Source: Luteibacter sp. Sphag1AF (GTDB lineage Bacteria > Pseudomonadota > Gammaproteobacteria > Xanthomonadales > Rhodanobacteraceae). Taken from it: a stretch of DNA of 64,000 nt. A program made the position numbers and the translations under genes. The stretch is taken from positions 372,001 through 436,000 of the forward strand of contig NZ_JACHYH010000002.1 in the NCBI RefSeq assembly GCF_014192715.1, given 5' to 3'. Below are positions 1-64,000 of this stretch, one piece after another (the first letter of the stretch is position 1; each line of letters opens with the position of its first letter). The notes under the pieces were generated by a model, which ran no database searches, was not told where the DNA came from, and was given only the letters and a program-made list of their open reading frames with translations.

Positions 1-1
1 C

Positions 2-496
2 ATCGAACGCAGCTCTCCCAGCGCGCGCGGCGGCAACATCACCTATCGCTTCACGCTGTACACGATTCCGGCCGGCCGCAAGTTCGACCTCAGCCTTCGC
101 TCGGAAGACGAACTGAAGGAAGTCGATCTGGTTCGTCGCGAAGCCAACTTCTCCTACATGGACGGCGAAGCATTCGTCTTCATGGACAAGGAAGACTTCA
201 CCCAGTACATCCTCGACGCCGCCGTGGTGGGCGAGAACGCCGGCTACGTGGTCGAGGACATGGACGGTTACTACATACAGGTGATCGACGATGCACCGGT
301 TGGCCTGCAGATTCCCACCAGCGTCGTGCTGACCGTGACCGAAACGGCTCCGGAAATGAAGGGCGCCAGCGCCACCAAACGCACGAAGCCCGCCACATTG
401 CAGACCGGCGTGGAAATCCAGGTCCCCGAGTACATCACCACGGGCGAGAAGGTCACGGTCAACACGCTGACCGGCGAGTTCGCGGGTCGGGCGTAA
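2..496 (+). CDS. yeiP: Elongation factor P-like protein YeiP/EfpL (5' end missing)
   Basis: This is the C-terminal 164 residues of an EF-P paralogue; the start lies before the window, and frame 2 is open from the first bases. The end of the protein carries the family signature [10 protein letters not shown], then KPATLQTG and [11 protein letters not shown], which matches the YeiP/EfpL branch better than canonical EF-P. The OB-fold domains II and III are present, while the domain I loop that carries the modified or functional residue in EF-P is cut off. EF-P proteins bind ribosomes stalled on proline-rich sequences and help peptide-bond formation. A second, canonical EF-P is encoded at 28894-29472, so the organism has both. 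It ends with TAA at 494-496. Confidence 0.9.
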
Positions 497-572
497 ACGC
501 CCTCCCGCTCCTGTCCCAGTCAGCCAGCATGGGGCAGAATCACAGACTCATCGGACGAGTCAACGAGAAGCC

Positions 573-2642
573 ATGACCACGGGCGGCTATTCGCTCCGCG
601 CCAGCGTGCTGGACAGCCTCATCAAGACCAAGCGGCCCGACGTGCCCATGCGCGTCGCGCTGCGCAACACGGCGGCCGTGGTGCTGCCGCTGGTGCTCGG
701 CGTGTACCTGGGCTACCCCCAGGTCGGCATCGGCATCGCGGCCGGCGCGCTGGACACCATGTTCTCGGACCAGCCCGGTCCCTATCAGCAACGTCTCAGT
801 CGCCTGTTCCTTGCCGCGCTTGCGGCAGGACTGGCTTCGCTCGTCGGCTTCCTGATGGGCTCATGGGTGTTGCCCATGGCCATCGCTACCGCGCTGTGCG
901 GCTTCTTCGGCGGCATGCTCGTGGTCTTCGGCCCGGACATCGCACGCGTAGGCATGACCAGCATGCTGCTGCTCGTGATCACCGCCGCCACGCCCAAGGG
1001 CATCGACGATGCACTGATCGGTGGGGGACTGATTTTTTCCGGCGGCATGCTGCTCGCCCTGTTCTCCGTTGCCGCGTGGCCACTGCAACGCTATCGACCC
1101 GAGCGTCAGGCGCTGGCGAATGTATATCGCGGGCTCGCGGAGCTCGCACGACAACGCGAGAACGACAGCGACGCGCCCGGCCTCACCGACTCCATGACCG
1201 TGCTGCAAACCACGCTGCTCGGCCGCCATCGTGCGCGTGGCCGCGCGATGGAAGCCTTCCGCGTGCTGCTTGAACTGGCCGAACGCATCCGTCTTGAACT
1301 GGTGGCCATGGGTGAACTGGATCGGCGCCGCGACGGCATGCAGGACATGTTCCGCGCCGACGCCGCGCGCGTGCTTGCCGCCACTGCCGACGCACTGGAC
1401 GACGCCGAACCGCCCGAGCGTGCCGAACGTGCACTCAACACCCTTCAGGCCAGCGAGCGCGCCCTGCTTGGCGGCAGCGCGGGCGAAGGCATGACCGCCC
1501 ATATCCGCGCACTGTCCGGCCAGCTGGCAGCGGCGGTGCGAAACACCAACTGGGCAGGCAGCCGCGGCGAGCTACGCGCACAGGCGGCAGAAACCGCGTT
1601 GCCGGAAGCGCTACGCAGCGCCTCCACGCTGGCAACCCTGCGCGCCAACCTCACGCCCAACTCGGTGGCCTTCCGCCACGCGGTGCGCTGCGCGGTGGTG
1701 CTGACGCTGGCGTTTGTGGTCTCGCGCTACGCCGAGCTGCCACACGGCTACTGGCTGCCGATGACCGCGGCCATCGTGCTGCGCCCGGACTTCGCCGCCA
1801 CGCTCAATTTCGGACTGCTGCGCGTGGTCGGCACCATCCTGGGCCTGGTGCTGACCTCCTTCCTGCTCAGCATCACGCCCAATGTCATCTGGGCACATAT
1901 CGCGCTGATGGGTGTGCTTTGCGTCGCCTTCCGCTATCTGGCCACGGCGCACTACGGCATTGCCGTGGCCGCGCTCACGGGCACCGTCGTGGTGCTGTTG
2001 TCATTCGAGGGCGTGGACTCGGCCGCCGCCATGTACGACCGCGTGCTCAACACCGCGCTGGGCAGCGGCCTGGCGCTGCTTGCGTACGTGCTCTGGCCCA
2101 CATGGGAGCGCAACCGCGCGCGCGTGGCGCTGGCCGAGATGCTGGACGCGTACGCCACCTATGTGCGCGTGCTGGCCGCCCCCGATTCACGCACGCACCG
2201 GCACGATGCCCGCACCGCCGCACGCACGGCGCGCACCAACGCGCTGGCATCCGTGGACCGCCTGCGGGCCGAACCGGGCACCCCGGCGCATCTGCAGGAA
2301 CTTGCCGAAACGATGTATGCCAACGGCAATCGCCTGGCCCGAACCGCCATGACGCTGGAAGCCCTGATCGACGGCGAGACAGTGCCCGCCGAGTGGATTC
2401 TGGTGGCGCCCTTCATCACGGCCTGCGCCGACCACCTGCACGAGCAGGCCCTGGCGCTGGGCGAGGGCCGCGAGCCCGTGCCGCCGGCTGACCTGCGTGC
2501 CATGCAGCGCCAGCTGGCCGAGCACATGGCACGCATGCGCGACCGGGAGCTGGCCGACTCCATCGACCGGGTCACCGACCGTCTCACCGACAACGTGGAC
2601 ACCATCGGGCACGTGATTGCCCGCCGCAACGCGGAGGCCTGA
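573..2642 (+). CDS. FUSC-family inner-membrane transporter (YccS/aromatic acid exporter type)
   Basis: The 689-residue protein has a hydrophobic N-terminal block (about residues 31-170), a long soluble helical middle (about 175-360), a second hydrophobic block (about 365-515) and a helical soluble tail. This duplicated membrane/cytoplasm layout is that of the FUSC family (YccS, YhfK, AaeB relatives), which is linked to export of aromatic acids and other small molecules. The second block begins with RHAVRCAVVL and contains the typical LPHGYWLPMTAAIVLRPDF-like core. ATG 573 follows a GAGAAG ribosome site. It sits just before the ACMSD gene, 57 bases away, so export of an aromatic kynurenine-pathway compound is possible but unproven. 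The substrate is not known from sequence. Confidence 0.85.
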   Translation: MTTGGYSLRASVLDSLIKTKRPDVPMRVALRNTAAVVLPLVLGVYLGYPQVGIGIAAGALDTMFSDQPGPYQQRLSRLFLAALAAGLASLVGFLMGSWVLPMAIATALCGFFGGMLVVFGPDIARVGMTSMLLLVITAATPKGIDDALIGGGLIFSGGMLLALFSVAAWPLQRYRPERQALANVYRGLAELARQRENDSDAPGLTDSMTVLQTTLLGRHRARGRAMEAFRVLLELAERIRLELVAMGELDRRRDGMQDMFRADAARVLAATADALDDAEPPERAERALNTLQASERALLGGSAGEGMTAHIRALSGQLAAAVRNTNWAGSRGELRAQAAETALPEALRSASTLATLRANLTPNSVAFRHAVRCAVVLTLAFVVSRYAELPHGYWLPMTAAIVLRPDFAATLNFGLLRVVGTILGLVLTSFLLSITPNVIWAHIALMGVLCVAFRYLATAHYGIAVAALTGTVVVLLSFEGVDSAAAMYDRVLNTALGSGLALLAYVLWPTWERNRARVALAEMLDAYATYVRVLAAPDSRTHRHDARTAARTARTNALASVDRLRAEPGTPAHLQELAETMYANGNRLARTAMTLEALIDGETVPAEWILVAPFITACADHLHEQALALGEGREPVPPADLRAMQRQLAEHMARMRDRELADSIDRVTDRLTDNVDTIGHVIARRNAEA

Positions 2643-2699
2643 GCGGCGTTGTTGCAGCGCGAAACGGGTGTGCAACGGGATGCAGCTACACTCGATGAC

Positions 2700-3710
2700 A
2701 TGCTGAAAATCGACACGCACGCACACATCCTCCCGCGTGACTGGCCGGATCTTGCCGGCAAGTACGCCGACGACCGCTTTCCCGTGATGACCCGCACCGG
2801 CGGCCACCACCGGATCTACAAGGACGGCAAGTTCTTCCGGGAGGTGTGGGAATCGGCGTTCGACCCACAGCACCGCATCGACGACTACGCGAAGTACGGC
2901 GTCGACGTCCAGGTCATCTCCACCGTGCCGGTGATGTTCTCCTACTGGGCGCCCGGCTATCAGGCGCTGGAACTGCACCGCCACCTCAACGACTCCATGG
3001 CCACCGTCTGCAACGACTACCGTCGTCACTACGCAGGCATCGGCACCGTGCCGCTTCAGGCTCCGGACATGGCCATCCGCGAGATGGAACGCTGCCTGGA
3101 TGAGCTGGGCCTGCAAGGCGTGCAGATCGGCTCGCACTGCAACGACTGGAACCTGGACGCCCCCGAACTCTTCCCCTTCTTTGAAGCGGCCGCCGACATG
3201 GGCGCGGCGCTTCTGGTGCACCCCTGGGACATGATGGGCAGCGCCGGCATGCCCAAATACTGGCTGCCGTGGCTGGTCGGCATGCCCGCCGAACAGTCCC
3301 GTGCGGCCTGCTCGCTGGTGTTTGGCGGCGTGCTGGAGCGGCTGCCCAATCTGAAGATCATGCTGGCTCACGGGGGCGGCAGCTTCCCCTATTCCATCGG
3401 CCGCATCGAACACGGTTTCCGCATGCGTCCGGATATCGTGGCCACCGACAACGCGCGCAATCCCCGCGAGTACCTTTCGCGGCTGTATTTCGACTCCTGC
3501 GTGCACGATCCGCTGGCGCTCCGGTATCTGCTGGATGTGACCGGCGTCGAGCGCGTGATGCTCGGAACCGACTATCCTTTCCCGCTTGGGGAACAGGTGC
3601 CCGGAAGCGGGATCGAGGCACTGGGGCTTGATGACACGTCCCGCGCGCGCCTGTTTCATGGCACTGCGCTGGAGTGGCTGGGTCTTCCCGCATCCCGCTT
3701 CCCGTCCTGA
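2700..3710 (+). CDS. nbaD: 2-amino-3-carboxymuconate-6-semialdehyde decarboxylase (ACMSD)
   Basis: This zinc amidohydrolase-fold enzyme of 336 residues decarboxylates ACMS, the ring-opened product of 3-hydroxyanthranilate, to 2-aminomuconate semialdehyde. It diverts carbon from quinolinate and NAD synthesis towards degradation. With ATG 2700 as start, the N-terminus is MLKIDTHAH, giving metal ligands His7 and His9. Further expected residues fall at His174 (HPWD), His224 (AHGGG), Asp291 (GTDYPFP) and Arg47, which coincide with the known catalytic positions of this family. A TTG codon at 2649 would add 17 residues with no family support, so I prefer ATG 2700. Kynureninase follows at 4231, which supports the pathway assignment. 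The close match along the whole length makes another amidohydrolase unlikely. Confidence 0.95.
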   Translation: MLKIDTHAHILPRDWPDLAGKYADDRFPVMTRTGGHHRIYKDGKFFREVWESAFDPQHRIDDYAKYGVDVQVISTVPVMFSYWAPGYQALELHRHLNDSMATVCNDYRRHYAGIGTVPLQAPDMAIREMERCLDELGLQGVQIGSHCNDWNLDAPELFPFFEAAADMGAALLVHPWDMMGSAGMPKYWLPWLVGMPAEQSRAACSLVFGGVLERLPNLKIMLAHGGGSFPYSIGRIEHGFRMRPDIVATDNARNPREYLSRLYFDSCVHDPLALRYLLDVTGVERVMLGTDYPFPLGEQVPGSGIEALGLDDTSRARLFHGTALEWLGLPASRFPS

Positions 3711-3722
3711 CAGGAACCGCGC

Positions 3723-4220
3723 ATGACCCGTAGTCTGAGTGTGCTTGCCACCGCGCTGCTGCTTGGCAGCTCCACCGCCTTTGCGGGCGACGTGCAGATG
3801 GCCGGAGGCACCGTCCGCTTCTCCACGCCCGACACCTGGCTCAGCATCATGCAGACCGATGGCGATCCGGAAGTTCAGGTATTCCAGGTGCCGGACCCGT
3901 CGCCTTCCGCCAGCACCATGGCGCGCGTGACCGTCACTGTGAAACAGGTGAGCAATCTGTCCGCTTTCAACCAGTATGTGGACGGCTTCGTGGTGCGCGC
4001 CAAAGGCATGAAAGGCTATGCCGCCGGCAAATCCGCCACGGCCAACGACTTCCTCTACACCGCCGAAGAAAGCGGCGTGAAGGTAAGCTATCGCGAGCGT
4101 TACTGGTTTGCGGGCAATCGCGCCATCCAGCTGCGCTGCGCACGTCCCAGCGGCACCGCCGCGTGGAACGCGGCGTTCGACCGCGGATGCGACGATGTCG
4201 CGGCGCGCATGACCCTCTGA
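3723..4220 (+). CDS. Small secreted protein of unknown function
   Basis: I do not recognise this 165-residue protein. It starts with a clear signal peptide (MTRSLSVLATALLLGSSTAFA, cut after Ala-Phe-Ala) and is probably periplasmic. The mature part looks beta-rich and has two cysteines near the end (LRCARP and RGCDDVA), which could form a disulfide. It lies 12 bases after the ACMSD gene and 10 bases before kynureninase on the same strand, so it is probably cotranscribed with them. A role in the pathway cannot be read from the sequence. Confidence 0.8.
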   Translation: MTRSLSVLATALLLGSSTAFAGDVQMAGGTVRFSTPDTWLSIMQTDGDPEVQVFQVPDPSPSASTMARVTVTVKQVSNLSAFNQYVDGFVVRAKGMKGYAAGKSATANDFLYTAEESGVKVSYRERYWFAGNRAIQLRCARPSGTAAWNAAFDRGCDDVAARMTL

Positions 4221-4230
4221 AGAATTTTCC

Positions 4231-5505
4231 ATGACCTCTTACGAAGCCACCCGCGCCTGGGCCGACGCCCGGGACGCCGCTGATCCGCTGCGGTCATTCC
4301 GCGACGAGTTCCTGATCCCGCCACACCATGGCGCCGACAGCCTGTACTTCTGTGGCAACTCGCTCGGCCTGCAACCGAAAGCCGTGCGCGCCGCCATCAA
4401 CGACGAGCTGGATCAATGGGGCACCGAAGCGGTGGAGGGCCATTTCCGTGGCCCGCTCCCGTGGCTGACGTATCATGAAACGGTTCGTGAGCATCTGGCC
4501 GAAGTGGTCGGCGCGCGGCCGGACGAAGTCGTGGCGATGAACACGCTGGGCGTGAATCTGCACCTGATGATGGTCAGCTTCTATCGGCCAACTGCGCAGC
4601 GCCCGGCCATCCTCATCGAAGCGGGTGCCTTCCCGACGGATCGCTATGCGGTGGAATCGCAGATCCGCTTCCATGGCTTTGATCCGGCCACGGCACTGAT
4701 CGAAGTGGAACCGGACAGCGAAGGCGGCGGCATCTCCCAGGCCACCATCGAACGCGTACTGGCCGAACACGGCGCGCGCATCGCGCTGGTGATGCTGCCG
4801 GGCATCCAGTACCGCACCGGTCAGGCGTTTGACCTGAAAGCAATCGTGGACGCCGCACATGCGCGCGGTTGCGTGGTGGGCTTCGATCTTGCCCATGCGG
4901 TGGGCAACCTGCCGCTGCAACTGCACGACTCCGGCGCGGACTTCGCCATCTGGTGCAGTTACAAATATCTGAACAGCGGCCCCGGCGCCGTCGGTGGCGC
5001 GTTCGTGCATCAGCGCCACGGCAAGGCGGACCTTCCTCGGTTCGCCGGCTGGTGGGGTCACGACAGGGCCACGCGCTTCCGCATGGGTCCGCAGTTCGTG
5101 CCGACGCCGGGCGCGGACGGCTGGCAGCTGTCCAACCCGCCCATTCTCGCGCTGGCGCCCATGCGCATCTCGCTGGACATTTTCCATCGCGCCGGCATGG
5201 ATCGCCTGGTCGCCAAATCGCGCGACCTCACCAGTTATCTGGAGTGGCTGGTACACACGCGGTTACCCGAAACCCTGGACGTGGTTACGCCATCGGATCC
5301 CACCCAGCGTGGCGCTCAGTTGTCCATTCGCGTGCGTGCCGGACGTGATGCCGGACGCGAGCTGTTCGAATACCTCATGGAACACGGCATCGTGGGTGAC
5401 TGGCGCGAGCCCGACGTCATCCGCATCTCGCCCACTCCGCTGTACAACCGTTTCAGCGACTGCCTCGGCTTCACCGACGCGGTGGTTGCCTGGCGTGACC
5501 GCTGA
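4231..5505 (+). CDS. kynU: Kynureninase
   Basis: This PLP-dependent enzyme of 424 residues cleaves kynurenine and 3-hydroxykynurenine to (3-hydroxy)anthranilate and alanine. Fold-type I features are visible: FDLAHAVGN around residues 218-226 and the Schiff-base lysine in WCSYKYLNSGPG (Lys245), followed by the GG-AF loop. The early motif LYFCGNSLGLQPK is diagnostic for kynureninase. The length is normal for the family. It sits in a + strand set with ACMSD, so the pathway here probably runs through 3-hydroxykynurenine and 3-hydroxyanthranilate. The matching monooxygenase and dioxygenase genes are not in the window. Its stop overlaps the next start by one base (TGATG), indicating translational coupling. 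Confidence 0.97.
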   Translation: MTSYEATRAWADARDAADPLRSFRDEFLIPPHHGADSLYFCGNSLGLQPKAVRAAINDELDQWGTEAVEGHFRGPLPWLTYHETVREHLAEVVGARPDEVVAMNTLGVNLHLMMVSFYRPTAQRPAILIEAGAFPTDRYAVESQIRFHGFDPATALIEVEPDSEGGGISQATIERVLAEHGARIALVMLPGIQYRTGQAFDLKAIVDAAHARGCVVGFDLAHAVGNLPLQLHDSGADFAIWCSYKYLNSGPGAVGGAFVHQRHGKADLPRFAGWWGHDRATRFRMGPQFVPTPGADGWQLSNPPILALAPMRISLDIFHRAGMDRLVAKSRDLTSYLEWLVHTRLPETLDVVTPSDPTQRGAQLSIRVRAGRDAGRELFEYLMEHGIVGDWREPDVIRISPTPLYNRFSDCLGFTDAVVAWRDR

Positions 5506-6209
5506 TGGCGGTCACAGACGTCTATCCGGCGCCCTATAGCGAACAGGGCACGGGCTTTGCCGTGCAGGCCGTGACGCACTGGCTGCGCACGGTGCCAGCA
5601 CGCAGCGCCATGGGTCTACTGCCCGGCGGCCGCGATGTGGCGCTTCCCCCGGTTCCTGCGGGCCTTTCCCATCGCGGTCTTGAGGCCGTCACCAACGGCT
5701 ACAAAATCAACAGCGTCGACGTCAGCGCCGCATGGCTTGCGGAGAACCGCACGATCAGCGACCGCTACGTCGCCGCGCTGATCGCCGTGCTTGCGCACCG
5801 GAGCGCTCGCCCCGACGGCTACTCAGGCATGCTGGCGATGCAGGGTGCGGTGGAAGTATTCGCCGGTCCCCGCATGGATCGCATCGACCTGTTCGCGGAT
5901 GAGCCGGACACATTCCGCGCGCTGATCGACCTGCTCCGCCACGCACCAGCGGATATACGCACGCCCGTTGCCCACGCACCGGACGCCGGCGCATCACGCT
6001 ACGACCATCCGGACTTCATCCTGGGCACGCAGGCATGGATCGACGGTCAGCGCGTTCTCATCGAATACGTATCCCAGGATACGGGCCGCCCGGAAACCGT
6101 GGCGCTGGATCGACACGCATTCGCCGATGCACTTGATCGTGCTTACTACGCGATGGCCAACGAATCGGATCGTCTGCGCGCCGCCCTGTCTCACTGGTTT
6201 CCCACCTGA
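5505..6209 (+). CDS. Uncharacterised protein coupled to kynureninase
   Basis: I do not recognise this 234-residue soluble protein. It has no signal peptide or membrane segment. Its start codon ATG 5505 shares its first base with the stop of kynU, so it is very likely translated together with it. Local features are a proline-rich N-terminus (VYPAPYSEQGTGF), a TNGYKINSVDVS segment, and a C-terminal part that resembles small beta-sheet domains (LGTQAWIDGQRVLIEYVSQ). It could act in kynurenine or tryptophan metabolism by position alone, but nothing in the sequence shows a catalytic motif. The codon use looks like its neighbours. Confidence 0.75.
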   Translation: MAVTDVYPAPYSEQGTGFAVQAVTHWLRTVPARSAMGLLPGGRDVALPPVPAGLSHRGLEAVTNGYKINSVDVSAAWLAENRTISDRYVAALIAVLAHRSARPDGYSGMLAMQGAVEVFAGPRMDRIDLFADEPDTFRALIDLLRHAPADIRTPVAHAPDAGASRYDHPDFILGTQAWIDGQRVLIEYVSQDTGRPETVALDRHAFADALDRAYYAMANESDRLRAALSHWFPT

Positions 6210-6227
6210 ACTGACATCGGATCGTTC

Positions 6228-7364
6228 ATGAAGAAGTACTTTCTGGCGCTCGTCGCGCTCGGCGCCTTGCCCGCACACGCTGCATCGTTCGACTGCGCGA
6301 AGGCGCAGACCCCGACCGAGAAAGCCATTTGCGCCGACCAGAGCCTGGGCAGCCTGGACGATCAACTGGCGGAGGCATACAAGAGCGCACTGGATGCCTC
6401 AACCACCACCGAGGCGACGGCGCTTCGCGCCAGCCAGCGCATGTGGATGACGCAGCGCGATACGTGTGCTGCGCGGGCAGACTGCCTGCGCGACAGCATG
6501 ACCCATCGTGCAAACGAGCTGGAGGCCGTCCGCGCGCGTTCTGCGAAAGCGCTGGACGCCGCCATCGCCCGCATTCCCAACGATCCCAAGGGCGCCGCCA
6601 CGGTACTTCGCACGTACCGCGGCGGTCTGGCTTCCGCCTGGCTGGCCTACCTGCAACGCTTCGCGCCGGCTTCGGGCGTGACCGCAACGGAGGGTCAGAA
6701 GGCGTTCCAGACAGCACTGGCCGCCATCAGCGAAGACAGATTCGCGCACGGGATTGTTGCCGACATGGCGAAAGACCCCCGGAAATCCCGCGACGTCGTA
6801 GTACTGACGCTGTTGCGCATGCATATCGAACAGACAGAACGGCCTTACGTTCACTGCTTCGTGTTTGCACGACAAGGCGATGCCGCCTATCAGGCCATGG
6901 GCGGCCTCTACGGCTCGTCCCGTGACTCCTACGCGCCGGTATGCGAACCGGAGCCGGGACTCTTCGACCAGCCTGCATGGAAAGCACTGGCCGCCGCCGT
7001 CGGCCCCGCTGTCGATCTGGCCAGCGCCAGCGCAGGTACCATTCGTTTCGCCTCCTACGCCCAGTGGCGCATCGACGCCCTGCGAGCTACCACTGCACCC
7101 CGCGATTTCCTCAATCCCAAAGTTGCTGCCAAAGAAGACGCCACGGCCACCATCCGCGCATGGAAGGACGACGAGACCTGGTCACCGGGCAATCGCCAGA
7201 AAGCCCTGGCCGCCATCGGCCCCGCGCGCGACGCGACTGCCGCCTGGTTGCAGACACATCGCGGAATGTCGGCCGACGAAGCCAGACGCGTCGCTGCCGC
7301 CATAGTAAACACGTGGATATCGGAGCGACTGGACTTCGTCGACGAATCCGATAGCGCAGGATGA
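6228..7364 (+). CDS. Secreted LprI/DUF1311-type protein with long unknown C-terminal part
   Basis: The 378-residue protein begins with a signal peptide (MKKYFLALVALGALPAHA) followed by FDCAKAQTPTEKAICAD, the four-cysteine N-terminal signature of the lysozyme-inhibitor LprI/DUF1311 family. The family domain covers about residues 18-95 and includes SQRMWMTQRDTC and RADCLRD. The remaining 280 residues are not a family I know. LprI-like domains in bacteria bind lysozyme in some cases, but most members are uncharacterised. It is the last gene of the + strand run and converges with proA, leaving only 19 bases between the stops. Confidence 0.75.
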   Translation: MKKYFLALVALGALPAHAASFDCAKAQTPTEKAICADQSLGSLDDQLAEAYKSALDASTTTEATALRASQRMWMTQRDTCAARADCLRDSMTHRANELEAVRARSAKALDAAIARIPNDPKGAATVLRTYRGGLASAWLAYLQRFAPASGVTATEGQKAFQTALAAISEDRFAHGIVADMAKDPRKSRDVVVLTLLRMHIEQTERPYVHCFVFARQGDAAYQAMGGLYGSSRDSYAPVCEPEPGLFDQPAWKALAAAVGPAVDLASASAGTIRFASYAQWRIDALRATTAPRDFLNPKVAAKEDATATIRAWKDDETWSPGNRQKALAAIGPARDATAAWLQTHRGMSADEARRVAAAIVNTWISERLDFVDESDSAG

Positions 7365-7383
7365 GCTTCACGGCGGGTGGGCG

Positions 7384-8625
7384 CTAACGGATTTGTCCTG
7401 TTCCCCGCACCACGAAACGTTCGACGGTCAGCGACTCGGCACCCATCGGGCCATAGGCATGCAGACGCGTCGTGGAGATGCCGATCTCAGTGCCGAGACC
7501 CAGCTCACCGCCGTCGCTGAAACGCGACGACGCATTGACCATCACAACCGCCGAGCGCAGCCCTCGCACGAAATGCTCCGCTACCGCTTCATTGCGCGTG
7601 GCGATCACTTCCGTATGGTCCGAACCAAAACGACGGATATGCGTCATGGCCTCATCCACATCCGCCACGACGCGCATCGCGATTACCAGATCCAGAAACT
7701 CCGCGCCGTAGTCGGTATTGTCGGCAGGCGCGAGGTCGGCGACAAACTCGCGCGAGCGCTCACACGCACGGACTTCCACGCCCCGCTCGCGCAGCGCGGC
7801 CACCGCAAGCGGCACGAAGCTCGCGGCGATATCCGCATGCACAAGCAGCGTTTCCAGCGCATTGCACACACCCGGGCGACTGGTCTTGCCGTTGATCAGC
7901 AGACCCAGCGCGAGGTCGACATCCGCATCGCGATCCACATACAGATGGCATACGCCCTTGTAGTGCTTGATGACGGGAACGCGTGCATGTTCGGTCACAA
8001 AACGGATAAGGCCCTCGCCGCCGCGCGGAATGGCCAGATCCACGATATCGACCAGCTGCAACAGCTCCACCATGGCATCGCGCGCGGTGTCACTCATCAG
8101 CGTCAGGGCAGCCGCGGGCACGCCGTGAGCGGGTAGCACCGAGCGCATGGCATCGGCGATGGCGCGATTGGAATGCCGCGCATCCGACCCTCCACGCAAG
8201 ATCACGCCGTTGCCGGCCATCAGGCAGAGCGCGGCCGCATCGGCCGTGACGTTGGGGCGAGCCTCATAGATCATGGCGATGACGCCCAGCGGCACGCGCA
8301 CGCGCTGCACACTGAGCCCATTGGGACGAACCTCGGTGCGGGTCACCTGCCCCACCGGGTCGGGCAGCATGGCAACCGTTTCGATGGCGGCAACCATCGC
8401 CTCGAGCCTCGCCGGGTCCAGCCGAAGCCGGTCGAGCATCGCGGGCGCCATGCGCGCGGCCTGGCCCTCGGCCATGTCCTTCGCGTTGGCCACGAGCACC
8501 GTTTCGGCAGCGGCGGCCAGCGCGGCGGCCATATCGCAAAGCAGCGCCCGCCGGGCGGCGGTGCCGAGTGTGCCGACAGCCAGCGAGGCATCGCGGCAAG
8601 CCAGTGCATCGTCCCGAATCGACAT
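7384..8625 (-). CDS. proA: Glutamate-5-semialdehyde dehydrogenase (gamma-glutamyl phosphate reductase)
   Basis: ProA makes glutamate semialdehyde from gamma-glutamyl phosphate with NADPH, the second step of proline synthesis. The 413-residue protein has the ALDH-like fold; the active cysteine is in [14 protein letters not shown], and [12 protein letters not shown] and [21 protein letters not shown] are family hallmarks. ATG 8625 is preceded by a GGGAGACGAGG ribosome site; an upstream TTG (8649) would overlap proB and is less likely. It is the last gene of the arginine/proline operon, 20 bases after proB. Confidence 0.96.
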
Positions 8626-8645
8626 GAGCCTCGTCTCCCGCTGAA

Positions 8646-9764
8646 TCAAAGCGCGACCAGATCGTCGCGATGGATGATGTTTTCGCCGTAGCTGTAACCG
8701 AGTATGGACTCGATCTCGCGCGTGTGGCGCCCGAACAACCGATGGATATCGGTGGCCGCGTACTGACTGACCCCCCGCCCGATCACGCCGCCGTCGGGGT
8801 CGACAATCTCCACCACATCGCCACGCGCGAACTCGCCCTCCGAGCGCACGACGCCTCCAGGAAGCAGCGAGGCGCCCCGTTCGCGCAACGCGATGCGCGC
8901 ACCCGCATCCACCACGATCCGCCCGCCTGCCGGTGCATGGCGCAACCAGTACTTTCGCGCGGCCAGCCGCGTGCGCGCCGCGTGGATACGCGTGCCGTAC
9001 AGGCGCCCTTCGCCCAACGCCCGTGCCACCTCGCCACTGGTGCCGTCGAACAGCACGGTGTCGATACCTGCGGCTGCGGCTTTTTCGGCGGCTTCCAGCT
9101 TGGTGCGCATGCCGCCGGTTCCTGACCGCGTGCCACTGCCACCCGCCATCGCAAACAGCTCAGGCGTGATGGCCGCCACATCCGCGATGGGCACGGCGTC
9201 GGGCGACGTGCGCGGATTGGCGCTGTACAGGCCGCCGATGTCGCTGGCGATCATCAGCAGGTCGGCATCGACCAGCGCGGCGACGATGGCGGCAAGATTG
9301 TCGTTGTCGCCGAGCTTCAGCTCGTCGACGGCCACCGTGTCGTTTTCGTTGATGACGGGAATGACCCGAAGCGCGAGCAATTCGCGAAGCGTGCTACGCG
9401 CATTGAGATAGCGGCGGCGATGGCGCAGGTCGTCGTGCGTGAGCAGCACCTGGGCCACGGGTTCGTCGAAGAAACTCTGCCACAGAGCCATGAGGCGACT
9501 CTGTCCAATGGCGGCCAGCGCCTGGCGGGCGGGAAGCGCCGTGGGCGAGGAAGGGCCGGCCAGCGCGCGGCCCGCAGCGACGGCCCCCGAAGAGACAATG
9601 ACCACGTCCCTCCCCTGCGCACGGCTCTGGCGCACGAATGCCGCCAGGGCGGCGGCGTAACGAGGACTCAAACCACCGTTGTCGGCAGCAAGCAGGCTGC
9701 TGCCGACCTTCAGTACCGCACGCCGCCAGGATGGCAGCATCTGTTCCTCGAACCGAATTGCCAT
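8646..9764 (-). CDS. proB: Glutamate 5-kinase
   Basis: ProB phosphorylates glutamate in the first step of proline synthesis and is the usual point of proline feedback. The 372-residue protein has the amino-acid kinase fold ([10 protein letters not shown] near the start, [12 protein letters not shown], then [18 protein letters not shown]) and a C-terminal PUA domain (about residues 280-360). ATG 9764 is preceded by GGGGAG. It is placed between argH and proA, so arginine and proline synthesis, both from glutamate, share one transcript here. Confidence 0.97.
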
Positions 9765-9787
9765 CCCGCTCCCCTTTTACACGTCGA

Positions 9788-11077
9788 TCAGCTCCGGCTA
9801 AGACGCGCGCGAAGCACGTCCAGACGCAGATCATGTCCGGCGCCCGGCGAGACACGCGCCGCCAGGCTGGATTCGGGCGTACGCCCCTCACCCGCCGACG
9901 CGGCCGTTTCCGCCGCCGCGCGATAGGCATCGCGGAACGGCACGCCGGCCACGGCCTGCTCGATAGCCACGTCCGTGGCGTACATGGCAGGTTCGATGGC
10001 GGCACGCATACGCTCGGCCTTCCATTCCATGCGGGCCAGCATGTCCGGCAGAAGTTCCAGCGCGGCCAGACCGTGTGTGAAGCCATGGAACAGCGAGCCC
10101 TTGGAGAACTGCAGGTCGCGCTGGTAGCCGGAGGGGAGCGACAGCAACTGCTCGATCTCCGTGCGCGCAGCGGCCACGGCCGCGTAGCTGCCACGCAGCA
10201 GTTCCACCACGTCCGGATTACGCTTGTTCGGCATGATGGACGAACCGGTGGTGTACTCGCCCGGCAGGCGCACGAAGTCGAACTCGGCTGTCGTGAACAG
10301 CGACAGATCCCATGCCAGGCGACGTGTATCGAGCAACGCCGTCCCCACGGCGTCCAGCGCTGCCATTTCAAATTTGCCGCGCGACAGCTGCGCGTAGATC
10401 GGCGAAATCTGCATGCGGGCAAAGTCCAGGCGCTGAGTCGTATGCTCGCGATCCAGCGCCACGTTCACGCCATAGCCCGCGGCCGTGCCCAGCGGATTGG
10501 CATCAATCCAGTCCAGTGCCTGGCGCGCACGCAGCGTGTTGTCGATGAAGGCCTCGGCGAATGCCGCGAACCACATGCCCGTGGACGACACCACGGCGCG
10601 CTGGATATGCGTATAGCCGGGCATCGGCAGGGCATCGCCAGCGGCACGATCCAGGCAGACCTCGGCCACCTGGCGGCACGTGGCTTCCAGCGTGGTGAGC
10701 TGTTCTTTCAGCCACAGACGCGTGGCCACCAGAATCTGGTCGTTACGGCTGCGACCGGTGTGCACGCGACGCCCAGCGTCACCCAGGCGTTCGGTCAGGC
10801 GCGCCTCGATGGCCGAGTGGCCATCTTCAAAGCGCTCGTCAAGAATGAACTGGCCCGCCGAAAAATCGGCAGCCAGCGCATCCAGTTCGCGCAGCAGCGC
10901 ATCGCGTTCGTCGGTGGATACCACGCCGATGTTCGCGAGTCCTTCCACGTGCGCCTTGCTGGCGACGATGTCGTGCAGGAAAAACTCGCGATCAAGAACC
11001 ACGTCGTTGCCGGCGAGGAAGCGCATGATGCGCGGATCGACCTTGCTGTCGGATTTCTGCCAGAGCGGCTGGGTCAT
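9788..11077 (-). CDS. argH: Argininosuccinate lyase
   Basis: ArgH splits argininosuccinate into arginine and fumarate, the last step of the pathway. The 429-residue protein carries the fumarase/aspartase-superfamily signature [13 protein letters not shown] at about 277-289, with HTGRSRNDQ near 106-113 and YTHIQ at 155-159. I place the start at ATG 11077 because it lies 13 bases after the argC stop and begins with MTQPLWQKS, as in relatives; an upstream ATG (11119) would overlap argC by 29 bases. The protein is a little shorter than the E. coli enzyme, as is common in this group. Confidence 0.97.
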
Positions 11078-11090
11078 CGTGATGGGCCTT

Positions 11091-12038
11091 TCAAACCGGA
11101 ATGGAGGTGTATTCGTCAAAACCGAGCGTGCGGTTCACGTTCTGCATGGCCTGGGTGGCAGCACCCTTCAGCAGATTGTCCAGCGTGGCTACAACGACCA
11201 CGCGACGGCCATCGGCAGACATCTCGAAGGCGCCGATTTCCACGTGATGCCTGTTGGCAATGCGGCTGACCCACGGCGCATCGTCCAGCACAGTGACGAG
11301 CTTTTCGTTCTTGTAGGCGCCATGGAAGCGTGCCACCACTTCATCGCGCTTCATGGGACGGGCGAGGTAAAGATTGGTCGTGACGGTCAGGCCGCGGAAA
11401 TGAGGTGCAACGTGCGGCATGAATTCCACAGGCACGCCAAGGTGACGGCTGGCTTCGCGCTCGTGCATGTGACCGGTCAGCGAGTACGGCATGAGGTTGT
11501 CGCGGAGTTTTTCCGGGTCGTTGCGATCCGAGGGCGTGGTGCCCGCTCCCGAATAGCCCGACACGCCGAAGCACACGGGCGGTGCGGCCAGCATGTCCTT
11601 GATGGGAGCAATCGACAACTGCACAGCCGTGGCGTAGCAGCCCGGGTTACTCACGCGCTTCTCGCCGCGCCACCGCTCGCGATAAAGCTCCGGCAGGCCG
11701 TAATACCAGCGCTCGTCGAAGCGATAGTCGGCCGACAGATCAACGATGACCATATCGCCAGCTGCCGCGTCGATGGCTTCGACAAACGGCTTGGCCGCAC
11801 CGTTGGGCAGAGCAAGGATGACCACGTTCACACCCGAGGCAGCAACCGCTGCCGCATCGAGATTCGTGAAATGAAGCTCGCCCTGGTAAGCCTCGTTGTG
11901 ATCGGCCAGACGCTGGCCGGCGAGTTCACGCGACGACACGAAGGCAAGCTCAAGGCCAGGATGGTTCGCTACAAGGCGAATGAGTTCGGCGCCCGTGTGA
12001 CCGCGCGCGCCGACGATACCGATGGTTTTCTTCGACAT
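11091..12038 (-). CDS. argC: N-acetyl-gamma-glutamyl-phosphate reductase
   Basis: ArgC reduces N-acetylglutamyl phosphate to the semialdehyde with NADPH. The 315-residue protein starts with a Rossmann motif ([14 protein letters not shown]) and has the catalytic cysteine in NPGCYAT (Cys134). A conserved SGYSGAGT segment and HMHE near residue 190 also fit. It follows argB by only 4 bases and is followed by argH, so it belongs to the same operon. Length and motifs are as expected for the short (type 2-like) bacterial form. Confidence 0.97.
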
Positions 12039-12042
12039 GGAA

Positions 12043-13359
12043 TCAGTCCGTCAGGGTGGCGGCGCGCGTGCCGCTGTGGTTCACGCAGGCTTCGATATCG
12101 GCGAAGTTGTCCAGCCCATACCAGAACACCTTCCAGCGATCCTGCTTGAAGCAGCCGTCGGATTCAGCGTAGTAGAAATGATTGATGATGTTGCCGTGGC
12201 GCGAACGCCAGAACAGCTTCGGGTTTTCATCGCGCATCACCTGCCACACGGCGCGACCGAGGCCTTCGCCCTGGGCCTCGTCGAGCACGGCGAACTTGTC
12301 CAGGTACGCGAAGCCGCCCTCGTTGGTGAGGATCATCGCAGCGCGATAGTTTTCACTGACGTAGAGGCGATACAGCTTTGTGCGGCTGAAATAGTCTTCC
12401 ACCAGCGTGCGGCCGAAGCTCGATTCAATGAGTTCGCGCATGCGCGTCAGGTCCACGCCCTCCCACGACTCGAAACGCAGCACGCGCTCACCGCGACGCA
12501 CCAGCGTGCCCGAACCCTTGTGCGTGAACAGTTCCTTGGCAAGCTCGGACGGACGCGTGATCGACACCGACGAGGTCAGCGGCAGATCGTCCAGCAGGTC
12601 CTTGATCTGCTCGATCTTCAGGCGCATGCCCGAATGCAGCCACGGCTGCGCGAGCAACTGGTCGTATTCGGTGGAGAGGTTGATCGAGTCGATGATCTCG
12701 CCTTCGCCGTTCAACAGGCCGCCGGTGCCGGTAAGGAACACGATCTTGTACGGCTGCAACACGCGCACCAGTTCGTTTGCGGCGAAGTCCGCATTGATGT
12801 TGAGGATCTGGCCAGCGTCGGTTTCACCCAGGCTGGCGATCACGGGAATGGACCCCGCACGCAGGCTCGCCTCGATGGGAGCGAGGTTGATCTCGCGCAC
12901 CTTCCCAACCAGACCGTAGGTTTCCGGATCGAGATAGTCGGCCGTGAACACACCGGACGGTACGGAGGTGGCGCGCGTATCGGCTTCCTGCAGTGCCTCG
13001 ACCAGACGCAGGTTCTGCGACTGGAACACCTTGCGCACAATAGCCAGCGCTTCGGGTGTGGTTACCCGCAAACCATGAACCGTGTGCTTTTCGATGCCGG
13101 CAGCCGACAGCTCTTCGTCCAGCTGCGGACCCGCGCCATGCAGCACGATGGGCGTGAGGCCCACCTGTTGCAGGAACGCCAGCGACGAGGTCAGCGCGGG
13201 AAGATCATCGCGCAGCACGGCACCGCCCACTTTCACGACGGCAAAGCGCTTCGCATCCAGCTGCGAGAAGCGCTTCAGGTACTGCTGGATCTCGCGCGCG
13301 CTGCCCATGCTGGACAGCAGGCGGACGATGGTCTTGCGGGTGTGCTTATGCGTTTCCAC
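12043..13359 (-). CDS. argB: Bifunctional N-acetylglutamate kinase/synthase (NAGK-NAGS fusion)
   Basis: This 438-residue protein joins an amino-acid-kinase domain (about 1-285; [35 protein letters not shown]) with a C-terminal GNAT domain (about 290-438) of the NAGS type. Such NAGS/K proteins, known from Xanthomonas, Xylella and Maricaulis, make N-acetylglutamate and phosphorylate it, and can be controlled by arginine. The start is uncertain: GTG 13359 has GGA nine bases upstream; TTG 13365 adds two residues. The gene overlaps argE by about 14 bases. No separate argA is seen in the operon, which agrees with the fusion supplying both activities. Confidence 0.93.
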
Positions 13360-14446
13360 TTTCAACGATCCGGTAGATGGTTTGCGCGTAGTGCTGCAGC
13401 TGGTCGAGAGCGACCCATTCGTCGGCCGTGTGCGCCTGGGCGATGTCTCCCGGGCCGTACACGAAGGAGGTGTAACCGGCAGCGGAGAACAGCGCTGCTT
13501 CGGTCCAGAAGTCCACGGCGTTGCCTACCGGAATCTCCAGTTCATCGGCAATATCGCGCGCGGCAAGGCGACGGGTTTCGGCCGAAGCCGTGTCGCCTGC
13601 GGGCAGCGAGTCGCCGCGGAAGGTTTCACCGAAGGTCACCGGCGCCGGCTCCACCAGCGTGCGGAAGGTTTCCAGCATCTGGTCCGGATTCATCGTCGGC
13701 AGCGGACGGAAGCCGAAACGGATGTCTGCGGTGGGCGCAATGACGTTGGCCTTGATGCCGCCTTCGACCTTGCCGATGTTGAAGCGCAGACCGGTGAGGC
13801 CGCCGAAGCGCTCATGCGACTGCGCCTGGACGAAGTCGAGTGCCGCCGCGCCCCAGCGAATGGCCTGATGCAGCGCGCTGTCGCTGGGCTTCTGGTCGCC
13901 GGAAGCGTGCCCTGCCCGGCCGCTGAAGCTCATCTGCACCGAATGGATGCCACGATGCGCCAGCACCGCTTCGCCCTTCGTCGGCTCGGCGACGATGATG
14001 GCGGCATAGTCACGTGGCGTCTTCAGGAAGCCCTCGATGCAACGCGCGTCGTTGGCTTCCTCGTCGGTGGACAGCAGCAGCGCCATGTCGCCCTGCGACG
14101 CGTTGGCTACCGCCACCAGCGCGGCCGCCGCGCCCTTGATGTCGCACGAACCCAGACCCACCGCGCGATCCGCGCCCACGCGCAGCTCGAACGGGCTGGC
14201 CGTCCAGTGCGGGGAGTCCGGCACCGTGTCCAGATGCACATTGAACAGATACTTCGGCTTGCCCCGCACCGCGTAGAGATTCACGGCACCGGCGCCGAAA
14301 TCGACCACCTGGACTTCAAAACCCGGAAGTACCGAGGTCAGGTAATCGAAAATGCCACCGGTACCAATGGTTCGCGGCGGGTTGCGCGTGTCGAACCCGA
14401 CCAGCGCGCGCAGATGGGTCAGGGTATCGTCCAGTAGCTTGTTCAT
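13346..14446 (-). CDS. argE: N-acetylcitrulline/N-acetylornithine deacetylase (M20 family)
   Basis: This M20 metallopeptidase-like deacetylase of 366 residues has the metal-binding motifs [12 protein letters not shown] (His and Asp) and LSTDEEAND (paired Glu), with a dimerisation domain in the middle. Because the operon encodes N-acetylornithine carbamoyltransferase (16159-17193) rather than ornithine carbamoyltransferase, the natural substrate is probably N-acetylcitrulline, as shown for the Xanthomonas enzyme. ATG 14446 overlaps the GNAT gene stop by 4 bases (ATGA), and its end overlaps argB. The substrate assignment is from context. Confidence 0.92.
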
Positions 14447-14901
14447 GAGGTTCCGTTGATGGCGGCCAGTCCGGCCGCGTCCGTATAGACGTCCGGATGG
14501 TAACGCTCCATGAGCGTTTCCGGCCGGGTGGGACGGTTGAATCCGAACAGCTGATACAGCGTATGGGCATCCGATGTCGCCAGCATGAAACGACGCAGCC
14601 CCTGCAAGTCAGGACAGGCCATCACGGCTTCCATGAGCCGCTTTGAATAGCCCTTTCCTCGATGCTCTGGCAGCACGAACACATCGGCCAGATAGGCAAA
14701 CGTGGCCCGGTCAGTCGTTACCCGCGCGAACGCGACCTGCTGATCGCCGAGGTAGCCGCCGAAACACAGCGAGTGTTCGATCGACCGCTCCACGATATCG
14801 CGGGAAATGCCCTTCGCCCATGCCGTCTGCGTGGAAAGGAAGGCATGCACGAGCCCGATATCGAGCTCGTGCTTTTCCATGCTGATCCGCAGCTCGCTCA
14901 C
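14443..14901 (-). CDS. GNAT-family N-acetyltransferase embedded in the arg operon
   Basis: The 152-residue protein is a single GNAT domain with the acetyl-CoA binding signature [15 protein letters not shown] (motif A) and a typical C-terminal Tyr-Gln-Leu-Phe-Gly-Phe segment. Its GTG start (14901) overlaps the argG stop as GTGA, a mark of coupling; an ATG at 14880 is an alternative start. Its stop overlaps argE as ATGA. The substrate is unknown. The fused NAGS domain already provides acetylglutamate synthesis, so a second acetyltransferase in the operon is unexplained and may act on another acetylated intermediate or on a protein. Confidence 0.88.
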
Positions 14902-16100
14902 TTGGTCTGACGATCCACTTCAGCCCACACCGTGGAGCTCATGCCGTAGAGCTTGATGAAGCCCTCGGCTTCCGCCACGCCCCAATCGGCTGCCTGTGCA
15001 TAGGTAGCCTTCGAGGTCTGCAGGATATTCTTCGATTCGACCTTCACGGCATACACGGAACCGCCGCGCGTTTCGATGATGACCGTGCCATCGACCTTGC
15101 GCTGGGTAGAGACCAGATAGGCTTCCAGATCGGCCTTGATGGGGTCGTTGAAGAAGCCCTCGTATGCCACTTCCGTCCACTTGCGGCCAATTTCCGGCTT
15201 GAAGCGGTTCTGCTGCTTGCTGAGCACGGTTTCTTCCAGCGCACGATGCGCCGTGAGAAGCGCCGTGAGTGCCGGTGCCTCGAACACGATGCGGCCCTTC
15301 AGGCCGATGTTGGTATCGCCCGTGTACAAGCTGCGACCCACGCCGTACTTCGCCAGTTCATGGTTGAGGTACTGGAGAATTTCCGGACCCGACGCCGGCT
15401 TGCCGTTGAGCGACACTGCGGTGCCCTTCTCGAAGCCCAGTGAAATCTGCTTCGGTTCCACCGGCCATTCGCTGCGCGGTGCGCACCAGCCGATGGCGCC
15501 CTCACCCGGGATTTCCCATGCGTCGATTTCGCCGCCAGAGATGGTCACACCCAGAACGTTCTCGTTGATGGTGTAGTGCTTGGTCTTGGCGCGGACTTCA
15601 AAGCCCTTGTCTTCCAGGTACTTCTGCTCGTACGCACGGACCTGCGTGTGTTCGCGCTGAATTTCGCGGATCGGCGCGATGATCGTGTAGTCACCCAGCG
15701 CCTTTACCGTGAGGTCGAAACGCACCTGATCGTTACCCATGCCGGTGCAGCCGTGCGCGAAGAGCTTCGTGCCCAGTTCGTCGCAACGCTTCAGTGATTC
15801 CTGCACGATCAGGTAACGGTCAGACACCAGCAGCGGGTACTGGCCCTGATAGAACTCACCTGCCCAGATCAGCGGCGTGACGAAGCTGTCCCAGATGGCC
15901 TGGCCTGCGTCTGCCGTGCGATGCGAAGCGGCGCCCAGTTCGATGGCGCGCTGCTCGATGTACTCGCGCTCTTCAGCCGACACACCACCGGTATCAACGA
16001 ACACGGTATGCACGTTGTAGCCGCGCTCCATGAGGTAAGGCACGCAGAAGCTGGTGTCGAGGCCGCCGGAAAACGCGAGGACGATATCTTTGCTGGACAT
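14898..16100 (-). CDS. argG: Argininosuccinate synthase
   Basis: ArgG joins citrulline and aspartate using ATP. The 400-residue protein opens with the N-type ATP pyrophosphatase loop ([10 protein letters not shown], about residues 8-17) and has [13 protein letters not shown] around 116-128, both family hallmarks. It is on the long-form bacterial branch. It follows argF' after 58 bases and is coupled to the GNAT gene by overlapping stop and start. In this pathway citrulline must first be freed from N-acetylcitrulline by the deacetylase downstream. Confidence 0.98.
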
Positions 16101-16158
16101 GAGTGGAAAAGCTCCGGAAAGTCTTTAAGGGCGAGTCAGAAGAAAAAGAAAAGGCGGA

Positions 16159-17193
16159 TCAGAAACCGAGGCCGGACTTCTGTGCCTGCGAATGCGCCAT
16201 GAGCGACGCCATCACGGCCTTCTGCACGTGCAGACGGTTCTCTGCCTCGTCGATGGCGATGCACGCCGGCGAATCCATGACGGCATCGGTCGCCTTGACG
16301 TTACGGCGGAGCGGCAGGCAGTGGCTGAACAGACCGTTGTTGGTGAGCGCCATCTTGGCCTCGTCAACAATGAAGTGCCTGTTGGCCTCGCGGATGGCCT
16401 TCTCTTCGTCCCAGCGGCCGAAGAACGGGATCGCGCCCCAGCTCTTCGCGTAGATGACGTCGGCATCGCGGTAGGACGCTTCGATGTCATGAGACACCTT
16501 CAGCGAGCCGCCGTTTTCACGCGCGTTGGCCTTCGCAAATTCCATGTAGCGCTCGTCGAGCACATAGTCCGGCGTGGGACACAGGAGGGTGACGTCCATG
16601 CCCATCTTCGTCGCGATCATCAGCGCCGAGTTGGCCACGGCGGTGTTCAGCGGCTTGGGGTGGTACGTCCAGGTGAGAACGTATTTGCGGTTCTGCAAAT
16701 TGCCCAGGTGCTCTTTCAGCGCCAGCGCGTGGGCCAGCTCCTGGCACGGGTGAGTGATCGTTTCCAGATTGATGACCGGTACCGTCGCGTAGTGGGCAAA
16801 GGCCTTCAGCACCTTGTCTTCGCGGTCGACCGACCAGTCCACGAACTTCGGGAAGGCGCGTACGGCAATGATGTCCACATAGCGCGACAGCACACGCGCC
16901 ACTTCGGCAATGTGCTCTTCGGTATCACCGTCCATCACGCTGCCCACCTCGAACTCGATGGGCCATGCGTCCTTGCCCGGCGACAGCACGATGGCGTGAC
17001 CGCCCAGTTGGAACGCCCCTAGCTCAAAGCTGGTGCGCGTGCGCATGGAGGGGTTGAAAAACATCAGCGCGATGGACTTGCCGGCCAGCTGGTGGCCTGC
17101 GGGCGAACGCTTGAACTCAGCGGCCTGCTCCAGCAGGGCGTCGATCTCGGCGCGGCTGTAATCCTGGGTGGAGAGGAAATGGCGAACGGTCAT
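16159..17193 (-). CDS. argF': N-acetylornithine carbamoyltransferase (AOTCase)
   Basis: This 344-residue enzyme transfers the carbamoyl group to N-acetylornithine, giving N-acetylcitrulline. The carbamoyl-phosphate loop SMRTRT lies at 49-54 and the HPCQ motif at 148-151. Features that separate AOTCase from ordinary OTCase are present: Glu92 in the DTEEH loop, a proline-rich WTYHPKPLNT loop (about 175-184), and HCLPLRRNVK with the lysine (about 300) that is carboxylated in the Xanthomonas enzyme. It is the first gene of the operon, with a 60-base stretch between the upstream attenuator hairpin and its ATG. Ornithine itself is therefore probably not the substrate. Confidence 0.95.
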   Translation of the reverse strand: MTVRHFLSTQDYSRAEIDALLEQAAEFKRSPAGHQLAGKSIALMFFNPSMRTRTSFELGAFQLGGHAIVLSPGKDAWPIEFEVGSVMDGDTEEHIAEVARVLSRYVDIIAVRAFPKFVDWSVDREDKVLKAFAHYATVPVINLETITHPCQELAHALALKEHLGNLQNRKYVLTWTYHPKPLNTAVANSALMIATKMGMDVTLLCPTPDYVLDERYMEFAKANARENGGSLKVSHDIEASYRDADVIYAKSWGAIPFFGRWDEEKAIREANRHFIVDEAKMALTNNGLFSHCLPLRRNVKATDAVMDSPACIAIDEAENRLHVQKAVMASLMAHSQAQKSGLGF

Positions 17194-17248
17194 GGCAATC
17201 CAGTTCGGAGCGAAAAGTGGAAGGGAAGATCACGAAACCCGGAAACAA

Positions 17249-17275
17249 AAAAACCCGGCACGTGGCCGGGTTTTT
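17249..17275 (-). terminator. Intrinsic terminator in the arg operon leader
   Basis: Read on the minus strand, an 11-bp stem (AAAAACCCGGC, loop CACGT, GCCGGGTTTTT) runs directly into a T tract, the shape of a Rho-independent terminator. It lies 56 bases before the argF' start and after the leader peptide, so it stands inside the transcript rather than at its end. Its 5' arm can instead pair with the leader (see the antiterminator at 17308-17318). The upstream gene at 17508 has its own terminator, so this hairpin is best read as an attenuator. Confidence 0.75.
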
Positions 17276-17305
17276 AGTCGATACGTATGAATCGCGCGCG
17301 ACAGC

Positions 17306-17410
17306 CTACCCGGCCATGTGTCCGATGTACGGTCGACGAGCACGCGAGGTCATTCCTGCGGCCATGCGGGCGCTGGTAAGGACATTCGCGGTGTAGACAG
17401 CGGTGGACAC
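17306..17410 (-). CDS. Putative arginine leader peptide of the arg operon
   Basis: A short frame ends in TAG at 17306-17308 and reads ...TSRARRPYIGHMAG, with Arg codons CGT, CGT and CGA within four codons (17344-17333). With GTG 17410, which has AAGG eight bases upstream, the peptide is 34 residues with four arginines. In-frame ATGs at 17365 and 17353 would give 19 or 15 residues but have poor ribosome sites. The stop is 30 bases before the terminator stem. The last codons (CAC ATG GCC GGG TAG) overlap the segment able to form the antiterminator. This is the layout of ribosome-mediated attenuation. The exact start is uncertain. Confidence 0.55.
   Translation of the reverse strand: MSTAVYTANVLTSARMAAGMTSRARRPYIGHMAG
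17308..17318 (-). promoter_or_regulatory. Candidate antiterminator segment of the arg attenuator
   Basis: On the minus strand this segment (CATGGCCGGGT) is complementary to ACCCGGCCACG at 17271-17261, the 5' arm and loop of the terminator, in ten of eleven positions with nine pairs in a row. It spans the last codons and stop of the leader peptide. A ribosome paused at the Arg codons would leave it free to pair; a ribosome at the stop codon would cover it. Confidence 0.6.
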
Positions 17411-17434
17411 AAGGAGGGCCTTGGGAAGCTATGA

Positions 17435-17451
17435 GTCGGCATCATGCCGAC
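17435..17451. promoter_or_regulatory. Perfect 8+1+8 palindrome overlapping the arg promoter
   Basis: The sequence GTCGGCAT C ATGCCGAC is a perfect inverted repeat with a one-base centre. It covers the candidate -10 element of the arg operon promoter, so it may be a repressor site. It does not look like an E. coli-type ARG box. It could also be a chance structure. Confidence 0.4.
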
Positions 17452-17469
17452 AATTGGTGCGTCGCGCAA
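17441..17469 (-). promoter_or_regulatory. Candidate promoter of the arg/pro operon
   Basis: On the minus strand TTGCGC (17469-17464) is followed after 17 bases by CATGAT (17446-17441), each four of six to consensus. Transcription would start near 17434, giving a 24-base lead to the GTG of the leader peptide and an mRNA leader of about 240 bases before argF'. Confidence 0.4.
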
Positions 17470-17473
17470 CAAT

Positions 17474-17501
17474 AAACCGCCGCCCCGGAAGGCGGCGGTT
17501 T
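17474..17501 (-). terminator. Terminator of the glycine-zipper gene
   Basis: An 11-bp stem (AAACCGCCGCC / GGCGGCGGTTT, loop of six) lies 7 bases after the stop of the gene at 17508-18050. On the minus strand it continues as ATTGTT, a weak T tract. Confidence 0.65.
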
Positions 17502-17507
17502 GTGGGG

Positions 17508-18050
17508 TCAGTCGGCCGGGGCCACGCTGACGCGAACCCGGAGGCGCTCGCCCGGATCGTAATTCAGACGGGAAACATACACTTCGCCGCGATACCGATA
17601 TTCCACATCATATCCGGCGATGCGGCGCTGTTCCGAGATGGAACTGACGTCGCGGCAGCGGGTTTCCGTGCCCTGGTAGACCCGATCGTCGCCACGGCTG
17701 ACGTTGTTGCCGACCGCACCGCCCGCCACGGCGCCGATCACCGTGGCGGCCTTGCGACCGTCGCCCTTGCCGACCGTGTTGCCGAGGACGCCACCTACAA
17801 CGGCGCCCAGAATGGTGCCGGCGGTGCTGCCACTGCTCTGCTCACGGCGCACGACGGGCTGGTCGTAGCATTCCTGGCGCGGGGTCTCGACACGCGACAC
17901 ACCGTAGACCGGATCGACGCGCAGAACGTCGGCCCACCCGAAATGGGTGTTGTCGTCCTGCTGGGGAGGAGGCGGATAACGACCGTCTTGCGCGCTGGCG
18001 CCAGTGGCGACAAACGCGAGAAGGAATGCGGGAATGAGCAGGCGGGACAT
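17508..18050 (-). CDS. Glycine-zipper 2TM-domain outer-membrane/periplasmic protein
   Basis: The 180-residue protein has a signal peptide (MSRLLIPAFLLAFVATGASA) and a central glycine zipper (TAGTILGAVVGGVLGNTVG and KAATVIGAVAGGAVGNNV). The C-terminal part carries a cysteine and a beta-like DVEYRYRGEVYVSRL segment. This is the Rick_17kDa/glycine-zipper 2TM type found in many proteobacterial envelope proteins of unknown role. ATG 18050 is chosen because GGAGG stands eight bases upstream; an upstream start (18098) adds a basic stretch that breaks the signal peptide. Two cysteines (QECYDQP and TRCRDV) might form a disulfide. Confidence 0.85.
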   Translation of the reverse strand: MSRLLIPAFLLAFVATGASAQDGRYPPPPQQDDNTHFGWADVLRVDPVYGVSRVETPRQECYDQPVVRREQSSGSTAGTILGAVVGGVLGNTVGKGDGRKAATVIGAVAGGAVGNNVSRGDDRVYQGTETRCRDVSSISEQRRIAGYDVEYRYRGEVYVSRLNYDPGERLRVRVSVAPAD

Positions 18051-18257
18051 GTAGTGCGACCTCCGAAGGCGCGTTTCTTGCAGCGCTATAACTTGCATTT
18101 CACCAAGTTCACGCTGAATCCACGCTTAGAAATTCCCGGGCGAGCCCTCAAAAGCGTGTCAACCAAATGCCCGGATGTGCGTGGGAACTGTGGAAATGCC
18201 GCGCGCGGGCCTTGACTGGCTTGGTAATATCGGGGACTGGCCGATAACGGACTCCCG

Positions 18258-19640
18258 ATGGCGATTTCGCTCTACAACACCCTGACCCGCCGCACCGAGG
18301 CGTTCTCCCCGCAGGACCCGGATCGGGTGACCATGTATGTCTGTGGACCCACGGTCTACAGCTACATCCACATCGGCAATGCCCGGCCTCCGGTGGTCTT
18401 CGACGTGCTGGCGCGCCTGCTGCGCCGCCATTACCCGAACGTGGTCTACGCGCGGAACATCACGGACGTGGACGACAAGATCAACGCCGCCGCTCATGCG
18501 AAGGGCGTGCCGATCTCCGAGATCACTGACCGTTTTGCCAGCGCCTACCGCGAGGACATGGCCGGCCTGGGCGTGGCTCCGCCCGACATTGAGCCGCATG
18601 CCACGGACCACATTGCGCAGATCATCGACATGATCGGACGGCTTCTGGCCAGCGGCCATGCGTATGCCGCCGAGGGCCATGTGCTGTTCGACGTGGCCTC
18701 CTACGCGCAATACGGTCAGCTGTCGGGCCGTGACCCGGACGAATTGCTGGCCGGTGCCCGCGTGGAAGTGGCGCCGTACAAGAAGAACCCTGGTGATTTC
18801 GTGCTCTGGAAGCCTTCTGATGACACCACCCCGGGCTGGGAAAGTCCCTGGGGTCGGGGCCGTCCGGGCTGGCACATCGAGTGCTCGGCCATGTCCGAGG
18901 CGCACCTGGGCGAGACCATCGACATTCATGCCGGCGGGGTCGACCTGACCTTCCCGCACCACGAAAACGAAATCGCCCAGAGCACCTGCGCCCACGGCGG
19001 CAAAGTGTTCGCACGCTATTGGCTGCACAACGGCATGTTGACCTTCGACGGACGCAAGATGTCCAAGTCCGTTGGCAACGTGCTCCAGTTGCACGAGCTG
19101 CTGCGCCAGCACCCGGCCGAGGCACTGCGCCTGATGCTGCTGCGAGGTCATTATCGCCAGCCGCTGGACTGGTCCGACAGCGCCATGACCCAGTCCGTAC
19201 GCACGCTGGACGGCTGGTACGGCGTCCTGCGCGACATGGCCGACGTGGAAGTCGGCACCCTGCCCGTGCCGACGGTCGTGGAAGAAGCACTCTGCGATGA
19301 CCTCAACACCCCCCAGGCGCTCGCTGAAATCTCGCAGCTGGCCGACGCTGCCCGTCAGGCCAGCGGCCCGGATGCCCGGCGTGAGGCCAAGGCGGCCCTG
19401 CTGGGCGGTGCCGCCTTGCTCGGCCTGCTTCAGCAGAACCCCGAAGCGTGGTTCAAGCAGGCCAGCGACGGTTCCGAGGTGGATGCCGATGCCATCGAGG
19501 CGCTGCTGGAAGAACGCCGCCAGGCCCGGGCCAACCGCGACTTCGCCCGCTCCGATGCCATCCGCGACGAGCTGAAGGCACGCGGCATCCTGATCGAGGA
19601 CGGTGCCCAGGGCACGCGCTGGAGTGTGGTAAAAGCATGA
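18258..19640 (+). CDS. cysS: Cysteinyl-tRNA synthetase
   Basis: CysS charges tRNA-Cys. The 460-residue class I synthetase has the zinc ligand Cys29 (MYVCGPT), the HIGN signature at 38-41, further zinc ligands in HIECSAMS and PHHENE, and KMSKS in [10 protein letters not shown]. Length and motif spacing are normal. Its stop overlaps the start of sufE (ATGA), so cysteine charging and sulfur mobilisation from cysteine are encoded together. Confidence 0.98.
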
Positions 19641-20068
19641 GCCAGCCACAGGAAAGCACCGCCGCCGAGGCCCAGGCCGCCATCGCGGAGGAGTTCGCGT
19701 TCTTCGGAGACTGGACCGAGCGCTACCAGTACCTGATTGACCTTGGCCGCCAGCTGGCCCCGTTCCCCGAAGAGTGGAAAAGCGAGGACTACCGCGTCCA
19801 TGGCTGCCAGTCGATGGTGTGGCTGGTGCCGGGCGGCGACGCCTCGCGCATGCATTTCGATGCCACCAGCGATTCGGCCATCGTATCGGGCCTGATCGCC
19901 CTGGTGCTGCGGGTCTATTCCGACCGCTCTGCCCGGGAAATCGTGGATACCGAGCCCACCTTCATCCAGACCATTGGCCTGGCCAAGCACCTGTCCCCCA
20001 CCCGCTCCAACGGTCTGGCGGCCATGCTGGTCAAGCTGAAGGCACATGCGGCTGCGGCGCTGGCCTGA
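19637..20068 (+). CDS. sufE: Cysteine desulfuration protein SufE
   Basis: SufE accepts persulfide sulfur from a cysteine desulfurase (SufS or CsdA) for Fe-S cluster assembly. The 143-residue protein has the active cysteine in VHGCQSMVW (Cys57), and the rest matches the SufE/CsdE fold ([19 protein letters not shown]). ATG 19637 overlaps the cysS stop. No sufBCDS genes are in the window, so this may be a stand-alone CsdE-like or SufE copy. Confidence 0.93.
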
Positions 20069-20119
20069 AGGGATCGCGAGCAAGTCCCCACAAGGCGGCC
20101 AACCGCCGCGCCACAAAAA

Positions 20120-20139
20120 AGCCCCGCGCAAGCGGGGCT
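20120..20139. terminator. Bidirectional terminator between sufE and dksA
   Basis: A stem AGCCCCGC / GCGGGGCT with a GCAA loop is preceded by six A residues. On the minus strand it is followed by TTTTTTG, so it ends dksA transcripts well; for sufE it has no T tract and is weaker. Confidence 0.75.
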
Positions 20140-20164
20140 CCTCGTCTCACGGACAAGCGACCAA

Positions 20165-21334
20165 TCAGTCGCCCATCTGCTTCTGCAGGTGCTCGCGACG
20201 CTCCTGGGCATCCAGGGACAGCGTGGCGATGGGACGGGCGTCGAGACGGTCAACGCCGATCTCTTCGTCGGTTTCTTCGCAGTAACCGTAGCGGCCTTCT
20301 TCGATGCGGCGCAGGGCCTTGTCGATCTTGGAAATCAGCTTGCGGTAACGGTCGCGGGTGCGAAGTTCGAGGGAGTTCTCGGTTTCGCGGGTAGCGCGCT
20401 CGGCTTCGTCGCCAACATCACGAACTTCCTCGCGGAGGTTGTCCATGGTCTGACGCGATTCCTCAACAAGCTGATCGCGCCAGTCGCGAAGCTTGTTGCG
20501 GAAATAAGCGAGGTGACGGGGATTCATGTATTCCTCGTCGGCCGACGGGCGGTAGCCGGTCGGAAGCTCGATCTGCGTCGTGGCCGGCAGCGCGTAGCGG
20601 CCGTCTTCGCGAGTTACGCCGTTATCGGCGGTTTGGGAGGCAAGGCTATTCATTCGTGATTGCGTGGACTTTTCGTTCTTGGATGAAGAGCGGCTGGACA
20701 CCGCGGACGCTGTCCGGGGTGCCGCGGCGGCAACGGCGGATGCTGTACGACCCTCGGCGGGCTTTACGGCATCTTGCACGACAGCGGATGGTTTCGCTGC
20801 AGGTGCGGAACCCGCTTTGGACGAGGCAGCTGCCTTGACCGGGGCGGTATTCCTGGAAACGGATGCTACGGGTGTCTTCGTGACAGGCTTGGTAGCCGCA
20901 ACCGGTGTTTTGGCTGCCGGTTTGGTAACAACTGGCCTGGCTGGCGCTTTCTTCGCCGGGGCGGGGGCCGCGACTTTGGCTACCGGCTTGGGCCTGGCAA
21001 CGACGGCGGCTTTTTTCGCCGGCGTTTTCTTTGCCGGAGCTTTGGCCACCACGGATTTGGCGGGTGTGGGCTTTTTCGGCACTGCCTTGGCCGGCGCCGC
21101 CTTTTTCACGGCCGCCTTGGTGGCGACGGGCCTGGCGGGTGCCTTCGCTGTCGGCTTCACGGCCTTGGTCGATTTCACTGCCTTGGCAGCAGCACGAACC
21201 GGCGACTTCGATGTGGATGTGACGCTCTTCCCCCCGGAAGCGGCCGTCCGGCCTTTTTTCGCGTCACCGGTCTTCACCCCGCCTTTTCCGGCGGCTGCTT
21301 TGGCTACTGCGGAACTACGAGCGGTTTTCGCCAT
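20165..21334 (-). CDS. dksA: DksA-family RNA polymerase-binding protein with long basic N-terminal tail
   Basis: The last 150 residues form a DksA protein: a coiled-coil (YFRNKLRDWRDQLVEESRQTMDNL) and the C-terminal region EGRYGYCEETDEEIGVDRL...ATLSLDAQERRE. DksA binds RNA polymerase and works with ppGpp at rRNA and stress promoters. Only one of the four zinc-finger cysteines remains, as in alphaproteobacterial DksA, so it probably does not bind zinc. The first 220 residues are a low-complexity Ala-Lys-Pro tail (AKAPARP, KKTPAKKAA type repeats) like histone H1 or AlgP. ATG 21334 follows AAGGTG; a GTG at 21343 is possible. The tail could bind DNA. Confidence 0.9.
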   Translation of the reverse strand: MAKTARSSAVAKAAAGKGGVKTGDAKKGRTAASGGKSVTSTSKSPVRAAAKAVKSTKAVKPTAKAPARPVATKAAVKKAAPAKAVPKKPTPAKSVVAKAPAKKTPAKKAAVVARPKPVAKVAAPAPAKKAPARPVVTKPAAKTPVAATKPVTKTPVASVSRNTAPVKAAASSKAGSAPAAKPSAVVQDAVKPAEGRTASAVAAAAPRTASAVSSRSSSKNEKSTQSRMNSLASQTADNGVTREDGRYALPATTQIELPTGYRPSADEEYMNPRHLAYFRNKLRDWRDQLVEESRQTMDNLREEVRDVGDEAERATRETENSLELRTRDRYRKLISKIDKALRRIEEGRYGYCEETDEEIGVDRLDARPIATLSLDAQERREHLQKQMGD

Positions 21335-21450
21335 ATCCTTCACCTTAGTGGCCGTGGCGGCGGGGTGTTATAGCCCAGATGTGTTACCCCAGCAACCCGT
21401 CTTCTGGAATACTTATAACCCTTAAAGGTTGCCGGCACCCTGCCCGGCCG

Positions 21451-21723
21451 ATGCCGGATATCGTGACCCGCCTCCTCATTTACCTTCTTTCCCTCTACAA
21501 GCGCTGGCTCAGCCCACTGCTGGGACAACGCTGCCGGTTCCATCCGTCCTGTTCCGATTATGCACGCGTAGCCATCGCGCGTTTCGGTCCCGCACGCGGC
21601 ATTGTCCTGACTGGCTGGCGCCTGATGCGCTGCCAACCGCTTTGCGAGGGCGGAGAAGACCCCGTCCCCCACACCTTCGTCCTGCGCCGCTGTGGCGCTC
21701 AAGGAGCACATTCGCATGACTGA
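21451..21723 (+). CDS. yidD: Membrane protein insertion efficiency factor YidD
   Basis: YidD is a small membrane-associated protein that assists YidC-linked insertion. The 90-residue protein has an amphipathic start (IVTRLLIYLLSLYKRWLSPLLG) and the diagnostic CRFHPSCSDYA motif, with LMRCQPLCEGG near the end. In most genomes yidD lies beside rnpA and yidC; here it is next to dihydroorotase. ATG 21451 starts exactly at the conserved N-terminus. Its stop overlaps the pyrC start by eight bases. Confidence 0.95.
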   Translation: MPDIVTRLLIYLLSLYKRWLSPLLGQRCRFHPSCSDYARVAIARFGPARGIVLTGWRLMRCQPLCEGGEDPVPHTFVLRRCGAQGAHSHD

Positions 21724-23053
21724 CGCCTGGCTGTTCAAGAACGCTGAAATGATCAACGAGGGCCGCCGCTGGACTGGTGACCTGCGCGTACGCGATGGAA
21801 AAATCGCGACTATCGGCACAGATCTGCAAAAGGAGGGTGACGAGCAGGTGATCGACGCGTCAGGCCTGTGGCTGATGCCGGGAATGATCGACGACCAGGT
21901 GCACTTCCGCGAACCGGGCCTCACGGCGAAAGCCGACATTCACAGCGAATCGCGCGCCTGTGCGGCGGGTGGCATCACCAGCTACATGGAAATGCCCAAC
22001 ACCAAGCCGCCTGCGCTTGATCGTGACTCGCTCGAAGCCAAGTACACCCGCGCCGCTGAAACCTCGGCGGTGAATTACGCCTTCTACCTGGGCGCCAGCA
22101 ACGACAACCTGGAAGCCATCCGCACGCTGGACCCGAAGTCCGCGCCGGGCGTGAAGGTGTTCATGGGCGCATCCACCGGCAACATGCTGGTCGACAACCC
22201 CGAAACCCTCGACGCCATCTTCCGCGATGTGCCCACGCCGATCATCACGCACTGCGAAGACACGCCGATGATCGACGCCAATCTGGCCAGGGCGCACGAG
22301 GTCTACGGCGACGACATTCCCGCCCGCGAGCACCCGCTGATCCGTTCGCGCGAGGCATGCATCAAATCCACCCGCCTGGCCATCGCGCTCGCGAAAAAGC
22401 ACGGCACGCGCCTGCACGTGCTGCACATCTCCACCGCCGACGAGCTGGCTCTGTTTGAGCCGGGCCCCATCGAGGGCAAGAAGATCACGGCCGAAACCTG
22501 CGTGCACTTCCTGCACTTCGATGATCGCGACTACGAAAAGCAGGGTTTTCTCATCAAGTGCAATCCGGCCATCAAGACCTCCGATGACCGCGAGCGCATC
22601 ACCGCTGCGCTGGCCGAAGGCCGCCTGGACGTGCTGGCCACCGATCACGCGCCGCATCTGCTGGAAGAGAAAGAACAGAAATACGACAAGGCTCCCTCTG
22701 GCCTGCCGCTGGTGCAGTTCGCCTTGCAGGCCGCGCTGGAGCGCGTGTTTGAAGGCAAGCTCACGCTTGAGCGCGTGGTGGAAGCGGTATGTCACGCGCC
22801 GGCCAAGCTTTTCGACGTGGACAAGCGCGGCTTCCTGCGCGAAGGCTACGCCGCGGATCTGGTGCTGGTCGATCCGAAGAAATCGCACACGGTCACCCGC
22901 GAAGAAGTGCTGTCCAAGTGTGGCTGGTCGCCATTTGAAGGCCATACCTTCCAGGCCAGCATCGCCTCGACCTTCGTCAACGGCCAGCGCGTGTGGGACG
23001 GCAAGACCGTGAACGATGCCGTGCGCGGCCAGCGTCTGGCGTTCGACCGTTGA
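21716..23053 (+). CDS. pyrC: Dihydroorotase
   Basis: The 445-residue enzyme belongs to the metal-dependent amidohydrolases and matches the Bacteroidetes-like branch of dihydroorotases that closes the pyrimidine ring. In the family the first metal motif is His-x-His; here it reads DDQVHFREPG, with Gln61 and His63, a change also seen in that branch. The bridging lysine is in VKVFMGASTG (Lys147), and ATDHAPH is present near 308. ATG 21716 has AAGGAG nine bases upstream. The C-terminal WSPFEG segment is typical. Hydantoinase-like activity is a less likely alternative. Confidence 0.9.
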   Translation: MTDAWLFKNAEMINEGRRWTGDLRVRDGKIATIGTDLQKEGDEQVIDASGLWLMPGMIDDQVHFREPGLTAKADIHSESRACAAGGITSYMEMPNTKPPALDRDSLEAKYTRAAETSAVNYAFYLGASNDNLEAIRTLDPKSAPGVKVFMGASTGNMLVDNPETLDAIFRDVPTPIITHCEDTPMIDANLARAHEVYGDDIPAREHPLIRSREACIKSTRLAIALAKKHGTRLHVLHISTADELALFEPGPIEGKKITAETCVHFLHFDDRDYEKQGFLIKCNPAIKTSDDRERITAALAEGRLDVLATDHAPHLLEEKEQKYDKAPSGLPLVQFALQAALERVFEGKLTLERVVEAVCHAPAKLFDVDKRGFLREGYAADLVLVDPKKSHTVTREEVLSKCGWSPFEGHTFQASIASTFVNGQRVWDGKTVNDAVRGQRLAFDR

Positions 23054-23859
23054 TCCGTCGAATTACCGCTTCGCTGCTTGCTCTGGCTGCCTGCGCTGTT
23101 GCGCAGGCAGCCGACCTGCCCACCTCGCTGTCGCAGGGTGGACTGGTCATTGCACACGCCGACCCGGGCTCGAAGGTCACCGTGGGGGGCAAACTGGTGC
23201 GCGTGGGCGAAGACGGCACGTTCGTGTTTGGTGCCGGTCGTGATGAGGTCGGGCCGCTGGTCGTCGTCATTCGCTCGGCATCGGGACAGTCGCAAACACA
23301 GCGACTGTTCGTCACACCGCGCGAGTGGCCGGTAGAACGCGTGGAAGGCGTCCCTGCAAAAACCGTGAATCCTCCGCCGGAGATCGCGGCACGCATCAAG
23401 CGCGAGCAGGCTCTGGTTACCGCTGCGCGCAATCGCGACGACGACCGGGAAGATTTCACCCACGGATTCATCTGGCCCGTACAGGGTCGCATCAGTGGGC
23501 GCTTCGGCAACCAGCGCATTTACAACGGCGATCCGAAAGCGCCGCACTCGGGCATGGATATCGCGGTGCCGCAGGGCACGCCAGTGAAGGCACCGGCCGC
23601 AGGCATCGTGACGTTCGCCGCACCGGATCTGTACCTGACAGGCGGCACCATCCTGCTGGATCACGGCTTCGGCCTGACCTCCAACTTCCTGCATCTGTCA
23701 CGGCTGGACGTGAAAGTCGGGCAGCGTGTCACGCAGGGGCAGGTCATCGGCGCAGCAGGCATGACGGGGCGGGCCACCGGGCCGCATGTGCACTGGGGCT
23801 TCAACTGGTTCGGCACCCGCCTGGACCCGTTGCTGCTGCCGGGCATCGCTCCTCCGTAG
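23050..23859 (+). CDS. Secreted M23 (LytM-type) metallopeptidase
   Basis: The 269-residue protein has a signal peptide (IRRITASLLALAACAVAQA), a beta-rich N-terminal part, and a C-terminal LytM domain with HSGMDI (His and Asp zinc ligands) and HVHWG (HxH). All zinc ligands are present, so it is probably an active cell-wall endopeptidase rather than an EnvC-like activator. The start is TTG 23050, overlapping the dihydroorotase stop as TTGA; no ATG or GTG lies near the signal peptide. It is on the same transcript as pyrC. Confidence 0.88.
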   Translation: MIRRITASLLALAACAVAQAADLPTSLSQGGLVIAHADPGSKVTVGGKLVRVGEDGTFVFGAGRDEVGPLVVVIRSASGQSQTQRLFVTPREWPVERVEGVPAKTVNPPPEIAARIKREQALVTAARNRDDDREDFTHGFIWPVQGRISGRFGNQRIYNGDPKAPHSGMDIAVPQGTPVKAPAAGIVTFAAPDLYLTGGTILLDHGFGLTSNFLHLSRLDVKVGQRVTQGQVIGAAGMTGRATGPHVHWGFNWFGTRLDPLLLPGIAPP

Positions 23860-23872
23860 CGAGAGCGAACCC

Positions 23873-23896
23873 TGTGGGAGCGAATCCGCTCCCACA
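23873..23896. repeat. REP-like palindrome
   Basis: TGTGGGAGCG and CGCTCCCACA flank a four-base centre, a perfect ten-base inverted repeat between two convergent genes. Short palindromes with the core GTGGGAGCG are scattered in many Pseudomonas and Xanthomonadales genomes; a related copy lies near 37405-37420. It may also end transcripts, although no T tract follows. Confidence 0.6.
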
Positions 23897-23903
23897 GCTC
23901 GAA

Positions 23904-24827
23904 TCAGCGCGCCTTGCTGGCGAAAGCCACCGCATCATGCGGATGCAGGCTTTCGTGGTGCGCGATGCGTACGTGGAAGTCAGCGATGCGTGCGTCCTCT
24001 TCCAGCGTTTTCTGGATACGACGTGCCGCATCTTCGCAGAACATCAGGTTGCCCCCGTTGGCCAGCGCGAAAGCCTGCTCGTCTTCACGCTTCACAGCCG
24101 TCTGCACAGGCGTGCCCAGCGCGGACTCCACGCGGTCGATCATGTCGATCAGCGGGAAACCTTCCTCGCTGGCCGGACGAACACGCAACGTGGCGGTACT
24201 GCGCTGTGCATGCGGCGTGGCCACGATGCCCTGCTCGCTGCCCAGCCACTTCAGGATGGTGTCGCGATCCAGCGCCGCTTCCGCCGGGAAGTTCTGCGCA
24301 AACCGATCCTGGATCAGCTGACGCGACAGCGCAGCGGATGCCGGGCACGTCGATGAATAGACCACGTCGGTGGTGATTTCCAGCGAGAAGCGCTCGCCCG
24401 CCAATGTGGCATCCAGGGTGATCGGGTAAGCACGCCAGCCGCTGTTGTCGCTGCGCAAGGCACGACGACGCACCAGGTGCTCGAAGCGGATGGTGATGCG
24501 GGCGTGATCGGACAACCCCTCATGCGATGCGAGGAATGCCTGCAACAGCGTTTTCAGGCCCGCAGGGGTGACCGGGCCGGCGGACAGGTACTGTTCCACC
24601 AGCAGGTACAGGCGCGACATGTGGATGCCACGCGCTTCGGGACGGACCAGATTGACCCATGCGCCCACTCGCGCGCTCGTCCCGCGGACGTCGCCGTCCC
24701 CGGCGTCGAAAGCGACGGGCATTTCCATGCCGTCCATGCCTACCCAGTCGAGCGTGCCGATGGCCAGCGCGTGTTCCTGCGAGGCCACATCAGGCATGAG
24801 ACGGGGGGCGGAGTCGTGGATGTACAT
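23904..24827 (-). CDS. folE2: GTP cyclohydrolase I type B (FolE2)
   Basis: FolE2 opens GTP to 7,8-dihydroneopterin triphosphate, the first step of folate synthesis. The 307-residue protein matches the zinc-independent type IB family along its length: GIHMSRLYLLVEQYL, TDVVYSSTCPASAALSRQLIQ with the catalytic cysteine, and FCEDAARRIQ near the end. ATG 24827 has AGGA seven bases upstream. In some bacteria folE2 is induced by zinc shortage; no Zur site was recognised here. Confidence 0.93.
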   Translation of the reverse strand: MYIHDSAPRLMPDVASQEHALAIGTLDWVGMDGMEMPVAFDAGDGDVRGTSARVGAWVNLVRPEARGIHMSRLYLLVEQYLSAGPVTPAGLKTLLQAFLASHEGLSDHARITIRFEHLVRRRALRSDNSGWRAYPITLDATLAGERFSLEITTDVVYSSTCPASAALSRQLIQDRFAQNFPAEAALDRDTILKWLGSEQGIVATPHAQRSTATLRVRPASEEGFPLIDMIDRVESALGTPVQTAVKREDEQAFALANGGNLMFCEDAARRIQKTLEEDARIADFHVRIAHHESLHPHDAVAFASKAR

Positions 24828-24925
24828 ATCAGGTCCTGATTCTTGCCGGCCTTCGTGCCGGTCTGCGTCACCGTTATGGGGCCTTCCCCCGGTGGCTCAA
24901 TGGTGCGGCGGTGGAAACGCTGCGT

Positions 24926-25762
24926 TCACGACTGCCGTCGGCTGTCCCGGGCGGAGCGCCAGGCACGGAACGCGGTGACCGGCCCCGTGCGCGACTGGCC
25001 CTTGTGAAGCTCCAGCATCGGATCGCCAGCACGCGATGCCGTGGCGGCGATGGCGCGGGCCGTGCGACCCTCAAGGCCGCGAAACACGCTCAGGGGCCCG
25101 GCCAGCGCCAGGGCCTCACGCAGGGCTCCGGCAAGATCGCCAAGCTGCCCACGCATCGCCTCGCGCCTCTCAGGCGTGTCGGTCTTCAACTGCTGACGGC
25201 TGACCCCATGCCGGGCCAGGCGCGACATGGGCAGCGGCAGCCGCTCGTGATCGGCATCCAGTTCCAGACGTGACAGCGAAAACAGCAGGTGCGACAACGT
25301 GGCAATGCGCGCGGCACGCTCCGTGGGCGCTTCGGCGCCATACCACCAGGCTGTTTCCAGCCCGGCCAGCGCGCCGTGCATGCCGCGTGCGGCCGCAATC
25401 TGCGCCGGGAAATCCGATGCGGTGCCCTGGTCAATCTGGGCCATGGCAGCAAGCACGGGAGCCAGCCAGCGGTCTGCCGGCACACGCGCAGCGCGCTCGC
25501 TGGCCCACAAGGCCTTGGTCAGCGGATGGCGACCGCCGCTGGCCGGCGCACCGGAAAGCTCTTCCGCCCACCAGTTGAGTTTCGCGGCAGCTACGTGCGG
25601 CTCGCGGATGCCGTACGCCGAAGCGATCAGTTCCTGCTCCAGCGCTGCCAGAGCAACGTGGGCGTCGCGCTCGGCGGGCTCCACGAAAGGCAGCGCAATC
25701 CGCTGCTGCGGCTGCACGGCCAGCCATTTGTCCACGTAGCTGGAGATGGCGCCCTCGTTCAC
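24926..25762 (-). CDS. Squalene/phytoene synthase-like protein
   Basis: The 278-residue, mostly helical protein resembles the squalene/phytoene-synthase fold: the AAKLNWWAEEL segment at about 58-68 corresponds to the LxWWRxEL motif of this family, including NDUFAF6-like proteins. The aspartate-rich motifs needed for prenyl-diphosphate chemistry are not obvious, so it may not be an active prenyl transferase. GTG 25762 overlaps the stop of gph as GTGA, making it the last gene of the mtaD-yciI-ubiG-gph run. The function is unknown; a link to quinone or membrane-complex assembly is only suggested by ubiG in the operon. Confidence 0.6.
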   Translation of the reverse strand: MNEGAISSYVDKWLAVQPQQRIALPFVEPAERDAHVALAALEQELIASAYGIREPHVAAAKLNWWAEELSGAPASGGRHPLTKALWASERAARVPADRWLAPVLAAMAQIDQGTASDFPAQIAAARGMHGALAGLETAWWYGAEAPTERAARIATLSHLLFSLSRLELDADHERLPLPMSRLARHGVSRQQLKTDTPERREAMRGQLGDLAGALREALALAGPLSVFRGLEGRTARAIAATASRAGDPMLELHKGQSRTGPVTAFRAWRSARDSRRQS

Positions 25763-26439
25763 GCAGCAACCCCGACAAGACCAAGCAACGCGGCCAGTTC
25801 GGCGGGCGAGTCGACTACGATGTCCGCTCCCCAGCTGTCCGGGTCGCCGCCATCGAGGTAGCCCCAGCGGACAGCGACGGTGTAAAGGCCTGCCGCCGCG
25901 CCTGCCTGCACGTCGCGACGATCATCGCCCACAAACACGCAGCGGGCCGGGTCCACTCCTGCGCGCGCGCAGGCGAGCAGCACGGGCGCGGGATCAGGCT
26001 TCTTCACCGGCAACGTATCGCCGGAAATCACGGCGGCCGTGTTCCAGTGCGGCACCAGACGCGGGAGCAGCGCATCGGTGAGGAAACCGGGCTTGTTGGT
26101 CACCACGCCCCACACAATGCCCCGAGCGTCCAGCCCTTCCAGCAGAGCCGGAATGCCGTCGAAGGCCACGGTGTGCGTGGCCATGGAAGCCTCGTAGATT
26201 TCCAGATAGCGCGGCACGCGTGCGAGCAGCGCGGCATCGTCGGCTTCGGGGAAGGCGCACGACAGCACGGCGCGCGAGCCGCGCGACACGACTTCGCGAA
26301 CCGGCGCATACGGGGGCGGTTCCACGCCCTCTTCCGCGCACTGGATCAACAGCGCGCCGTAAAGGTCCGGCGCGCTGTCCAGCAGCGTGCCGTCGAGATC
26401 GAAGAAGACGCCAGCAGGCGTGAAAGGCAGCGTGCTCAT
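25759..26439 (-). CDS. gph: Phosphoglycolate phosphatase-type HAD hydrolase
   Basis: The 226-residue HAD protein has motif I FFDLDGTLLDSAPDL, motif II TNKPG, and motif III/IV KPDPAPVLLACA and VGDDRRDVQAGAAAG. This pattern fits Gph, which removes phosphoglycolate, often from DNA repair. It also resembles MupP, an N-acetylmuramate-6-phosphatase often encoded next to ubiG in gammaproteobacteria, so a role in cell-wall recycling is an alternative. ATG 26439 overlaps the ubiG stop. Confidence 0.88.
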   Translation of the reverse strand: MSTLPFTPAGVFFDLDGTLLDSAPDLYGALLIQCAEEGVEPPPYAPVREVVSRGSRAVLSCAFPEADDAALLARVPRYLEIYEASMATHTVAFDGIPALLEGLDARGIVWGVVTNKPGFLTDALLPRLVPHWNTAAVISGDTLPVKKPDPAPVLLACARAGVDPARCVFVGDDRRDVQAGAAAGLYTVAVRWGYLDGGDPDSWGADIVVDSPAELAALLGLVGVAA

Positions 26440-27143
26440 GCCAGCTTCCGGGCGCTCAGCACGTAGTTGACGGCAGTGTTGCCGGTGAGGCGTGCGTTGC
26501 GGGTCAGCGGGTTGTACGCCAGTCCCTGGATGTCTTCCAGCTCAAGATTGAAACGACGGAGCATGCCGGCGATTTCAGATGGCTTGAGGAATTGCGCGTA
26601 GTGATGCGTGCCACGCGGCAGCAGGCGCATGAGGTACTCGGCGCCGACAATCGCTGCGCCAAACGCGGCGGGCGTGCGGTTCAGCGTGGACAGGAACAAC
26701 TGGCCGCCGGGCTTGAGCATCACCGACAGATCGCGGATCAGCGCAGCCGGATCGGGCACGTGCTCGATCATTTCCATGCAGCAGACCACGTCGAACGATG
26801 CCGGTTCGGTTTCGGCCAGTTCCGTGGAAGACTGAACGCGATAGTCGACGCTGAGATTCGATTCGAACAGATGCAGCTTCGCAATTTCGATGAGCTTGGC
26901 GCCCAGATCAATCGCCGTGACGTTGCCACCCGCACGCGCCAGCGCTTCGCTGAGAAGGCCCCCGCCGCAGCCCACGTCCACCACGCGCGCACCGCGCAGG
27001 TTGGCGCGACCGGACACGTAGGCGGCACGCACGGGATTGAGGTCGTGCAGCGGACGGGACTCGCCGTCCGGGTCCCACCAGCGGGAAGCGAGTTTTTCAA
27101 AGCGCGCGATTTCTTCGGCGCTGACATTGGCATTGGCTTGCAT
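26436..27143 (-). CDS. ubiG: Ubiquinone biosynthesis O-methyltransferase UbiG
   Basis: UbiG performs both O-methylations in ubiquinone synthesis. The 235-residue protein has the SAM motif VVDVGCGGGLLSEALA and typical UbiG parts: FEKLASRWWDPDGE...LHDLNP at the N-terminus and FLSTLNRTPAAF further on. ATG 27143 is preceded by GAGGTG; an earlier GTG/ATG would run into the yciI gene. Its stop overlaps gph. Confidence 0.97.
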   Translation of the reverse strand: MQANANVSAEEIARFEKLASRWWDPDGESRPLHDLNPVRAAYVSGRANLRGARVVDVGCGGGLLSEALARAGGNVTAIDLGAKLIEIAKLHLFESNLSVDYRVQSSTELAETEPASFDVVCCMEMIEHVPDPAALIRDLSVMLKPGGQLFLSTLNRTPAAFGAAIVGAEYLMRLLPRGTHHYAQFLKPSEIAGMLRRFNLELEDIQGLAYNPLTRNARLTGNTAVNYVLSARKLA

Positions 27144-27178
27144 GGTGACCACCTCGGGAGGCAGGGAACGGCGACGCG

Positions 27179-27448
27179 TCAGCGCGTCTGCCATTCGTGA
27201 ATCGTGAGTACCGACGATGCGGTGATGTGAAGCGGGTCCGATTCGACCAGCGCCGTCGCCGTGGCCAGGTCCGGGGCGCGCAGCAGGTACGCGCCACCGG
27301 TGCCATCGGCGAACGGCCCGGTGAGGTCGATCAGGCCCTGTACGGTCAGGTCGTCAATGAAGGCACGATGCGCCTGTCCCGCTTCCGGATCAAACTGCGG
27401 CGTGCGCATCGCGAGCACGAGGTAACGATTCAGCGGCACGGTCGTCAT
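27179..27448 (-). CDS. YciI-family protein
   Basis: The 89-residue protein shows the YciI ferredoxin-like fold: LAMRTPQFDPEAGQAHRAFIDDL and LTGPFADGTGGAYLL around residues 14-56, with the conserved His in AHRAF. Members are small enzymes or dehalogenase-like proteins of mostly unknown function. ATG 27448 overlaps the mtaD stop (ATGA), so it is coupled to the upstream deaminase. Confidence 0.85.
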   Translation of the reverse strand: MTTVPLNRYLVLAMRTPQFDPEAGQAHRAFIDDLTVQGLIDLTGPFADGTGGAYLLRAPDLATATALVESDPLHITASSVLTIHEWQTR

Positions 27449-28782
27449 TGGACGTCTCCAGCAGCAATGATGTCGCGCCACCGGCGCGCCTTCGCGCGAA
27501 TGCCATCCACATCCACATCGACCAGCACGTTGCCGGCCAGCTTGCGCTTGCCGTCGATCCACACATCGCTGACCTGATGGCGACCGGTGGAATAAACAAG
27601 CTGCGAGGCCACGTGATACAGCGGCTGGGTTTCCAGGTCGTCCAGACGAATCGCGGCCAGATCGGCGCGCTTGCCCACTTCGATGGAACCCACCCGGTCG
27701 CCAAGGCCCATGGCCATGGCGCCATTGAGCGTGGCGGCACGCAGTGCGAAAGCGGCATCGAATGCTGCCGCATCGCTAGCCACAGCCTTCGCCAGAAGGG
27801 CCGCCGTACGCATTTCGCCAAACATGTCCAGATCGTTGTTGGACGCACAGCCGTCCGTACCGATGGCAACGTTGACGCCCGCAGCGCGCAGCTTTTCAGC
27901 CGGGCAGAAGCCGGAGGCGAGCTTGAGGTTCGACTCCGGGCAATGCACCACGGATACGCCCGCCGCCGCGCACATGGCGATTTCGCCATCGGTCAGCTGG
28001 GTCATGTGCACGGCAATCAGCCGTTCGTTGATGATGCCAAGACGCTGCAGACGCTCCAGCGGACGCATGCCGTGGTCGCGGATGCTTTCTTCCACTTCCT
28101 GCGCCGTTTCATGCGTATGCAGATGAACGGGGATGTCCCACTGAGCGGACTGTTCGCGAATCCGCTCGAAACTCTCGTCCGACACGGTATAGGGCGCATG
28201 CGGCACGAACGAGGTGGTGATCAGCGAATCACCCTTCAGATCGTGGTGAACCTGTTCGGCGCGCGCGAAATATTCATCGCGCGTCTTCGCCCAGGGGCTC
28301 GGGAATTCGATGACCGGCAGGCCCACCACCGCACGGAAGCCCATGCTCTGGTAGGTCGATGCGATCACGTCGGGAAAGAAGTAATTTTCGTTGGCGCAGG
28401 TGGTGCCGCCACGGATCATTTCCGCCACGGCCAGTTCCACGCCATCGCGAATGAACTCAGGCCCCATGACACGGCCTTCGGCCGGCCAGATGTGCTGCTG
28501 CAACCAGGTCATCAGCGGCAGATCGTCCGCCAGCCCGCGCATCAGCGTCATCGGGTTGTGCGTGTGCGCGTTGATGAGACCCGGAATCAGGGCGTGCTCG
28601 GCAAGCTCCACGCGCTCGCGAGGCGTGTACAGCGTGCGTGCTTCGCTGATGGGCACGATGGCGACGATATTGCCCTCATGGATGGCCACCGCGTGATCGT
28701 CGAGCACCACGGCGTGCGGTTCGACCGGGACGACCCAGCGTGCTTCGATCAGCAGGTCGATGACGGTTGGACTCGGATTCAT
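27445..28782 (-). CDS. mtaD: 5-methylthioadenosine/S-adenosylhomocysteine deaminase-type amidohydrolase
   Basis: This TRZ/ATZ amidohydrolase of 445 residues binds one metal through INAHTHNPM (HxH), a later His in HLHTHETAQE, and GTDGCASNNDLDMF near the end. The family deaminates methylthioadenosine, S-adenosylhomocysteine or related nucleosides. The co-transcribed SAM-dependent methyltransferase gene ubiG produces S-adenosylhomocysteine, which is a plausible link. ATG 28782 has GAGG upstream; an earlier start would add a 21-residue tail. Confidence 0.88.
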   Translation of the reverse strand: MNPSPTVIDLLIEARWVVPVEPHAVVLDDHAVAIHEGNIVAIVPISEARTLYTPRERVELAEHALIPGLINAHTHNPMTLMRGLADDLPLMTWLQQHIWPAEGRVMGPEFIRDGVELAVAEMIRGGTTCANENYFFPDVIASTYQSMGFRAVVGLPVIEFPSPWAKTRDEYFARAEQVHHDLKGDSLITTSFVPHAPYTVSDESFERIREQSAQWDIPVHLHTHETAQEVEESIRDHGMRPLERLQRLGIINERLIAVHMTQLTDGEIAMCAAAGVSVVHCPESNLKLASGFCPAEKLRAAGVNVAIGTDGCASNNDLDMFGEMRTAALLAKAVASDAAAFDAAFALRAATLNGAMAMGLGDRVGSIEVGKRADLAAIRLDDLETQPLYHVASQLVYSTGRHQVSDVWIDGKRKLAGNVLVDVDVDGIRAKARRWRDIIAAGDVQ

Positions 28783-28837
28783 GCGCGCCTCGGGGAAAGG
28801 GGGAAAAGTGCCGGAGCCCGGTAGAGCCCGATAAAAA

Positions 28838-28871
28838 ATCGGCACGGCGCCTGTGGGGCAGCCGTGCCGAT
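28838..28871 (-). terminator. Terminator of efp
   Basis: On the minus strand an 11-bp stem (ATCGGCACGGC / GCCGTGCCGAT, twelve-base loop) is followed by TTTTTAT, a strong intrinsic terminator 23 bases after the efp stop. Confidence 0.85.
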
Positions 28872-28893
28872 CAATGCATCGAATAACAGCGGC

Positions 28894-29472
28894 TTACTTG
28901 ACGCGGCTGTCGTATTCGCCGGTACGGGTATCGACCTTGATGACTTCGTCCTGATTGACGAACAGCGGCACGCGAACCACCGCGCCGGTTTCCAGCGTGG
29001 CCGGCTTGCCGCCACCGCCAGAGGTATCACCACGCACGCCCGGGTCGGTCTCGCTGATCTTCAGCTCAACGAACTTCGGCGGCTGCACGCTGATGATGTT
29101 GCCGTTGAACAGGGTGATCACGCACTCTTCGTCGCCCTTGAGCCACTTCCAGGCATCGCCCATGGCGGCCAGGCTGGCGCGGTATTGCTCGAACGTCTCG
29201 GAGTGCATGAAGATCCACTCCCGATCGTTGCCCAGACCTTCCACGTACGAGAAGGAGGCGTCGGTATCGACGGCATCGGCTTCCTCGAACGAGTCGCTGG
29301 ATTTCAGCGTCTGCTCGGTGGTGCGGCCATCTTTCAGGTTGCGGATGCGAATGCGGGTGAACGCCTGGCCCTTGCCCGGCTTGACGAACTCGGCTTCGGT
29401 GATGACCCACGGGTCACCGTTATGAAGGATCTTCTTGCCCGTTTTGACATCATTGAGGCCAAGGGTCGCCAT
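28894..29472 (-). CDS. efp: Elongation factor P
   Basis: EF-P rescues ribosomes stalled on polyproline. The 192-residue protein has three domains; at the tip of domain I the sequence [10 protein letters not shown] places Lys34, the site of beta-lysylation by EpmA. The divergent gene epmB (29560-30579) encodes the aminomutase that makes the beta-lysine, which supports this modification. The C-terminal [22 protein letters not shown] is typical. ATG 29472 lies 88 bases from epmB, so the two genes share a divergent control region. Confidence 0.98.
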
Positions 29473-29559
29473 GCGTTGTGTGCTCCAGAGGTAAATCCGC
29501 CGCGTTCGGCGGTTAAAATAGGGGAGTTACGGGCCCGATGGCCCGCCCCAAGGCCGCCA

Positions 29560-30579
29560 ATGATAACCGCAAGCCCCAGCGCCCGCCTATCTCGCCCCGA
29601 CTGGCGCGAGGCGTGGCGCGCCGCCATCACCGATCCGGTTCAATTGCTGGACCTCGTCGGCTTGCCGGAACTGGCTTCCCGGCTGCCCGCAGACAACGCC
29701 GGTTTCGCGCTGCGCGTGCCCCGGGGCTTCGCCGCCCGGATGCGCCGTGGCGACCCGCGGGACCCCCTGCTACTCCAGGTCTTGCCCCAGCTGGCCGAAC
29801 TGGACGTCGTGGAGGGGTTCGTCCGCGATGCGGTGGGCGACATGGACGCCAAGACTGCCCACGGCATTCTTCACAAATATGACGGCCGCGCGCTCCTGAT
29901 CGCCAGTGGCAGCTGCGCCATCAATTGCCGCTACTGCTTCCGCCGCCACTTCCCGTATGGCGACGAGATCGCCGCCGCCGGCCAGTGGCGCGACGCGCTG
30001 GAGCACGTGCGCAACGACAGCTCCATCAACGAACTGATTCTCTCCGGCGGCGACCCGCTGGCACTCACCACGCGCAAGCTGGCCGAACTGACCGATGGCC
30101 TGAAAAATGTGCCGCACGTCACACGACTGCGTATTCACAGCCGCCTGCCGGTGGTGCTTCCCGAGCGCATCGACGACGAACTGATCGACTGGCTGGCCAG
30201 TCTGCCGCTGCAAAAAGTGCTGGTGCTGCACGTCAATCACGCACGTGAATTCGATGCCAGCGTGGATGACGCCTGCCGTCGCCTGCGCGATGCGGGCGTT
30301 ACGCTGCTCAATCAGGCCGTGCTGCTGGCCGGCATCAATGACGATGTCACGGCACAGGCGGACCTTGCCGAGCGCGGTTTCGCCGCCGGCGTGCTGCCTT
30401 ACTACCTGCATCAGCTCGACAAAGTGGCCGGTGCTGCGCATTTTGAAGTGCCTGACGAGCGCGCTACCGAGCTGATGATCGAGCTGCGCAATGCCCTTCC
30501 CGGCTACCTGGTTCCGCGTCTTGTGCGCGAAGTCGCAGGCGAGCCGTCCAAACGCCCCGTTGCCTCCCGGGCGCGCTAG
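29560..30579 (+). CDS. epmB: EF-P lysine 2,3-aminomutase EpmB
   Basis: This radical-SAM enzyme converts alpha-lysine to beta-lysine for EF-P modification. The 339-residue protein has the cluster motif CAINCRYC (Cys119, Cys123, Cys126) and ILSGGDPL, as in the lysine-2,3-aminomutase family, with VLPYYLHQLDKVAGAAHF near the end. ATG 29560 has AAGG eight bases upstream. It is divergent from efp. The partner ligase EpmA was not found in the window. Confidence 0.95.
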   Translation: MITASPSARLSRPDWREAWRAAITDPVQLLDLVGLPELASRLPADNAGFALRVPRGFAARMRRGDPRDPLLLQVLPQLAELDVVEGFVRDAVGDMDAKTAHGILHKYDGRALLIASGSCAINCRYCFRRHFPYGDEIAAAGQWRDALEHVRNDSSINELILSGGDPLALTTRKLAELTDGLKNVPHVTRLRIHSRLPVVLPERIDDELIDWLASLPLQKVLVLHVNHAREFDASVDDACRRLRDAGVTLLNQAVLLAGINDDVTAQADLAERGFAAGVLPYYLHQLDKVAGAAHFEVPDERATELMIELRNALPGYLVPRLVREVAGEPSKRPVASRAR

Positions 30580-30667
30580 TATGTGATCCAGGTGGATGGC
30601 TTCAAGTCCGGACGCAGGGTGCGATCCTCAAGGATCGTTTGGGGGAAAGGCTCTGGCCAGTGAACAC

Positions 30668-32731
30668 ATGAAACACGACAACGTGATCAAGATTCTCTTC
30701 ATCGAAGACTCGGTCGAAGACGCCGAGTTGCTGATCAACAATCTGCGTAATGGGGGCATCGCCGTACGACCGGCGCGCGCCACCTCGCTGGACGAACTTC
30801 AATCCAGCCTCGATGAGCTGGTGCCCGATCTGGTCATGCTGAACCCGGCCATCGCCGGCATGAATGCCACCGACGTGGCCCGCCAGCTCGACGCCAGCGG
30901 CCGCGACCTCGCACTGCTGGCTGTGGTCGACACCCTCAACGACAACATCGTGGCTGACCTGTTTGCCAGCGGCGCGCGCGGCGTATTGCTGCGCAGTCGG
31001 CCCGATCAGGTGCTCGCCGTGGTGCAGCGTGAATTCGAGTCGCTTTCCACGCGCCGCCAGGTGCGCAAGCTGGAAACCTCGCTGCGCGAATCGGATCGCC
31101 GCTGCGACGCGTTGCTGGATTCCTCGCGCGACGCCATCGCGTATGTACACGAAGGCATGCACGTCCGGGTCAATCAGGCCTACCTCGAAACCTTCGGCTT
31201 CGAAAACCTGGACGACATTCTGGGCCTGCCCATCCTTGATCTGATCGCCAGCGGTCAGGCCGACGAATTCAAGGCGCTTCTGCGCGGTCTCTCGCGCGGC
31301 GACAAGCCGCCCTCTCACATCGACCTTCAGGCACGCCGCGACGACGGCAACACCTTCAAGGCCCGCGTGGAATTTGCTCACGCCACCTTTGAAAACGAGC
31401 CCTGCCTGCAAATCATCTTCCGTCAGCAGGCGGTCGATCCGGCACTGGTAGCGCAGTTGCAGCGCGACCCGGTCACCGGTCTGTTCAACCGCGCGCGCAC
31501 CCTCGCCTGCATCGACGAGGCGGTGGCAGCCGCCGCAGGCGGTCAGGACGGCCAGGCCGTGCTGCTGGTAGAGCCGGACAACTGGAAAGACCTCGTGGGC
31601 AGCATCGGCATCGGCCAGGCAGACAGCCTGTTTGCCGCCATTGCCGCCAAGGTCAGCGATGCCATCGACGAAGACGACATCGTCGGCGTACTGGGTGACC
31701 ACACGCTGGGCATCATCCTTTCCCCGCGCAATGATCTGGAGCATGCGGCCCTGACCGAACGGCTGCGCGCCGCCGTCGCGGAAAGCATCTTCGATGCAGG
31801 CACGCGCTCGGTCACCATCACGCTGACCGTGGGCGGCACGCTGCTGGCAGAGAAGAACGCCAAAACCGAAACCGTGCTGGATCAGGCAGGCACCGCGTTG
31901 CGCAGTGCGCAGAATCAGGGCGGCAACCGTTCGGAAATTCACGACCCCAGCGCACGCGAAAAGGCAGATGCCGAGCGCGAGCAGTACTGGCTGGACCTCG
32001 TCCGCCAGGCGCTGGACAGCGATGGCCTGCGCCTCTATCACCAGCAGATCATCAGCCTGCAGGATGCCTCGGGCGAGTTCTACGAAATCCTGGTGCGCAT
32101 GCGTGGACCGAAGGGCGACGTGCTGCCCTCGTACTTCCTGCCGGTGGCCGAGCGTAATGGCCTGCTACCCGCCATCGACCGCTGGGTGCTGGGCCACGCC
32201 ATCGACGCCCTCGCCCACCGCGAGAAAGATGGCCTGACCACCACGTATTTTGTGAAGGTCACGCTGCAGGCAATCCAGGAGCCGGACCTGCTGGTCTGGC
32301 TGCAACGCCGGCTCGAAACGGCCAGGCTCCGTCGCAGCACGCTGGTCATCGAAATGCCCGAGAGCAAAGTGCTGACAAGCCTGCGTCCGGTGCAGGAATT
32401 TGTTGCCGGCTGGCGCAAGGCGGGTGGCAAGTTCGCTCTGGAACAGTTCGGCTCCGGCCTCAACTCATTCCAGCTGCTCACTCACGTGGAAGCGGACTTC
32501 CTGAAGATCGACCGCAGCTTCATGACGGACCTGCCGCAGCACCCGGAAAACCAGAAAAAGATCGCCGAGATCTGCAAGGAAGGTCACGCATCCGGCAAAC
32601 AGACGGTCGCCGAGTGGGTGGAAGATGCCGCCAGCACGTCGCTGCTGTTTGCCTGCGGCGTCGACTTCGTGCAGGGCAACTTCCTGCAGGAACCGGCCAA
32701 GGTGCTGGCCGAGGAATACTCAGCGGTGTAA
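30668..32731 (+). CDS. FimX-like degenerate REC-PAS-GGDEF-EAL protein
   Basis: The 687-residue protein has a pseudo-receiver (about 1-125), a PAS domain (about 145-255), a GGDEF-like domain (about 275-430) and an EAL-like domain (about 445-680). The receiver lacks the phosphorylated Asp (DLVMLNPAIAG, Asn59). The GGDEF site reads GDHTL, and the EAL motif is EIL, so both enzymatic sites look dead. This is the pattern of FimX, which binds c-di-GMP through its EAL domain and controls type IV pili through PilZ and PilB. ATG 30668 is the first codon that starts at the domain. An active phosphodiesterase is unlikely. Confidence 0.85.
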   Translation: MKHDNVIKILFIEDSVEDAELLINNLRNGGIAVRPARATSLDELQSSLDELVPDLVMLNPAIAGMNATDVARQLDASGRDLALLAVVDTLNDNIVADLFASGARGVLLRSRPDQVLAVVQREFESLSTRRQVRKLETSLRESDRRCDALLDSSRDAIAYVHEGMHVRVNQAYLETFGFENLDDILGLPILDLIASGQADEFKALLRGLSRGDKPPSHIDLQARRDDGNTFKARVEFAHATFENEPCLQIIFRQQAVDPALVAQLQRDPVTGLFNRARTLACIDEAVAAAAGGQDGQAVLLVEPDNWKDLVGSIGIGQADSLFAAIAAKVSDAIDEDDIVGVLGDHTLGIILSPRNDLEHAALTERLRAAVAESIFDAGTRSVTITLTVGGTLLAEKNAKTETVLDQAGTALRSAQNQGGNRSEIHDPSAREKADAEREQYWLDLVRQALDSDGLRLYHQQIISLQDASGEFYEILVRMRGPKGDVLPSYFLPVAERNGLLPAIDRWVLGHAIDALAHREKDGLTTTYFVKVTLQAIQEPDLLVWLQRRLETARLRRSTLVIEMPESKVLTSLRPVQEFVAGWRKAGGKFALEQFGSGLNSFQLLTHVEADFLKIDRSFMTDLPQHPENQKKIAEICKEGHASGKQTVAEWVEDAASTSLLFACGVDFVQGNFLQEPAKVLAEEYSAV

Positions 32732-32739
32732 TGCGCTTT

Positions 32740-32764
32740 ACGCCCACCCCACATGGGTGGGCGT
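32740..32764 (+). terminator. Hairpin after the FimX-like gene
   Basis: ACGCCCACCC and GGGTGGGCGT form a ten-bp stem with a five-base loop, 9 bases after the stop, followed by TATCTT. It could end the transcript or protect its 3' end. Confidence 0.55.
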
Positions 32765-32807
32765 TATCTTGCCCGGAGCATCCAGGCCAAATTGCAGGCA
32801 CGAAAAA

Positions 32808-32831
32808 ACCCGCGAACCGAAGTTCGCGGGT
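32808..32831. terminator. Bidirectional terminator between the FimX-like gene and rplS
   Basis: ACCCGCGAAC and GTTCGCGGGT form a ten-bp stem with a CGAA loop, with A residues on the left and seven T residues on the right. It can end transcripts from both strands, being 28 bases after the rplS stop. Confidence 0.9.
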
Positions 32832-32858
32832 TTTTTTGTGTCGCTATACCGGCCGATA

Positions 32859-33266
32859 TTACTTGGCGGCAGCAGCGGCCTTGGCGGCAGCCTGCTTCGC
32901 GACCTTGGCAGCCGCGGCGGCAGCCACGTCTTCCTTGATGCGGGCAGCCTTGCCTTCCAGACCACGCAGGTAGTACAGCTTCGCGCCGCGAACCTTACCC
33001 TTGCGCTTCACTTCGACCGAGTCGATAGCGTGGCTGTGCGACTGGAACACGCGCTCGACGCCCGTGCCGTGCGAAATCTTGCGCACGGTGAAAGCGGAGT
33101 TCAGGCCACGGCTACGCTTGGCAATGACGATGCCTTCGAAAGCCTGGACGCGCTCGCGAGCGCCTTCCTTAACCTTCACATTGACGATCACCGTGTCGCC
33201 AGGACCGAAATCCGGCAGCTGGCGGATGATCTGCTCGGCTTCGAACTGTTGGAGAAGTTTGTTCAT
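32859..33266 (-). CDS. rplS: Ribosomal protein L19 (bL19)
   Basis: bL19 lies at the 30S-50S interface. The 135-residue protein has the typical [26 protein letters not shown] and [26 protein letters not shown] segments. It carries an extra C-terminal tail of about 25 residues rich in alanine and lysine ([16 protein letters not shown]), longer than in E. coli. ATG 33266 starts at [12 protein letters not shown]. It is the last gene of rpsP-rimM-trmD-rplS, 10 bases after trmD. Confidence 0.98.
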
Positions 33267-33276
33267 GGCACACCTG

Positions 33277-34059
33277 TCAATTTTTGTTACGGCGGTCGTT
33301 GTCGGCCGCACCGTTTAGCCGTGCATATTCACGGCGAAATTCATCCAGCAATGCACGCGATTTGTCATCGAGCACACGCTGCGTGAGCAAGTCCGGCCGG
33401 CGCAGCCAGGTACGACCCAGCGACTGCTTGTGGCGCCAGCGGGCTATGGCCGCGTGGTCGCCGGAAAGCAGCACCTCCGGCACGCCGCCCCATACATCGT
33501 GATGTACAGGCCGGGTGTAATGCGGGCAATCCAGAAGACCGTCCGAGAACGAATCCTGCTGGGCAGACTGCGCGTCGTTCAACGCACCGTCCTGAAGACG
33601 ACCTACCGCATCGATAATAACCGCTGCGCCAAGCTCCCCGCCAGACAGCACATAATCGCCGATAGAAAGTTCTTCGTCGACTTCGTTCTGCAGCAGGCGT
33701 TCGTCCACGCCTTCGTAACGTCCACAGATCAGAGCAACTCGCGGCGTTTTTGCCAGCGCTTCCACTCTGGACTGCGTCAGCCGCGCGCCTTGCGGGCTGA
33801 GATAAATCACGTGCACCGGTTCAGGTGCCGCCTCCCGTACGGCCGCGAGGGTCGCACGCAAGGGATCAATCAGCATCACCATGCCCGGTCCACCGCCAAA
33901 GGGGCGGCCGTCCACAGTGCGGTAGTTGTCGGTGGCGTAATCGCGGGGGTTCCAGGTTTCCACCTGAAGAAGCCCACGCTGCTGCGCTCTTCCAACTACC
34001 CCGACATCAGCCGACTGGCGGACGAAATCGGGAAAAAGTGTAACGACATCGAAGCGCAT
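33277..34059 (-). CDS. trmD: tRNA (guanine-37-N1)-methyltransferase
   Basis: TrmD methylates G37 next to the anticodon and prevents frameshifts. The 260-residue SPOUT protein has the trefoil-knot motifs [13 protein letters not shown] and [12 protein letters not shown] and an early FGGGPGMVM loop. ATG 34059 ([12 protein letters not shown]) is the family start. It is 31 bases after rimM in the standard operon order. Confidence 0.98.
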
Positions 34060-34090
34060 GACCCTCAACCCACCTGCGGAATGATCCGCT

Positions 34091-34606
34091 TCAGAATTCA
34101 GGGTCCCAGTCCACGACCACACGGCCGGCAGACAGGTCGATCGAGTGCACGTACGGACCCCTGACATAGGGAATCAAGCGTTCGCGCTCGCCGTTCCGGA
34201 CCACCATGACGTCGTTGGCGCCGGTTGCGAACAGATGACTGACGCGACCGAGCACTTCGTTTTCCAGGGTGACGACCTCGAGACCTTCGAGATCGGTCCA
34301 GTAGAACTCGCCCTCGGCGGGCGCCGGCAGCTGATCGCGTGCGACTGTGATTTCACAGCCGATCAATGCAGCAGCCTGCTCGCGATCATCGATACCCGGC
34401 AGGTAGGCCACAAGACCTTTTCCCTGCGCGCGTCCGTTGATCCCGCCGATTTCCTTTTCCACACCCGGCGCGCTGAGCAGCCAGGGCTGGTAACGGAAAA
34501 TCTGGATGCGGGGCTCGGTCCAGGATTCAAGCTTGACCCAGCCCTGCACGCCATAGAGTCCGACAATGCGTCCCAGACGGACGCGCTTACCGGACTCCGT
34601 CGTCAT
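34091..34606 (-). CDS. rimM: Ribosome maturation factor RimM
   Basis: RimM assists 30S maturation near the 16S rRNA head, binding S19. The 171-residue protein has an N-terminal RimM domain ([23 protein letters not shown]) and a PRC-barrel C-terminal domain ([12 protein letters not shown], ending VDWDPEF). Its ATG shares one base with the rpsP stop (TAATG), so translation is coupled. Confidence 0.97.
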
Positions 34607-34857
34607 TAAGCAGCCAGCTTGCCGGCTTCTTTCACGAGCGCACGGACTTTATCGGTCATCTGCGCACCCTTCGCGATCCAGGCCTGAACCTTGGACACGT
34701 CGAGTTCAAGACGCTTGTCTGCGCCCGAAGCGACCGGGTTGTAGTAGCCGACACGCTCGATGTTACGACCGTCGCGCTTGTTGCGCTGGTCGGTCACGAC
34801 GACGTGATAAAACGGACGGCCCTTGGCGCCACCGCGCGAAAGACGAATCTTAACCAT
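34606..34857 (-). CDS. rpsP: Ribosomal protein S16 (bS16)
   Basis: The 83-residue protein begins [21 protein letters not shown], the standard bS16 signature, and continues with [14 protein letters not shown]. It is the first gene of the ribosomal operon. A candidate -10 element (TAAAAT on the minus strand, 34928-34923) lies 66 bases upstream, with no clear -35. Confidence 0.98.
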
Positions 34858-34950
34858 AGTTACGAGCTCCAGAGTTGCCGGGTACCGGCAGGCGCACGCG
34901 ATGCGGGCGCGGTAAACCCGGCATTTTAGCGAATAAAAGGAAAAATGGAA

Positions 34951-34992
34951 GGCCTTTCGGCCAGTTGGGGGCGAATGGGTTCATTCACCCCC
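34951..34992 (-). terminator. Double hairpin after ffh
   Basis: On the minus strand an 11-bp stem with one U-G pair (34992-34967, GGGGGTGAATG / CATTCGCCCCC) is followed by a short GGCC-GAAA-GGCC hairpin (34962-34951) and then TTCCATTTTTCC. It lies 18 bases after the ffh stop and could end its transcript. Confidence 0.6.
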
Positions 34993-35010
34993 CTTTCGAT
35001 CAAGGCCGGA

Positions 35011-36390
35011 TCAGCGCATGGGCGGCATGCCGCCCATGCCTCCCATGCCCTTCATGGCGCCCCGCATCTGCCGGAGCAGACCCTTGCTGCCGCCCTTGGA
35101 CAGCTTGGACATCATCTTTTCCATCTGCATGAACTGCTTGAGCAGACGGTTCACATCGGCCGGCTGCGTGCCCGAACCCCGCGCCACGCGGGCTTTGCGG
35201 GAACCGTTCAGCAGATCGGGGTGACGGCGCTCTTTCTTCGTCATGGAGCCAATGATGGCCACCATGCGCTTGAGTTCACCATCGTTGACCTTGGATTTCA
35301 CGCTATCGGGAATGTTCGACATGCCGGGCAGCTTGTCCATGAGACCGGCCAGGCCGCCCATGTTGTTCATCTGCTCAAGCTGGTCGCGCATGTCGTTGAG
35401 ATCGAAGCGCTTACCCTTGATGACCTTTTCGGCCAGCTTCTGGGCTTTTTCCTGATCGACCTTGCGCTCCACTTCCTCGACCAGCGACAGGACGTCGCCC
35501 ATGCCAAGGATGCGCTGAGCCACACGATCCGGATGGAACGGCTCCAGGGCATCGGACTTTTCCCCCGCACCCAGGAACTTGATGGGACGGCCCGTGACAT
35601 AACGGACGGAAAGCGCGGCACCGCCGCGGGCATCGCCGTCTGTCTTGGTCAGCACCACGCCGGTAAGCGGCAGGGCGTCGGAGAAGGCCTTCGCGGTGTT
35701 GGCCGCATCCTGACCCGTCATGGAGTCCACAACGAACAGGGTTTCGATGGGATCAAGCGCGGCGTGCAGCGCCTTGATCTCCGCCATCATGGCCTCGTCC
35801 ACGTGCAGACGGCCCGCGGTATCCACGATCAGAACATCGACCACCTCGCGGCGGGCGGCGGCCATGGCATCGCGTGCGATGACGACCGGGTCCTGCCCGG
35901 CCTCGGACGGGAAGAACGAGACCTCGACCTGCGAGGCCAGCGTACGCAGCTGTTCGATAGCGGCCGGACGGTAAACGTCGCAGCTGACCACCATTACTTT
36001 CTTCTTCTTGCGCTCTTTCAGGAAGCGCGCAAGCTTGCCCACGGTCGTGGTCTTACCCGCACCCTGCAGACCGGCCATCAGCACAACGGCCGGCGGCTGG
36101 GCGGCAAGATTCAATTCGGTGTTCGCGGTACCCATCACGGCCGTCAGCTCATCGCTGACCACCTTGACGAGCGCCTGACCCGGCGAAAGGCTGCGAAGCA
36201 CTTCCTGACCCACGGCGCGAACCTTCACGCGCTCGATCAGGGCCTTCACCACCGGCAGGGCGACGTCGGCTTCCAGCAGCGCGATGCGGACTTCACGCAG
36301 GCTCTCGCGGATGTTTTCCTCGGTCAGGCGGCCACGGCCACTCAGGCGCTTGACGGTTTCGGAAAGGCGTTGGCTCAGCGATTCGAACAT
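35011..36390 (-). CDS. ffh: Signal recognition particle protein Ffh
   Basis: Ffh binds signal sequences and 4.5S RNA and targets membrane proteins with FtsY. The 459-residue GTPase has an N domain (1-90), a G domain with GLQGAGKTTT, DTAGR and TKTDGDARGG, and a methionine-rich M domain (about 300-459) ending in GMGGMGGMPPMR. The M domain contains the usual SxxGxG-like RNA-binding stretch (ARGSGTQPADVNRLLKQF). It is divergent from the ccsA-like gene. Confidence 0.98.
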   Translation of the reverse strand: MFESLSQRLSETVKRLSGRGRLTEENIRESLREVRIALLEADVALPVVKALIERVKVRAVGQEVLRSLSPGQALVKVVSDELTAVMGTANTELNLAAQPPAVVLMAGLQGAGKTTTVGKLARFLKERKKKKVMVVSCDVYRPAAIEQLRTLASQVEVSFFPSEAGQDPVVIARDAMAAARREVVDVLIVDTAGRLHVDEAMMAEIKALHAALDPIETLFVVDSMTGQDAANTAKAFSDALPLTGVVLTKTDGDARGGAALSVRYVTGRPIKFLGAGEKSDALEPFHPDRVAQRILGMGDVLSLVEEVERKVDQEKAQKLAEKVIKGKRFDLNDMRDQLEQMNNMGGLAGLMDKLPGMSNIPDSVKSKVNDGELKRMVAIIGSMTKKERRHPDLLNGSRKARVARGSGTQPADVNRLLKQFMQMEKMMSKLSKGGSKGLLRQMRGAMKGMGGMGGMPPMR

Positions 36391-36420
36391 GGCGAGTCGG
36401 TAGTCTGGTGTAAACGGCGG

Positions 36421-36426
36421 ATTATA
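36421..36426 (-). promoter_or_regulatory. Perfect -10 element of ffh
   Basis: TATAAT on the minus strand lies 31 bases before the ffh start. No good -35 is seen at 16-18 bases, so this is partial evidence for a promoter. Confidence 0.5.
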
Positions 36427-36499
36427 GCCCTACCCGGGGCCCCACGTCGGCATCCTGCCTCAAATGCCACTGTGTCGCATTCACGAAAACCCGGGTGCT

Positions 36500-37315
36500 A
36501 TGCCACACTTCCCCGCCATGATCATCCTCGCCCTCACGCTGCTTGCCCTCGCCCTGTATCTGGCCTCCGCAGCCGCGCTGGCCCGTCCGCTGTTCACGGG
36601 CAATCAGCCACTGACCCGCGTGGCGATGAGCATGGCCTCGGTCGCCGCCCTCGCCCACGTTGGCGTGTTGCTGCTGGCTCACCATGGCACGCTGGACTTT
36701 CATTTCTTTGCCGCGCTGTCGCTGATGGCCTGGGTGGTGTCCGTACTCACCCTGATCGTCAATCTCACCCTGCCCGTGGCGGGGCTGGGCGTATTGATTT
36801 TCCCACTCACCGCGGCCCTGCTGGCGCTGGACGTCTTCATTGCTGGGCCCAGCGCGCCCAAGCCGATGAACTGGCAGATCGAGCTTCACGTGACCATGGC
36901 CGTGCTGGGCTTCGGCCTGCTGTCGATCGCCGCGGCGCTGGCCATCCTGCTGGCCATCCAGGAGCGTGCCCTGCGACGCAGCCAGTTCGGCCACTGGCTG
37001 CGCGCCCTGCCCCCGCTCACGGCTACCGAAGTACTGTTCTTCCGGCTGATTGCCGTTGGCTTCGTGCCACTGACCCTTACCTTGGTGACGGGCGCGCTGT
37101 TTGTCGGCAACCTTTTCAGCCAGCACCTCGTGCACAAGACGGTGCTCTCGATTGCGGCGTGGATCGTGTTCGGCACGCTACTGTGGGGCCGCTGGCGCTA
37201 CGGCTGGCGCGGCCGCCGCGCAGTGAACCTCACCCTGATCGGCATGGGCGTCCTGCTGCTGGCTTTCTTCGGCACCAAAGCCGTACTGGAACTGATCCTG
37301 CATCGCGGCGGCTGA
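36500..37315 (+). CDS. CcsA/YpjD-type cytochrome c assembly-like membrane protein
   Basis: The 271-residue protein has about eight hydrophobic helices, the conserved helical histidines (ALAHVGVLLLAHHG, ELHVTMAVLG, HKTVLSIAAW) and the tail GRWRYGWRGRRAV. This is the YpjD/CorE subgroup of CcsA-related proteins often encoded beside ffh, of unclear role and sometimes linked to heme or ion handling. The start may be ATG 36500 or ATG 36518; neither has a strong ribosome site. It is divergent from ffh with 109 bases between. Confidence 0.85.
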   Translation: MPHFPAMIILALTLLALALYLASAAALARPLFTGNQPLTRVAMSMASVAALAHVGVLLLAHHGTLDFHFFAALSLMAWVVSVLTLIVNLTLPVAGLGVLIFPLTAALLALDVFIAGPSAPKPMNWQIELHVTMAVLGFGLLSIAAALAILLAIQERALRRSQFGHWLRALPPLTATEVLFFRLIAVGFVPLTLTLVTGALFVGNLFSQHLVHKTVLSIAAWIVFGTLLWGRWRYGWRGRRAVNLTLIGMGVLLLAFFGTKAVLELILHRGG

Positions 37316-37430
37316 CGCCGACAGAGCCCTCAAGGTAGCGCGCTTGCTCGCGGTGCCCGTGAAGCCAACGGCCAGGGCCAGCGCAAGTACCCGAAGCAAG
37401 CAAGCTCGCTCCCACAGCGGGCCCGATCAT
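37316..37430. repeat. REP-like intergenic repeat between ccsA-like gene and radA
   Basis: The 115-base convergent gap holds GCGCGCTTGCTCGCG near its start and CAAGCTCGCTCCCACAG near its end, partly complementary to each other and similar to the palindrome at 23873-23896. These are typical of dispersed REP-type elements. No T tract follows, so it is not a clear terminator. Confidence 0.5.
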
Positions 37431-38819
37431 TCACTCGCGACAGGCGTCAATGGCCTGCGACAGCCTCTCCACACCGATGACTTCCATATCGCCAACCTTC
37501 CCACGCTTGGGGGCATTGGCCTGCGGAACCACCGCACGGCGGAAACCATGGGTTGCCGCCTCCTTCAGGCGCTCCTCGCCATTGGGCACCGGGCGAATCT
37601 CGCCTGACAGCCCTACCTCGCCAAAGGCAATCGTTTTTTCGGGAAGCGGCCGGTCGCGCAAACTGGACAGCACCGCCATCAACACCGGCAAATCCGCCGC
37701 CGTTTCCTGCACACGAATGCCGCCCACCACATTCACAAAAACATCCTGATCGTAAGCGGCAATACCGCCATGCCGATGCAGCACGGCCAGCAGCATCGCG
37801 AGGCGATTCTGCTCCAGACCCAGCACCACGCGGCGCGGATTGCCCAGCGACGACTGATCGACCAGCGCCTGCACCTCCACCAGCAACGGCCGCGTACCTT
37901 CACGGGTGACCATCACGGCACTGCCGGGCGTCGGGCCCGAATGAGCGGAAAGGAAAATGGCCGACGGATTGGGCACCTCGCGCAACCCCTTCTCCGACAT
38001 GGCGAACACGCCCAGCTCATTCACCGCGCCGAAGCGATTCTTGAACGCGCGCAGCACACGAAACCGGCTGCCGGATTCGCCTTCAAAATAGAGCACGGCA
38101 TCCACCATGTGCTCCAGCACGCGCGGGCCGGCAATACCGCCCTCCTTGGTCACGTGCCCCACCAGGAACACAGACGTACCGGTTTCTTTCGCAAAACGCG
38201 TGAGTTTCGCGGCGGATTCTCGTACCTGACTGACCGAACCCGGGGCGGCGGTAAGCTGCTCCGTCCAGATGGTCTGAATGGAATCAATGACCAGCACGCG
38301 CGGACGGGCCGACACTGCCTGCTCAAGAATGCGCTCGATGCATGTTTCGGCCAGCGCCTGCAGCGGGGCAAGCGGCAAATCCAGGCGCTGCGCCCGACCC
38401 GCCACCTGAGCCAGCGATTCTTCGCCCGTGACATACAGACTGGGCAGCACCACACCCAGCGTGCCGAGCATCTGCAACAGCAATGTCGACTTGCCGATAC
38501 CCGGATCGCCGCCAATCAGCACGACTGATCCATCGACAAGGCCACCGCCAAGCACCCGATCCAGTTCGCCGATGCCCGTATGGGTACGCGCTTCGGCGGT
38601 AAGCAGCACTTCGGTCAGCGGGGTGATGCGCGGAGCACCCGCCGCGTCGCCGGCATAGCCACCGCGCCGGGCGCCCGCAGAGGCCACCACGGGCTTGGCG
38701 GCCTGCACCACGAACTCACTGAGCACATTCCATACGCCGCATTCGGCGCATTGCCCCTGCCACTTGCTGTGTTCTGCACCGCATTCGGTGCATACGTATG
38801 CCGTTTTGGCCTTCGCCAT
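37431..38819 (-). CDS. radA: DNA repair protein RadA (Sms)
   Basis: RadA helps branch migration and processing in recombination. The 462-residue protein starts with a four-cysteine zinc finger (CTECGAEHSKWQGQCAECG), then a RecA-like core with GGDPGIGKSTLL, the RadA-specific KNRFG motif (FKNRFGAVNELG), and a C-terminal Lon-like domain. ATG 38819 (MAKAKTAYVC) matches the family start; an upstream start would add a basic tail. Confidence 0.98.
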   Translation of the reverse strand: MAKAKTAYVCTECGAEHSKWQGQCAECGVWNVLSEFVVQAAKPVVASAGARRGGYAGDAAGAPRITPLTEVLLTAEARTHTGIGELDRVLGGGLVDGSVVLIGGDPGIGKSTLLLQMLGTLGVVLPSLYVTGEESLAQVAGRAQRLDLPLAPLQALAETCIERILEQAVSARPRVLVIDSIQTIWTEQLTAAPGSVSQVRESAAKLTRFAKETGTSVFLVGHVTKEGGIAGPRVLEHMVDAVLYFEGESGSRFRVLRAFKNRFGAVNELGVFAMSEKGLREVPNPSAIFLSAHSGPTPGSAVMVTREGTRPLLVEVQALVDQSSLGNPRRVVLGLEQNRLAMLLAVLHRHGGIAAYDQDVFVNVVGGIRVQETAADLPVLMAVLSSLRDRPLPEKTIAFGEVGLSGEIRPVPNGEERLKEAATHGFRRAVVPQANAPKRGKVGDMEVIGVERLSQAIDACRE

Positions 38820-38892
38820 GATTCGTGCCGTGTTATTACGCGAAGGAGACTTATAACGCACCCGCGTCGCACGAACCGATACGCAGACCGAT

Positions 38893-39981
38893 TCAGCGCT
38901 CGTCTTCGACGAACAGCACGCGACGGGTCATGCCACAGGTAAGGTCATAAGAGATGGTGCCAGCGGACGCCGCCACCTCCTCCACAGGCAAGCCCTCACC
39001 CCATAACACCACCGGATCACCCACGCGCGCCTCCGGCACGTCGCGCAAATCCAGCGTGATGAGATCCATCGACACGCGCCCCACCAAGGGAATGCGCCGT
39101 CCGTTGACCAGCACGGGCGTACCCGTGGCCGCGCTGCGCGGATAGCCGTCGCCATAGCCGATGGCAGCCACACCAATGGCCATGTCTTGCGGGCACTCAT
39201 AGGTGCCGTTGTAACCCACGCGCTCGCCACGACGCAGCATGTTGATCGCCACCAGCCGCGTGGACAGCGTCATCGCCGGACGGAAACCAAAATCCGTACC
39301 CGACTGCCCCTCCACGACCGACAGGCCATAGAGCAACCCACCCGTACGGACCCAGTCGCCACGCGCATCCGGCCAGCCAAGCACCGCCGCCGAATTGGAC
39401 ATTGCCCGCGAACCCGGCAGACCTTCGGTAGCTTCCGCAAAGCGCTGAATCTGCTCACCCGTATCCGGATCGTCAAACGCCTCAGATGAAGCGAAATGAG
39501 TCATCAAGCCGACGTCTGCATCGACAGCAGGCATGGCCGACAACAAGCCGTGCACTTCGCGCACGCGATCAGGCGAAAAGCCAAGCCGATGCATGCCCGT
39601 ATCGACCTTCACCCACACACGCAGGGTGCCACGCTCCGGATCGGCGCGTGCCAGCCACGGCAACTGGGCATCGTGGTGAATCAGGGCCTCCAGGCGAAGC
39701 CGCTGCATTTCCAGGATGTCGTTGGGGCTGTCGGGACCGGACAGCACAACGATGCGCTGCTTGTGTCCTGCCGCGCGCAGGCGCAGGCCATCACCGATGG
39801 CGGCAACCGCAAACGCGTCAGCATCCTTGGAAAGCGCGCGCGCCACACGCTCCAGCCCATGGCCGTAAGCATCGGCCTTCACGACGGCCATGACCTGAGC
39901 GGGCCCGGCCAGAGCTTTCACCCGGGCCAGGTTGTGGCGCAAAGCGCCCAGATGAATGGTGGCGACAGTTGTACGACTCAT
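38893..39981 (-). CDS. alr: Alanine racemase
   Basis: Alr makes D-alanine for peptidoglycan. The 362-residue PLP enzyme has the lysine in VMAVVKADAYGHG (Lys35), and the second catalytic base Tyr in RVGYNGTYEC. ATG 39981 begins MSRTTVATIHLGALRHN, the usual N-terminus. It follows radA's start by 73 bases on the same strand, so the two may be cotranscribed with dnaB upstream. D-amino acid dehydrogenase at 53396 works on the product. Confidence 0.97.
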   Translation of the reverse strand: MSRTTVATIHLGALRHNLARVKALAGPAQVMAVVKADAYGHGLERVARALSKDADAFAVAAIGDGLRLRAAGHKQRIVVLSGPDSPNDILEMQRLRLEALIHHDAQLPWLARADPERGTLRVWVKVDTGMHRLGFSPDRVREVHGLLSAMPAVDADVGLMTHFASSEAFDDPDTGEQIQRFAEATEGLPGSRAMSNSAAVLGWPDARGDWVRTGGLLYGLSVVEGQSGTDFGFRPAMTLSTRLVAINMLRRGERVGYNGTYECPQDMAIGVAAIGYGDGYPRSAATGTPVLVNGRRIPLVGRVSMDLITLDLRDVPEARVGDPVVLWGEGLPVEEVAASAGTISYDLTCGMTRRVLFVEDER

Positions 39982-40190
39982 GCTTCTCCAGCGCGAAAGA
40001 GCAGCGCCACGAAGTGGGGGTTGAACGGAGACCGGCGCGCTCCGCAGAACGCGTCGCCGGGATGGTAGCAGCACGGGCCTGAAGCCCTGACGGCACACCC
40101 CCGGAGCATGCCTGCGGGCAAAGCCCGGGCCCTGTCAGTCCCGGGGCATTTACCGGGCAAAGCAACGGCCCGAGACCAACCGCAGCCAGG

Positions 40191-41156
40191 CTACTTTGAC
40201 AGTTGCAGCAAAGCGGACGAGACCCACCCTCGATTGCCCATTTCGTCCTCGACCTCCCACATCACGCCCTGCTTGTTGCCAGTGGGATAGACCATCATGC
40301 CCGGGTCAAGCGTTCGCACCGCCTTTCCAGTGCCCGCAGCATTCGGCAACAGGCGAGCAGGCTTGGCAACGGTAGCGGCCTGTCGCGCGCCTGCCGCGGA
40401 AGCATTGGCAGGCAATCCACCCAGCTCGGTCACAAGTTTCGTGTACGCATCCAGGTACGCCATGGTGATGACCTGCCCGGCTTTGGTATTGGTGTAGCCA
40501 CCCAAGCCTGCACCTCCCAGACCCGAACCACCCCACAGGCCACCGCCCGCGCCGAATCCGAAATCGACTTTCTCTGCATGACCCTCGACCATGGCCACCT
40601 GCTCGGACGAACGCACGTCGGTCACGGTCAGAACAACGTCCGCCGTCTTTGATTGCAGGTTTACCGAAGCAACAAGACCACCAGCCGGTCCACCAATGAG
40701 CCCACCCAGCAGCCCCGTTGCCGCACTTCCGCCGGCGTCCTGATTACTGGAAATGAGATCAGGCAAAAGGACGTAGTCGGCGGCTTTGACCTGGCCCTTG
40801 CCCATATTGGAACTGCCGCGAAGCTCACCACCTGAGGCAAGCGCGCGCTCCCGCATCGCCGCATCCATGCCCGCGCCGCGATCGAGCAGCGTGAAGCATC
40901 CGGACTTGTTGACGAATACCTTGATAAGCCTCGACGGGGACGGCAAACGCTGACCTGTCCACCAGTCCTTGACAGGATCGGGCTCCTCGACCGAGATCGA
41001 GCCGATTTTTTTTGTGCAACGGGGTATTTCCGCCACCTTCTTTTCGTGCTCCTTCTGCGCATTCTTGACCTGCGGATTGATCTGGCATCCCGCCAGCGCG
41101 GTCGTGAGCGTAAGAAGCAACGCACCTGCGAATACAGGTTTCCTGCAGCATTCCAT
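40191..41156 (-). CDS. CsgG/HfaB-like lipoprotein
   Basis: The 321-residue protein has a lipoprotein signal ending in ALAGC, then a CsgG-like domain: RLIKVFVNKSGCFTLLDRG, GKGQVKAADYVLLPDLI and a glycine-rich loop (GGGLWGGSGLGGAGLGGY). CsgG proteins form secretion pores or related periplasmic complexes. The last 45 residues (MMVYPTGNKQGVMWEVEDEMGNRGWVSS) look like an SH3-type module. ATG 41156 has AGGAG upstream. There are no curli genes nearby, so the role is unknown. Confidence 0.8.
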   Translation of the reverse strand: MECCRKPVFAGALLLTLTTALAGCQINPQVKNAQKEHEKKVAEIPRCTKKIGSISVEEPDPVKDWWTGQRLPSPSRLIKVFVNKSGCFTLLDRGAGMDAAMRERALASGGELRGSSNMGKGQVKAADYVLLPDLISSNQDAGGSAATGLLGGLIGGPAGGLVASVNLQSKTADVVLTVTDVRSSEQVAMVEGHAEKVDFGFGAGGGLWGGSGLGGAGLGGYTNTKAGQVITMAYLDAYTKLVTELGGLPANASAAGARQAATVAKPARLLPNAAGTGKAVRTLDPGMMVYPTGNKQGVMWEVEDEMGNRGWVSSALLQLSK

Positions 41157-41356
41157 GGAATGACTCCTGTCCAATATGCCCCTGGGTTGAACGAACGCCT
41201 CCGTGCCGGCTCGTTGTAACGAGCGGACACGACAAGATGCGGCGCGCGTGTTTCCACGATACGCACCGATCCATTCCAGACCCAGTTGGCTTATGCACTG
41301 GAAGCAGCAGCCCATCCCTGAAAACCATCGCGGGCGGCCACCACAGCAGGAAAGCC

Positions 41357-42757
41357 TTAGTCGAAGCTACCCACGTACGAGTCGGGCGCGAAGTTTTCGA
41401 ACTTCGTGTAGTGGCCCAGGAACGCCAGCTTCACCGTATCGGTGGGGCCGTTTCGCTGCTTGCCGATGATGATTTCGGCCAGGCCCTTATCGGGCGATTC
41501 TTTGTTGTAGTACTCGTCGCGGTAGATGAACATGATGACGTCGGCATCCTGCTCGATAGCGCCGGACTCACGAAGATCGGACATCATCGGACGCTTGTCG
41601 GCGCGCTGCTCCAGCGAGCGATTAAGCTGGGAAAGCGCGATGACCGGCACATTGAGCTCCTTGGCCAGCGCCTTCAAACCTCGGGAAATTTCCGAAATTT
41701 CCGTCGCGCGGTTTTCCTTGTTGCCCGGCACCTGCATCAGCTGCAGGTAGTCGATGACAATCAGGCCCAGGCCATGTTCACGCTGAAGGCGGCGCGAGCG
41801 CGAACGCATCTCCACCGGCGAAAGTGCCGGCGTGTCGTCGATGAAGATTTTCGCATCGGACAGCATGGTGATCGCAGAGGTCACGCGCGGCCAATCTTCC
41901 TCGGCCAGGTCACCGTTGCGCAGATGCTGCTGGTGGATGCGGCCCAGCGACGAAATCAGACGAAACGCCAGCTGGGACGCCGACATTTCCATCGAGAACA
42001 CGGCGACCGACTTCTTGCCACGCATGGCGGCAGCTTCGGCGATATTCAGCGCGAAGGCCGTTTTACCCATCGAAGGACGTGCTGCCACGATGATGAGATC
42101 GGACGGCTGCAAACCGGAGGTGAGCTCGTCCAGATCGGTAAACCCGGTGGAAAGGCCGGTGAGCTGTCCGCGCTTCTCGTAGCGCTCAGTCAGCATGCGG
42201 AACGCCTCGCTGACAGCCGTACGCATCGACACGATGTCTTTCTTGCCGCGCGCGCCCGATTCCGCAATATGGAAGACGCGCTGCTCAGCAAGCTCCATCA
42301 CTTCCTGGACGCTCTTGCCCTCCGGGCGATAACCATCTTCCGTGATGGACGTTCCCGCGTCGATCAGCATGCGCAGCACGGATTTTTCGCGAACGATGTC
42401 GCCATAAGCGGCGATGTTGGCGGCACTGGGCGTGGAGTTGGCCAGTTCCATCAGATAGCTGGCGCCACCGACCATGTCGGCCATGTCGTTGGCCGCGAAC
42501 CAGTCGCCCAGGGTGATGGCATCGCAGGGCATGCCCTTGTTGGCCAGCTCGTTGATGGCCCGCCAGATCATGCGGTGATCTTTGCGATAGAAGTCTTCGT
42601 CCGTGAGCTTGTCGGCCACCTTGTCCAGGGCATCCGGTGCCAGCATCAGGCCACCCAGTACGGCCTGCTCGGCCTCGATGGAATGCGGCGGAACGCGCAG
42701 TGCCTCGATGGCGGGATTACCGCTGCCACCAGTTTTGCGTTCGGGAACAAAGGACAT
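41357..42757 (-). CDS. dnaB: Replicative DNA helicase DnaB
   Basis: DnaB unwinds DNA at the replication fork. The 466-residue protein has an N-terminal primase-interacting domain (VPPHSIEAEQAVLGGL) and a RecA-like core with AARPSMGKTAFALN (Walker A), GLIVIDYLQLM (Walker B) and SQLNRSLEQRADKRPMMSDLRESGAIEQDAD. ATG 42757 has AAGG-like context. Upstream are three DnaA boxes at 42847-42876. Confidence 0.98.
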   Translation of the reverse strand: MSFVPERKTGGSGNPAIEALRVPPHSIEAEQAVLGGLMLAPDALDKVADKLTDEDFYRKDHRMIWRAINELANKGMPCDAITLGDWFAANDMADMVGGASYLMELANSTPSAANIAAYGDIVREKSVLRMLIDAGTSITEDGYRPEGKSVQEVMELAEQRVFHIAESGARGKKDIVSMRTAVSEAFRMLTERYEKRGQLTGLSTGFTDLDELTSGLQPSDLIIVAARPSMGKTAFALNIAEAAAMRGKKSVAVFSMEMSASQLAFRLISSLGRIHQQHLRNGDLAEEDWPRVTSAITMLSDAKIFIDDTPALSPVEMRSRSRRLQREHGLGLIVIDYLQLMQVPGNKENRATEISEISRGLKALAKELNVPVIALSQLNRSLEQRADKRPMMSDLRESGAIEQDADVIMFIYRDEYYNKESPDKGLAEIIIGKQRNGPTDTVKLAFLGHYTKFENFAPDSYVGSFD

Positions 42758-42846
42758 GGACTACCTCACGGTCTGGCCGCCGACGACGGCGAGCCTCTGC
42801 AAAACCATCATACGCGCGAGCGTCTCGCGCGTTGAGAGCATAAGTC

Positions 42847-42876
42847 TGTGGATAACCTGTGGATGACTGTGGATAA
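42847..42876 (-). promoter_or_regulatory. Three tandem DnaA boxes upstream of dnaB
   Basis: On the minus strand two perfect TTATCCACA boxes (42855-42847 and 42876-42868) flank a one-mismatch box TCATCCACA (42866-42858), spaced 10-11 bases, one helical turn. They lie 90-119 bases before the dnaB start, between dnaB and rplI. They may let DnaA regulate dnaB or titrate DnaA. Confidence 0.75.
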
Positions 42877-42915
42877 CCCTGGGCGGGCTGGTTCCACGCA
42901 TCCCGGAAACGAAAA

Positions 42916-42936
42916 CGGGCGCCCGTAAGGCGCCCG
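42916..42936 (-). terminator. Terminator of the rpsF-rpsR-rplI operon
   Basis: An eight-bp stem CGGGCGCC / GGCGCCCG with a five-base loop is followed on the minus strand by TTTTCGTTT. It lies 27 bases after the rplI stop. Confidence 0.8.
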
Positions 42937-42962
42937 CTCTCTCAAGTGGCGAAAAGCTTCGC

Positions 42963-43415
42963 TTACTTGTTGTCGGCGACCACGATCACCTTGACGGTGG
43001 CCTGGACGTCAGCGTGCAGAGCAACGATAACGTCGAATTCGCCGGTATTGCGGAACGGGCCTTCGCTCTGGATGACTTCGCTCTTGTCGACTTCAAAGCC
43101 AGCAGCCTTGAATGCTTCAGCGATGTCGCGCGGGCTGACCGAGCCGTACAGCTTGCCTTCCGGCGACGCGTGCACGCCAATCGTCACCGACTGACCTTCG
43201 AGCTTGGCCTGACGGCCTTCGGCGCCGGACAGCTGGTCCTTGGCCTTCGCTTCGTACTCGGCACGACGTGCTTCGAACGCAGCGATGTTTTCGGCATTGA
43301 CGCGAACAGCCTTGCCGGTCGGCAGGAGGAAGTTACGACCGTAACCCGGCTTGACGTTGACCTTGTCGCCGAGGTTGCCGAGGTTCTTCACCTTCTGGAG
43401 GAGAATCAGTTCCAT
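42963..43415 (-). CDS. rplI: Ribosomal protein L9 (bL9)
   Basis: The 150-residue protein starts [32 protein letters not shown], diagnostic for bL9, with a long helix and a C-terminal RNA-binding domain. It is the last gene of rpsF-rpsR-rplI. The 105-base gap before it (to rpsR) holds no clear feature. Confidence 0.98.
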
Positions 43416-43520
43416 GGGTATTCCTTACTTTTCGTTAGCACGGGATGGGCCCCATGCAGCCAGGACGGTTGTCCGAAAGATGCCTTGAAAGATGCCCCCT
43501 GAGGATCAGGGGGCAACTCA

Positions 43521-43751
43521 TCAGACGTCGTGGTTGTCGGTGTACGGCAGCAGCGCCAGGAAACGGGCGCGCTTGATGGCCGTGGCCAGCTGACGCTGGT
43601 AACGAGCCTTGGTACCGGTGATGCGGCTCGGAACGATCTTGCCGTTCTCGGTCACGTACTGACGGAGCGTGTTGAGATCCTTGTAATCAATCTCTTTGAC
43701 GCCTTCAGCGGTGAAACGGCAGAACTTGCGGCGGCGGAAAAACTTGGACAT
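43521..43751 (-). CDS. rpsR: Ribosomal protein S18 (bS18)
   Basis: The 76-residue protein has [14 protein letters not shown] and [46 protein letters not shown], the full bS18 signature. The single cysteine at the start (KFCRF) means a zinc-independent form. It is the second gene of the operon, 15 bases after rpsF. Confidence 0.98.
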
Positions 43752-43766
43752 GTCTTTGGCTCCCGA

Positions 43767-44195
43767 TTAGTCGTCGCTGTCGCGGTCGTTGTCGCGATCA
43801 TTATCGCGGCTGCCACGGCGATCATCGCCTTCGCTGTCGTCGTCACGGCGACGCGAACCCTTCTGCTCGTCCTTTTCCTTGCTCTTGAGGATGAAGGACG
43901 GCTCGAGGTCGGCTTCGTCGCGGCGAACCACGAGGTGGCGCAGGACGGCGTCGTTGAAACGGAAACCGGTCTCGAGTTCGTTCAGCGCGTTCTGGCTGAC
44001 CTCGATGTTCAGCATCACGTAGTGAGCCTTGGCGAGGTTCTCGATCGGGTAGGCAAGCTGACGACGGCCCCAGTCTTCAAGACGGTGGATCTTGCCGTTG
44101 TCGCCCTCGATAAGCGCCTTGTAGCGCTCGATCATCGCGGGCACCTGCTCGCTCTGGTCCGGGTGAACCAGGAAAACGACTTCATAATGACGCAT
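43767..44195 (-). CDS. rpsF: Ribosomal protein S6 (bS6)
   Basis: The 142-residue protein starts [25 protein letters not shown] and has [19 protein letters not shown], typical of bS6. It has a long, charged C-terminal tail ([28 protein letters not shown]) rich in Asp and Arg; a glutamate tail is added by RimK in E. coli. ATG 44195 has AAGGAG upstream. The leader (44196-44290) holds a perfect 12-base palindrome, CCGTCCGGACGG, at 44265-44276, and could contain the S6:S18 autoregulatory structure, unconfirmed. Confidence 0.97.
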
Positions 44196-44290
44196 GGTGT
44201 CTCCTTGTGGATGCACCCCTTGCGGGGATGGCAGCCTCCCGTTATTGGCGGTGAGGCAAGATGGCCGTCCGGACGGACAGCCAGCCGCGC

Positions 44291-44320
44291 ATTGTAGCGG
44301 GCTAATCAGGTCAGGGGCAA
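44291..44320 (-). promoter_or_regulatory. Candidate promoter of rpsF operon
   Basis: On the minus strand TTGCCC (44320-44315) and TACAAT (44296-44291) are separated by 18 bases, four and five of six to consensus. The transcript would have a leader of about 90 bases before rpsF. Confidence 0.6.
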
Positions 44321-44344
44321 TGGGCGGCGCCGGAGCGCCGAATC

Positions 44345-44671
44345 TCAGCCGACGGTGAAACTCTCACCGCAGCCGCACTCCCCCGTGGCATTGGGGTTGT
44401 GGAAGACAAAAGCTGCGTTGAGCCCCTGCTTCTGGAAGTCGATCAGCGTGCCATCCACCAGCGGGAGGCTTTTTGGATCGACGATGACGCGGATGCCGTC
44501 GATATCCAGCACGGCATCGCCCTCGGCCACGGCGCTGGCCAGATCCACCACGTAGCCGAAGCCCGAGCAGCCGGTGCGCTTCACGCCGAAGCGCACGCCT
44601 GCCGCCTCGGGGGACGCCGCAAGAAAGCCACGCATGCGGTCATTGGCAGCTGGAGTGATCTGAATCGTCAT
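44345..44671 (-). CDS. IscA/ErpA/SufA-type Fe-S assembly scaffold
   Basis: The 108-residue HesB-like protein has the three conserved cysteines in [11 protein letters not shown] and GECGCGESF, as in IscA, SufA and ErpA. These proteins carry or insert Fe-S clusters. ATG 44671 starts [13 protein letters not shown]. It lies alone, far from sufE (19637), so it could be the general ErpA-like carrier; the exact subfamily cannot be settled by eye. Confidence 0.92.
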
Positions 44672-44792
44672 AAAAAGGCCGTTTATCTCATTTAGCGTTG
44701 CGAACGGGTCGCCGTTCACCTTACGCCTACATTATCATCTGGGGTCGATCTACATGCGCCGATATGCGGCGCTCCTGACGGAGTTTCAATCA

Positions 44793-46196
<1,404 letters not shown>

Positions 46197-46206
46197 AGAA
46201 GCGATC

Positions 46207-47013
46207 ATGGCCAGACATCCGATCCAAGTAGCACTTACGACCCTGGCACTGCTCGCGCTGGCCGCGTGCAGTGCCATCGTGCCGCCCAACCTGCGCCCGC
46301 CGGAAAACCCGACGGGCACCATCGACCTGGCACGCAAGCAATTGCAGGGCGCATCGCCGTGCTGCGGCAGCTTCGCGGATCTGTCCTACCAGGACATGCT
46401 GCCCTGGCAGCCCAAGCGCTTCCAGCTCAACAGCAACAGCCCGGTCGCAAACCTCAATGGCGACCGCAGCTACTTCCTTGCATTTCGCCTGCCGGGCGCC
46501 GCCAAGATGCCCTACACCATTGCGCTCAAGTCCGAGCTCAATGGGCGCTGGCTGAGCTCCAGCTACCTGTTCGCACCCACGGCCGTGCTTCTGGATGACG
46601 CCTTCCAGCCGATCCATTCCGAAGACCTGCAACTGTGCGAGTACATCGGCTGGACCAGCGAGACTACGGGTGCGTTCGGCAGCCTCAAGGTGATGGACGA
46701 CAAGGCGCGCTATCTGGTGGTGTATTCCTCCGCCAAGCAACAGGCCGCGCAAACCTACTGGGAACAGTCGCCCACCACGTTCTCGGCCGAAGCGCCCATC
46801 AAGATGAATTCGGCCGGCAGCTTCAAGATTCCGCACGGCCCTGATGGCGTGCTGTATGTCGGCATCCAGAACGACACCTATCGCAAGGCGCTGCAAAATG
46901 CCGTCTGTGGCAAGCAGGAAAGCGGCAACGGCGTGATCTCCACGCTGCGTTCTGTCGTGGACAACAACCTGTTGCATCACGACGTCGACAACCCGAAAGA
47001 CAAGGGCACGTAA
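46207..47013 (+). CDS. MalM-like lipoprotein
   Basis: The 268-residue protein has a lipoprotein signal (LALLALAACS) and resembles MalM-type maltose-operon periplasmic proteins: a CC motif in ASPCCGSFADLSYQDM, then beta-rich repeats such as FAPTAVLLDDAF and YLVVYSSAKQQ. There are no maltose genes nearby, so sugar transport is not supported. ATG 46207 lies ten bases after asnS. The function is unknown. Confidence 0.7.
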   Translation: MARHPIQVALTTLALLALAACSAIVPPNLRPPENPTGTIDLARKQLQGASPCCGSFADLSYQDMLPWQPKRFQLNSNSPVANLNGDRSYFLAFRLPGAAKMPYTIALKSELNGRWLSSSYLFAPTAVLLDDAFQPIHSEDLQLCEYIGWTSETTGAFGSLKVMDDKARYLVVYSSAKQQAAQTYWEQSPTTFSAEAPIKMNSAGSFKIPHGPDGVLYVGIQNDTYRKALQNAVCGKQESGNGVISTLRSVVDNNLLHHDVDNPKDKGT

Positions 47014-47028
47014 GCCCACGGACATGAC

Positions 47029-47346
47029 GTGCTGATTCTCTACATCCTGCTTCTGTTTGCCGGCATTGGCGCGTTCTTGCTGAGCTTCGTCGCGCAGTAC
47101 CGCTTTGCCGCCATCCTGCGCTCGCGCTATCCGGACCAGTGGAAGATCATTTCCGTGCCGGACCACGGCAAGCCCAGCGGCATCCGCACGTGGATGCGAA
47201 TGCAACACGTGCTTCGCTCAGAAGCACCGGTATTGTTCGACGACGCCCAGCTCTCGGCCTGGCAGCGACGCTGGCGCATTGCGCCACGCATCGGCTGGGT
47301 CTGCTGGTTTGTCGCCATCGCCATCCGGTACTTCGCAGCTCACTGA
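47029..47346 (+). CDS. Small membrane protein of unknown function
   Basis: I do not recognise this 105-residue protein. It has two hydrophobic stretches, about residues 2-22 (LILYILLLFAGIGAFLLSFV) and 88-103 (IGWVCWFVAIAIRYF), with a basic region between. It starts with GTG 47029, 15 bases after the lipoprotein stop. Confidence 0.75.
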   Translation: MLILYILLLFAGIGAFLLSFVAQYRFAAILRSRYPDQWKIISVPDHGKPSGIRTWMRMQHVLRSEAPVLFDDAQLSAWQRRWRIAPRIGWVCWFVAIAIRYFAAH

Positions 47347-47364
47347 CCCACGAGGACCCATGCC

Positions 47365-48153
47365 ATGCAATTGAATCTCACGGGGCGCCACGCGCTCGTA
47401 TGTGGAGCCTCGCAAGGCATTGGTCGCGCCACCGCCATGGAACTGGCGCTTCTGGGCGCCAGCGTCACCCTGCTCTCGCGCTCTGCGGATGCCTTGCAGG
47501 CCGTAGCCCATGAACTGCCCCGCGATGCGGGACAGCAACATCATGTCGTGGTGGCCGACACGCTGAATACCGGCCACCTTGCCTCCGTGGCCATTGATGT
47601 CGTGCGTCGCTCACCCGTGCACATCCTCATCAACAACAGCGGTGGCCCGCCGGGCGGCCCGGCCAGCACGGCCGAGCCCGACGCGTATCTGGCCGCCTTC
47701 CGCCAGCACCTCATCGCCGGACAAACGCTTGTGCAGGCCTGCCTGCCCGGCATGCGCGAGGCGCGCTACGGCCGCATCGTCAACATCATTTCCACGTCGG
47801 TGAAAGAACCGCTGGCCAACCTCGGCGTATCCAACACCGTGCGTGCCGCCGTCGCCGGCTGGGCCAAGACGCTTTCCGGCGAACTGGCAGCCGATGGCAT
47901 CACGGTCAACAACGTACTGCCCGGCTACACGCGCACAGCGCGCCTGGACAACATCCTGGCCACCACCATCCAGCGCACCGGCAAGAGCCAGGCTGAAGTG
48001 GAGCAAGGCATGCTCGCGGGCGTTCCGGCGGCCCGCTTTGGCGAAGCGGCCGAAGTCGCCGCCGTGGCCGCGTTCCTGTGCACGCCCGCAGCGGCTTACG
48101 TCAACGGCGTCAGCATCCCCGTGGATGGCGGTCGCACCCGTTCGCTGAGTTGA
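47365..48153 (+). CDS. SDR-family protein with altered catalytic residues
   Basis: The 262-residue protein has a Rossmann fold: GASQGIGRATAMELA (cofactor motif), NNSGGPPGG in place of NNAG, and a C-terminal PVDGG loop. The catalytic YxxxK is replaced by S156-N-T-V-R160, so Tyr and Lys are Ser and Arg. SDR proteins with TSVK...LSN...RAAV belong to a divergent group without clear function. It is 18 bases after the small membrane protein and 35 bases before the aldehyde dehydrogenase. Confidence 0.75.
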   Translation: MQLNLTGRHALVCGASQGIGRATAMELALLGASVTLLSRSADALQAVAHELPRDAGQQHHVVVADTLNTGHLASVAIDVVRRSPVHILINNSGGPPGGPASTAEPDAYLAAFRQHLIAGQTLVQACLPGMREARYGRIVNIISTSVKEPLANLGVSNTVRAAVAGWAKTLSGELAADGITVNNVLPGYTRTARLDNILATTIQRTGKSQAEVEQGMLAGVPAARFGEAAEVAAVAAFLCTPAAAYVNGVSIPVDGGRTRSLS

Positions 48154-48188
48154 TGCCGCAGGCCCGGTCATCGCATTAGACTGGGCCA

Positions 48189-49640
48189 ATGATCATTCTC
48201 GCGAACCTGATCGACGGCCACGCCGCACCTTCCCGCACGGGCCGCTACCTCGACGTATTCGAGCCTGCCACCGGGCAGCCTTTCGCGCGCTGCCCGGCTT
48301 CAGGTCCCACGGATGTGGACGCCGCCGTCCAGGCGGCCTCCCGCGCCGCGCCCGGATGGGCTGCGCGCAGCGCTGAAGATCGCGCCGCCATCCTCATGCG
48401 CCTGGCAGACCTGATCGAAAGCCGGACGCAAAGCTTCGCCGAAGCCGAATCGCAGGACAGCGGCAAACCCGTCGCCCTCGCACTGCGGCTGGACATCCCG
48501 CGTGCCGTCGCCAACCTGCGCTTCTTTGCTTCAGCCATCACCCAATGGCAGGGCGAGTCGCACGCCATGGCCAGCAACGCCATCAATTACACCCTGCGCC
48601 AGCCCATCGGCGTGGTGGGCTGCATCAGCCCGTGGAATCTGCCGCTGTACCTGTTCACATGGAAGATCGCGCCAGCACTGGCAGCGGGCAATGCCGTTGT
48701 CGCCAAGCCATCGGAAGTAACGCCGTACACGGCATGGCTGCTTGGCACACTCACCATGGAGGCTGGCTTCCCGCCCGGCGTGCTGAACATCGTGCACGGC
48801 GCAGGACCGGACGTGGGCGCTGCCATCGTGGCGCATCCCGCAATCAAGGCGGTGTCATTCACCGGCAGCACACGCACGGGTGCCGCCATCGCCACTGCGG
48901 CGGCGCCGGTTTTCAAGAAAGTGTCGCTCGAACTGGGCGGCAAGAATCCCGCCGTGGTGTTCGATGACTTCGACTTCTCCGACGAAGCCATGGCCACCAT
49001 CGTGCGCTCGGGCTTCGCGAATCAGGGCGAAATCTGCCTCTGCGGCTCGCGCCTTCTCGTGCAGCGCTCCATCTACGAGCGATTCCGCGAGCAGTACGTG
49101 GCGCGCGTGCGCGCCTTGCGCGTGGGTGATCCCAATCATGCCGACACCGACGTCGGCGCACTGGTTTCCGAACCGCACTTCAACAAGGTCCGCCACGCCA
49201 TAGACCGCGCCCGTGACGAAGGCGGCCATCTTCTTTGCGGCGGCGAGCGCGTCATCGTTGACGGCCGCTGTGCCGATGGCTGGTTTATCGAGCCGACCGT
49301 GATCGAGGGTCTGGCCAACGATTGCGCCACCAATCAGGAAGAAATATTCGGCCCCGTCGTCACGCTGATCCCCTTCGACGACGAAGCCGACGCGCTGCGC
49401 ATCGCCAACGGCACGCCATACGGCCTTGCCGCATCCGTGTGGACACGAGACATCAGTCGGGCCCACCGTGTGGCAGCCGCGCTTGAGTTCGGCATCGTGT
49501 GGGTCAACTGCTGGATGTTGCGCGATCTGCGCACCCCGTTCGGCGGAGTCAAACAATCGGGCATCGGACGCGAAGGCGGCACCGAAGCCCTGCGCTTCTT
49601 CACCGAAGCGAAAAATATCTGCATCGACTACCGGAACTGA
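48189..49640 (+). CDS. nbaE: 2-aminomuconate-6-semialdehyde dehydrogenase
   Basis: This ALDH of 483 residues oxidises 2-aminomuconate semialdehyde, the ACMSD product, to 2-aminomuconate with NAD+. It has GCISPWNLPLYLFTWKIAP (Asn150), the glutamate in SLELGGKNP (Glu248) and the catalytic cysteine in NQGEICLCGSR (Cys283), close to the aminomuconate/hydroxymuconate semialdehyde branch. The downstream deaminase gene at 50303 supports this substrate. A related hydroxymuconate semialdehyde is the main alternative. Confidence 0.85.
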   Translation: MIILANLIDGHAAPSRTGRYLDVFEPATGQPFARCPASGPTDVDAAVQAASRAAPGWAARSAEDRAAILMRLADLIESRTQSFAEAESQDSGKPVALALRLDIPRAVANLRFFASAITQWQGESHAMASNAINYTLRQPIGVVGCISPWNLPLYLFTWKIAPALAAGNAVVAKPSEVTPYTAWLLGTLTMEAGFPPGVLNIVHGAGPDVGAAIVAHPAIKAVSFTGSTRTGAAIATAAAPVFKKVSLELGGKNPAVVFDDFDFSDEAMATIVRSGFANQGEICLCGSRLLVQRSIYERFREQYVARVRALRVGDPNHADTDVGALVSEPHFNKVRHAIDRARDEGGHLLCGGERVIVDGRCADGWFIEPTVIEGLANDCATNQEEIFGPVVTLIPFDDEADALRIANGTPYGLAASVWTRDISRAHRVAAALEFGIVWVNCWMLRDLRTPFGGVKQSGIGREGGTEALRFFTEAKNICIDYRN

Positions 49641-49643
49641 AAC

Positions 49644-50306
49644 ATGCCTCTTAACCACCTGCTGGAAAGCAACCGCCTCTGGGCGGAGTCGGTCAACGCC
49701 AACGATCCCACGTTCTTCCAGCGCCTTTCCCAGCAGCAGGCGCCTCGCTATCTGTGGATCGGCTGCTCGGATTCGCGCGTGCCCGCCACCCAGATCGTGG
49801 ATCTTCCGCCCGGTGAAATCTTCGTCCAGCGCAACGTCGCCAACGTCGTGTCGCACACCGACCTCAACTGCCTCAGCACGATCCAGTTCGCGGTGGATGT
49901 ACTGAAGGTGGAACACATCATCGTCGTGGGCCACTACGGTTGTGGCGGCGTGCAGGCCGTACTGGAACAGCGCCGCATGGGCCTGGTGGACAATTGGCTA
50001 CGGCACGTCAACGACGTGGCGGTCAAACACGCCCCGGTCATTTCCACACTGGAGCGCGCTGAAGTACGCAACGAGTATCTGTGCGAACTCAATGCCATCG
50101 AGCAGGCCCTCAACGTCTGCCAGACCACCGCCGTGCAGGACGCCTGGGATCGCGGCCAGCCGCTTACCGTGCATGCGTGGTGTTATGCGCTCTCTGACGG
50201 GCGCGTGCGCGACATGAAGATGGAAGTGAGTGATCGCGAATCGGTGCAGTCGGCTTACGAAACGGCCGTGGGTCGCATGACCCGTCGCGCGGAATCGGCG
50301 GCATGA
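49644..50306 (+). CDS. can: Beta-class carbonic anhydrase
   Basis: The 220-residue enzyme has all zinc and catalytic residues of a beta carbonic anhydrase: CSDSRVPATQ (Cys41, Asp43, Arg45) and HYGCGG (His97, Cys100). It interconverts CO2 and bicarbonate. It lies three bases after the aldehyde dehydrogenase and overlaps the deaminase start, inside the lower kynurenine block. ACMSD and later steps of this pathway release CO2, but a functional tie is only inferred. Confidence 0.95.
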   Translation: MPLNHLLESNRLWAESVNANDPTFFQRLSQQQAPRYLWIGCSDSRVPATQIVDLPPGEIFVQRNVANVVSHTDLNCLSTIQFAVDVLKVEHIIVVGHYGCGGVQAVLEQRRMGLVDNWLRHVNDVAVKHAPVISTLERAEVRNEYLCELNAIEQALNVCQTTAVQDAWDRGQPLTVHAWCYALSDGRVRDMKMEVSDRESVQSAYETAVGRMTRRAESAA

Positions 50307-50722
50307 GCGTCGTGCGCACCGATCAGGCGCCCCAGCCCGTCGGGGCCTATCCGCATGCGCGGCGCGTGGGGCAGTTCCTGTTTCTTTCGGGCGTGGGCCC
50401 GAGGGTGCCGGGCAGCAACGAGGTGCCGGGTAACCGTACCGATGCGCTGGGCAATCTGCTTTCGTACGACATCGAGGCTCAATGCCGGCAGGTGTTCGCC
50501 AATGTGCGGTCGGTGCTGGAGGCCAGCGGTGCACGCTGGGAAGACCTGGTGGATGTCACCGTCTATCTGACCGACATGGCGGCTGACTTCCCCATGTATA
50601 ACCGCCTCTACGCTGAATACTTCGCGGGAGTGGATGCCTGTCGCACCACGGTCGGCATCACTGCCCTTCCGACACCCATCGCCATCGAACTGAAATGCAT
50701 GGCGGTGCTGCCGGAGGGCTGA
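50303..50722 (+). CDS. nbaF: 2-aminomuconate deaminase (RidA family)
   Basis: The 139-residue protein has the RidA fold; the PVGAYPHARRVGQFLFLSGVGPR start, DVTVYLTDM and ALPTPIAIELK tail match 2-aminomuconate deaminases (NbaF/AmnD) rather than general RidA. It converts 2-aminomuconate to 4-oxalocrotonate and ammonia. ATG 50303 overlaps the carbonic anhydrase stop (ATGA). The position right after the semialdehyde dehydrogenase supports the pathway call. Confidence 0.88.
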   Translation: MSVVRTDQAPQPVGAYPHARRVGQFLFLSGVGPRVPGSNEVPGNRTDALGNLLSYDIEAQCRQVFANVRSVLEASGARWEDLVDVTVYLTDMAADFPMYNRLYAEYFAGVDACRTTVGITALPTPIAIELKCMAVLPEG

Positions 50723-50739
50723 CGTCACCTTGAGGACGT

Positions 50740-50776
50740 GGGGAGGGGCCGGCGTTTACCACCCGGCACCCTCCCC
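50740..50776. terminator. Convergent hairpin after the deaminase gene
   Basis: GGGGAGGGGCCGG and CCGGCACCCTCCCC form a long GC-rich stem with a ten-base loop between two convergent genes. No T tract follows, but it probably ends or protects transcripts. Confidence 0.5.
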
Positions 50777-50790
50777 GTCCGTTCTATCGC

Positions 50791-51012
50791 TTATTCGCCG
50801 CCCGTCTCACCGCCAGCAGCCTTTTCCGTCGAGGCATTCTTGGTGCTGGAGGTCTTGGTGGTCGCCGCCTTGTGATGCTTGGCGTGCTTGGCCGGCTTGG
50901 CAGTCGCGGAGGACTTGGCTGCGCCCGAAGCGGGCGCGGCGGTCTGCGCGAACGCCGAACCAGACAGGGCAACAGCAGCAACGAGAAGGGAAGCAATAGC
51001 AAGCTTACGCAT
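50791..51012 (-). CDS. Small secreted Lys/His/Ala-rich protein (Asr-like)
   Basis: The 73-residue protein has a signal peptide (MRKLAIASLLVAAVALSGSAFA) and a short mature part of Ala, Lys, Thr and His (KHAKHHKAATTKTSSTKN), the composition of Asr-type acid shock proteins. Asr helps enterobacteria at low pH; here it is only a resemblance. ATG 51012 has GAGGTG seven bases upstream. It ends with an acidic tail (ETGGE). Confidence 0.65.
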   Translation of the reverse strand: MRKLAIASLLVAAVALSGSAFAQTAAPASGAAKSSATAKPAKHAKHHKAATTKTSSTKNASTEKAAGGETGGE

Positions 51013-51157
51013 GGGGTACACCTCGATGTGAGGTCGCGGACCGGGAAGGAACCCTTCCGCCCCGGGTGGCGCGACGGGCCCTAACTTGCGCCATGTGAGG
51101 CATACGTAAACTGAACAGGATTTGGCGTTTTTTCCTGCGAAATCAACGCGTAATAAC

Positions 51158-51940
51158 TTACGACGCAGCCACGCACAGCTGAAGCATCTGCCGCAGCAGC
51201 CACTGTGCGCCTGCCGCCTTTTCCGGCAGGTACGCGAAGCTGTCTTCGTCCATGTAGTTGATCTGCGCCAGCTCCATTTGCACCGTGCTGATGCCTTCAT
51301 CCGGACGTCCATACGCCCGTGTGATGTAACCACCCTTGAAGCGTCCGTTGACCGCGAACGAGTAGTCGTCCTGCGTTTTCAGCACCTCGACAAGACGCGC
51401 TTCGAGTTCGGGCGCACAGCTCGTGCCATCGGCCGTACCAAGGTTGAAGTCGGGAAGCCTGCCATCGAAAAGCATCGGCACGTGGCTGCGGATGGAATGG
51501 CCTTCCCACACCACCACGCGTCCGTGTTCGGCCTTCAGCCGGTCGATCTCGCCACGGATCGCCTCGTGGTACGGACGCCACCAGCGATCCACGCGCAGGG
51601 CGATTTCCGCCGCATCGGGTTCCTGGCCTGCTTCATATACGTCGTGACCATCGAACATGATGGTGGGCACGAGACCGGTTTCCTTGCGGCCCGGATACAG
51701 CGCGTGCCCATCAGCAGGACGATTCAGGTCCACCACGTAGCGCGACGCAAACGGTCGCAGCACGCTGGCGCCCAGATCGCGGGCGAAGTCATATAACTCC
51801 GCCACGTGCCAGTCGGTGTCCACCGAGCGGCGTGCGCGCGGCGTCATGCGCGCCGCGATGTCATCAGGAATGGCACTGCCGTTGTGCGGCAGGCTGACCA
51901 GGAGCGGCGCTGTGCCGCGATGCAGGGTATAGGGAATCAT
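51158..51940 (-). CDS. hutG: N-formylglutamate deformylase (amidohydrolase)
   Basis: The 260-residue protein matches the HutG/N-formylglutamate amidohydrolase family: LVSLPHNGSAIP, DTDWHVAELYDF with metal ligands, YVVDLNRPADG and VWEGHSIRSHVP. In the five-step histidine pathway it frees glutamate and formate. No other hut genes are in the window, so the role is family-based. The 145-base gap to the Asr-like gene is not annotated further. Confidence 0.9.
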   Translation of the reverse strand: MIPYTLHRGTAPLLVSLPHNGSAIPDDIAARMTPRARRSVDTDWHVAELYDFARDLGASVLRPFASRYVVDLNRPADGHALYPGRKETGLVPTIMFDGHDVYEAGQEPDAAEIALRVDRWWRPYHEAIRGEIDRLKAEHGRVVVWEGHSIRSHVPMLFDGRLPDFNLGTADGTSCAPELEARLVEVLKTQDDYSFAVNGRFKGGYITRAYGRPDEGISTVQMELAQINYMDEDSFAYLPEKAAGAQWLLRQMLQLCVAAS

Positions 51941-51965
51941 GAGATGGAAGTGTACCTGTGGCTGC

Positions 51966-53324
51966 CTAACCCGGCACGCGGTCGCCCATCAGCACCATTT
52001 CCTCGGCGGACGTGGGATGGATGGCGACCGTGGCATCGAAATCGGACTTGCGCGCGCCCATCTTCAGCGCCACGGCAAATCCTTGCAGCAATTCATCCGA
52101 CGAAGGCCCAAGCATCTGGATGCCAACGATCCGCGAATCCTTGCCGGTGCAAATCAACTTGTAGACGCTGCGCATGCGTTGCCCGGCCAACGCCAGCTGC
52201 ATCGGGATGAACGACTGCTTGTACACGTGCATGTCGGCGCCGAATGCCTCCTTCGCCTCCTGCTCCGACATGCCCACGCTTGCCAGCGGCGGATGCGAGA
52301 ACACCACACTGGGAATGTTGGAGTAATCCAGCTTTGCCTCTGGCATGCCTCCAAACAGCCGGTCAGCCAGACGCCGCCCGGCCGCAACCGCGACAGGCGT
52401 CAATGCCTTGTTCGGCGTCACGTCGCCCACGGCGTATACGCCACGGACATTCGTCTGTTGCCACTCATCCACGATCACATGACCGCGCCGGTCAGTGGCC
52501 AGGTCGATGGCACCGATATCCAGTGTGCGCGTGTTGGCATGCCGGCCTACCGCCCAGATCAATGCTTCATAAGGGCCGGGATGATCGCCCTTGTCACAGT
52601 CCAGAAGAATGGCGCCATCTTTTTCATGCGCGGCCGTGATCTGGCACTGGTAGTGAATACGGATGCCGTGCGCACGCATTTCCTCACCCAGCAGATACGC
52701 CATCTCTTCGTCGAAGCCGCCCATCAGGCGATCACGCACGTAGATGTCCACGTCACTTCCGAGCGCACGCAGCACGCCTGCCAGTTCCACGGCGATGTAA
52801 CCACCACCGACAATGGCGGTGCGACGGGGGCACGCGCGCATGGCAAAAAAGCCATCCGATACCACGCCCACATCAAAACCTGGCGTATCCAGCCGGTTCG
52901 GTGCGGAACCTGTAGCGACGAGCACATGCGGTGCATGAATCTCGCGGTCGCCAGCCAGAATGCGATCGGCCGCAATGAACCTTCCGGTTTCGCGAATGAC
53001 GGTGACTTTGGATTTGTCCAGCGTCTGCGCGTAACTGGCGCGAATGTTCTCGATGTACTTCTCGCGGAATGCGATGAAACGAGGCCAGTCGAGCGCGCCG
53101 GGCTTTTCATGAAAGCCGTAGTCCACCGCAATGCTTTGCGCCTGCGCCATCTGCGCGGCGTACCACATCGCCTTCTTTGGAATGCAGCCCACGTTGACGC
53201 AGGTGCCGCCCAGGTCTTTGGGCTCCAGAAGTGCTACGCGAGCACCATGCCTTGCAGCACGGATGGCCGAGGAAAGACCACCGGAACCGCCGCCAATGAC
53301 GATGAAATCAAAATTTTCTGGCAT
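51966..53324 (-). CDS. gor: Glutathione-disulfide reductase
   Basis: Gor reduces GSSG with NADPH. The 452-residue flavoprotein has an FAD motif (IVIGGGSGGLSSA), the redox cysteines GGTCVNVGC (Cys42, Cys47) and the C-terminal catalytic HPTSAEE. The ALLEPKDLGG segment and lack of lipoamide-type changes favour glutathione reductase. It is 25 bases upstream of hutG, so both may share a transcript. Confidence 0.95.
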   Translation of the reverse strand: MPENFDFIVIGGGSGGLSSAIRAARHGARVALLEPKDLGGTCVNVGCIPKKAMWYAAQMAQAQSIAVDYGFHEKPGALDWPRFIAFREKYIENIRASYAQTLDKSKVTVIRETGRFIAADRILAGDREIHAPHVLVATGSAPNRLDTPGFDVGVVSDGFFAMRACPRRTAIVGGGYIAVELAGVLRALGSDVDIYVRDRLMGGFDEEMAYLLGEEMRAHGIRIHYQCQITAAHEKDGAILLDCDKGDHPGPYEALIWAVGRHANTRTLDIGAIDLATDRRGHVIVDEWQQTNVRGVYAVGDVTPNKALTPVAVAAGRRLADRLFGGMPEAKLDYSNIPSVVFSHPPLASVGMSEQEAKEAFGADMHVYKQSFIPMQLALAGQRMRSVYKLICTGKDSRIVGIQMLGPSSDELLQGFAVALKMGARKSDFDATVAIHPTSAEEMVLMGDRVPG

Positions 53325-53395
53325 GAACCACTTTCACTCCATGACGAGCGATGACGATAGTCCGCGCCGGGACAAATTGCAGTGACGGCGCGCGA

Positions 53396-54655
53396 TCAGA
53401 TTCCGAAGCGTGCCGGCGAGTACGGCGCCGCATCCAGCATGGGTGCAGGTCCGGCAAGCAAGCCCGCGATCAGTTCGCCCGTGGCGGCCGACATGCTGAT
53501 GCCCAACATGCCGTGTCCCGTGGCGAACACCAGATTCGACCAGCGCGAACTCGGGCCGAGGATCGGCACTTCGTCCACGGTCATCGGCCGCCAACCCCAC
53601 CAGGGTACCGCGGCGCCGCGCCCTTCAGGCACCGTGAGGAACGCGGAGGCGCCACGACGGAGCGCGTCGATGCGAACCTCATTCAAGCCTTCCTGATACC
53701 CGGAAAATTCCATCGTGCTGCCAAGACGAAACCCGGATGCCCATGTGGTGACGCACACCGCCGCCTCACGCAGCACCAGCGAATGCGTGGGCGCCAGTGC
53801 AGGCGCCTCGGGCCACGTGAGCGAATATCCCTTGCCCGGCTGCATGGGCACATGCAGCCCCAGCATGCGCGCCACGGGTGGCGACCATGCACCCAGCGCC
53901 ATCACGATGCGCTCGGCAGTGAACACACCACCGGTCGTGCGCACGTGGGAAATGCGCTTGCCTGTCGTGCCGAAATGATCAATGCGCGCGCCGGTTTCGA
54001 TCTTTCCGCCCAGTTCACGGACACGGCGCGCCAGCTCGGCAACGTAGCGGTCAGGCCGCAGACGCGCGTCATCCGCGTGATACAGACCGCCGACAGCACC
54101 CTCGCGCAAAGCGGGTTCCATCGCATGCACCTGCGCAGCATCCAGTGATTCCACAGACATGCCCAGCCGTCCGAGCAGATCGACATGCGCCTGATCGGTC
54201 TCCCGCGCCCTGGCCGTGCGATAGACATACAGCTCGCCCACTTCGGCGAACTCACAGTCCAGCGACTCCTGGACGATCAACTCCCCCAGCAACGCGCGTG
54301 AACGCGCCAGCAGCGCTCCGCGTGCCTCACCGGCGCGGTTGAAATCCCGCCAGGTGCAATGACGCGCGAAGGACGCAAGCCAGCGCAGGCGATCCAGATC
54401 GGGGCGCGGATTCACGTAGAGCGGCGCGTCACGATGAAACAGCGAACGCAACGCCGTACCCACCATGCCAGGCATGGTCAGCGGGGTGGCGTGGCTGGGC
54501 GTGATCGTGCCGCAGTTGCCGTGCGAAGCGCCCGATCCGGGCAAGTTCTGCTCCAGCACCCGGACAGACAGGCCCGCACGCAGCAGATAAAGAGCACAGG
54601 CCAGGCCGATGACGCCTCCGCCCAGGATCAATACGTCACTTCGGGATGCATCCAT
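53396..54655 (-). CDS. dadA: D-amino acid dehydrogenase
   Basis: This FAD enzyme of 419 residues oxidises D-amino acids and passes electrons to the quinone pool. It has DVLILGGGVIGLACALYLL near the start, GHGMLGISMSAATGELIAGL at the end and a DAO-type fold between. In many bacteria dadA pairs with a catabolic alanine racemase; the alr gene at 38893 is biosynthetic and separate. It begins 66 bases after the gor start on the same strand. Confidence 0.9.
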   Translation of the reverse strand: MDASRSDVLILGGGVIGLACALYLLRAGLSVRVLEQNLPGSGASHGNCGTITPSHATPLTMPGMVGTALRSLFHRDAPLYVNPRPDLDRLRWLASFARHCTWRDFNRAGEARGALLARSRALLGELIVQESLDCEFAEVGELYVYRTARARETDQAHVDLLGRLGMSVESLDAAQVHAMEPALREGAVGGLYHADDARLRPDRYVAELARRVRELGGKIETGARIDHFGTTGKRISHVRTTGGVFTAERIVMALGAWSPPVARMLGLHVPMQPGKGYSLTWPEAPALAPTHSLVLREAAVCVTTWASGFRLGSTMEFSGYQEGLNEVRIDALRRGASAFLTVPEGRGAAVPWWGWRPMTVDEVPILGPSSRWSNLVFATGHGMLGISMSAATGELIAGLLAGPAPMLDAAPYSPARFGI

Positions 54656-54787
54656 CAGACAAGTTTAATCGCTGGATAGGCCACGTGAAGCTGTCGCGGA
54701 AGTAAATTCGACTGTTCTCTGAGATGTTTCCCGCAACTAATTGATTTGCTAACCTTCCTCCGTCGCGATCCATGCAGGGAACGTCCG

Positions 54788-55342
54788 ATGGCCTACCTCG
54801 CCAGCCAAACATGCCTTTCCGGGGCGATGCGCTCCGTCAAGCTGGCCGCACCCTTGCTGCTATGTGCGCTTCTTGCAGCCTGCGGCAGCGCTCCCCACAA
54901 GGCCCCGCGCCCGTCTCGCCCCATGAATCTGGGCTGGTCCACCCGGCCCGCAGACGCCATTCCGCCGGATGCCGCCAACGATGTGCTGTTCCGCGCCATT
55001 GGACTGGTGGGCACGCCCTACCGCTGGGGCGGCAATACACCTTCGGGCGGGTTCGACTGCAGCGGATTGGTCAACTACATCTACATGACCTCTACGGGCG
55101 TGAAGCTTCCCCGCACGTCCCAGCAGATGGCAGCGCTTGACCGTCCCCGCCTGGAGGAAAGCCAGCTGGCCAGTGGAGACCTCGTCTTCTTCGGCAAGCG
55201 CGGCATCACCCATGTGGGCGTTTATGTCGGCAAAGGCCGCTTTGTACATGCGCCCAATTCGGGCGGCACGGTGAGGCTGGACGATCTGGACGGCAGCTAC
55301 TGGCGCGACAACTTCGTCTACGGGAAACGCGTACTCAACTGA
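54788..55342 (+). CDS. NlpC/P60 cell-wall lipoprotein
   Basis: The 184-residue protein has a lipoprotein signal (LLLCALLAACGS) and a C-terminal NlpC/P60 domain with the catalytic cysteine in GGFDCSGLVNY, and the two histidines in THVGVYVG and FVHAPNSG. It is probably a gamma-D-glutamyl-diamino acid endopeptidase like Spr/MepS. ATG 54788 has AGGGAA upstream; ATG 54827 would also leave a good lipoprotein signal. It is divergent from dadA. Confidence 0.9.
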   Translation: MAYLASQTCLSGAMRSVKLAAPLLLCALLAACGSAPHKAPRPSRPMNLGWSTRPADAIPPDAANDVLFRAIGLVGTPYRWGGNTPSGGFDCSGLVNYIYMTSTGVKLPRTSQQMAALDRPRLEESQLASGDLVFFGKRGITHVGVYVGKGRFVHAPNSGGTVRLDDLDGSYWRDNFVYGKRVLN

Positions 55343-55388
55343 ACGGATGGCAACAAGGCGGTTCAGTTGCGACTAATTATATTGCGCA

Positions 55389-55399
55389 CAATTTAATTG
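55389..55399. promoter_or_regulatory. Candidate OhrR operator
   Basis: CAATT T AATTG is a perfect five-base inverted repeat with one base centre, 19 bases before the ohrR start and inside an AT-rich stretch. It resembles the CAATT-type OhrR sites of Xanthomonas. Confidence 0.55.
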
Positions 55400-55417
55400 C
55401 GTGCTTTCATTGATTCC

Positions 55418-55873
55418 ATGAAAGCCACCCTCCGCCTCGACGACCAGCTCTGCTTCGCCCTGTATGCGGCGTCGCGCGCCATGACCGCCACATACCGGCG
55501 GCTGCTCGAAGACATGGGCCTCACCTACCCGCAATACGTCGCCATGCTGGCGCTGTGGGAACGCGATGGCCTGACGGTAAGCGAGCTCGGCGAGAAGCTC
55601 CTGCTCGACTCCGGAACGCTCACTCCGTTGCTGAAGCGCCTGGAAGCAGCAGGCCTCGTGCGCCGCGTTCGCCGTCCGGAGGACGAGCGCAGTGTGCTCG
55701 TCTCGCTGACCGACGAAGGTCGCGCCCTGCACGAACGCGCCCAATCCATCCCCAGTCAGTTGCTGTGCCAGACCGGCATGGCCACCGACGACGTCATCCA
55801 ACTGCGGGAGGAACTCAAGATCCTCACCGCCCATCTCGTCAATGACACTTCCGAAAAGGGAAACACACCATGA
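55418..55873 (+). CDS. ohrR: Organic hydroperoxide sensor OhrR (MarR family)
   Basis: OhrR represses ohr until organic hydroperoxides oxidise it. The 151-residue protein has LDDQLCFALYAAS with the sensing cysteine (Cys12) and LLCQTG with the resolving cysteine (Cys117), 105 residues apart as in the two-cysteine Xanthomonas OhrR. A winged-helix core (LGEKLLLDSGTLTPLLKRLEAAG) follows. ATG 55418 is chosen since it leads directly into the family N-terminus. Its stop overlaps ohr. Confidence 0.95.
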   Translation: MKATLRLDDQLCFALYAASRAMTATYRRLLEDMGLTYPQYVAMLALWERDGLTVSELGEKLLLDSGTLTPLLKRLEAAGLVRRVRRPEDERSVLVSLTDEGRALHERAQSIPSQLLCQTGMATDDVIQLREELKILTAHLVNDTSEKGNTP

Positions 55874-56295
55874 GCCTGTCCAAAGTCGTTTACACCGCTG
55901 AAGCCACCGTTCACGGCGGCCGCGAAGGTCACGTTGAAAGCAGCGACGGCATCCTGAAGCTCGACCTGCGCCTGCCTAAGGAAATGGGCGGCGCTGGCGG
56001 CGCCAGCAACCCGGAGCAGCTATTTGCAGCGGGTTACGCTGCTTGCTTCGAAGGCGCAGTGCGCTTCGTTGCCGGCCAGAAGAAAGTGAAACTCGAAGAC
56101 CCGTCCGTGCACGCCAAGGTCGGCATCGGCCCGCGTGAGCCGACCGGCTTCGGCATCCAGGTCGAACTGGACGTCAGCCTGCCGGGCATCGACAAGACGC
56201 TGGCCCAGGAAATCGTGGACACCGCTCACAACGACATCTGCCCGTACTCGCACGCCACGCGCGGCAACGTTGATGTGACGATCAAGCTGGTCTGA
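55870..56295 (+). CDS. ohr: Organic hydroperoxide resistance protein Ohr
   Basis: Ohr is a thiol peroxidase that reduces organic hydroperoxides. The 141-residue protein has the two active cysteines in AAGYAACFEGA (Cys59) and NDICPYSHATRGNV (Cys124). ATG 55870 overlaps the ohrR stop (ATGA), so regulator and enzyme are coupled, with the repressor encoded first. Confidence 0.97.
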   Translation: MSLSKVVYTAEATVHGGREGHVESSDGILKLDLRLPKEMGGAGGASNPEQLFAAGYAACFEGAVRFVAGQKKVKLEDPSVHAKVGIGPREPTGFGIQVELDVSLPGIDKTLAQEIVDTAHNDICPYSHATRGNVDVTIKLV

Positions 56296-56334
56296 TTCTT
56301 AAAGCGCGCTTCGGGAGCCCTTCCCGCCAGCCAC

Positions 56335-56368
56335 AAAAAAGGCGCCCACCTCACGGTGAGCGCCTTTT
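56335..56368. terminator. Bidirectional terminator between ohr and slyD
   Basis: An AAAAGGCG / CGCCTTTT stem with an inner CTCAC / GTGAG stem has A residues on one side and TTTTCTTT on the other, 40 bases after ohr and 22 bases after the slyD stop. Confidence 0.8.
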
Positions 56369-56389
56369 CTTTATTCGGAACAGCCTGAC

Positions 56390-56881
56390 TTAGTGCGCGG
56401 CTTTGCCGTCTTCACCCGGGTGGGCGTGACCGTGCTGCACTTCCTCTTCCGAGGCGTCGCGCACGCTGACCACATCAACGTGGAAATTGAGCGTCTTGCC
56501 GGCCATCGGGTGGTTCAGATCGACGTCGATCACCGACATGCCAACCTTCTGCACCACAACCACGCGCTGGCCGCCTTCCTTCAGCGACAGCACGGTCGAA
56601 TCGCCGACCTTGAGCTTGGCGCCATTCTGGAAGAACTTCTTCGGCACGCGCTGGGTCATGCCTTCCTGACGCGGGCCGTAGCCCTGCTCCGGCGTGATTT
56701 CGACGTCGAACGAATCGCCCGCCGACTTGCCTTCCAGACCGGCTTCCAGGCCCGGGATCAGCTGGCCGTGGCCAAGCAGGATCCAGAGCGGCTCGCCCGC
56801 GTCTTTGGAGCTTTCGACCTGATTGCCATCCACGCCCAGCGTGTAATGGAACGAAATGACCTTGTCCTTGCCAGCCTGCAT
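56390..56881 (-). CDS. slyD: FKBP-type peptidyl-prolyl isomerase SlyD
   Basis: SlyD is a cytoplasmic prolyl isomerase and chaperone. The 163-residue protein has the FKBP core (VISFHYTLGVDG, PLWILLGHGQLIPGLEAGLEGKSAGDSFDV) with an inserted flap (GYGPRQEGMTQRVP). The tail is short and His-rich (QHGHAHPGEDGKAAH), so any metal binding is weaker than in E. coli. Confidence 0.95.
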   Translation of the reverse strand: MQAGKDKVISFHYTLGVDGNQVESSKDAGEPLWILLGHGQLIPGLEAGLEGKSAGDSFDVEITPEQGYGPRQEGMTQRVPKKFFQNGAKLKVGDSTVLSLKEGGQRVVVVQKVGMSVIDVDLNHPMAGKTLNFHVDVVSVRDASEEEVQHGHAHPGEDGKAAH

Positions 56882-56936
56882 GGGTGTATCCCGAACGAAT
56901 TCAAAGCGGGGATGTTAGCGGGCGACCGCCCCCGCG

Positions 56937-58175
56937 TCACGCCGTCTTCCGACGGTCCTTGCCGAAGTGCACGCCCCGGGCCTCCGGACCCAGCCAGAGC
57001 AGCAAGGCCAGCACCAGGGCGACCCCGGCGATCCACACCGACATGGAGAAGGCAAAATCCCCGCCGCGACGCTCCGCAAGCCAGGTTTGTGCGGTCGCCG
57101 TAATGGCAGCCAGCAGGTTGCCCATCTGATAGGCGAAGCCGGGCAACGTGCCACGTACCGAGTCGGGCGACAGCTCATTGAGATGGGTGGGCACCACGCC
57201 CCATGCGCCCTGCACCATCACCTGAATCAGGAAGGCGCCCAGGCCCAGCAGGATCAGCGACCCGCCGTACATCCACAGCGGGATGACCGGGATGGCCAGC
57301 ACGGCAGCAATGATCATCGCCCGGCGACGCCCGATCCGCTCAGACCACGCGCCGAAAGACAGGCCACCCACCAGCGCGCCCAGGTTGAGCAGCGCGGTCA
57401 GCATGAACGCCGTGCCCGAGCCGGGTTTCAGGCCGAGGTTTTCGTGCAGGAAGGTCGGGTACATGTCCTGCGAGCCATGGCTGAACATGTTGAAGGCAGC
57501 CATCAGCAGCATCAGATACACAAAACGCATCCAGTGCCCACGCATCGACACCATCACACCCTGGCGCGCTTCATGCCGACGCTCTTCCCACACGGGCGAT
57601 TCCGGCACCTTGCGGCGGATATAGATGACAAGAAGCGCAGGCACCGCACCCACAATGAACAGCCCGCGCCAGCCGATATGATCGACCAGCAGCCAGTTCG
57701 CCAACGCTGCCAGAAAGAACCCGCAGGGATAACCACTTTGCAGCAACCCCGACACCAGCCCGCGTGACCTGGCCGGAATGGATTCCATCGCCAGCGACGC
57801 GCCGATGCCCCACTCGCCCCCCATGGCAATGCCAAACAGGAACCGCAGTCCCAGCAGCACGCCCAGTGTGGGCGCGAACGCGCAGGCCACTTCAAGGATG
57901 GAAAACAGGATGATGTCGAACATCAGCACCGGTCGGCGACCGTACCGGTCTGCCAGCCGCCCGAAAATCAGGGCACCCAGCGGCCGTGCTGCAAGAGTAA
58001 GAAAAAGCCCGTAAGTCACCTTGCTGTCGGGCACCTGGAACTCGTGCGCCACGGCCACGATGACGAAGGTCAGCAGGAAGTAGTCAAAGGCATCCAGCGT
58101 CCAGCCCAGAAAGCTGGCCGCAACGGTATGTCGCTGCGTGCTGTCGAGTTCGCGCAAGGCGGCGGGAACGAACAT
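56937..58175 (-). CDS. MFS transporter (aromatic acid/sialate:H+ symporter type)
   Basis: The 412-residue protein has twelve hydrophobic helices and MFS motifs GRLADRYGRRPVLM and GAWSERIGRRRA. The start LGWTLDAFDYFLLTFVI and GEWGIGASLAMES fit the metabolite:H+ symporter group (NanT, ShiA, PcaK). The substrate is unknown. ATG 58175 has GAGGAG eight bases upstream; an upstream ATG (58193) is less likely. It ends 56 bases from the slyD start on the same strand. Confidence 0.88.
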   Translation of the reverse strand: MFVPAALRELDSTQRHTVAASFLGWTLDAFDYFLLTFVIVAVAHEFQVPDSKVTYGLFLTLAARPLGALIFGRLADRYGRRPVLMFDIILFSILEVACAFAPTLGVLLGLRFLFGIAMGGEWGIGASLAMESIPARSRGLVSGLLQSGYPCGFFLAALANWLLVDHIGWRGLFIVGAVPALLVIYIRRKVPESPVWEERRHEARQGVMVSMRGHWMRFVYLMLLMAAFNMFSHGSQDMYPTFLHENLGLKPGSGTAFMLTALLNLGALVGGLSFGAWSERIGRRRAMIIAAVLAIPVIPLWMYGGSLILLGLGAFLIQVMVQGAWGVVPTHLNELSPDSVRGTLPGFAYQMGNLLAAITATAQTWLAERRGGDFAFSMSVWIAGVALVLALLLWLGPEARGVHFGKDRRKTA

Positions 58176-58326
58176 CTGCAAACTCCTCGGCAACGGGCGG
58201 CGCAGAGGCTAGCATACGGACGCAGGGCGCTTTGCGAGCCCCGCCATGTCGTGACGGATTCCGGCAGGGACCGCCACGGCGACGAACCGGACGTTTTCCG
58301 GGCACCAAAGGAAAGAAGGAGGACTC

Positions 58327-58620
58327 ATGAAGTACTCGCTTTTGATCGCCACCGCAGCATTCGCTGTCGCTGTCGTTTCCGCCCCCGCCATCGCCGCTCC
58401 TGCCCCGCAGGATCAGGCCAGCCACGATGCTCCCGCATTCTCCGATCTGGACAAGGACAACAAGGGTTACCTCTCCCGGAAAGACCTGCCCAAGGATGTG
58501 GACGCATTGAAACCGTTGCGCGCCCATTTCGGCGAAGCCGATACGGATCACAACGGAAAACTGTCCCCGGCCGAATACAATGCCTACGTCCATAAGGACT
58601 CGGCACCCCAGCAGCACTGA
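58327..58620 (+). CDS. Secreted EF-hand protein
   Basis: The 97-residue protein has a signal peptide (MKYSLLIATAAFAVAVVSAPAIA) and two EF-hand loops: DLDKDNKGYLSRKD and DTDHNGKLSPAEY. The loop residues Asp-x-Asp-x-Asn-Gly are good for calcium. Such proteins are common in Xanthomonadales and of unknown role. ATG 58327 has GGAGGA upstream. Confidence 0.88.
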   Translation: MKYSLLIATAAFAVAVVSAPAIAAPAPQDQASHDAPAFSDLDKDNKGYLSRKDLPKDVDALKPLRAHFGEADTDHNGKLSPAEYNAYVHKDSAPQQH

Positions 58621-58642
58621 CCGCTGCCGGATAAACACCGTG

Positions 58643-58680
58643 CGCGGGGCGTGCCCGCCCGCAGGGAGGCACGCCCCGTG
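58643..58680 (+). promoter_or_regulatory. Hairpin that encloses the start of the methyltransferase gene
   Basis: A ten-bp perfect stem (GGGGCGTGCC at 58646-58655 and GGCACGCCCC at 58668-58677) extends with CG, GU and CG pairs to the GTG start codon. The GGGAGG ribosome site lies at the end of its loop. It could also serve as a terminator of the EF-hand gene, though no T tract follows. Confidence 0.55.
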
Positions 58681-59334
58681 ATACTTGATAAAGCCCAGCG
58701 CCGCGCCATCGCGTCGCGTTTTGATCGCCGCGGCGACCGTTTCTACGTGACGGGCAAGCTCGCCAGCGACCCGGTATATGCCGCTACAGCCCGCGCACTT
58801 GCCGGCCGGCGGTTGCCCCTGATCGACATTGGTTGCGGCATGGGCCTGCTGGGCCACTACCTGCACGCATTCGACGCGCTGGACCAGTACACGGGACTGG
58901 ATCACGATCCGGCCAAGATCGCGACCGGACAGGCCGCTGCCGAACGTGCCGGCCTCGGGCAACGCCTCAACCTTCAGGTGGCCGACGCCACCACGCCGCT
59001 GGCCCACCAGGGACATGTGGCCCTGCTGGACGTGCTGCACTACCTGCCGGCTGACCGCCAGGCGAGCCTGCTGAACTACGCCGTGGACCACCTTGCCGAG
59101 AATGGTGTGCTGGTACTGCGCAACGTCATCCGCGACGGCTCATGGCGTTTCCGTGCCACCGTGTGGGAAGAATGGGTCATCAAGGCCAGCCGCTGGATTC
59201 CCGGTGGCGCCCAGTATTTCCCCAGCGAGCAGGACATCCGCTCGGTGCTGGAGGCCCGGGGACTGCGCGTGGTATTCACTCCCTTGTTCGGCCGCACGCC
59301 CTACAACAGCTACCTGATGGTCGCACAGCGTTAG
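58678..59334 (+). CDS. Class I SAM-dependent methyltransferase
   Basis: The 218-residue protein has the SAM motif LIDIGCGMGLLGHYL and GLDHDPAKI, with VALLDVLHYLPA in motif post-I. GTG 58678 is chosen because GGGAGG stands eight bases before it; GTG 58651 has no site. A short C-terminal SYLMVAQR closes it. The substrate is unknown. It follows the EF-hand gene by 57 bases. Confidence 0.8.
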   Translation: MILDKAQRRAIASRFDRRGDRFYVTGKLASDPVYAATARALAGRRLPLIDIGCGMGLLGHYLHAFDALDQYTGLDHDPAKIATGQAAAERAGLGQRLNLQVADATTPLAHQGHVALLDVLHYLPADRQASLLNYAVDHLAENGVLVLRNVIRDGSWRFRATVWEEWVIKASRWIPGGAQYFPSEQDIRSVLEARGLRVVFTPLFGRTPYNSYLMVAQR

Positions 59335-59370
59335 TCGTCAATAACTTACGGACTTCCGTTCAGGTGCACG

Positions 59371-59399
59371 GTGACTTGTGCACCGCGACAAGGTATACT
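59371..59399 (+). promoter_or_regulatory. Promoter of rhlE
   Basis: GTGACT (59371-59376) and TATACT (59394-59399) lie 17 bases apart, four and five of six to consensus. Transcription near 59406 gives a leader of about 180 bases before rhlE. Otherwise the 250-base gap has no gene. Confidence 0.6.
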
Positions 59400-59584
59400 C
59401 CCGCTGGTCTTGCCGTCGCTCCGACTCCCTTGCGAACTTCCGGCGCGGATTCTTCCCCGCCCGTTCTGCCGCCCTCGATAGCGCGCTCGACACCGACCAG
59501 CCTCCGTTTCCGGTGCGCGGTTGCCAATTCATAACTCGCAGCGCGGTTTCTGGGAACGCTCCGGGTACAAGCAGGAGCTTCTCC

Positions 59585-60937
59585 ATGTCTTTCGAATCGC
59601 TGGGCCTTGCGCCCGCGTTGCTGCGTGCGTTGTCCGAAGCCGGATACGAAACCCCCACCCCCATTCAGGCGGCTGCCATTCCTGAAGTGCTGGCCGGCCG
59701 TGACGTCATGGCTGCCGCGCAGACCGGCACCGGCAAAACCGCGGCGTTCTCTCTGCCGCTGCTGCAGAAGCTTGCCGGTGACGACCGCGGCGAAGGCCGT
59801 CGTCCCATCCGCGCGCTGGTGCTGACCCCGACCCGTGAGCTTGCCGCTCAGGTGCAGGACAACCTGCGTGACTACGGCAAGTACGTTCGCCTTTCCAGCA
59901 CCGTTATTTTTGGTGGCGTGGGCATGGGCAACCAGCTCAACGCGCTGCGTCGCGGTGTTGACGTTGTGGTGGCCACGCCCGGCCGCCTCATCGACCACAT
60001 GCAGCAGCGCTCGGTCGACCTGTCCAAGGTTGAAGTGCTGATCCTGGACGAAGCCGACCGCATGCTCGACATGGGCTTCCTGCCGGCGCTCAAGCGCATT
60101 CTGTCTGCCGTGCCGCGCCAGCGTCAGACACTGCTGTTCTCGGCCACGTTTGCGCCGGAAATCAAGGCCCTTGCCCAGCAGTTCATGCGCGAGCCGAAGG
60201 AAATCTCCGTGTCGCCGGCCAACACGGTCGCCAACACGGTGACCCACCACGTTCACCCGGTGGACGCGGCTGCCAAGCGTGACCTGCTGCTGCACCTGCT
60301 CTCTGCCGACAGCCGTCGCCAGACGCTCGTGTTCAGCCGTACCAAGCACGGCGCCGACAAGCTGGTCCGTTTCCTGGAAGGCGCCGGCCTGCGCTCGGCC
60401 GCCATCCATGGCAACAAGAGCCAGAACGCCCGCACGAAAGCACTGGCCGACTTCAAGTCGGGCCGTGTCACCGTGCTGGTGGCCACCGATATCGCAGCCC
60501 GCGGCATCGACATCGACCAGTTGCCCATCGTGATCAACTTCGATCTGCCGATGGTTGCCGAAGACTACGTGCATCGCATTGGCCGTACCGGCCGTGCGGG
60601 TGCCGAAGGCCAGGCGATCTCGCTGGTCAGCCACGATGAATCGGGCCTGCTGCGCGACATCCGTCGCCTGCTGAAATCCGACATCGCCATCACCGAAGTG
60701 GCCGGCTTCGAGCCCAGCCATCCGCTGCGTCTGGATGCCGGTGCGCCGCGTCCGAAACAGCAGCAGCGTCAGGCACGCCCGGGCGGCAACAGCGCTCGTC
60801 CTGCCGGCAATGGTGGAGCGCGCCCGGCCTCGCATCGCCCGCATGGTCACTCCGGTGCCAGCACCGGTGAAGGCAATGGCGCCCACAAGCGTCGTCGCCA
60901 GCGTCGTCCGGGCGGCTCGGTCAGCGGCAAGGCGTGA
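59585..60937 (+). CDS. rhlE: DEAD-box RNA helicase RhlE
   Basis: The 450-residue helicase has the Q motif (ETPTPIQAAAIP), AQTGTGKTAAF, PTRELAAQV, LDEADRMLDMGF, SATF and HRIGRTGRAG. The RhlE branch is supported by VEVLILDEADRMLDMGFLPALKRIL and a basic, glycine-rich tail (about 390-450). It helps ribosome assembly and RNA decay in the cold. ATG 59585 has AGGAG eight bases upstream. The 180-base leader is typical of cold-induced genes, not shown here. Confidence 0.93.
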   Translation: MSFESLGLAPALLRALSEAGYETPTPIQAAAIPEVLAGRDVMAAAQTGTGKTAAFSLPLLQKLAGDDRGEGRRPIRALVLTPTRELAAQVQDNLRDYGKYVRLSSTVIFGGVGMGNQLNALRRGVDVVVATPGRLIDHMQQRSVDLSKVEVLILDEADRMLDMGFLPALKRILSAVPRQRQTLLFSATFAPEIKALAQQFMREPKEISVSPANTVANTVTHHVHPVDAAAKRDLLLHLLSADSRRQTLVFSRTKHGADKLVRFLEGAGLRSAAIHGNKSQNARTKALADFKSGRVTVLVATDIAARGIDIDQLPIVINFDLPMVAEDYVHRIGRTGRAGAEGQAISLVSHDESGLLRDIRRLLKSDIAITEVAGFEPSHPLRLDAGAPRPKQQQRQARPGGNSARPAGNGGARPASHRPHGHSGASTGEGNGAHKRRRQRRPGGSVSGKA

Positions 60938-60943
60938 TTTCCA

Positions 60944-60979
60944 CGCTGACCCGCGCGGCATTTGCCACGCGGGTCAGCG
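60944..60979. terminator. Long convergent hairpin after rhlE
   Basis: CGCTGACCCGCGCGGCA and TGCCACGCGGGTCAGCG form a near-perfect stem of about 16 bp between rhlE and the GNAT gene, ending three bases before the latter's stop. It lacks a T tract. Confidence 0.55.
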
Positions 60980-60982
60980 CGT

Positions 60983-61537
60983 TCACCCTTCGGCGCGCAC
61001 CTTTGCGGTAAGCACGTGGTCTTCCCAAAGACCATCAATCTTCAGATAACGCTTCGCATAGCCCTCGCGCTCGAAACCCAGACGCTCCAGCAAGCGACCG
61101 CTGCGTTCATTGCGCGGCATGTAGTTGGCCATGACCCGATGGAAGTCCAGAGGGCCAAAGGCATAACGCACCGCCGCATCCAGTGCCTCGAACATCAGAC
61201 CCTGTCCTTCATGGCGGGACGCGATGCCGTAGCCAAGATGGCAGGCCTGGAACACGCCGCGTACCACGTTGGCCAGCGTGAAGCTGCCAATCATGTCGCC
61301 GCTGTCGGGCGTCAGGATCACGAAGGGATAACCACGATCGGAACGGGCCGCTTCAATACCTGCCTCGATCACCTGCCTGCAGCCTTCCAGCGTGTAATGG
61401 GAAGCCTGGCGCAGAGGTTCCCACGGCTCCAGATGCGCACGGTTTTCCATGCGGTATCGGAGCAGGATCGGCGCCTCATCCGGCTCAAGCAGCCGGATGA
61501 TCGTGCGGGAGGTTCGCATCCGTACGGGTTGACCCAT
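60983..61537 (-). CDS. RimJ/RimL-type GNAT acetyltransferase
   Basis: The 184-residue protein is of the RimJ-type GNAT group: RLLEPDEAPILLRYRMENRAHLEPWEP near the start and NYMPRNERSGRLLERLGFEREGYAKRYLKIDG at the end. RimJ acetylates the N-terminus of ribosomal S5. ATG 61537 lies one base after the fghA stop, so the two genes are coupled. Confidence 0.85.
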   Translation of the reverse strand: MGQPVRMRTSRTIIRLLEPDEAPILLRYRMENRAHLEPWEPLRQASHYTLEGCRQVIEAGIEAARSDRGYPFVILTPDSGDMIGSFTLANVVRGVFQACHLGYGIASRHEGQGLMFEALDAAVRYAFGPLDFHRVMANYMPRNERSGRLLERLGFEREGYAKRYLKIDGLWEDHVLTAKVRAEG

Positions 61538-61538
61538 G

Positions 61539-62399
61539 TCAGGCCAGCGCGGCGGCGTGATGTCGAAGGTGATCTTCGATATAGCTTTGAATGAAGTAGT
61601 ACAAGTGGTCGTAGCCGCGGTGCATGCGCAGATCCAGCGCCTGCCCCACCTGCGCGCAACGGCTCTCGAACAACTCAGGCCTGAGCTGGTTGTCCAGGAA
61701 CTCATCGGCACTGCCCTGGTCAATCAGGATCGTGCCCGGGAACGTGCCACGCGACAGGAGTTCAGTGGCATCGTAGTCGGCCCAGCGGCGGCGATCCGGC
61801 CCCAGATAGCGGCCAAACGCTTTCTCGCCCCACGGCACCTGCATGGGCGCCACGATGGGAGAAAAAGCGGATACGGAGCGGTAACGGTCAGGATGTTTCA
61901 GCGCGATGGTAAGCGCGCCATGACCGCCCATGGAGTGGCCAAGGATGCCCTGGCGCGATGCGTCCACAGGAAAATGCTTTGCCACGAAAGCCGGCAGTTC
62001 ATCGGTCACATAGCTGTACATGCGAAAGCGATCCGCCCACGGTGCCTGGGTGGCATCGAGGTAGAAACCGGCACTTTCACCGAATTCCCAGTCGCCTGTG
62101 GCGCCTTCATAACCCGTGTCACGCGGGCTCGTGTCGGGCATCACAAGCGCCAGTCCCAATTCCGACGCCACGCGCTGCGCACCGGCCTTGATCGTGAAGG
62201 TTTCGTGGGTGCAGGTCAGGCCAGCGAGGCAATACACCACGGGCACCCTGCCCTCGGCTGCGGCCGGCGGCAGGTAGACCGCGAACCGCATCGCACCGCG
62301 GGTTTCCCGGGATTCATGGCTGTAAAAGCCCTGAGTACCGCCAAAGCAGCGCTGTTCCGATGTCGTTTCGATTTGAGACACAAGTTCTTCCTTTGCCAT
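61539..62399 (-). CDS. fghA: S-formylglutathione hydrolase
   Basis: This esterase-D-like hydrolase of 286 residues frees formate from S-formylglutathione, a step in formaldehyde removal. It has the serine nucleophile in ILGHSMGGHGALT, DQGSADEFL and RGYDHLYYFI (Ser-Asp-His triad) and CLAGLTCTHETF, diagnostic for the family. ATG 62399 starts MAKEELVSQIE; an upstream start would add a tail with no family match. The partner formaldehyde dehydrogenase is not in the window. Confidence 0.95.
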   Translation of the reverse strand: MAKEELVSQIETTSEQRCFGGTQGFYSHESRETRGAMRFAVYLPPAAAEGRVPVVYCLAGLTCTHETFTIKAGAQRVASELGLALVMPDTSPRDTGYEGATGDWEFGESAGFYLDATQAPWADRFRMYSYVTDELPAFVAKHFPVDASRQGILGHSMGGHGALTIALKHPDRYRSVSAFSPIVAPMQVPWGEKAFGRYLGPDRRRWADYDATELLSRGTFPGTILIDQGSADEFLDNQLRPELFESRCAQVGQALDLRMHRGYDHLYYFIQSYIEDHLRHHAAALA

Positions 62400-62535
62400 A
62401 CCAACCCAACCCCAGAGTCTAACCTCGAATGCGACACATTCCGTCACGAAAACAAAGCGTTCGACAGTCATCACTGGTAGAATAATCCCACCGCCTGGCG
62501 TACAAGACGCCGGTGTGCCCCGCTTCGAGGTCGCC

Positions 62536-64000
62536 ATGTCATCCCCTGATTCAGATACCGCTCCGGCACAGCCCGGTTTCAGCGCGCTCGCGCTTGACGA
62601 AAAAGTTATGCGCGCGCTTGCCGACGTCGGCTACGAGGTTCCCTCGCCGATCCAGGCTGCCACCATTCCTCCCCTGCTCGAAGGCCGCGACGTCATCGGT
62701 CAGGCGCAGACCGGCACCGGCAAGACCGCTGCCTTCGCACTTCCCGTCCTGTCGCGCATCGATGTGCGTCCGGGCAAGCCGCAGGCGCTGGTGCTCGCGC
62801 CGACGCGCGAACTGGCCATCCAGGTGGCTGAAGCCTTCCAGAAGTACGCGACGCACATGCCCGGGTTCCAGGTGCTGCCGATCTACGGCGGCCAGAGCTA
62901 CGGCCCGCAGTTGCAGGGCCTCAAGCGCGGCGCACAGGTCATCGTGGGCACGCCCGGTCGCGTCATCGACCATCTGGACAAGGGCACGCTCGACCTTTCC
63001 GCCCTGCGCTTCATCGTGCTGGACGAAGCCGACGAAATGCTCCGCATGGGCTTCATCGACGACGTCGAGAAGCTGCTGCAGGCCACGCCGGCAGGTCGTC
63101 AGGTTGCACTGTTCTCCGCCACCATGCCGGCTCCCATCCGCCGCATCGCGCAGACCTACCTGAAAGACCCGGTCGAAGTCACGATCAAGAACAAGACCAC
63201 CACCGCTGCGAACATTCGCCAGCGTTATTGGTGGGTCAGCGGCGTGCACAAGCTGGACGCCCTCACCCGCATCCTCGAAGCCGAAAGCTTCGATGCGATG
63301 ATCGTGTTCGCACGCACCAAGCAGGCCACCGAAGAACTGGCCAGCAAGCTGCAGGCACGCGGTTTTGCGGCTGCCGCCATCAATGGCGACATCGCACAGG
63401 CACAGCGTGAGCGCGTGATCCAGCAGCTGAAAGACGGCAAGCTGGACATCCTGATCGCCACCGACGTTGCCGCACGCGGCCTCGACGTCGAGCGCATCAG
63501 CCACGTGCTGAACTACGACATCCCGCACGACACCGAGTCCTACGTGCACCGCATCGGCCGTACCGGTCGTGCCGGTCGCAGTGGCGAGGCCATCCTGTTC
63601 GTCACACCGCGCGAGCGTAACCTGCTGCGCGCCATCGAACGCGCCACGCGCCAGCCCATCGAACAGATGCAGCTTCCGACCATCGAAGCCGTCAACGATC
63701 ACCGCATGACCAAGTTCACGCAGAAGATCACTGACACGCTTGCCACGGGTGACCTCGGCATCTTCCAGCAGCTGGTCGAGAAGTACGAGCAGGAACACAA
63801 CATTCCCGCCATCGAGATCGCCGCCGCTCTCGCGCGCATCGCCCAGGGCGACGCACCGCTGCTGCTCGATCCCACGCCTGTGCGTCGCGAATACACCGAC
63901 CGTCCGCAGCGTGACTTCGACTCGCGCGACAGCCGCCCGGATCGTGGCGACCGCGGTGATCGTGGCGACCGCGGTGATCGTGGCGACCGCCGTGATCGCC
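62536..64000 (+). CDS. deaD: DEAD-box RNA helicase DeaD/CsdA (3' end missing)
   Basis: The 488 visible residues hold the Q motif (VPSPIQAATIPPLLEGRDVIGQAQTGTGKTAAF), LVLAPTRELAIQV, FIVLDEADEMLRMGF, SATMPAPI and HRIGRTGRAGRSG, then the DeaD-type segment QKITDTLATGDL. It helps ribosome assembly and cold growth. The C-terminal tail begins with DRGDRG repeats and runs out of the window. ATG 62536 is chosen by family start; a TTG or GTG upstream is not needed. Confidence 0.95.
   Translation, partial: MSSPDSDTAPAQPGFSALALDEKVMRALADVGYEVPSPIQAATIPPLLEGRDVIGQAQTGTGKTAAFALPVLSRIDVRPGKPQALVLAPTRELAIQVAEAFQKYATHMPGFQVLPIYGGQSYGPQLQGLKRGAQVIVGTPGRVIDHLDKGTLDLSALRFIVLDEADEMLRMGFIDDVEKLLQATPAGRQVALFSATMPAPIRRIAQTYLKDPVEVTIKNKTTTAANIRQRYWWVSGVHKLDALTRILEAESFDAMIVFARTKQATEELASKLQARGFAAAAINGDIAQAQRERVIQQLKDGKLDILIATDVAARGLDVERISHVLNYDIPHDTESYVHRIGRTGRAGRSGEAILFVTPRERNLLRAIERATRQPIEQMQLPTIEAVNDHRMTKFTQKITDTLATGDLGIFQQLVEKYEQEHNIPAIEIAAALARIAQGDAPLLLDPTPVRREYTDRPQRDFDSRDSRPDRGDRGDRGDRGDRGDRRDR
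63940..64000 (+). repeat. 18-bp tandem repeat in the helicase tail
   Basis: Three copies of GATCGTGGCGACCGCGGT (63940, 63958, 63976, the last with one change) encode Asp-Arg-Gly units and continue beyond the window. It is coding, not a CRISPR array. Confidence 0.85.

What the first reader, a model, noticed from the sequence alone, without database searches (positions are those of the whole stretch)
17249..17469. Apparent ribosome-mediated attenuator for the arginine operon
The minus strand shows, in order: a candidate promoter, a short reading frame with Arg codons CGT-GCT-CGT-CGA, a terminator (11-bp stem plus T tract), and a leader segment (17318-17308) complementary to the terminator's 5' arm with nine pairs in a row. 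That segment covers the last codons and the stop of the peptide. A ribosome stalled at the Arg codons with scarce Arg-tRNA would leave it free, form the antiterminator and let arg genes be made; a ribosome at the stop would cover it and allow termination. I know of attenuators of this type for his, trp, leu, ilv, thr and phe operons, not for arginine in this group.
Basis: partly seen in the sequence, partly recalled or inferred. Interest (0 to 1): 0.88.

Follow-up and report, generated by a model that had tools for sequence, protein, structure and literature searches.

The report
Arginine-sensing switch before arginine genes
Just before the arginine-making genes of a soil bacterium lies a tiny gene followed by a stop signal for transcription, which probably lets the cell make arginine enzymes only when ribosomes run short of arginine; related bacteria without the usual arginine repressor carry similar switches, and a "small RNA" long listed in a rice pathogen appears to be a piece of one.

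Summary
On the minus strand, between a promoter-like pair and argF' (first gene of the arg cluster), lie a leader ORF, an antiterminator segment and a terminator. Corrections: the ORF is longer (GTG 17410 to TAG 17306, 34 aa), and the conserved unit is the peptide core A-x-x-A-[AS]-G-M-T-S-R-A-R-R, not only Arg codons. Of 80 loci fetched by argF similarity alone, 79 carry it; the other has 66 nt upstream. In 167 leader loci argF and a terminator always follow, the last Arg codon is the rare CGA in 165, and the antiterminator starts 18-25 nt after it in 164. Fourteen loci of six sister families have other argF leaders with Arg clusters (up to RRRRR), terminator and antiterminator; the one family with ArgR showed neither in three genomes examined. 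Rfam RF02242 (Xoo5), published as a Xanthomonas sRNA, is this leader. Best explanation: ribosome-mediated arginine attenuation where ArgR is missing. Residue-level conservation ending at the last Arg suggests that the nascent peptide helps the stall (inferred). No arginine-response experiment was found.

The parts
17441..17469 (-). promoter-like pair TTGCGC - 17 nt - CATGAT
   Evidence: a TTGC-type -35 with similar spacing is seen upstream of many relatives' leaders. The strict consensus scan found no promoter.
17306..17410 (-). leader ORF, GTG start, 34 aa, TAG stop (VSTAVYTANVLTSARMAAGMTSRARRPYIGHMAG)
   Evidence: conserved in 79 of 80 argF loci; start codon 16-18 codons before the Gly of GMTSRARR in 115 of 119 loci
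17333..17371 (-). conserved peptide core ARMAAGMTSRARR; Arg codons CGT 17344-17342, CGT 17338-17336, CGA 17335-17333
   Evidence: in 92 non-redundant loci A(-5), A(-2) and GMTSRARR do not vary; CGA at the last Arg in 165 of 167 loci against 1.3-1.5% of Arg codons in genes
17291..17347 (-). possible protector hairpin P1 (1:2): Arg-codon region 17347-17330 with 17311-17291
   Evidence: inferred; not more stable than shuffles (mean z near 0), and the window's own lowest-energy fold encloses the antiterminator strand by another pairing
17308..17316 (-). antiterminator 5' strand TGGCCGGGT, end of the ORF and first base of its stop codon
17249..17275 (-). intrinsic terminator, 11-bp stem plus T tract; its 5' arm is the antiterminator partner
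16159..17193 (-). argF' (N-acetylornithine carbamoyltransferase type), first structural gene of the arg cluster
   Evidence: in X. oryzae the gene next to Xoo5, PXO_00353, is called N-acetylornithine carbamoyltransferase
8646..16100 (-). downstream genes: argG, GNAT, argE-like, argB-like, argC, argH, proB (names by recall from the translations, no family search run)

Best explanation
This is a ribosome-mediated transcription attenuator that senses arginine supply and controls the arg cluster from argF'. With enough charged tRNA-Arg the ribosome passes R-A-R-R and reaches the stop, which overlaps the antiterminator strand; the terminator forms and transcription ends before argF'. When Arg-tRNA decoding CGU/CGC/CGA is short, the ribosome halts at the Arg codons, above all at the rare CGA, keeps the protector pairing open and leaves the antiterminator strand free to pair with the terminator's 5' arm, so that arg genes are transcribed. 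Shown here by sequence comparison: ORF, codons, terminator, antiterminator, spacing, recurrence in sister families, absence of ArgR in most of the order, and agreement with a short RNA seen in vivo in Xanthomonas. Inferred: the stall, the switch and the arginine response. Also inferred, less surely: the core GMTSRARR makes the nascent chain itself contribute to the stall.
For: Leader in 79 of 80 argF loci fetched without regard to the leader (best 80 of 373). Profile hits in 178 of 299 genomes of the order, among them 76 of the window's family by my count of the listing, plus 2 of 2 checked apart; of 21 genomes that had shown two hits, re-searched, 21 have one strong place and three have a weak extra. 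argF follows on the same strand 18-313 nt after the terminator in 167 of 167 leader loci; terminator stems of 8 or more pairs in 167 of 167 against 26 of 835 shuffles. Antiterminator helix 98.3% paired in 43 Xanthomonadaceae-type rows, slid controls at most 52%. Type match: terminator arm CCCGGC with GCCGGG in 75 of 95, CCCAGC with GCUGGG in 27 of 32. Geometry: antiterminator clear of a ribosome at the last Arg in 165 of 167, within reach of one at the stop in 167 of 167. Core Arg codons only CGU, CGC, CGA, 501 of 501. Elsewhere in the order 15 of 15 terminator-bearing leaders examined (one of them of the MTSRARR type) have 3-5 Arg within 6 codons (mean 4.1, shuffles 1.3), 12 of 15 at p of 0.05 or less; antiterminators follow changed terminator arms in f9 and f11. 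ArgR in 8 of 299 genomes, all in family f12, none among the 178 with the leader. sRNA-Xoo5: RACE 5' end, about 130 and 100 nt, directly before PXO_00353.
Against: No arginine or tRNA response has been measured. Xoo5 bands (about 130 and 100 nt) and the 124-nt clone are shorter than the 155-157 nt predicted for termination; the clone ends 3-5 nt before the hairpin, so use of the terminator is not proven. The Xoo5 paper reports no obvious phenotype for deletion of seven of its eight sRNAs (abstract; whether Xoo5 is among the seven I did not see). Covariation inside the main families rests on few events: 2 well-supported independent pairs, 3 with the traits exchanged; 46 of 500 shuffles equal the antiterminator counts. 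Some loci pair imperfectly (L080, L124, L294, L296). The protector hairpin and the whole leader are no more stable than shuffles. The core has only three conserved Arg codons. Three loci of f6 and f10 with this type of argF showed no terminator.
Confidence: 0.88

Rival explanations
1. In the window's family and its three nearest kin the leader is chiefly an arrest peptide: the nascent chain A-x-x-A-[AS]-G-M-T-S-R-A-R-R stalls the ribosome and arginine or a related metabolite sets the stall, with Arg-tRNA supply secondary.
For: GMTSRARR does not vary in 92 non-redundant loci, with three or four synonymous codons in use at Gly, Thr, Ala and the first Arg; conservation drops after the last Arg; the Arg at -4 is Tyr or Trp in 18 of 92, so it is not there for its codon; fixed N-terminal length with variable sequence. 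An ilv leader found in 7 of 24 ilvC loci varies before its regulatory run.
Against: Rows were partly picked by this core, so its invariance is inflated (counter-example L158, SMTSRARR). Sister families use plain Arg clusters with unconserved flanks, which points to Arg-tRNA sensing. The ilv yardstick is small. No arrest assay.
Confidence: 0.4
2. Xoo5 and its relatives are trans-acting small RNAs, and their place before argF' is incidental.
For: Published and curated as an sRNA, with a short RNA on Northern blots, unaffected by hfq deletion.
Against: argF follows in 167 of 167 leader loci; an ORF conserved at amino-acid level; an antiterminator matched to the downstream terminator; Arg-cluster leaders at the same place in sister families.
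Confidence: 0.05
3. A constitutive leader with a leaky terminator; the peptide and pairing have no regulatory role.
For: No expression data in the window's species; leader fold not unusual.
Against: Conservation across families, rare CGA in 165 of 167, fixed geometry, repeated Arg clusters.
Confidence: 0.04

Closest known systems
Ribosome-mediated attenuators of trp, his, leu, ilv, thr and phe operons (recalled)
   Same: leader peptide with cognate codons, mutually exclusive antiterminator and terminator, placed before the cognate biosynthetic genes
   Different: cognate amino acid is arginine; a residue-conserved peptide core in four families; leader mRNA leaderless or nearly so in many members
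Rfam RF02242, sRNA-Xoo5 (PMC3039613: abstract and outline, sections 6 and 7, and search passages seen)
   Same: 12 of 20 loci searched (of 40 then at hand) score above gathering exactly at the leader; next gene is argF'
   Different: described as an sRNA without a stated role; the window's leader scores 18.9 bits against 50
carAB leader of Pseudomonas aeruginosa (passages in PMC4997734; primary papers not seen)
   Same: leader peptide before a gene feeding arginine synthesis
   Different: attenuation there is linked to pyrimidines; different gene; arginine control is described as acting at the transcriptional level
Arrest peptides such as TnaC and SecM, and the fungal arginine attenuator peptide (recalled)
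   Same: residue-level conservation of a nascent chain ahead of a presumed stall site
   Different: no arrest shown here; the fungal peptide acts on translation at high arginine, whereas here a stall should turn genes on
ArgR arginine repressor (Pfam PF01316)
   Same: control of arg genes by arginine
   Different: a DNA-binding protein; no match in 291 of 299 genomes of the order

Membership tests
ribosome-mediated transcription attenuator | short ORF with clustered codons of the cognate amino acid before its biosynthetic gene | tested here: met
   RARR core in 167 loci, all with argF downstream; Arg clusters in 15 of 15 further leaders
ribosome-mediated transcription attenuator | intrinsic terminator between leader ORF and first gene | tested here: met
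   167 of 167, shuffled control; helix 99.8% paired in A3
ribosome-mediated transcription attenuator | antiterminator exclusive with the terminator and placed for ribosome control | tested here: met
   a few loci mispair
ribosome-mediated transcription attenuator | protector (1:2) hairpin | tested here: inconclusive
   antiterminator strand enclosed in 38 of 40, 40 of 43 and 5 of 9 folds, but stability equals shuffles
ribosome-mediated transcription attenuator | read-through depends on charging of the cognate tRNA | not testable with these tools
   needs a reporter assay
Rfam RF02242 (Xoo5) | covariance-model score at or above 50 bits | tested here: not met
   window 18.9 bits, while 12 of 20 related loci pass: equivalent place, outside the family threshold
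nascent-chain arrest peptide | residue-level conservation of the chain just before the stall codon | tested here: met
   with the selection caveat
nascent-chain arrest peptide | ribosome arrest dependent on peptide sequence | not testable with these tools
   needs toeprinting
ArgR regulation | ArgR gene in the genome | tested here: not met
   0 of 21 in the family, the window's genome included; 8 of 299 in the order, all f12

The most novel reading that the evidence does not exclude
An arginine attenuator spread through most of an order took the place of ArgR and, in the window's family and three others, its Arg-cluster leader was replaced by a conserved arrest peptide (core GMTSRARR, ending at a rare CGA) translated from a leaderless or short-leader mRNA, so that nascent chain and Arg-tRNA supply act together as the arginine sensor.
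Probability: 0.42. Interest if true: 0.85.

Novelty: new variant of a known kind. Interest (0 to 1): 0.77.

Why it matters
It would add arginine to the amino acids sensed by leader-peptide attenuation, suggest how an order that mostly lacks ArgR could control arginine synthesis, turn an unexplained Rfam sRNA into a cis-regulator, and offer a natural series from plain Arg-cluster leaders to a residue-conserved peptide in which the step from codon sensing to nascent-chain sensing can be tested.

Tried and rejected
His-operon control: nothing that looked like a His-run leader was seen upstream of hisG in 20 loci, so it gave no yardstick; an ilv leader (7 of 24 ilvC loci) served instead. Tree-based covariation: too few independent changes for a test. 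The leader beyond the order: 3 of 274 class genomes matched, all three in the order; an argF at E of 1e-100 or better was found in 2 of 143 class genomes, both in the order. Weak hits (L160-L162, in f8, f12 and f5) lie in sequence without argF and were rejected as chance. Second copies in a genome: only weak extras. Leu_leader as family: 26.3 bits against 50. Literature: the listings (capped at 10-20 titles where more papers held the terms: 82, 37,361) showed no paper on an arginine attenuator in this group; passages of PMC2965389 and PMC5343134 gave none; RF02242 is named in no held paper. The library lacks most subscription journals, where attenuator surveys of proteobacteria (recalled) appeared, so an earlier description is not excluded. 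Rows dropped before counts: L032 (too short upstream) throughout, L284 (already in the main set), L286 and L293 (cut by contig ends), and L287, L302, L304, L305-L309 (no terminator found); L310, a second argF-like hit, was not examined; rows over 93% alike.

Full report
What is there. The window lies in a Luteibacter-like genome (nearest argF 95% identical, Luteibacter rhizovicinus; G000). The arg cluster runs on the minus strand from argF' (16159-17193) through argG, a GNAT gene, argE-, argB- and argC-like genes and argH to proB (gene names by recall from the translations). Upstream of argF' the minus strand carries, in order, a promoter-like pair (17469-17441), a 34-codon ORF (GTG 17410 to TAG 17306), and a terminator (17275-17249). 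The segment TGGCCGGGT (17316-17308), which ends in the first base of the stop codon, is complementary over nine bases to the 5' arm of the terminator.

Is it more than chance. In the window alone the fold is ordinary (z -0.27) and one terminator is within expectation. I therefore fetched argF relatives by protein similarity alone: the best 80 of 373 loci, from named Luteibacter, Dyella, Rhodanobacter, Frateuria, Tahibacter, Dokdonella and MAG records. The leader ORF is upstream of argF in 79 of 80; the exception, L032, has only 66 nt of upstream DNA. A profile of the peptide (18 rows) then matched 178 of 299 genomes of the order. I fetched 80 of these places and 7 further ones through. Outside the order nothing was found: 3 of 274 class genomes matched, all three within the order.

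Anatomy over 167 loci (window, 79 named loci, 80 fetched, 7 distant). argF follows on the same strand, 18-313 nt after the terminator, in 167 of 167; a terminator stem of 8 or more pairs is present in 167 of 167 against 26 of 835 shuffled regions. The antiterminator strand begins 18-25 nt after the first base of the last Arg codon in 164 of 167; by a simple footprint rule it is free when a ribosome decodes that codon in 165 of 167 and within reach of a ribosome at the stop in 167 of 167. Where the ORF ends early (for instance L139, L144, L145, L146) the antiterminator strand lies at or beyond the stop, so there it is not held by the code. Terminator arm and antiterminator types agree: CCCGGC with GCCGGG in 75 of 95, CCCAGC with GCUGGG in 27 of 32 (127 loci). 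The antiterminator helix is 98.3% paired in alignment A3 (43 rows) against at most 52% when slid, the terminator 99.8%. Against this: on the argF tree of 127 loci the change happened few times and gives only 2 well-supported independent pairs, 3 with the traits exchanged, too few for a test; 46 of 500 shuffles equal the antiterminator counts; and L080, L124, L294 and L296 pair imperfectly. A protector hairpin pairing the Arg-codon region with the sequence around and after the stop is suggested (own pairing -21.7 against -17.5 kcal in shuffles), and folds enclose the antiterminator strand in 38 of 40, 40 of 43 and 5 of 9 rows, but the folds are no more stable than shuffles, and the window's own lowest-energy fold uses another pairing.

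The peptide. In 92 non-redundant loci the residues A(-5), A(-2) and G-M-T-S-R-A-R-R do not vary, with three or four synonymous codons in use at Gly, Thr, Ala and the first Arg; conservation drops after the last Arg, the next residue being Pro in 82 of 92. Part of these rows were selected by the core, so its invariance is inflated; L158 has S for G. The Arg at -4 is Tyr or Trp in 18 of 92, so its role is not its codon. The N-terminal part varies in sequence but hardly in length: the start lies 16-18 codons before the Gly in 115 of 119 loci. The last Arg is CGA in 165 of 167 loci, although CGA makes up 1.3% of 2,386 Arg codons in 127 argF genes and 1.5% of 270 in ten window genes; the three core Arg codons are CGU, CGC or CGA in 501 of 501 cases, never CGG, AGA or AGG. 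By recall all three are read by one tRNA, Arg-ICG. As a yardstick, an ilv leader in 7 of 24 ilvC loci is conserved in and after its Leu/Val/Ile run but varies before it. A his leader could not be found for comparison.

Other families bear on what is sensed. I looked for argF in 28 genomes, nearly all without the core; 26 had a match, at 27 places, of which I examined 26. Of these 26, 15 had a terminator and were taken further; of the other 11, L284 was already in the main set, 2 were cut by contig ends and 8 had no terminator found. The leaders differ: PRRRRVLQSTAG in f7, LRRRRRSSQRRAG in f5, GRRARRTRRPLLAG in f8, VVVRRNRRRINMPG in f9, SSRRRRCVHPG in f10, VVRRRPRPRIYAG in f11. All 15 have 3-5 Arg within six codons (mean 4.1 against 1.3 in shuffles; p at most 0.05 in 12 of 15) and 12 of 15 have an antiterminator with z below -1.5; one of the 15 (L285, f4) is itself of the MTSRARR type. 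In f9 and f11 the antiterminator follows a changed terminator arm (CCAGGUU:AACCUGG, GCUGGGC:GCCCAGC). Three f12 genomes examined have a distant argF (39-41% identical), no terminator found, and ArgR about 1.2 kb away. ArgR occurs in 8 of 299 genomes of the order, all f12, none among the 178 with the leader. One f6 and two f10 loci showed neither terminator nor ArgR.

In vivo trace. Rfam RF02242, Xoo5, scores above gathering at exactly this place in 12 of 20 loci searched, of 40 then at hand, but not in the window (18.9 bits against 50). Its source paper (PMC3039613; I saw abstract and outline, sections 6 and 7, and search passages) mapped the 5' end by RACE, gives 124 nt, and reports Northern bands of about 130 and 100 nt, the longer one only in early growth, unchanged without hfq; it lies directly before PXO_00353, which a proteomics table of the same paper calls N-acetylornithine carbamoyltransferase. 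The words arginine, argF and leader do not occur in its main text. The paper saw no obvious phenotype for seven sRNA deletions (whether Xoo5 was one I did not see) and lists no Xoo5-like sequence in Xylella. The model's first base is 2 nt before the leader ATG of the best-matching locus L131; if that base is the RACE end, the mRNA is practically leaderless there. In 73 of 167 loci the promoter-like -10 element ends 6-10 nt before the start codon, in 76 it lies 23-30 nt away (the window: 30), in 7 further away, and in 11 none was found. The predicted terminated RNA is 155-157 nt, longer than the bands; the clone stops 3-5 nt before the hairpin (six loci). The RNA is thus consistent with, but not proof of, termination.

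Mechanism and confidence. I take arginine attenuation by ribosome stalling at 0.88. That the nascent chain adds to the stall in f1-f4 is plausible (about 0.4). A hint of arginine control elsewhere: the carAB promoter of Xanthomonas citri fell to 36% with arginine (PMC4619228, passages); that X. citri lacks ArgR is inferred from the sampled genomes of its kin. The listings, some of them capped, and passages of two surveys showed no description of an arginine attenuator in this group; subscription journals are mostly not in the library.

Noticed in passing
L229, L231, L235, L236, L239, L240, L241 (upstream of ilvC): A probable ilv attenuator leader in Xanthomonadaceae-type genomes: peptide ending in LLVLVLITSPTGAGRTG-like sequence.
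   Followed up: partly
L305-L307, from G031, G048 and G040 (family f12): The one family of the order in which ArgR was found has it about 1.2 kb from a distant, about 40% identical argF and shows no attenuator in the three genomes examined.
   Followed up: partly
L008, about 1-176: The contig end of a Dyella sp. ASV24 record holds a long C run followed by what looks like sequencing-adapter sequence (recalled), cutting the leader's N-terminal part.
   Followed up: no
window 17501-17473 (minus strand): A separate strong hairpin (CCGCCGCC..GGCGGCGG) follows the upstream gene (17508-18098) just before the leader promoter.
   Followed up: no
L287, L302, L304 (families f6, f10): argF of the same type but no terminator found upstream and no ArgR match in the genome: how these control arginine is open.
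   Followed up: no
codon before the first core Arg, all leader loci: Ser is TCG in 166 of 167 leaders although TCG is 37-44% of Ser codons in genes; the reason is unknown.
   Followed up: partly
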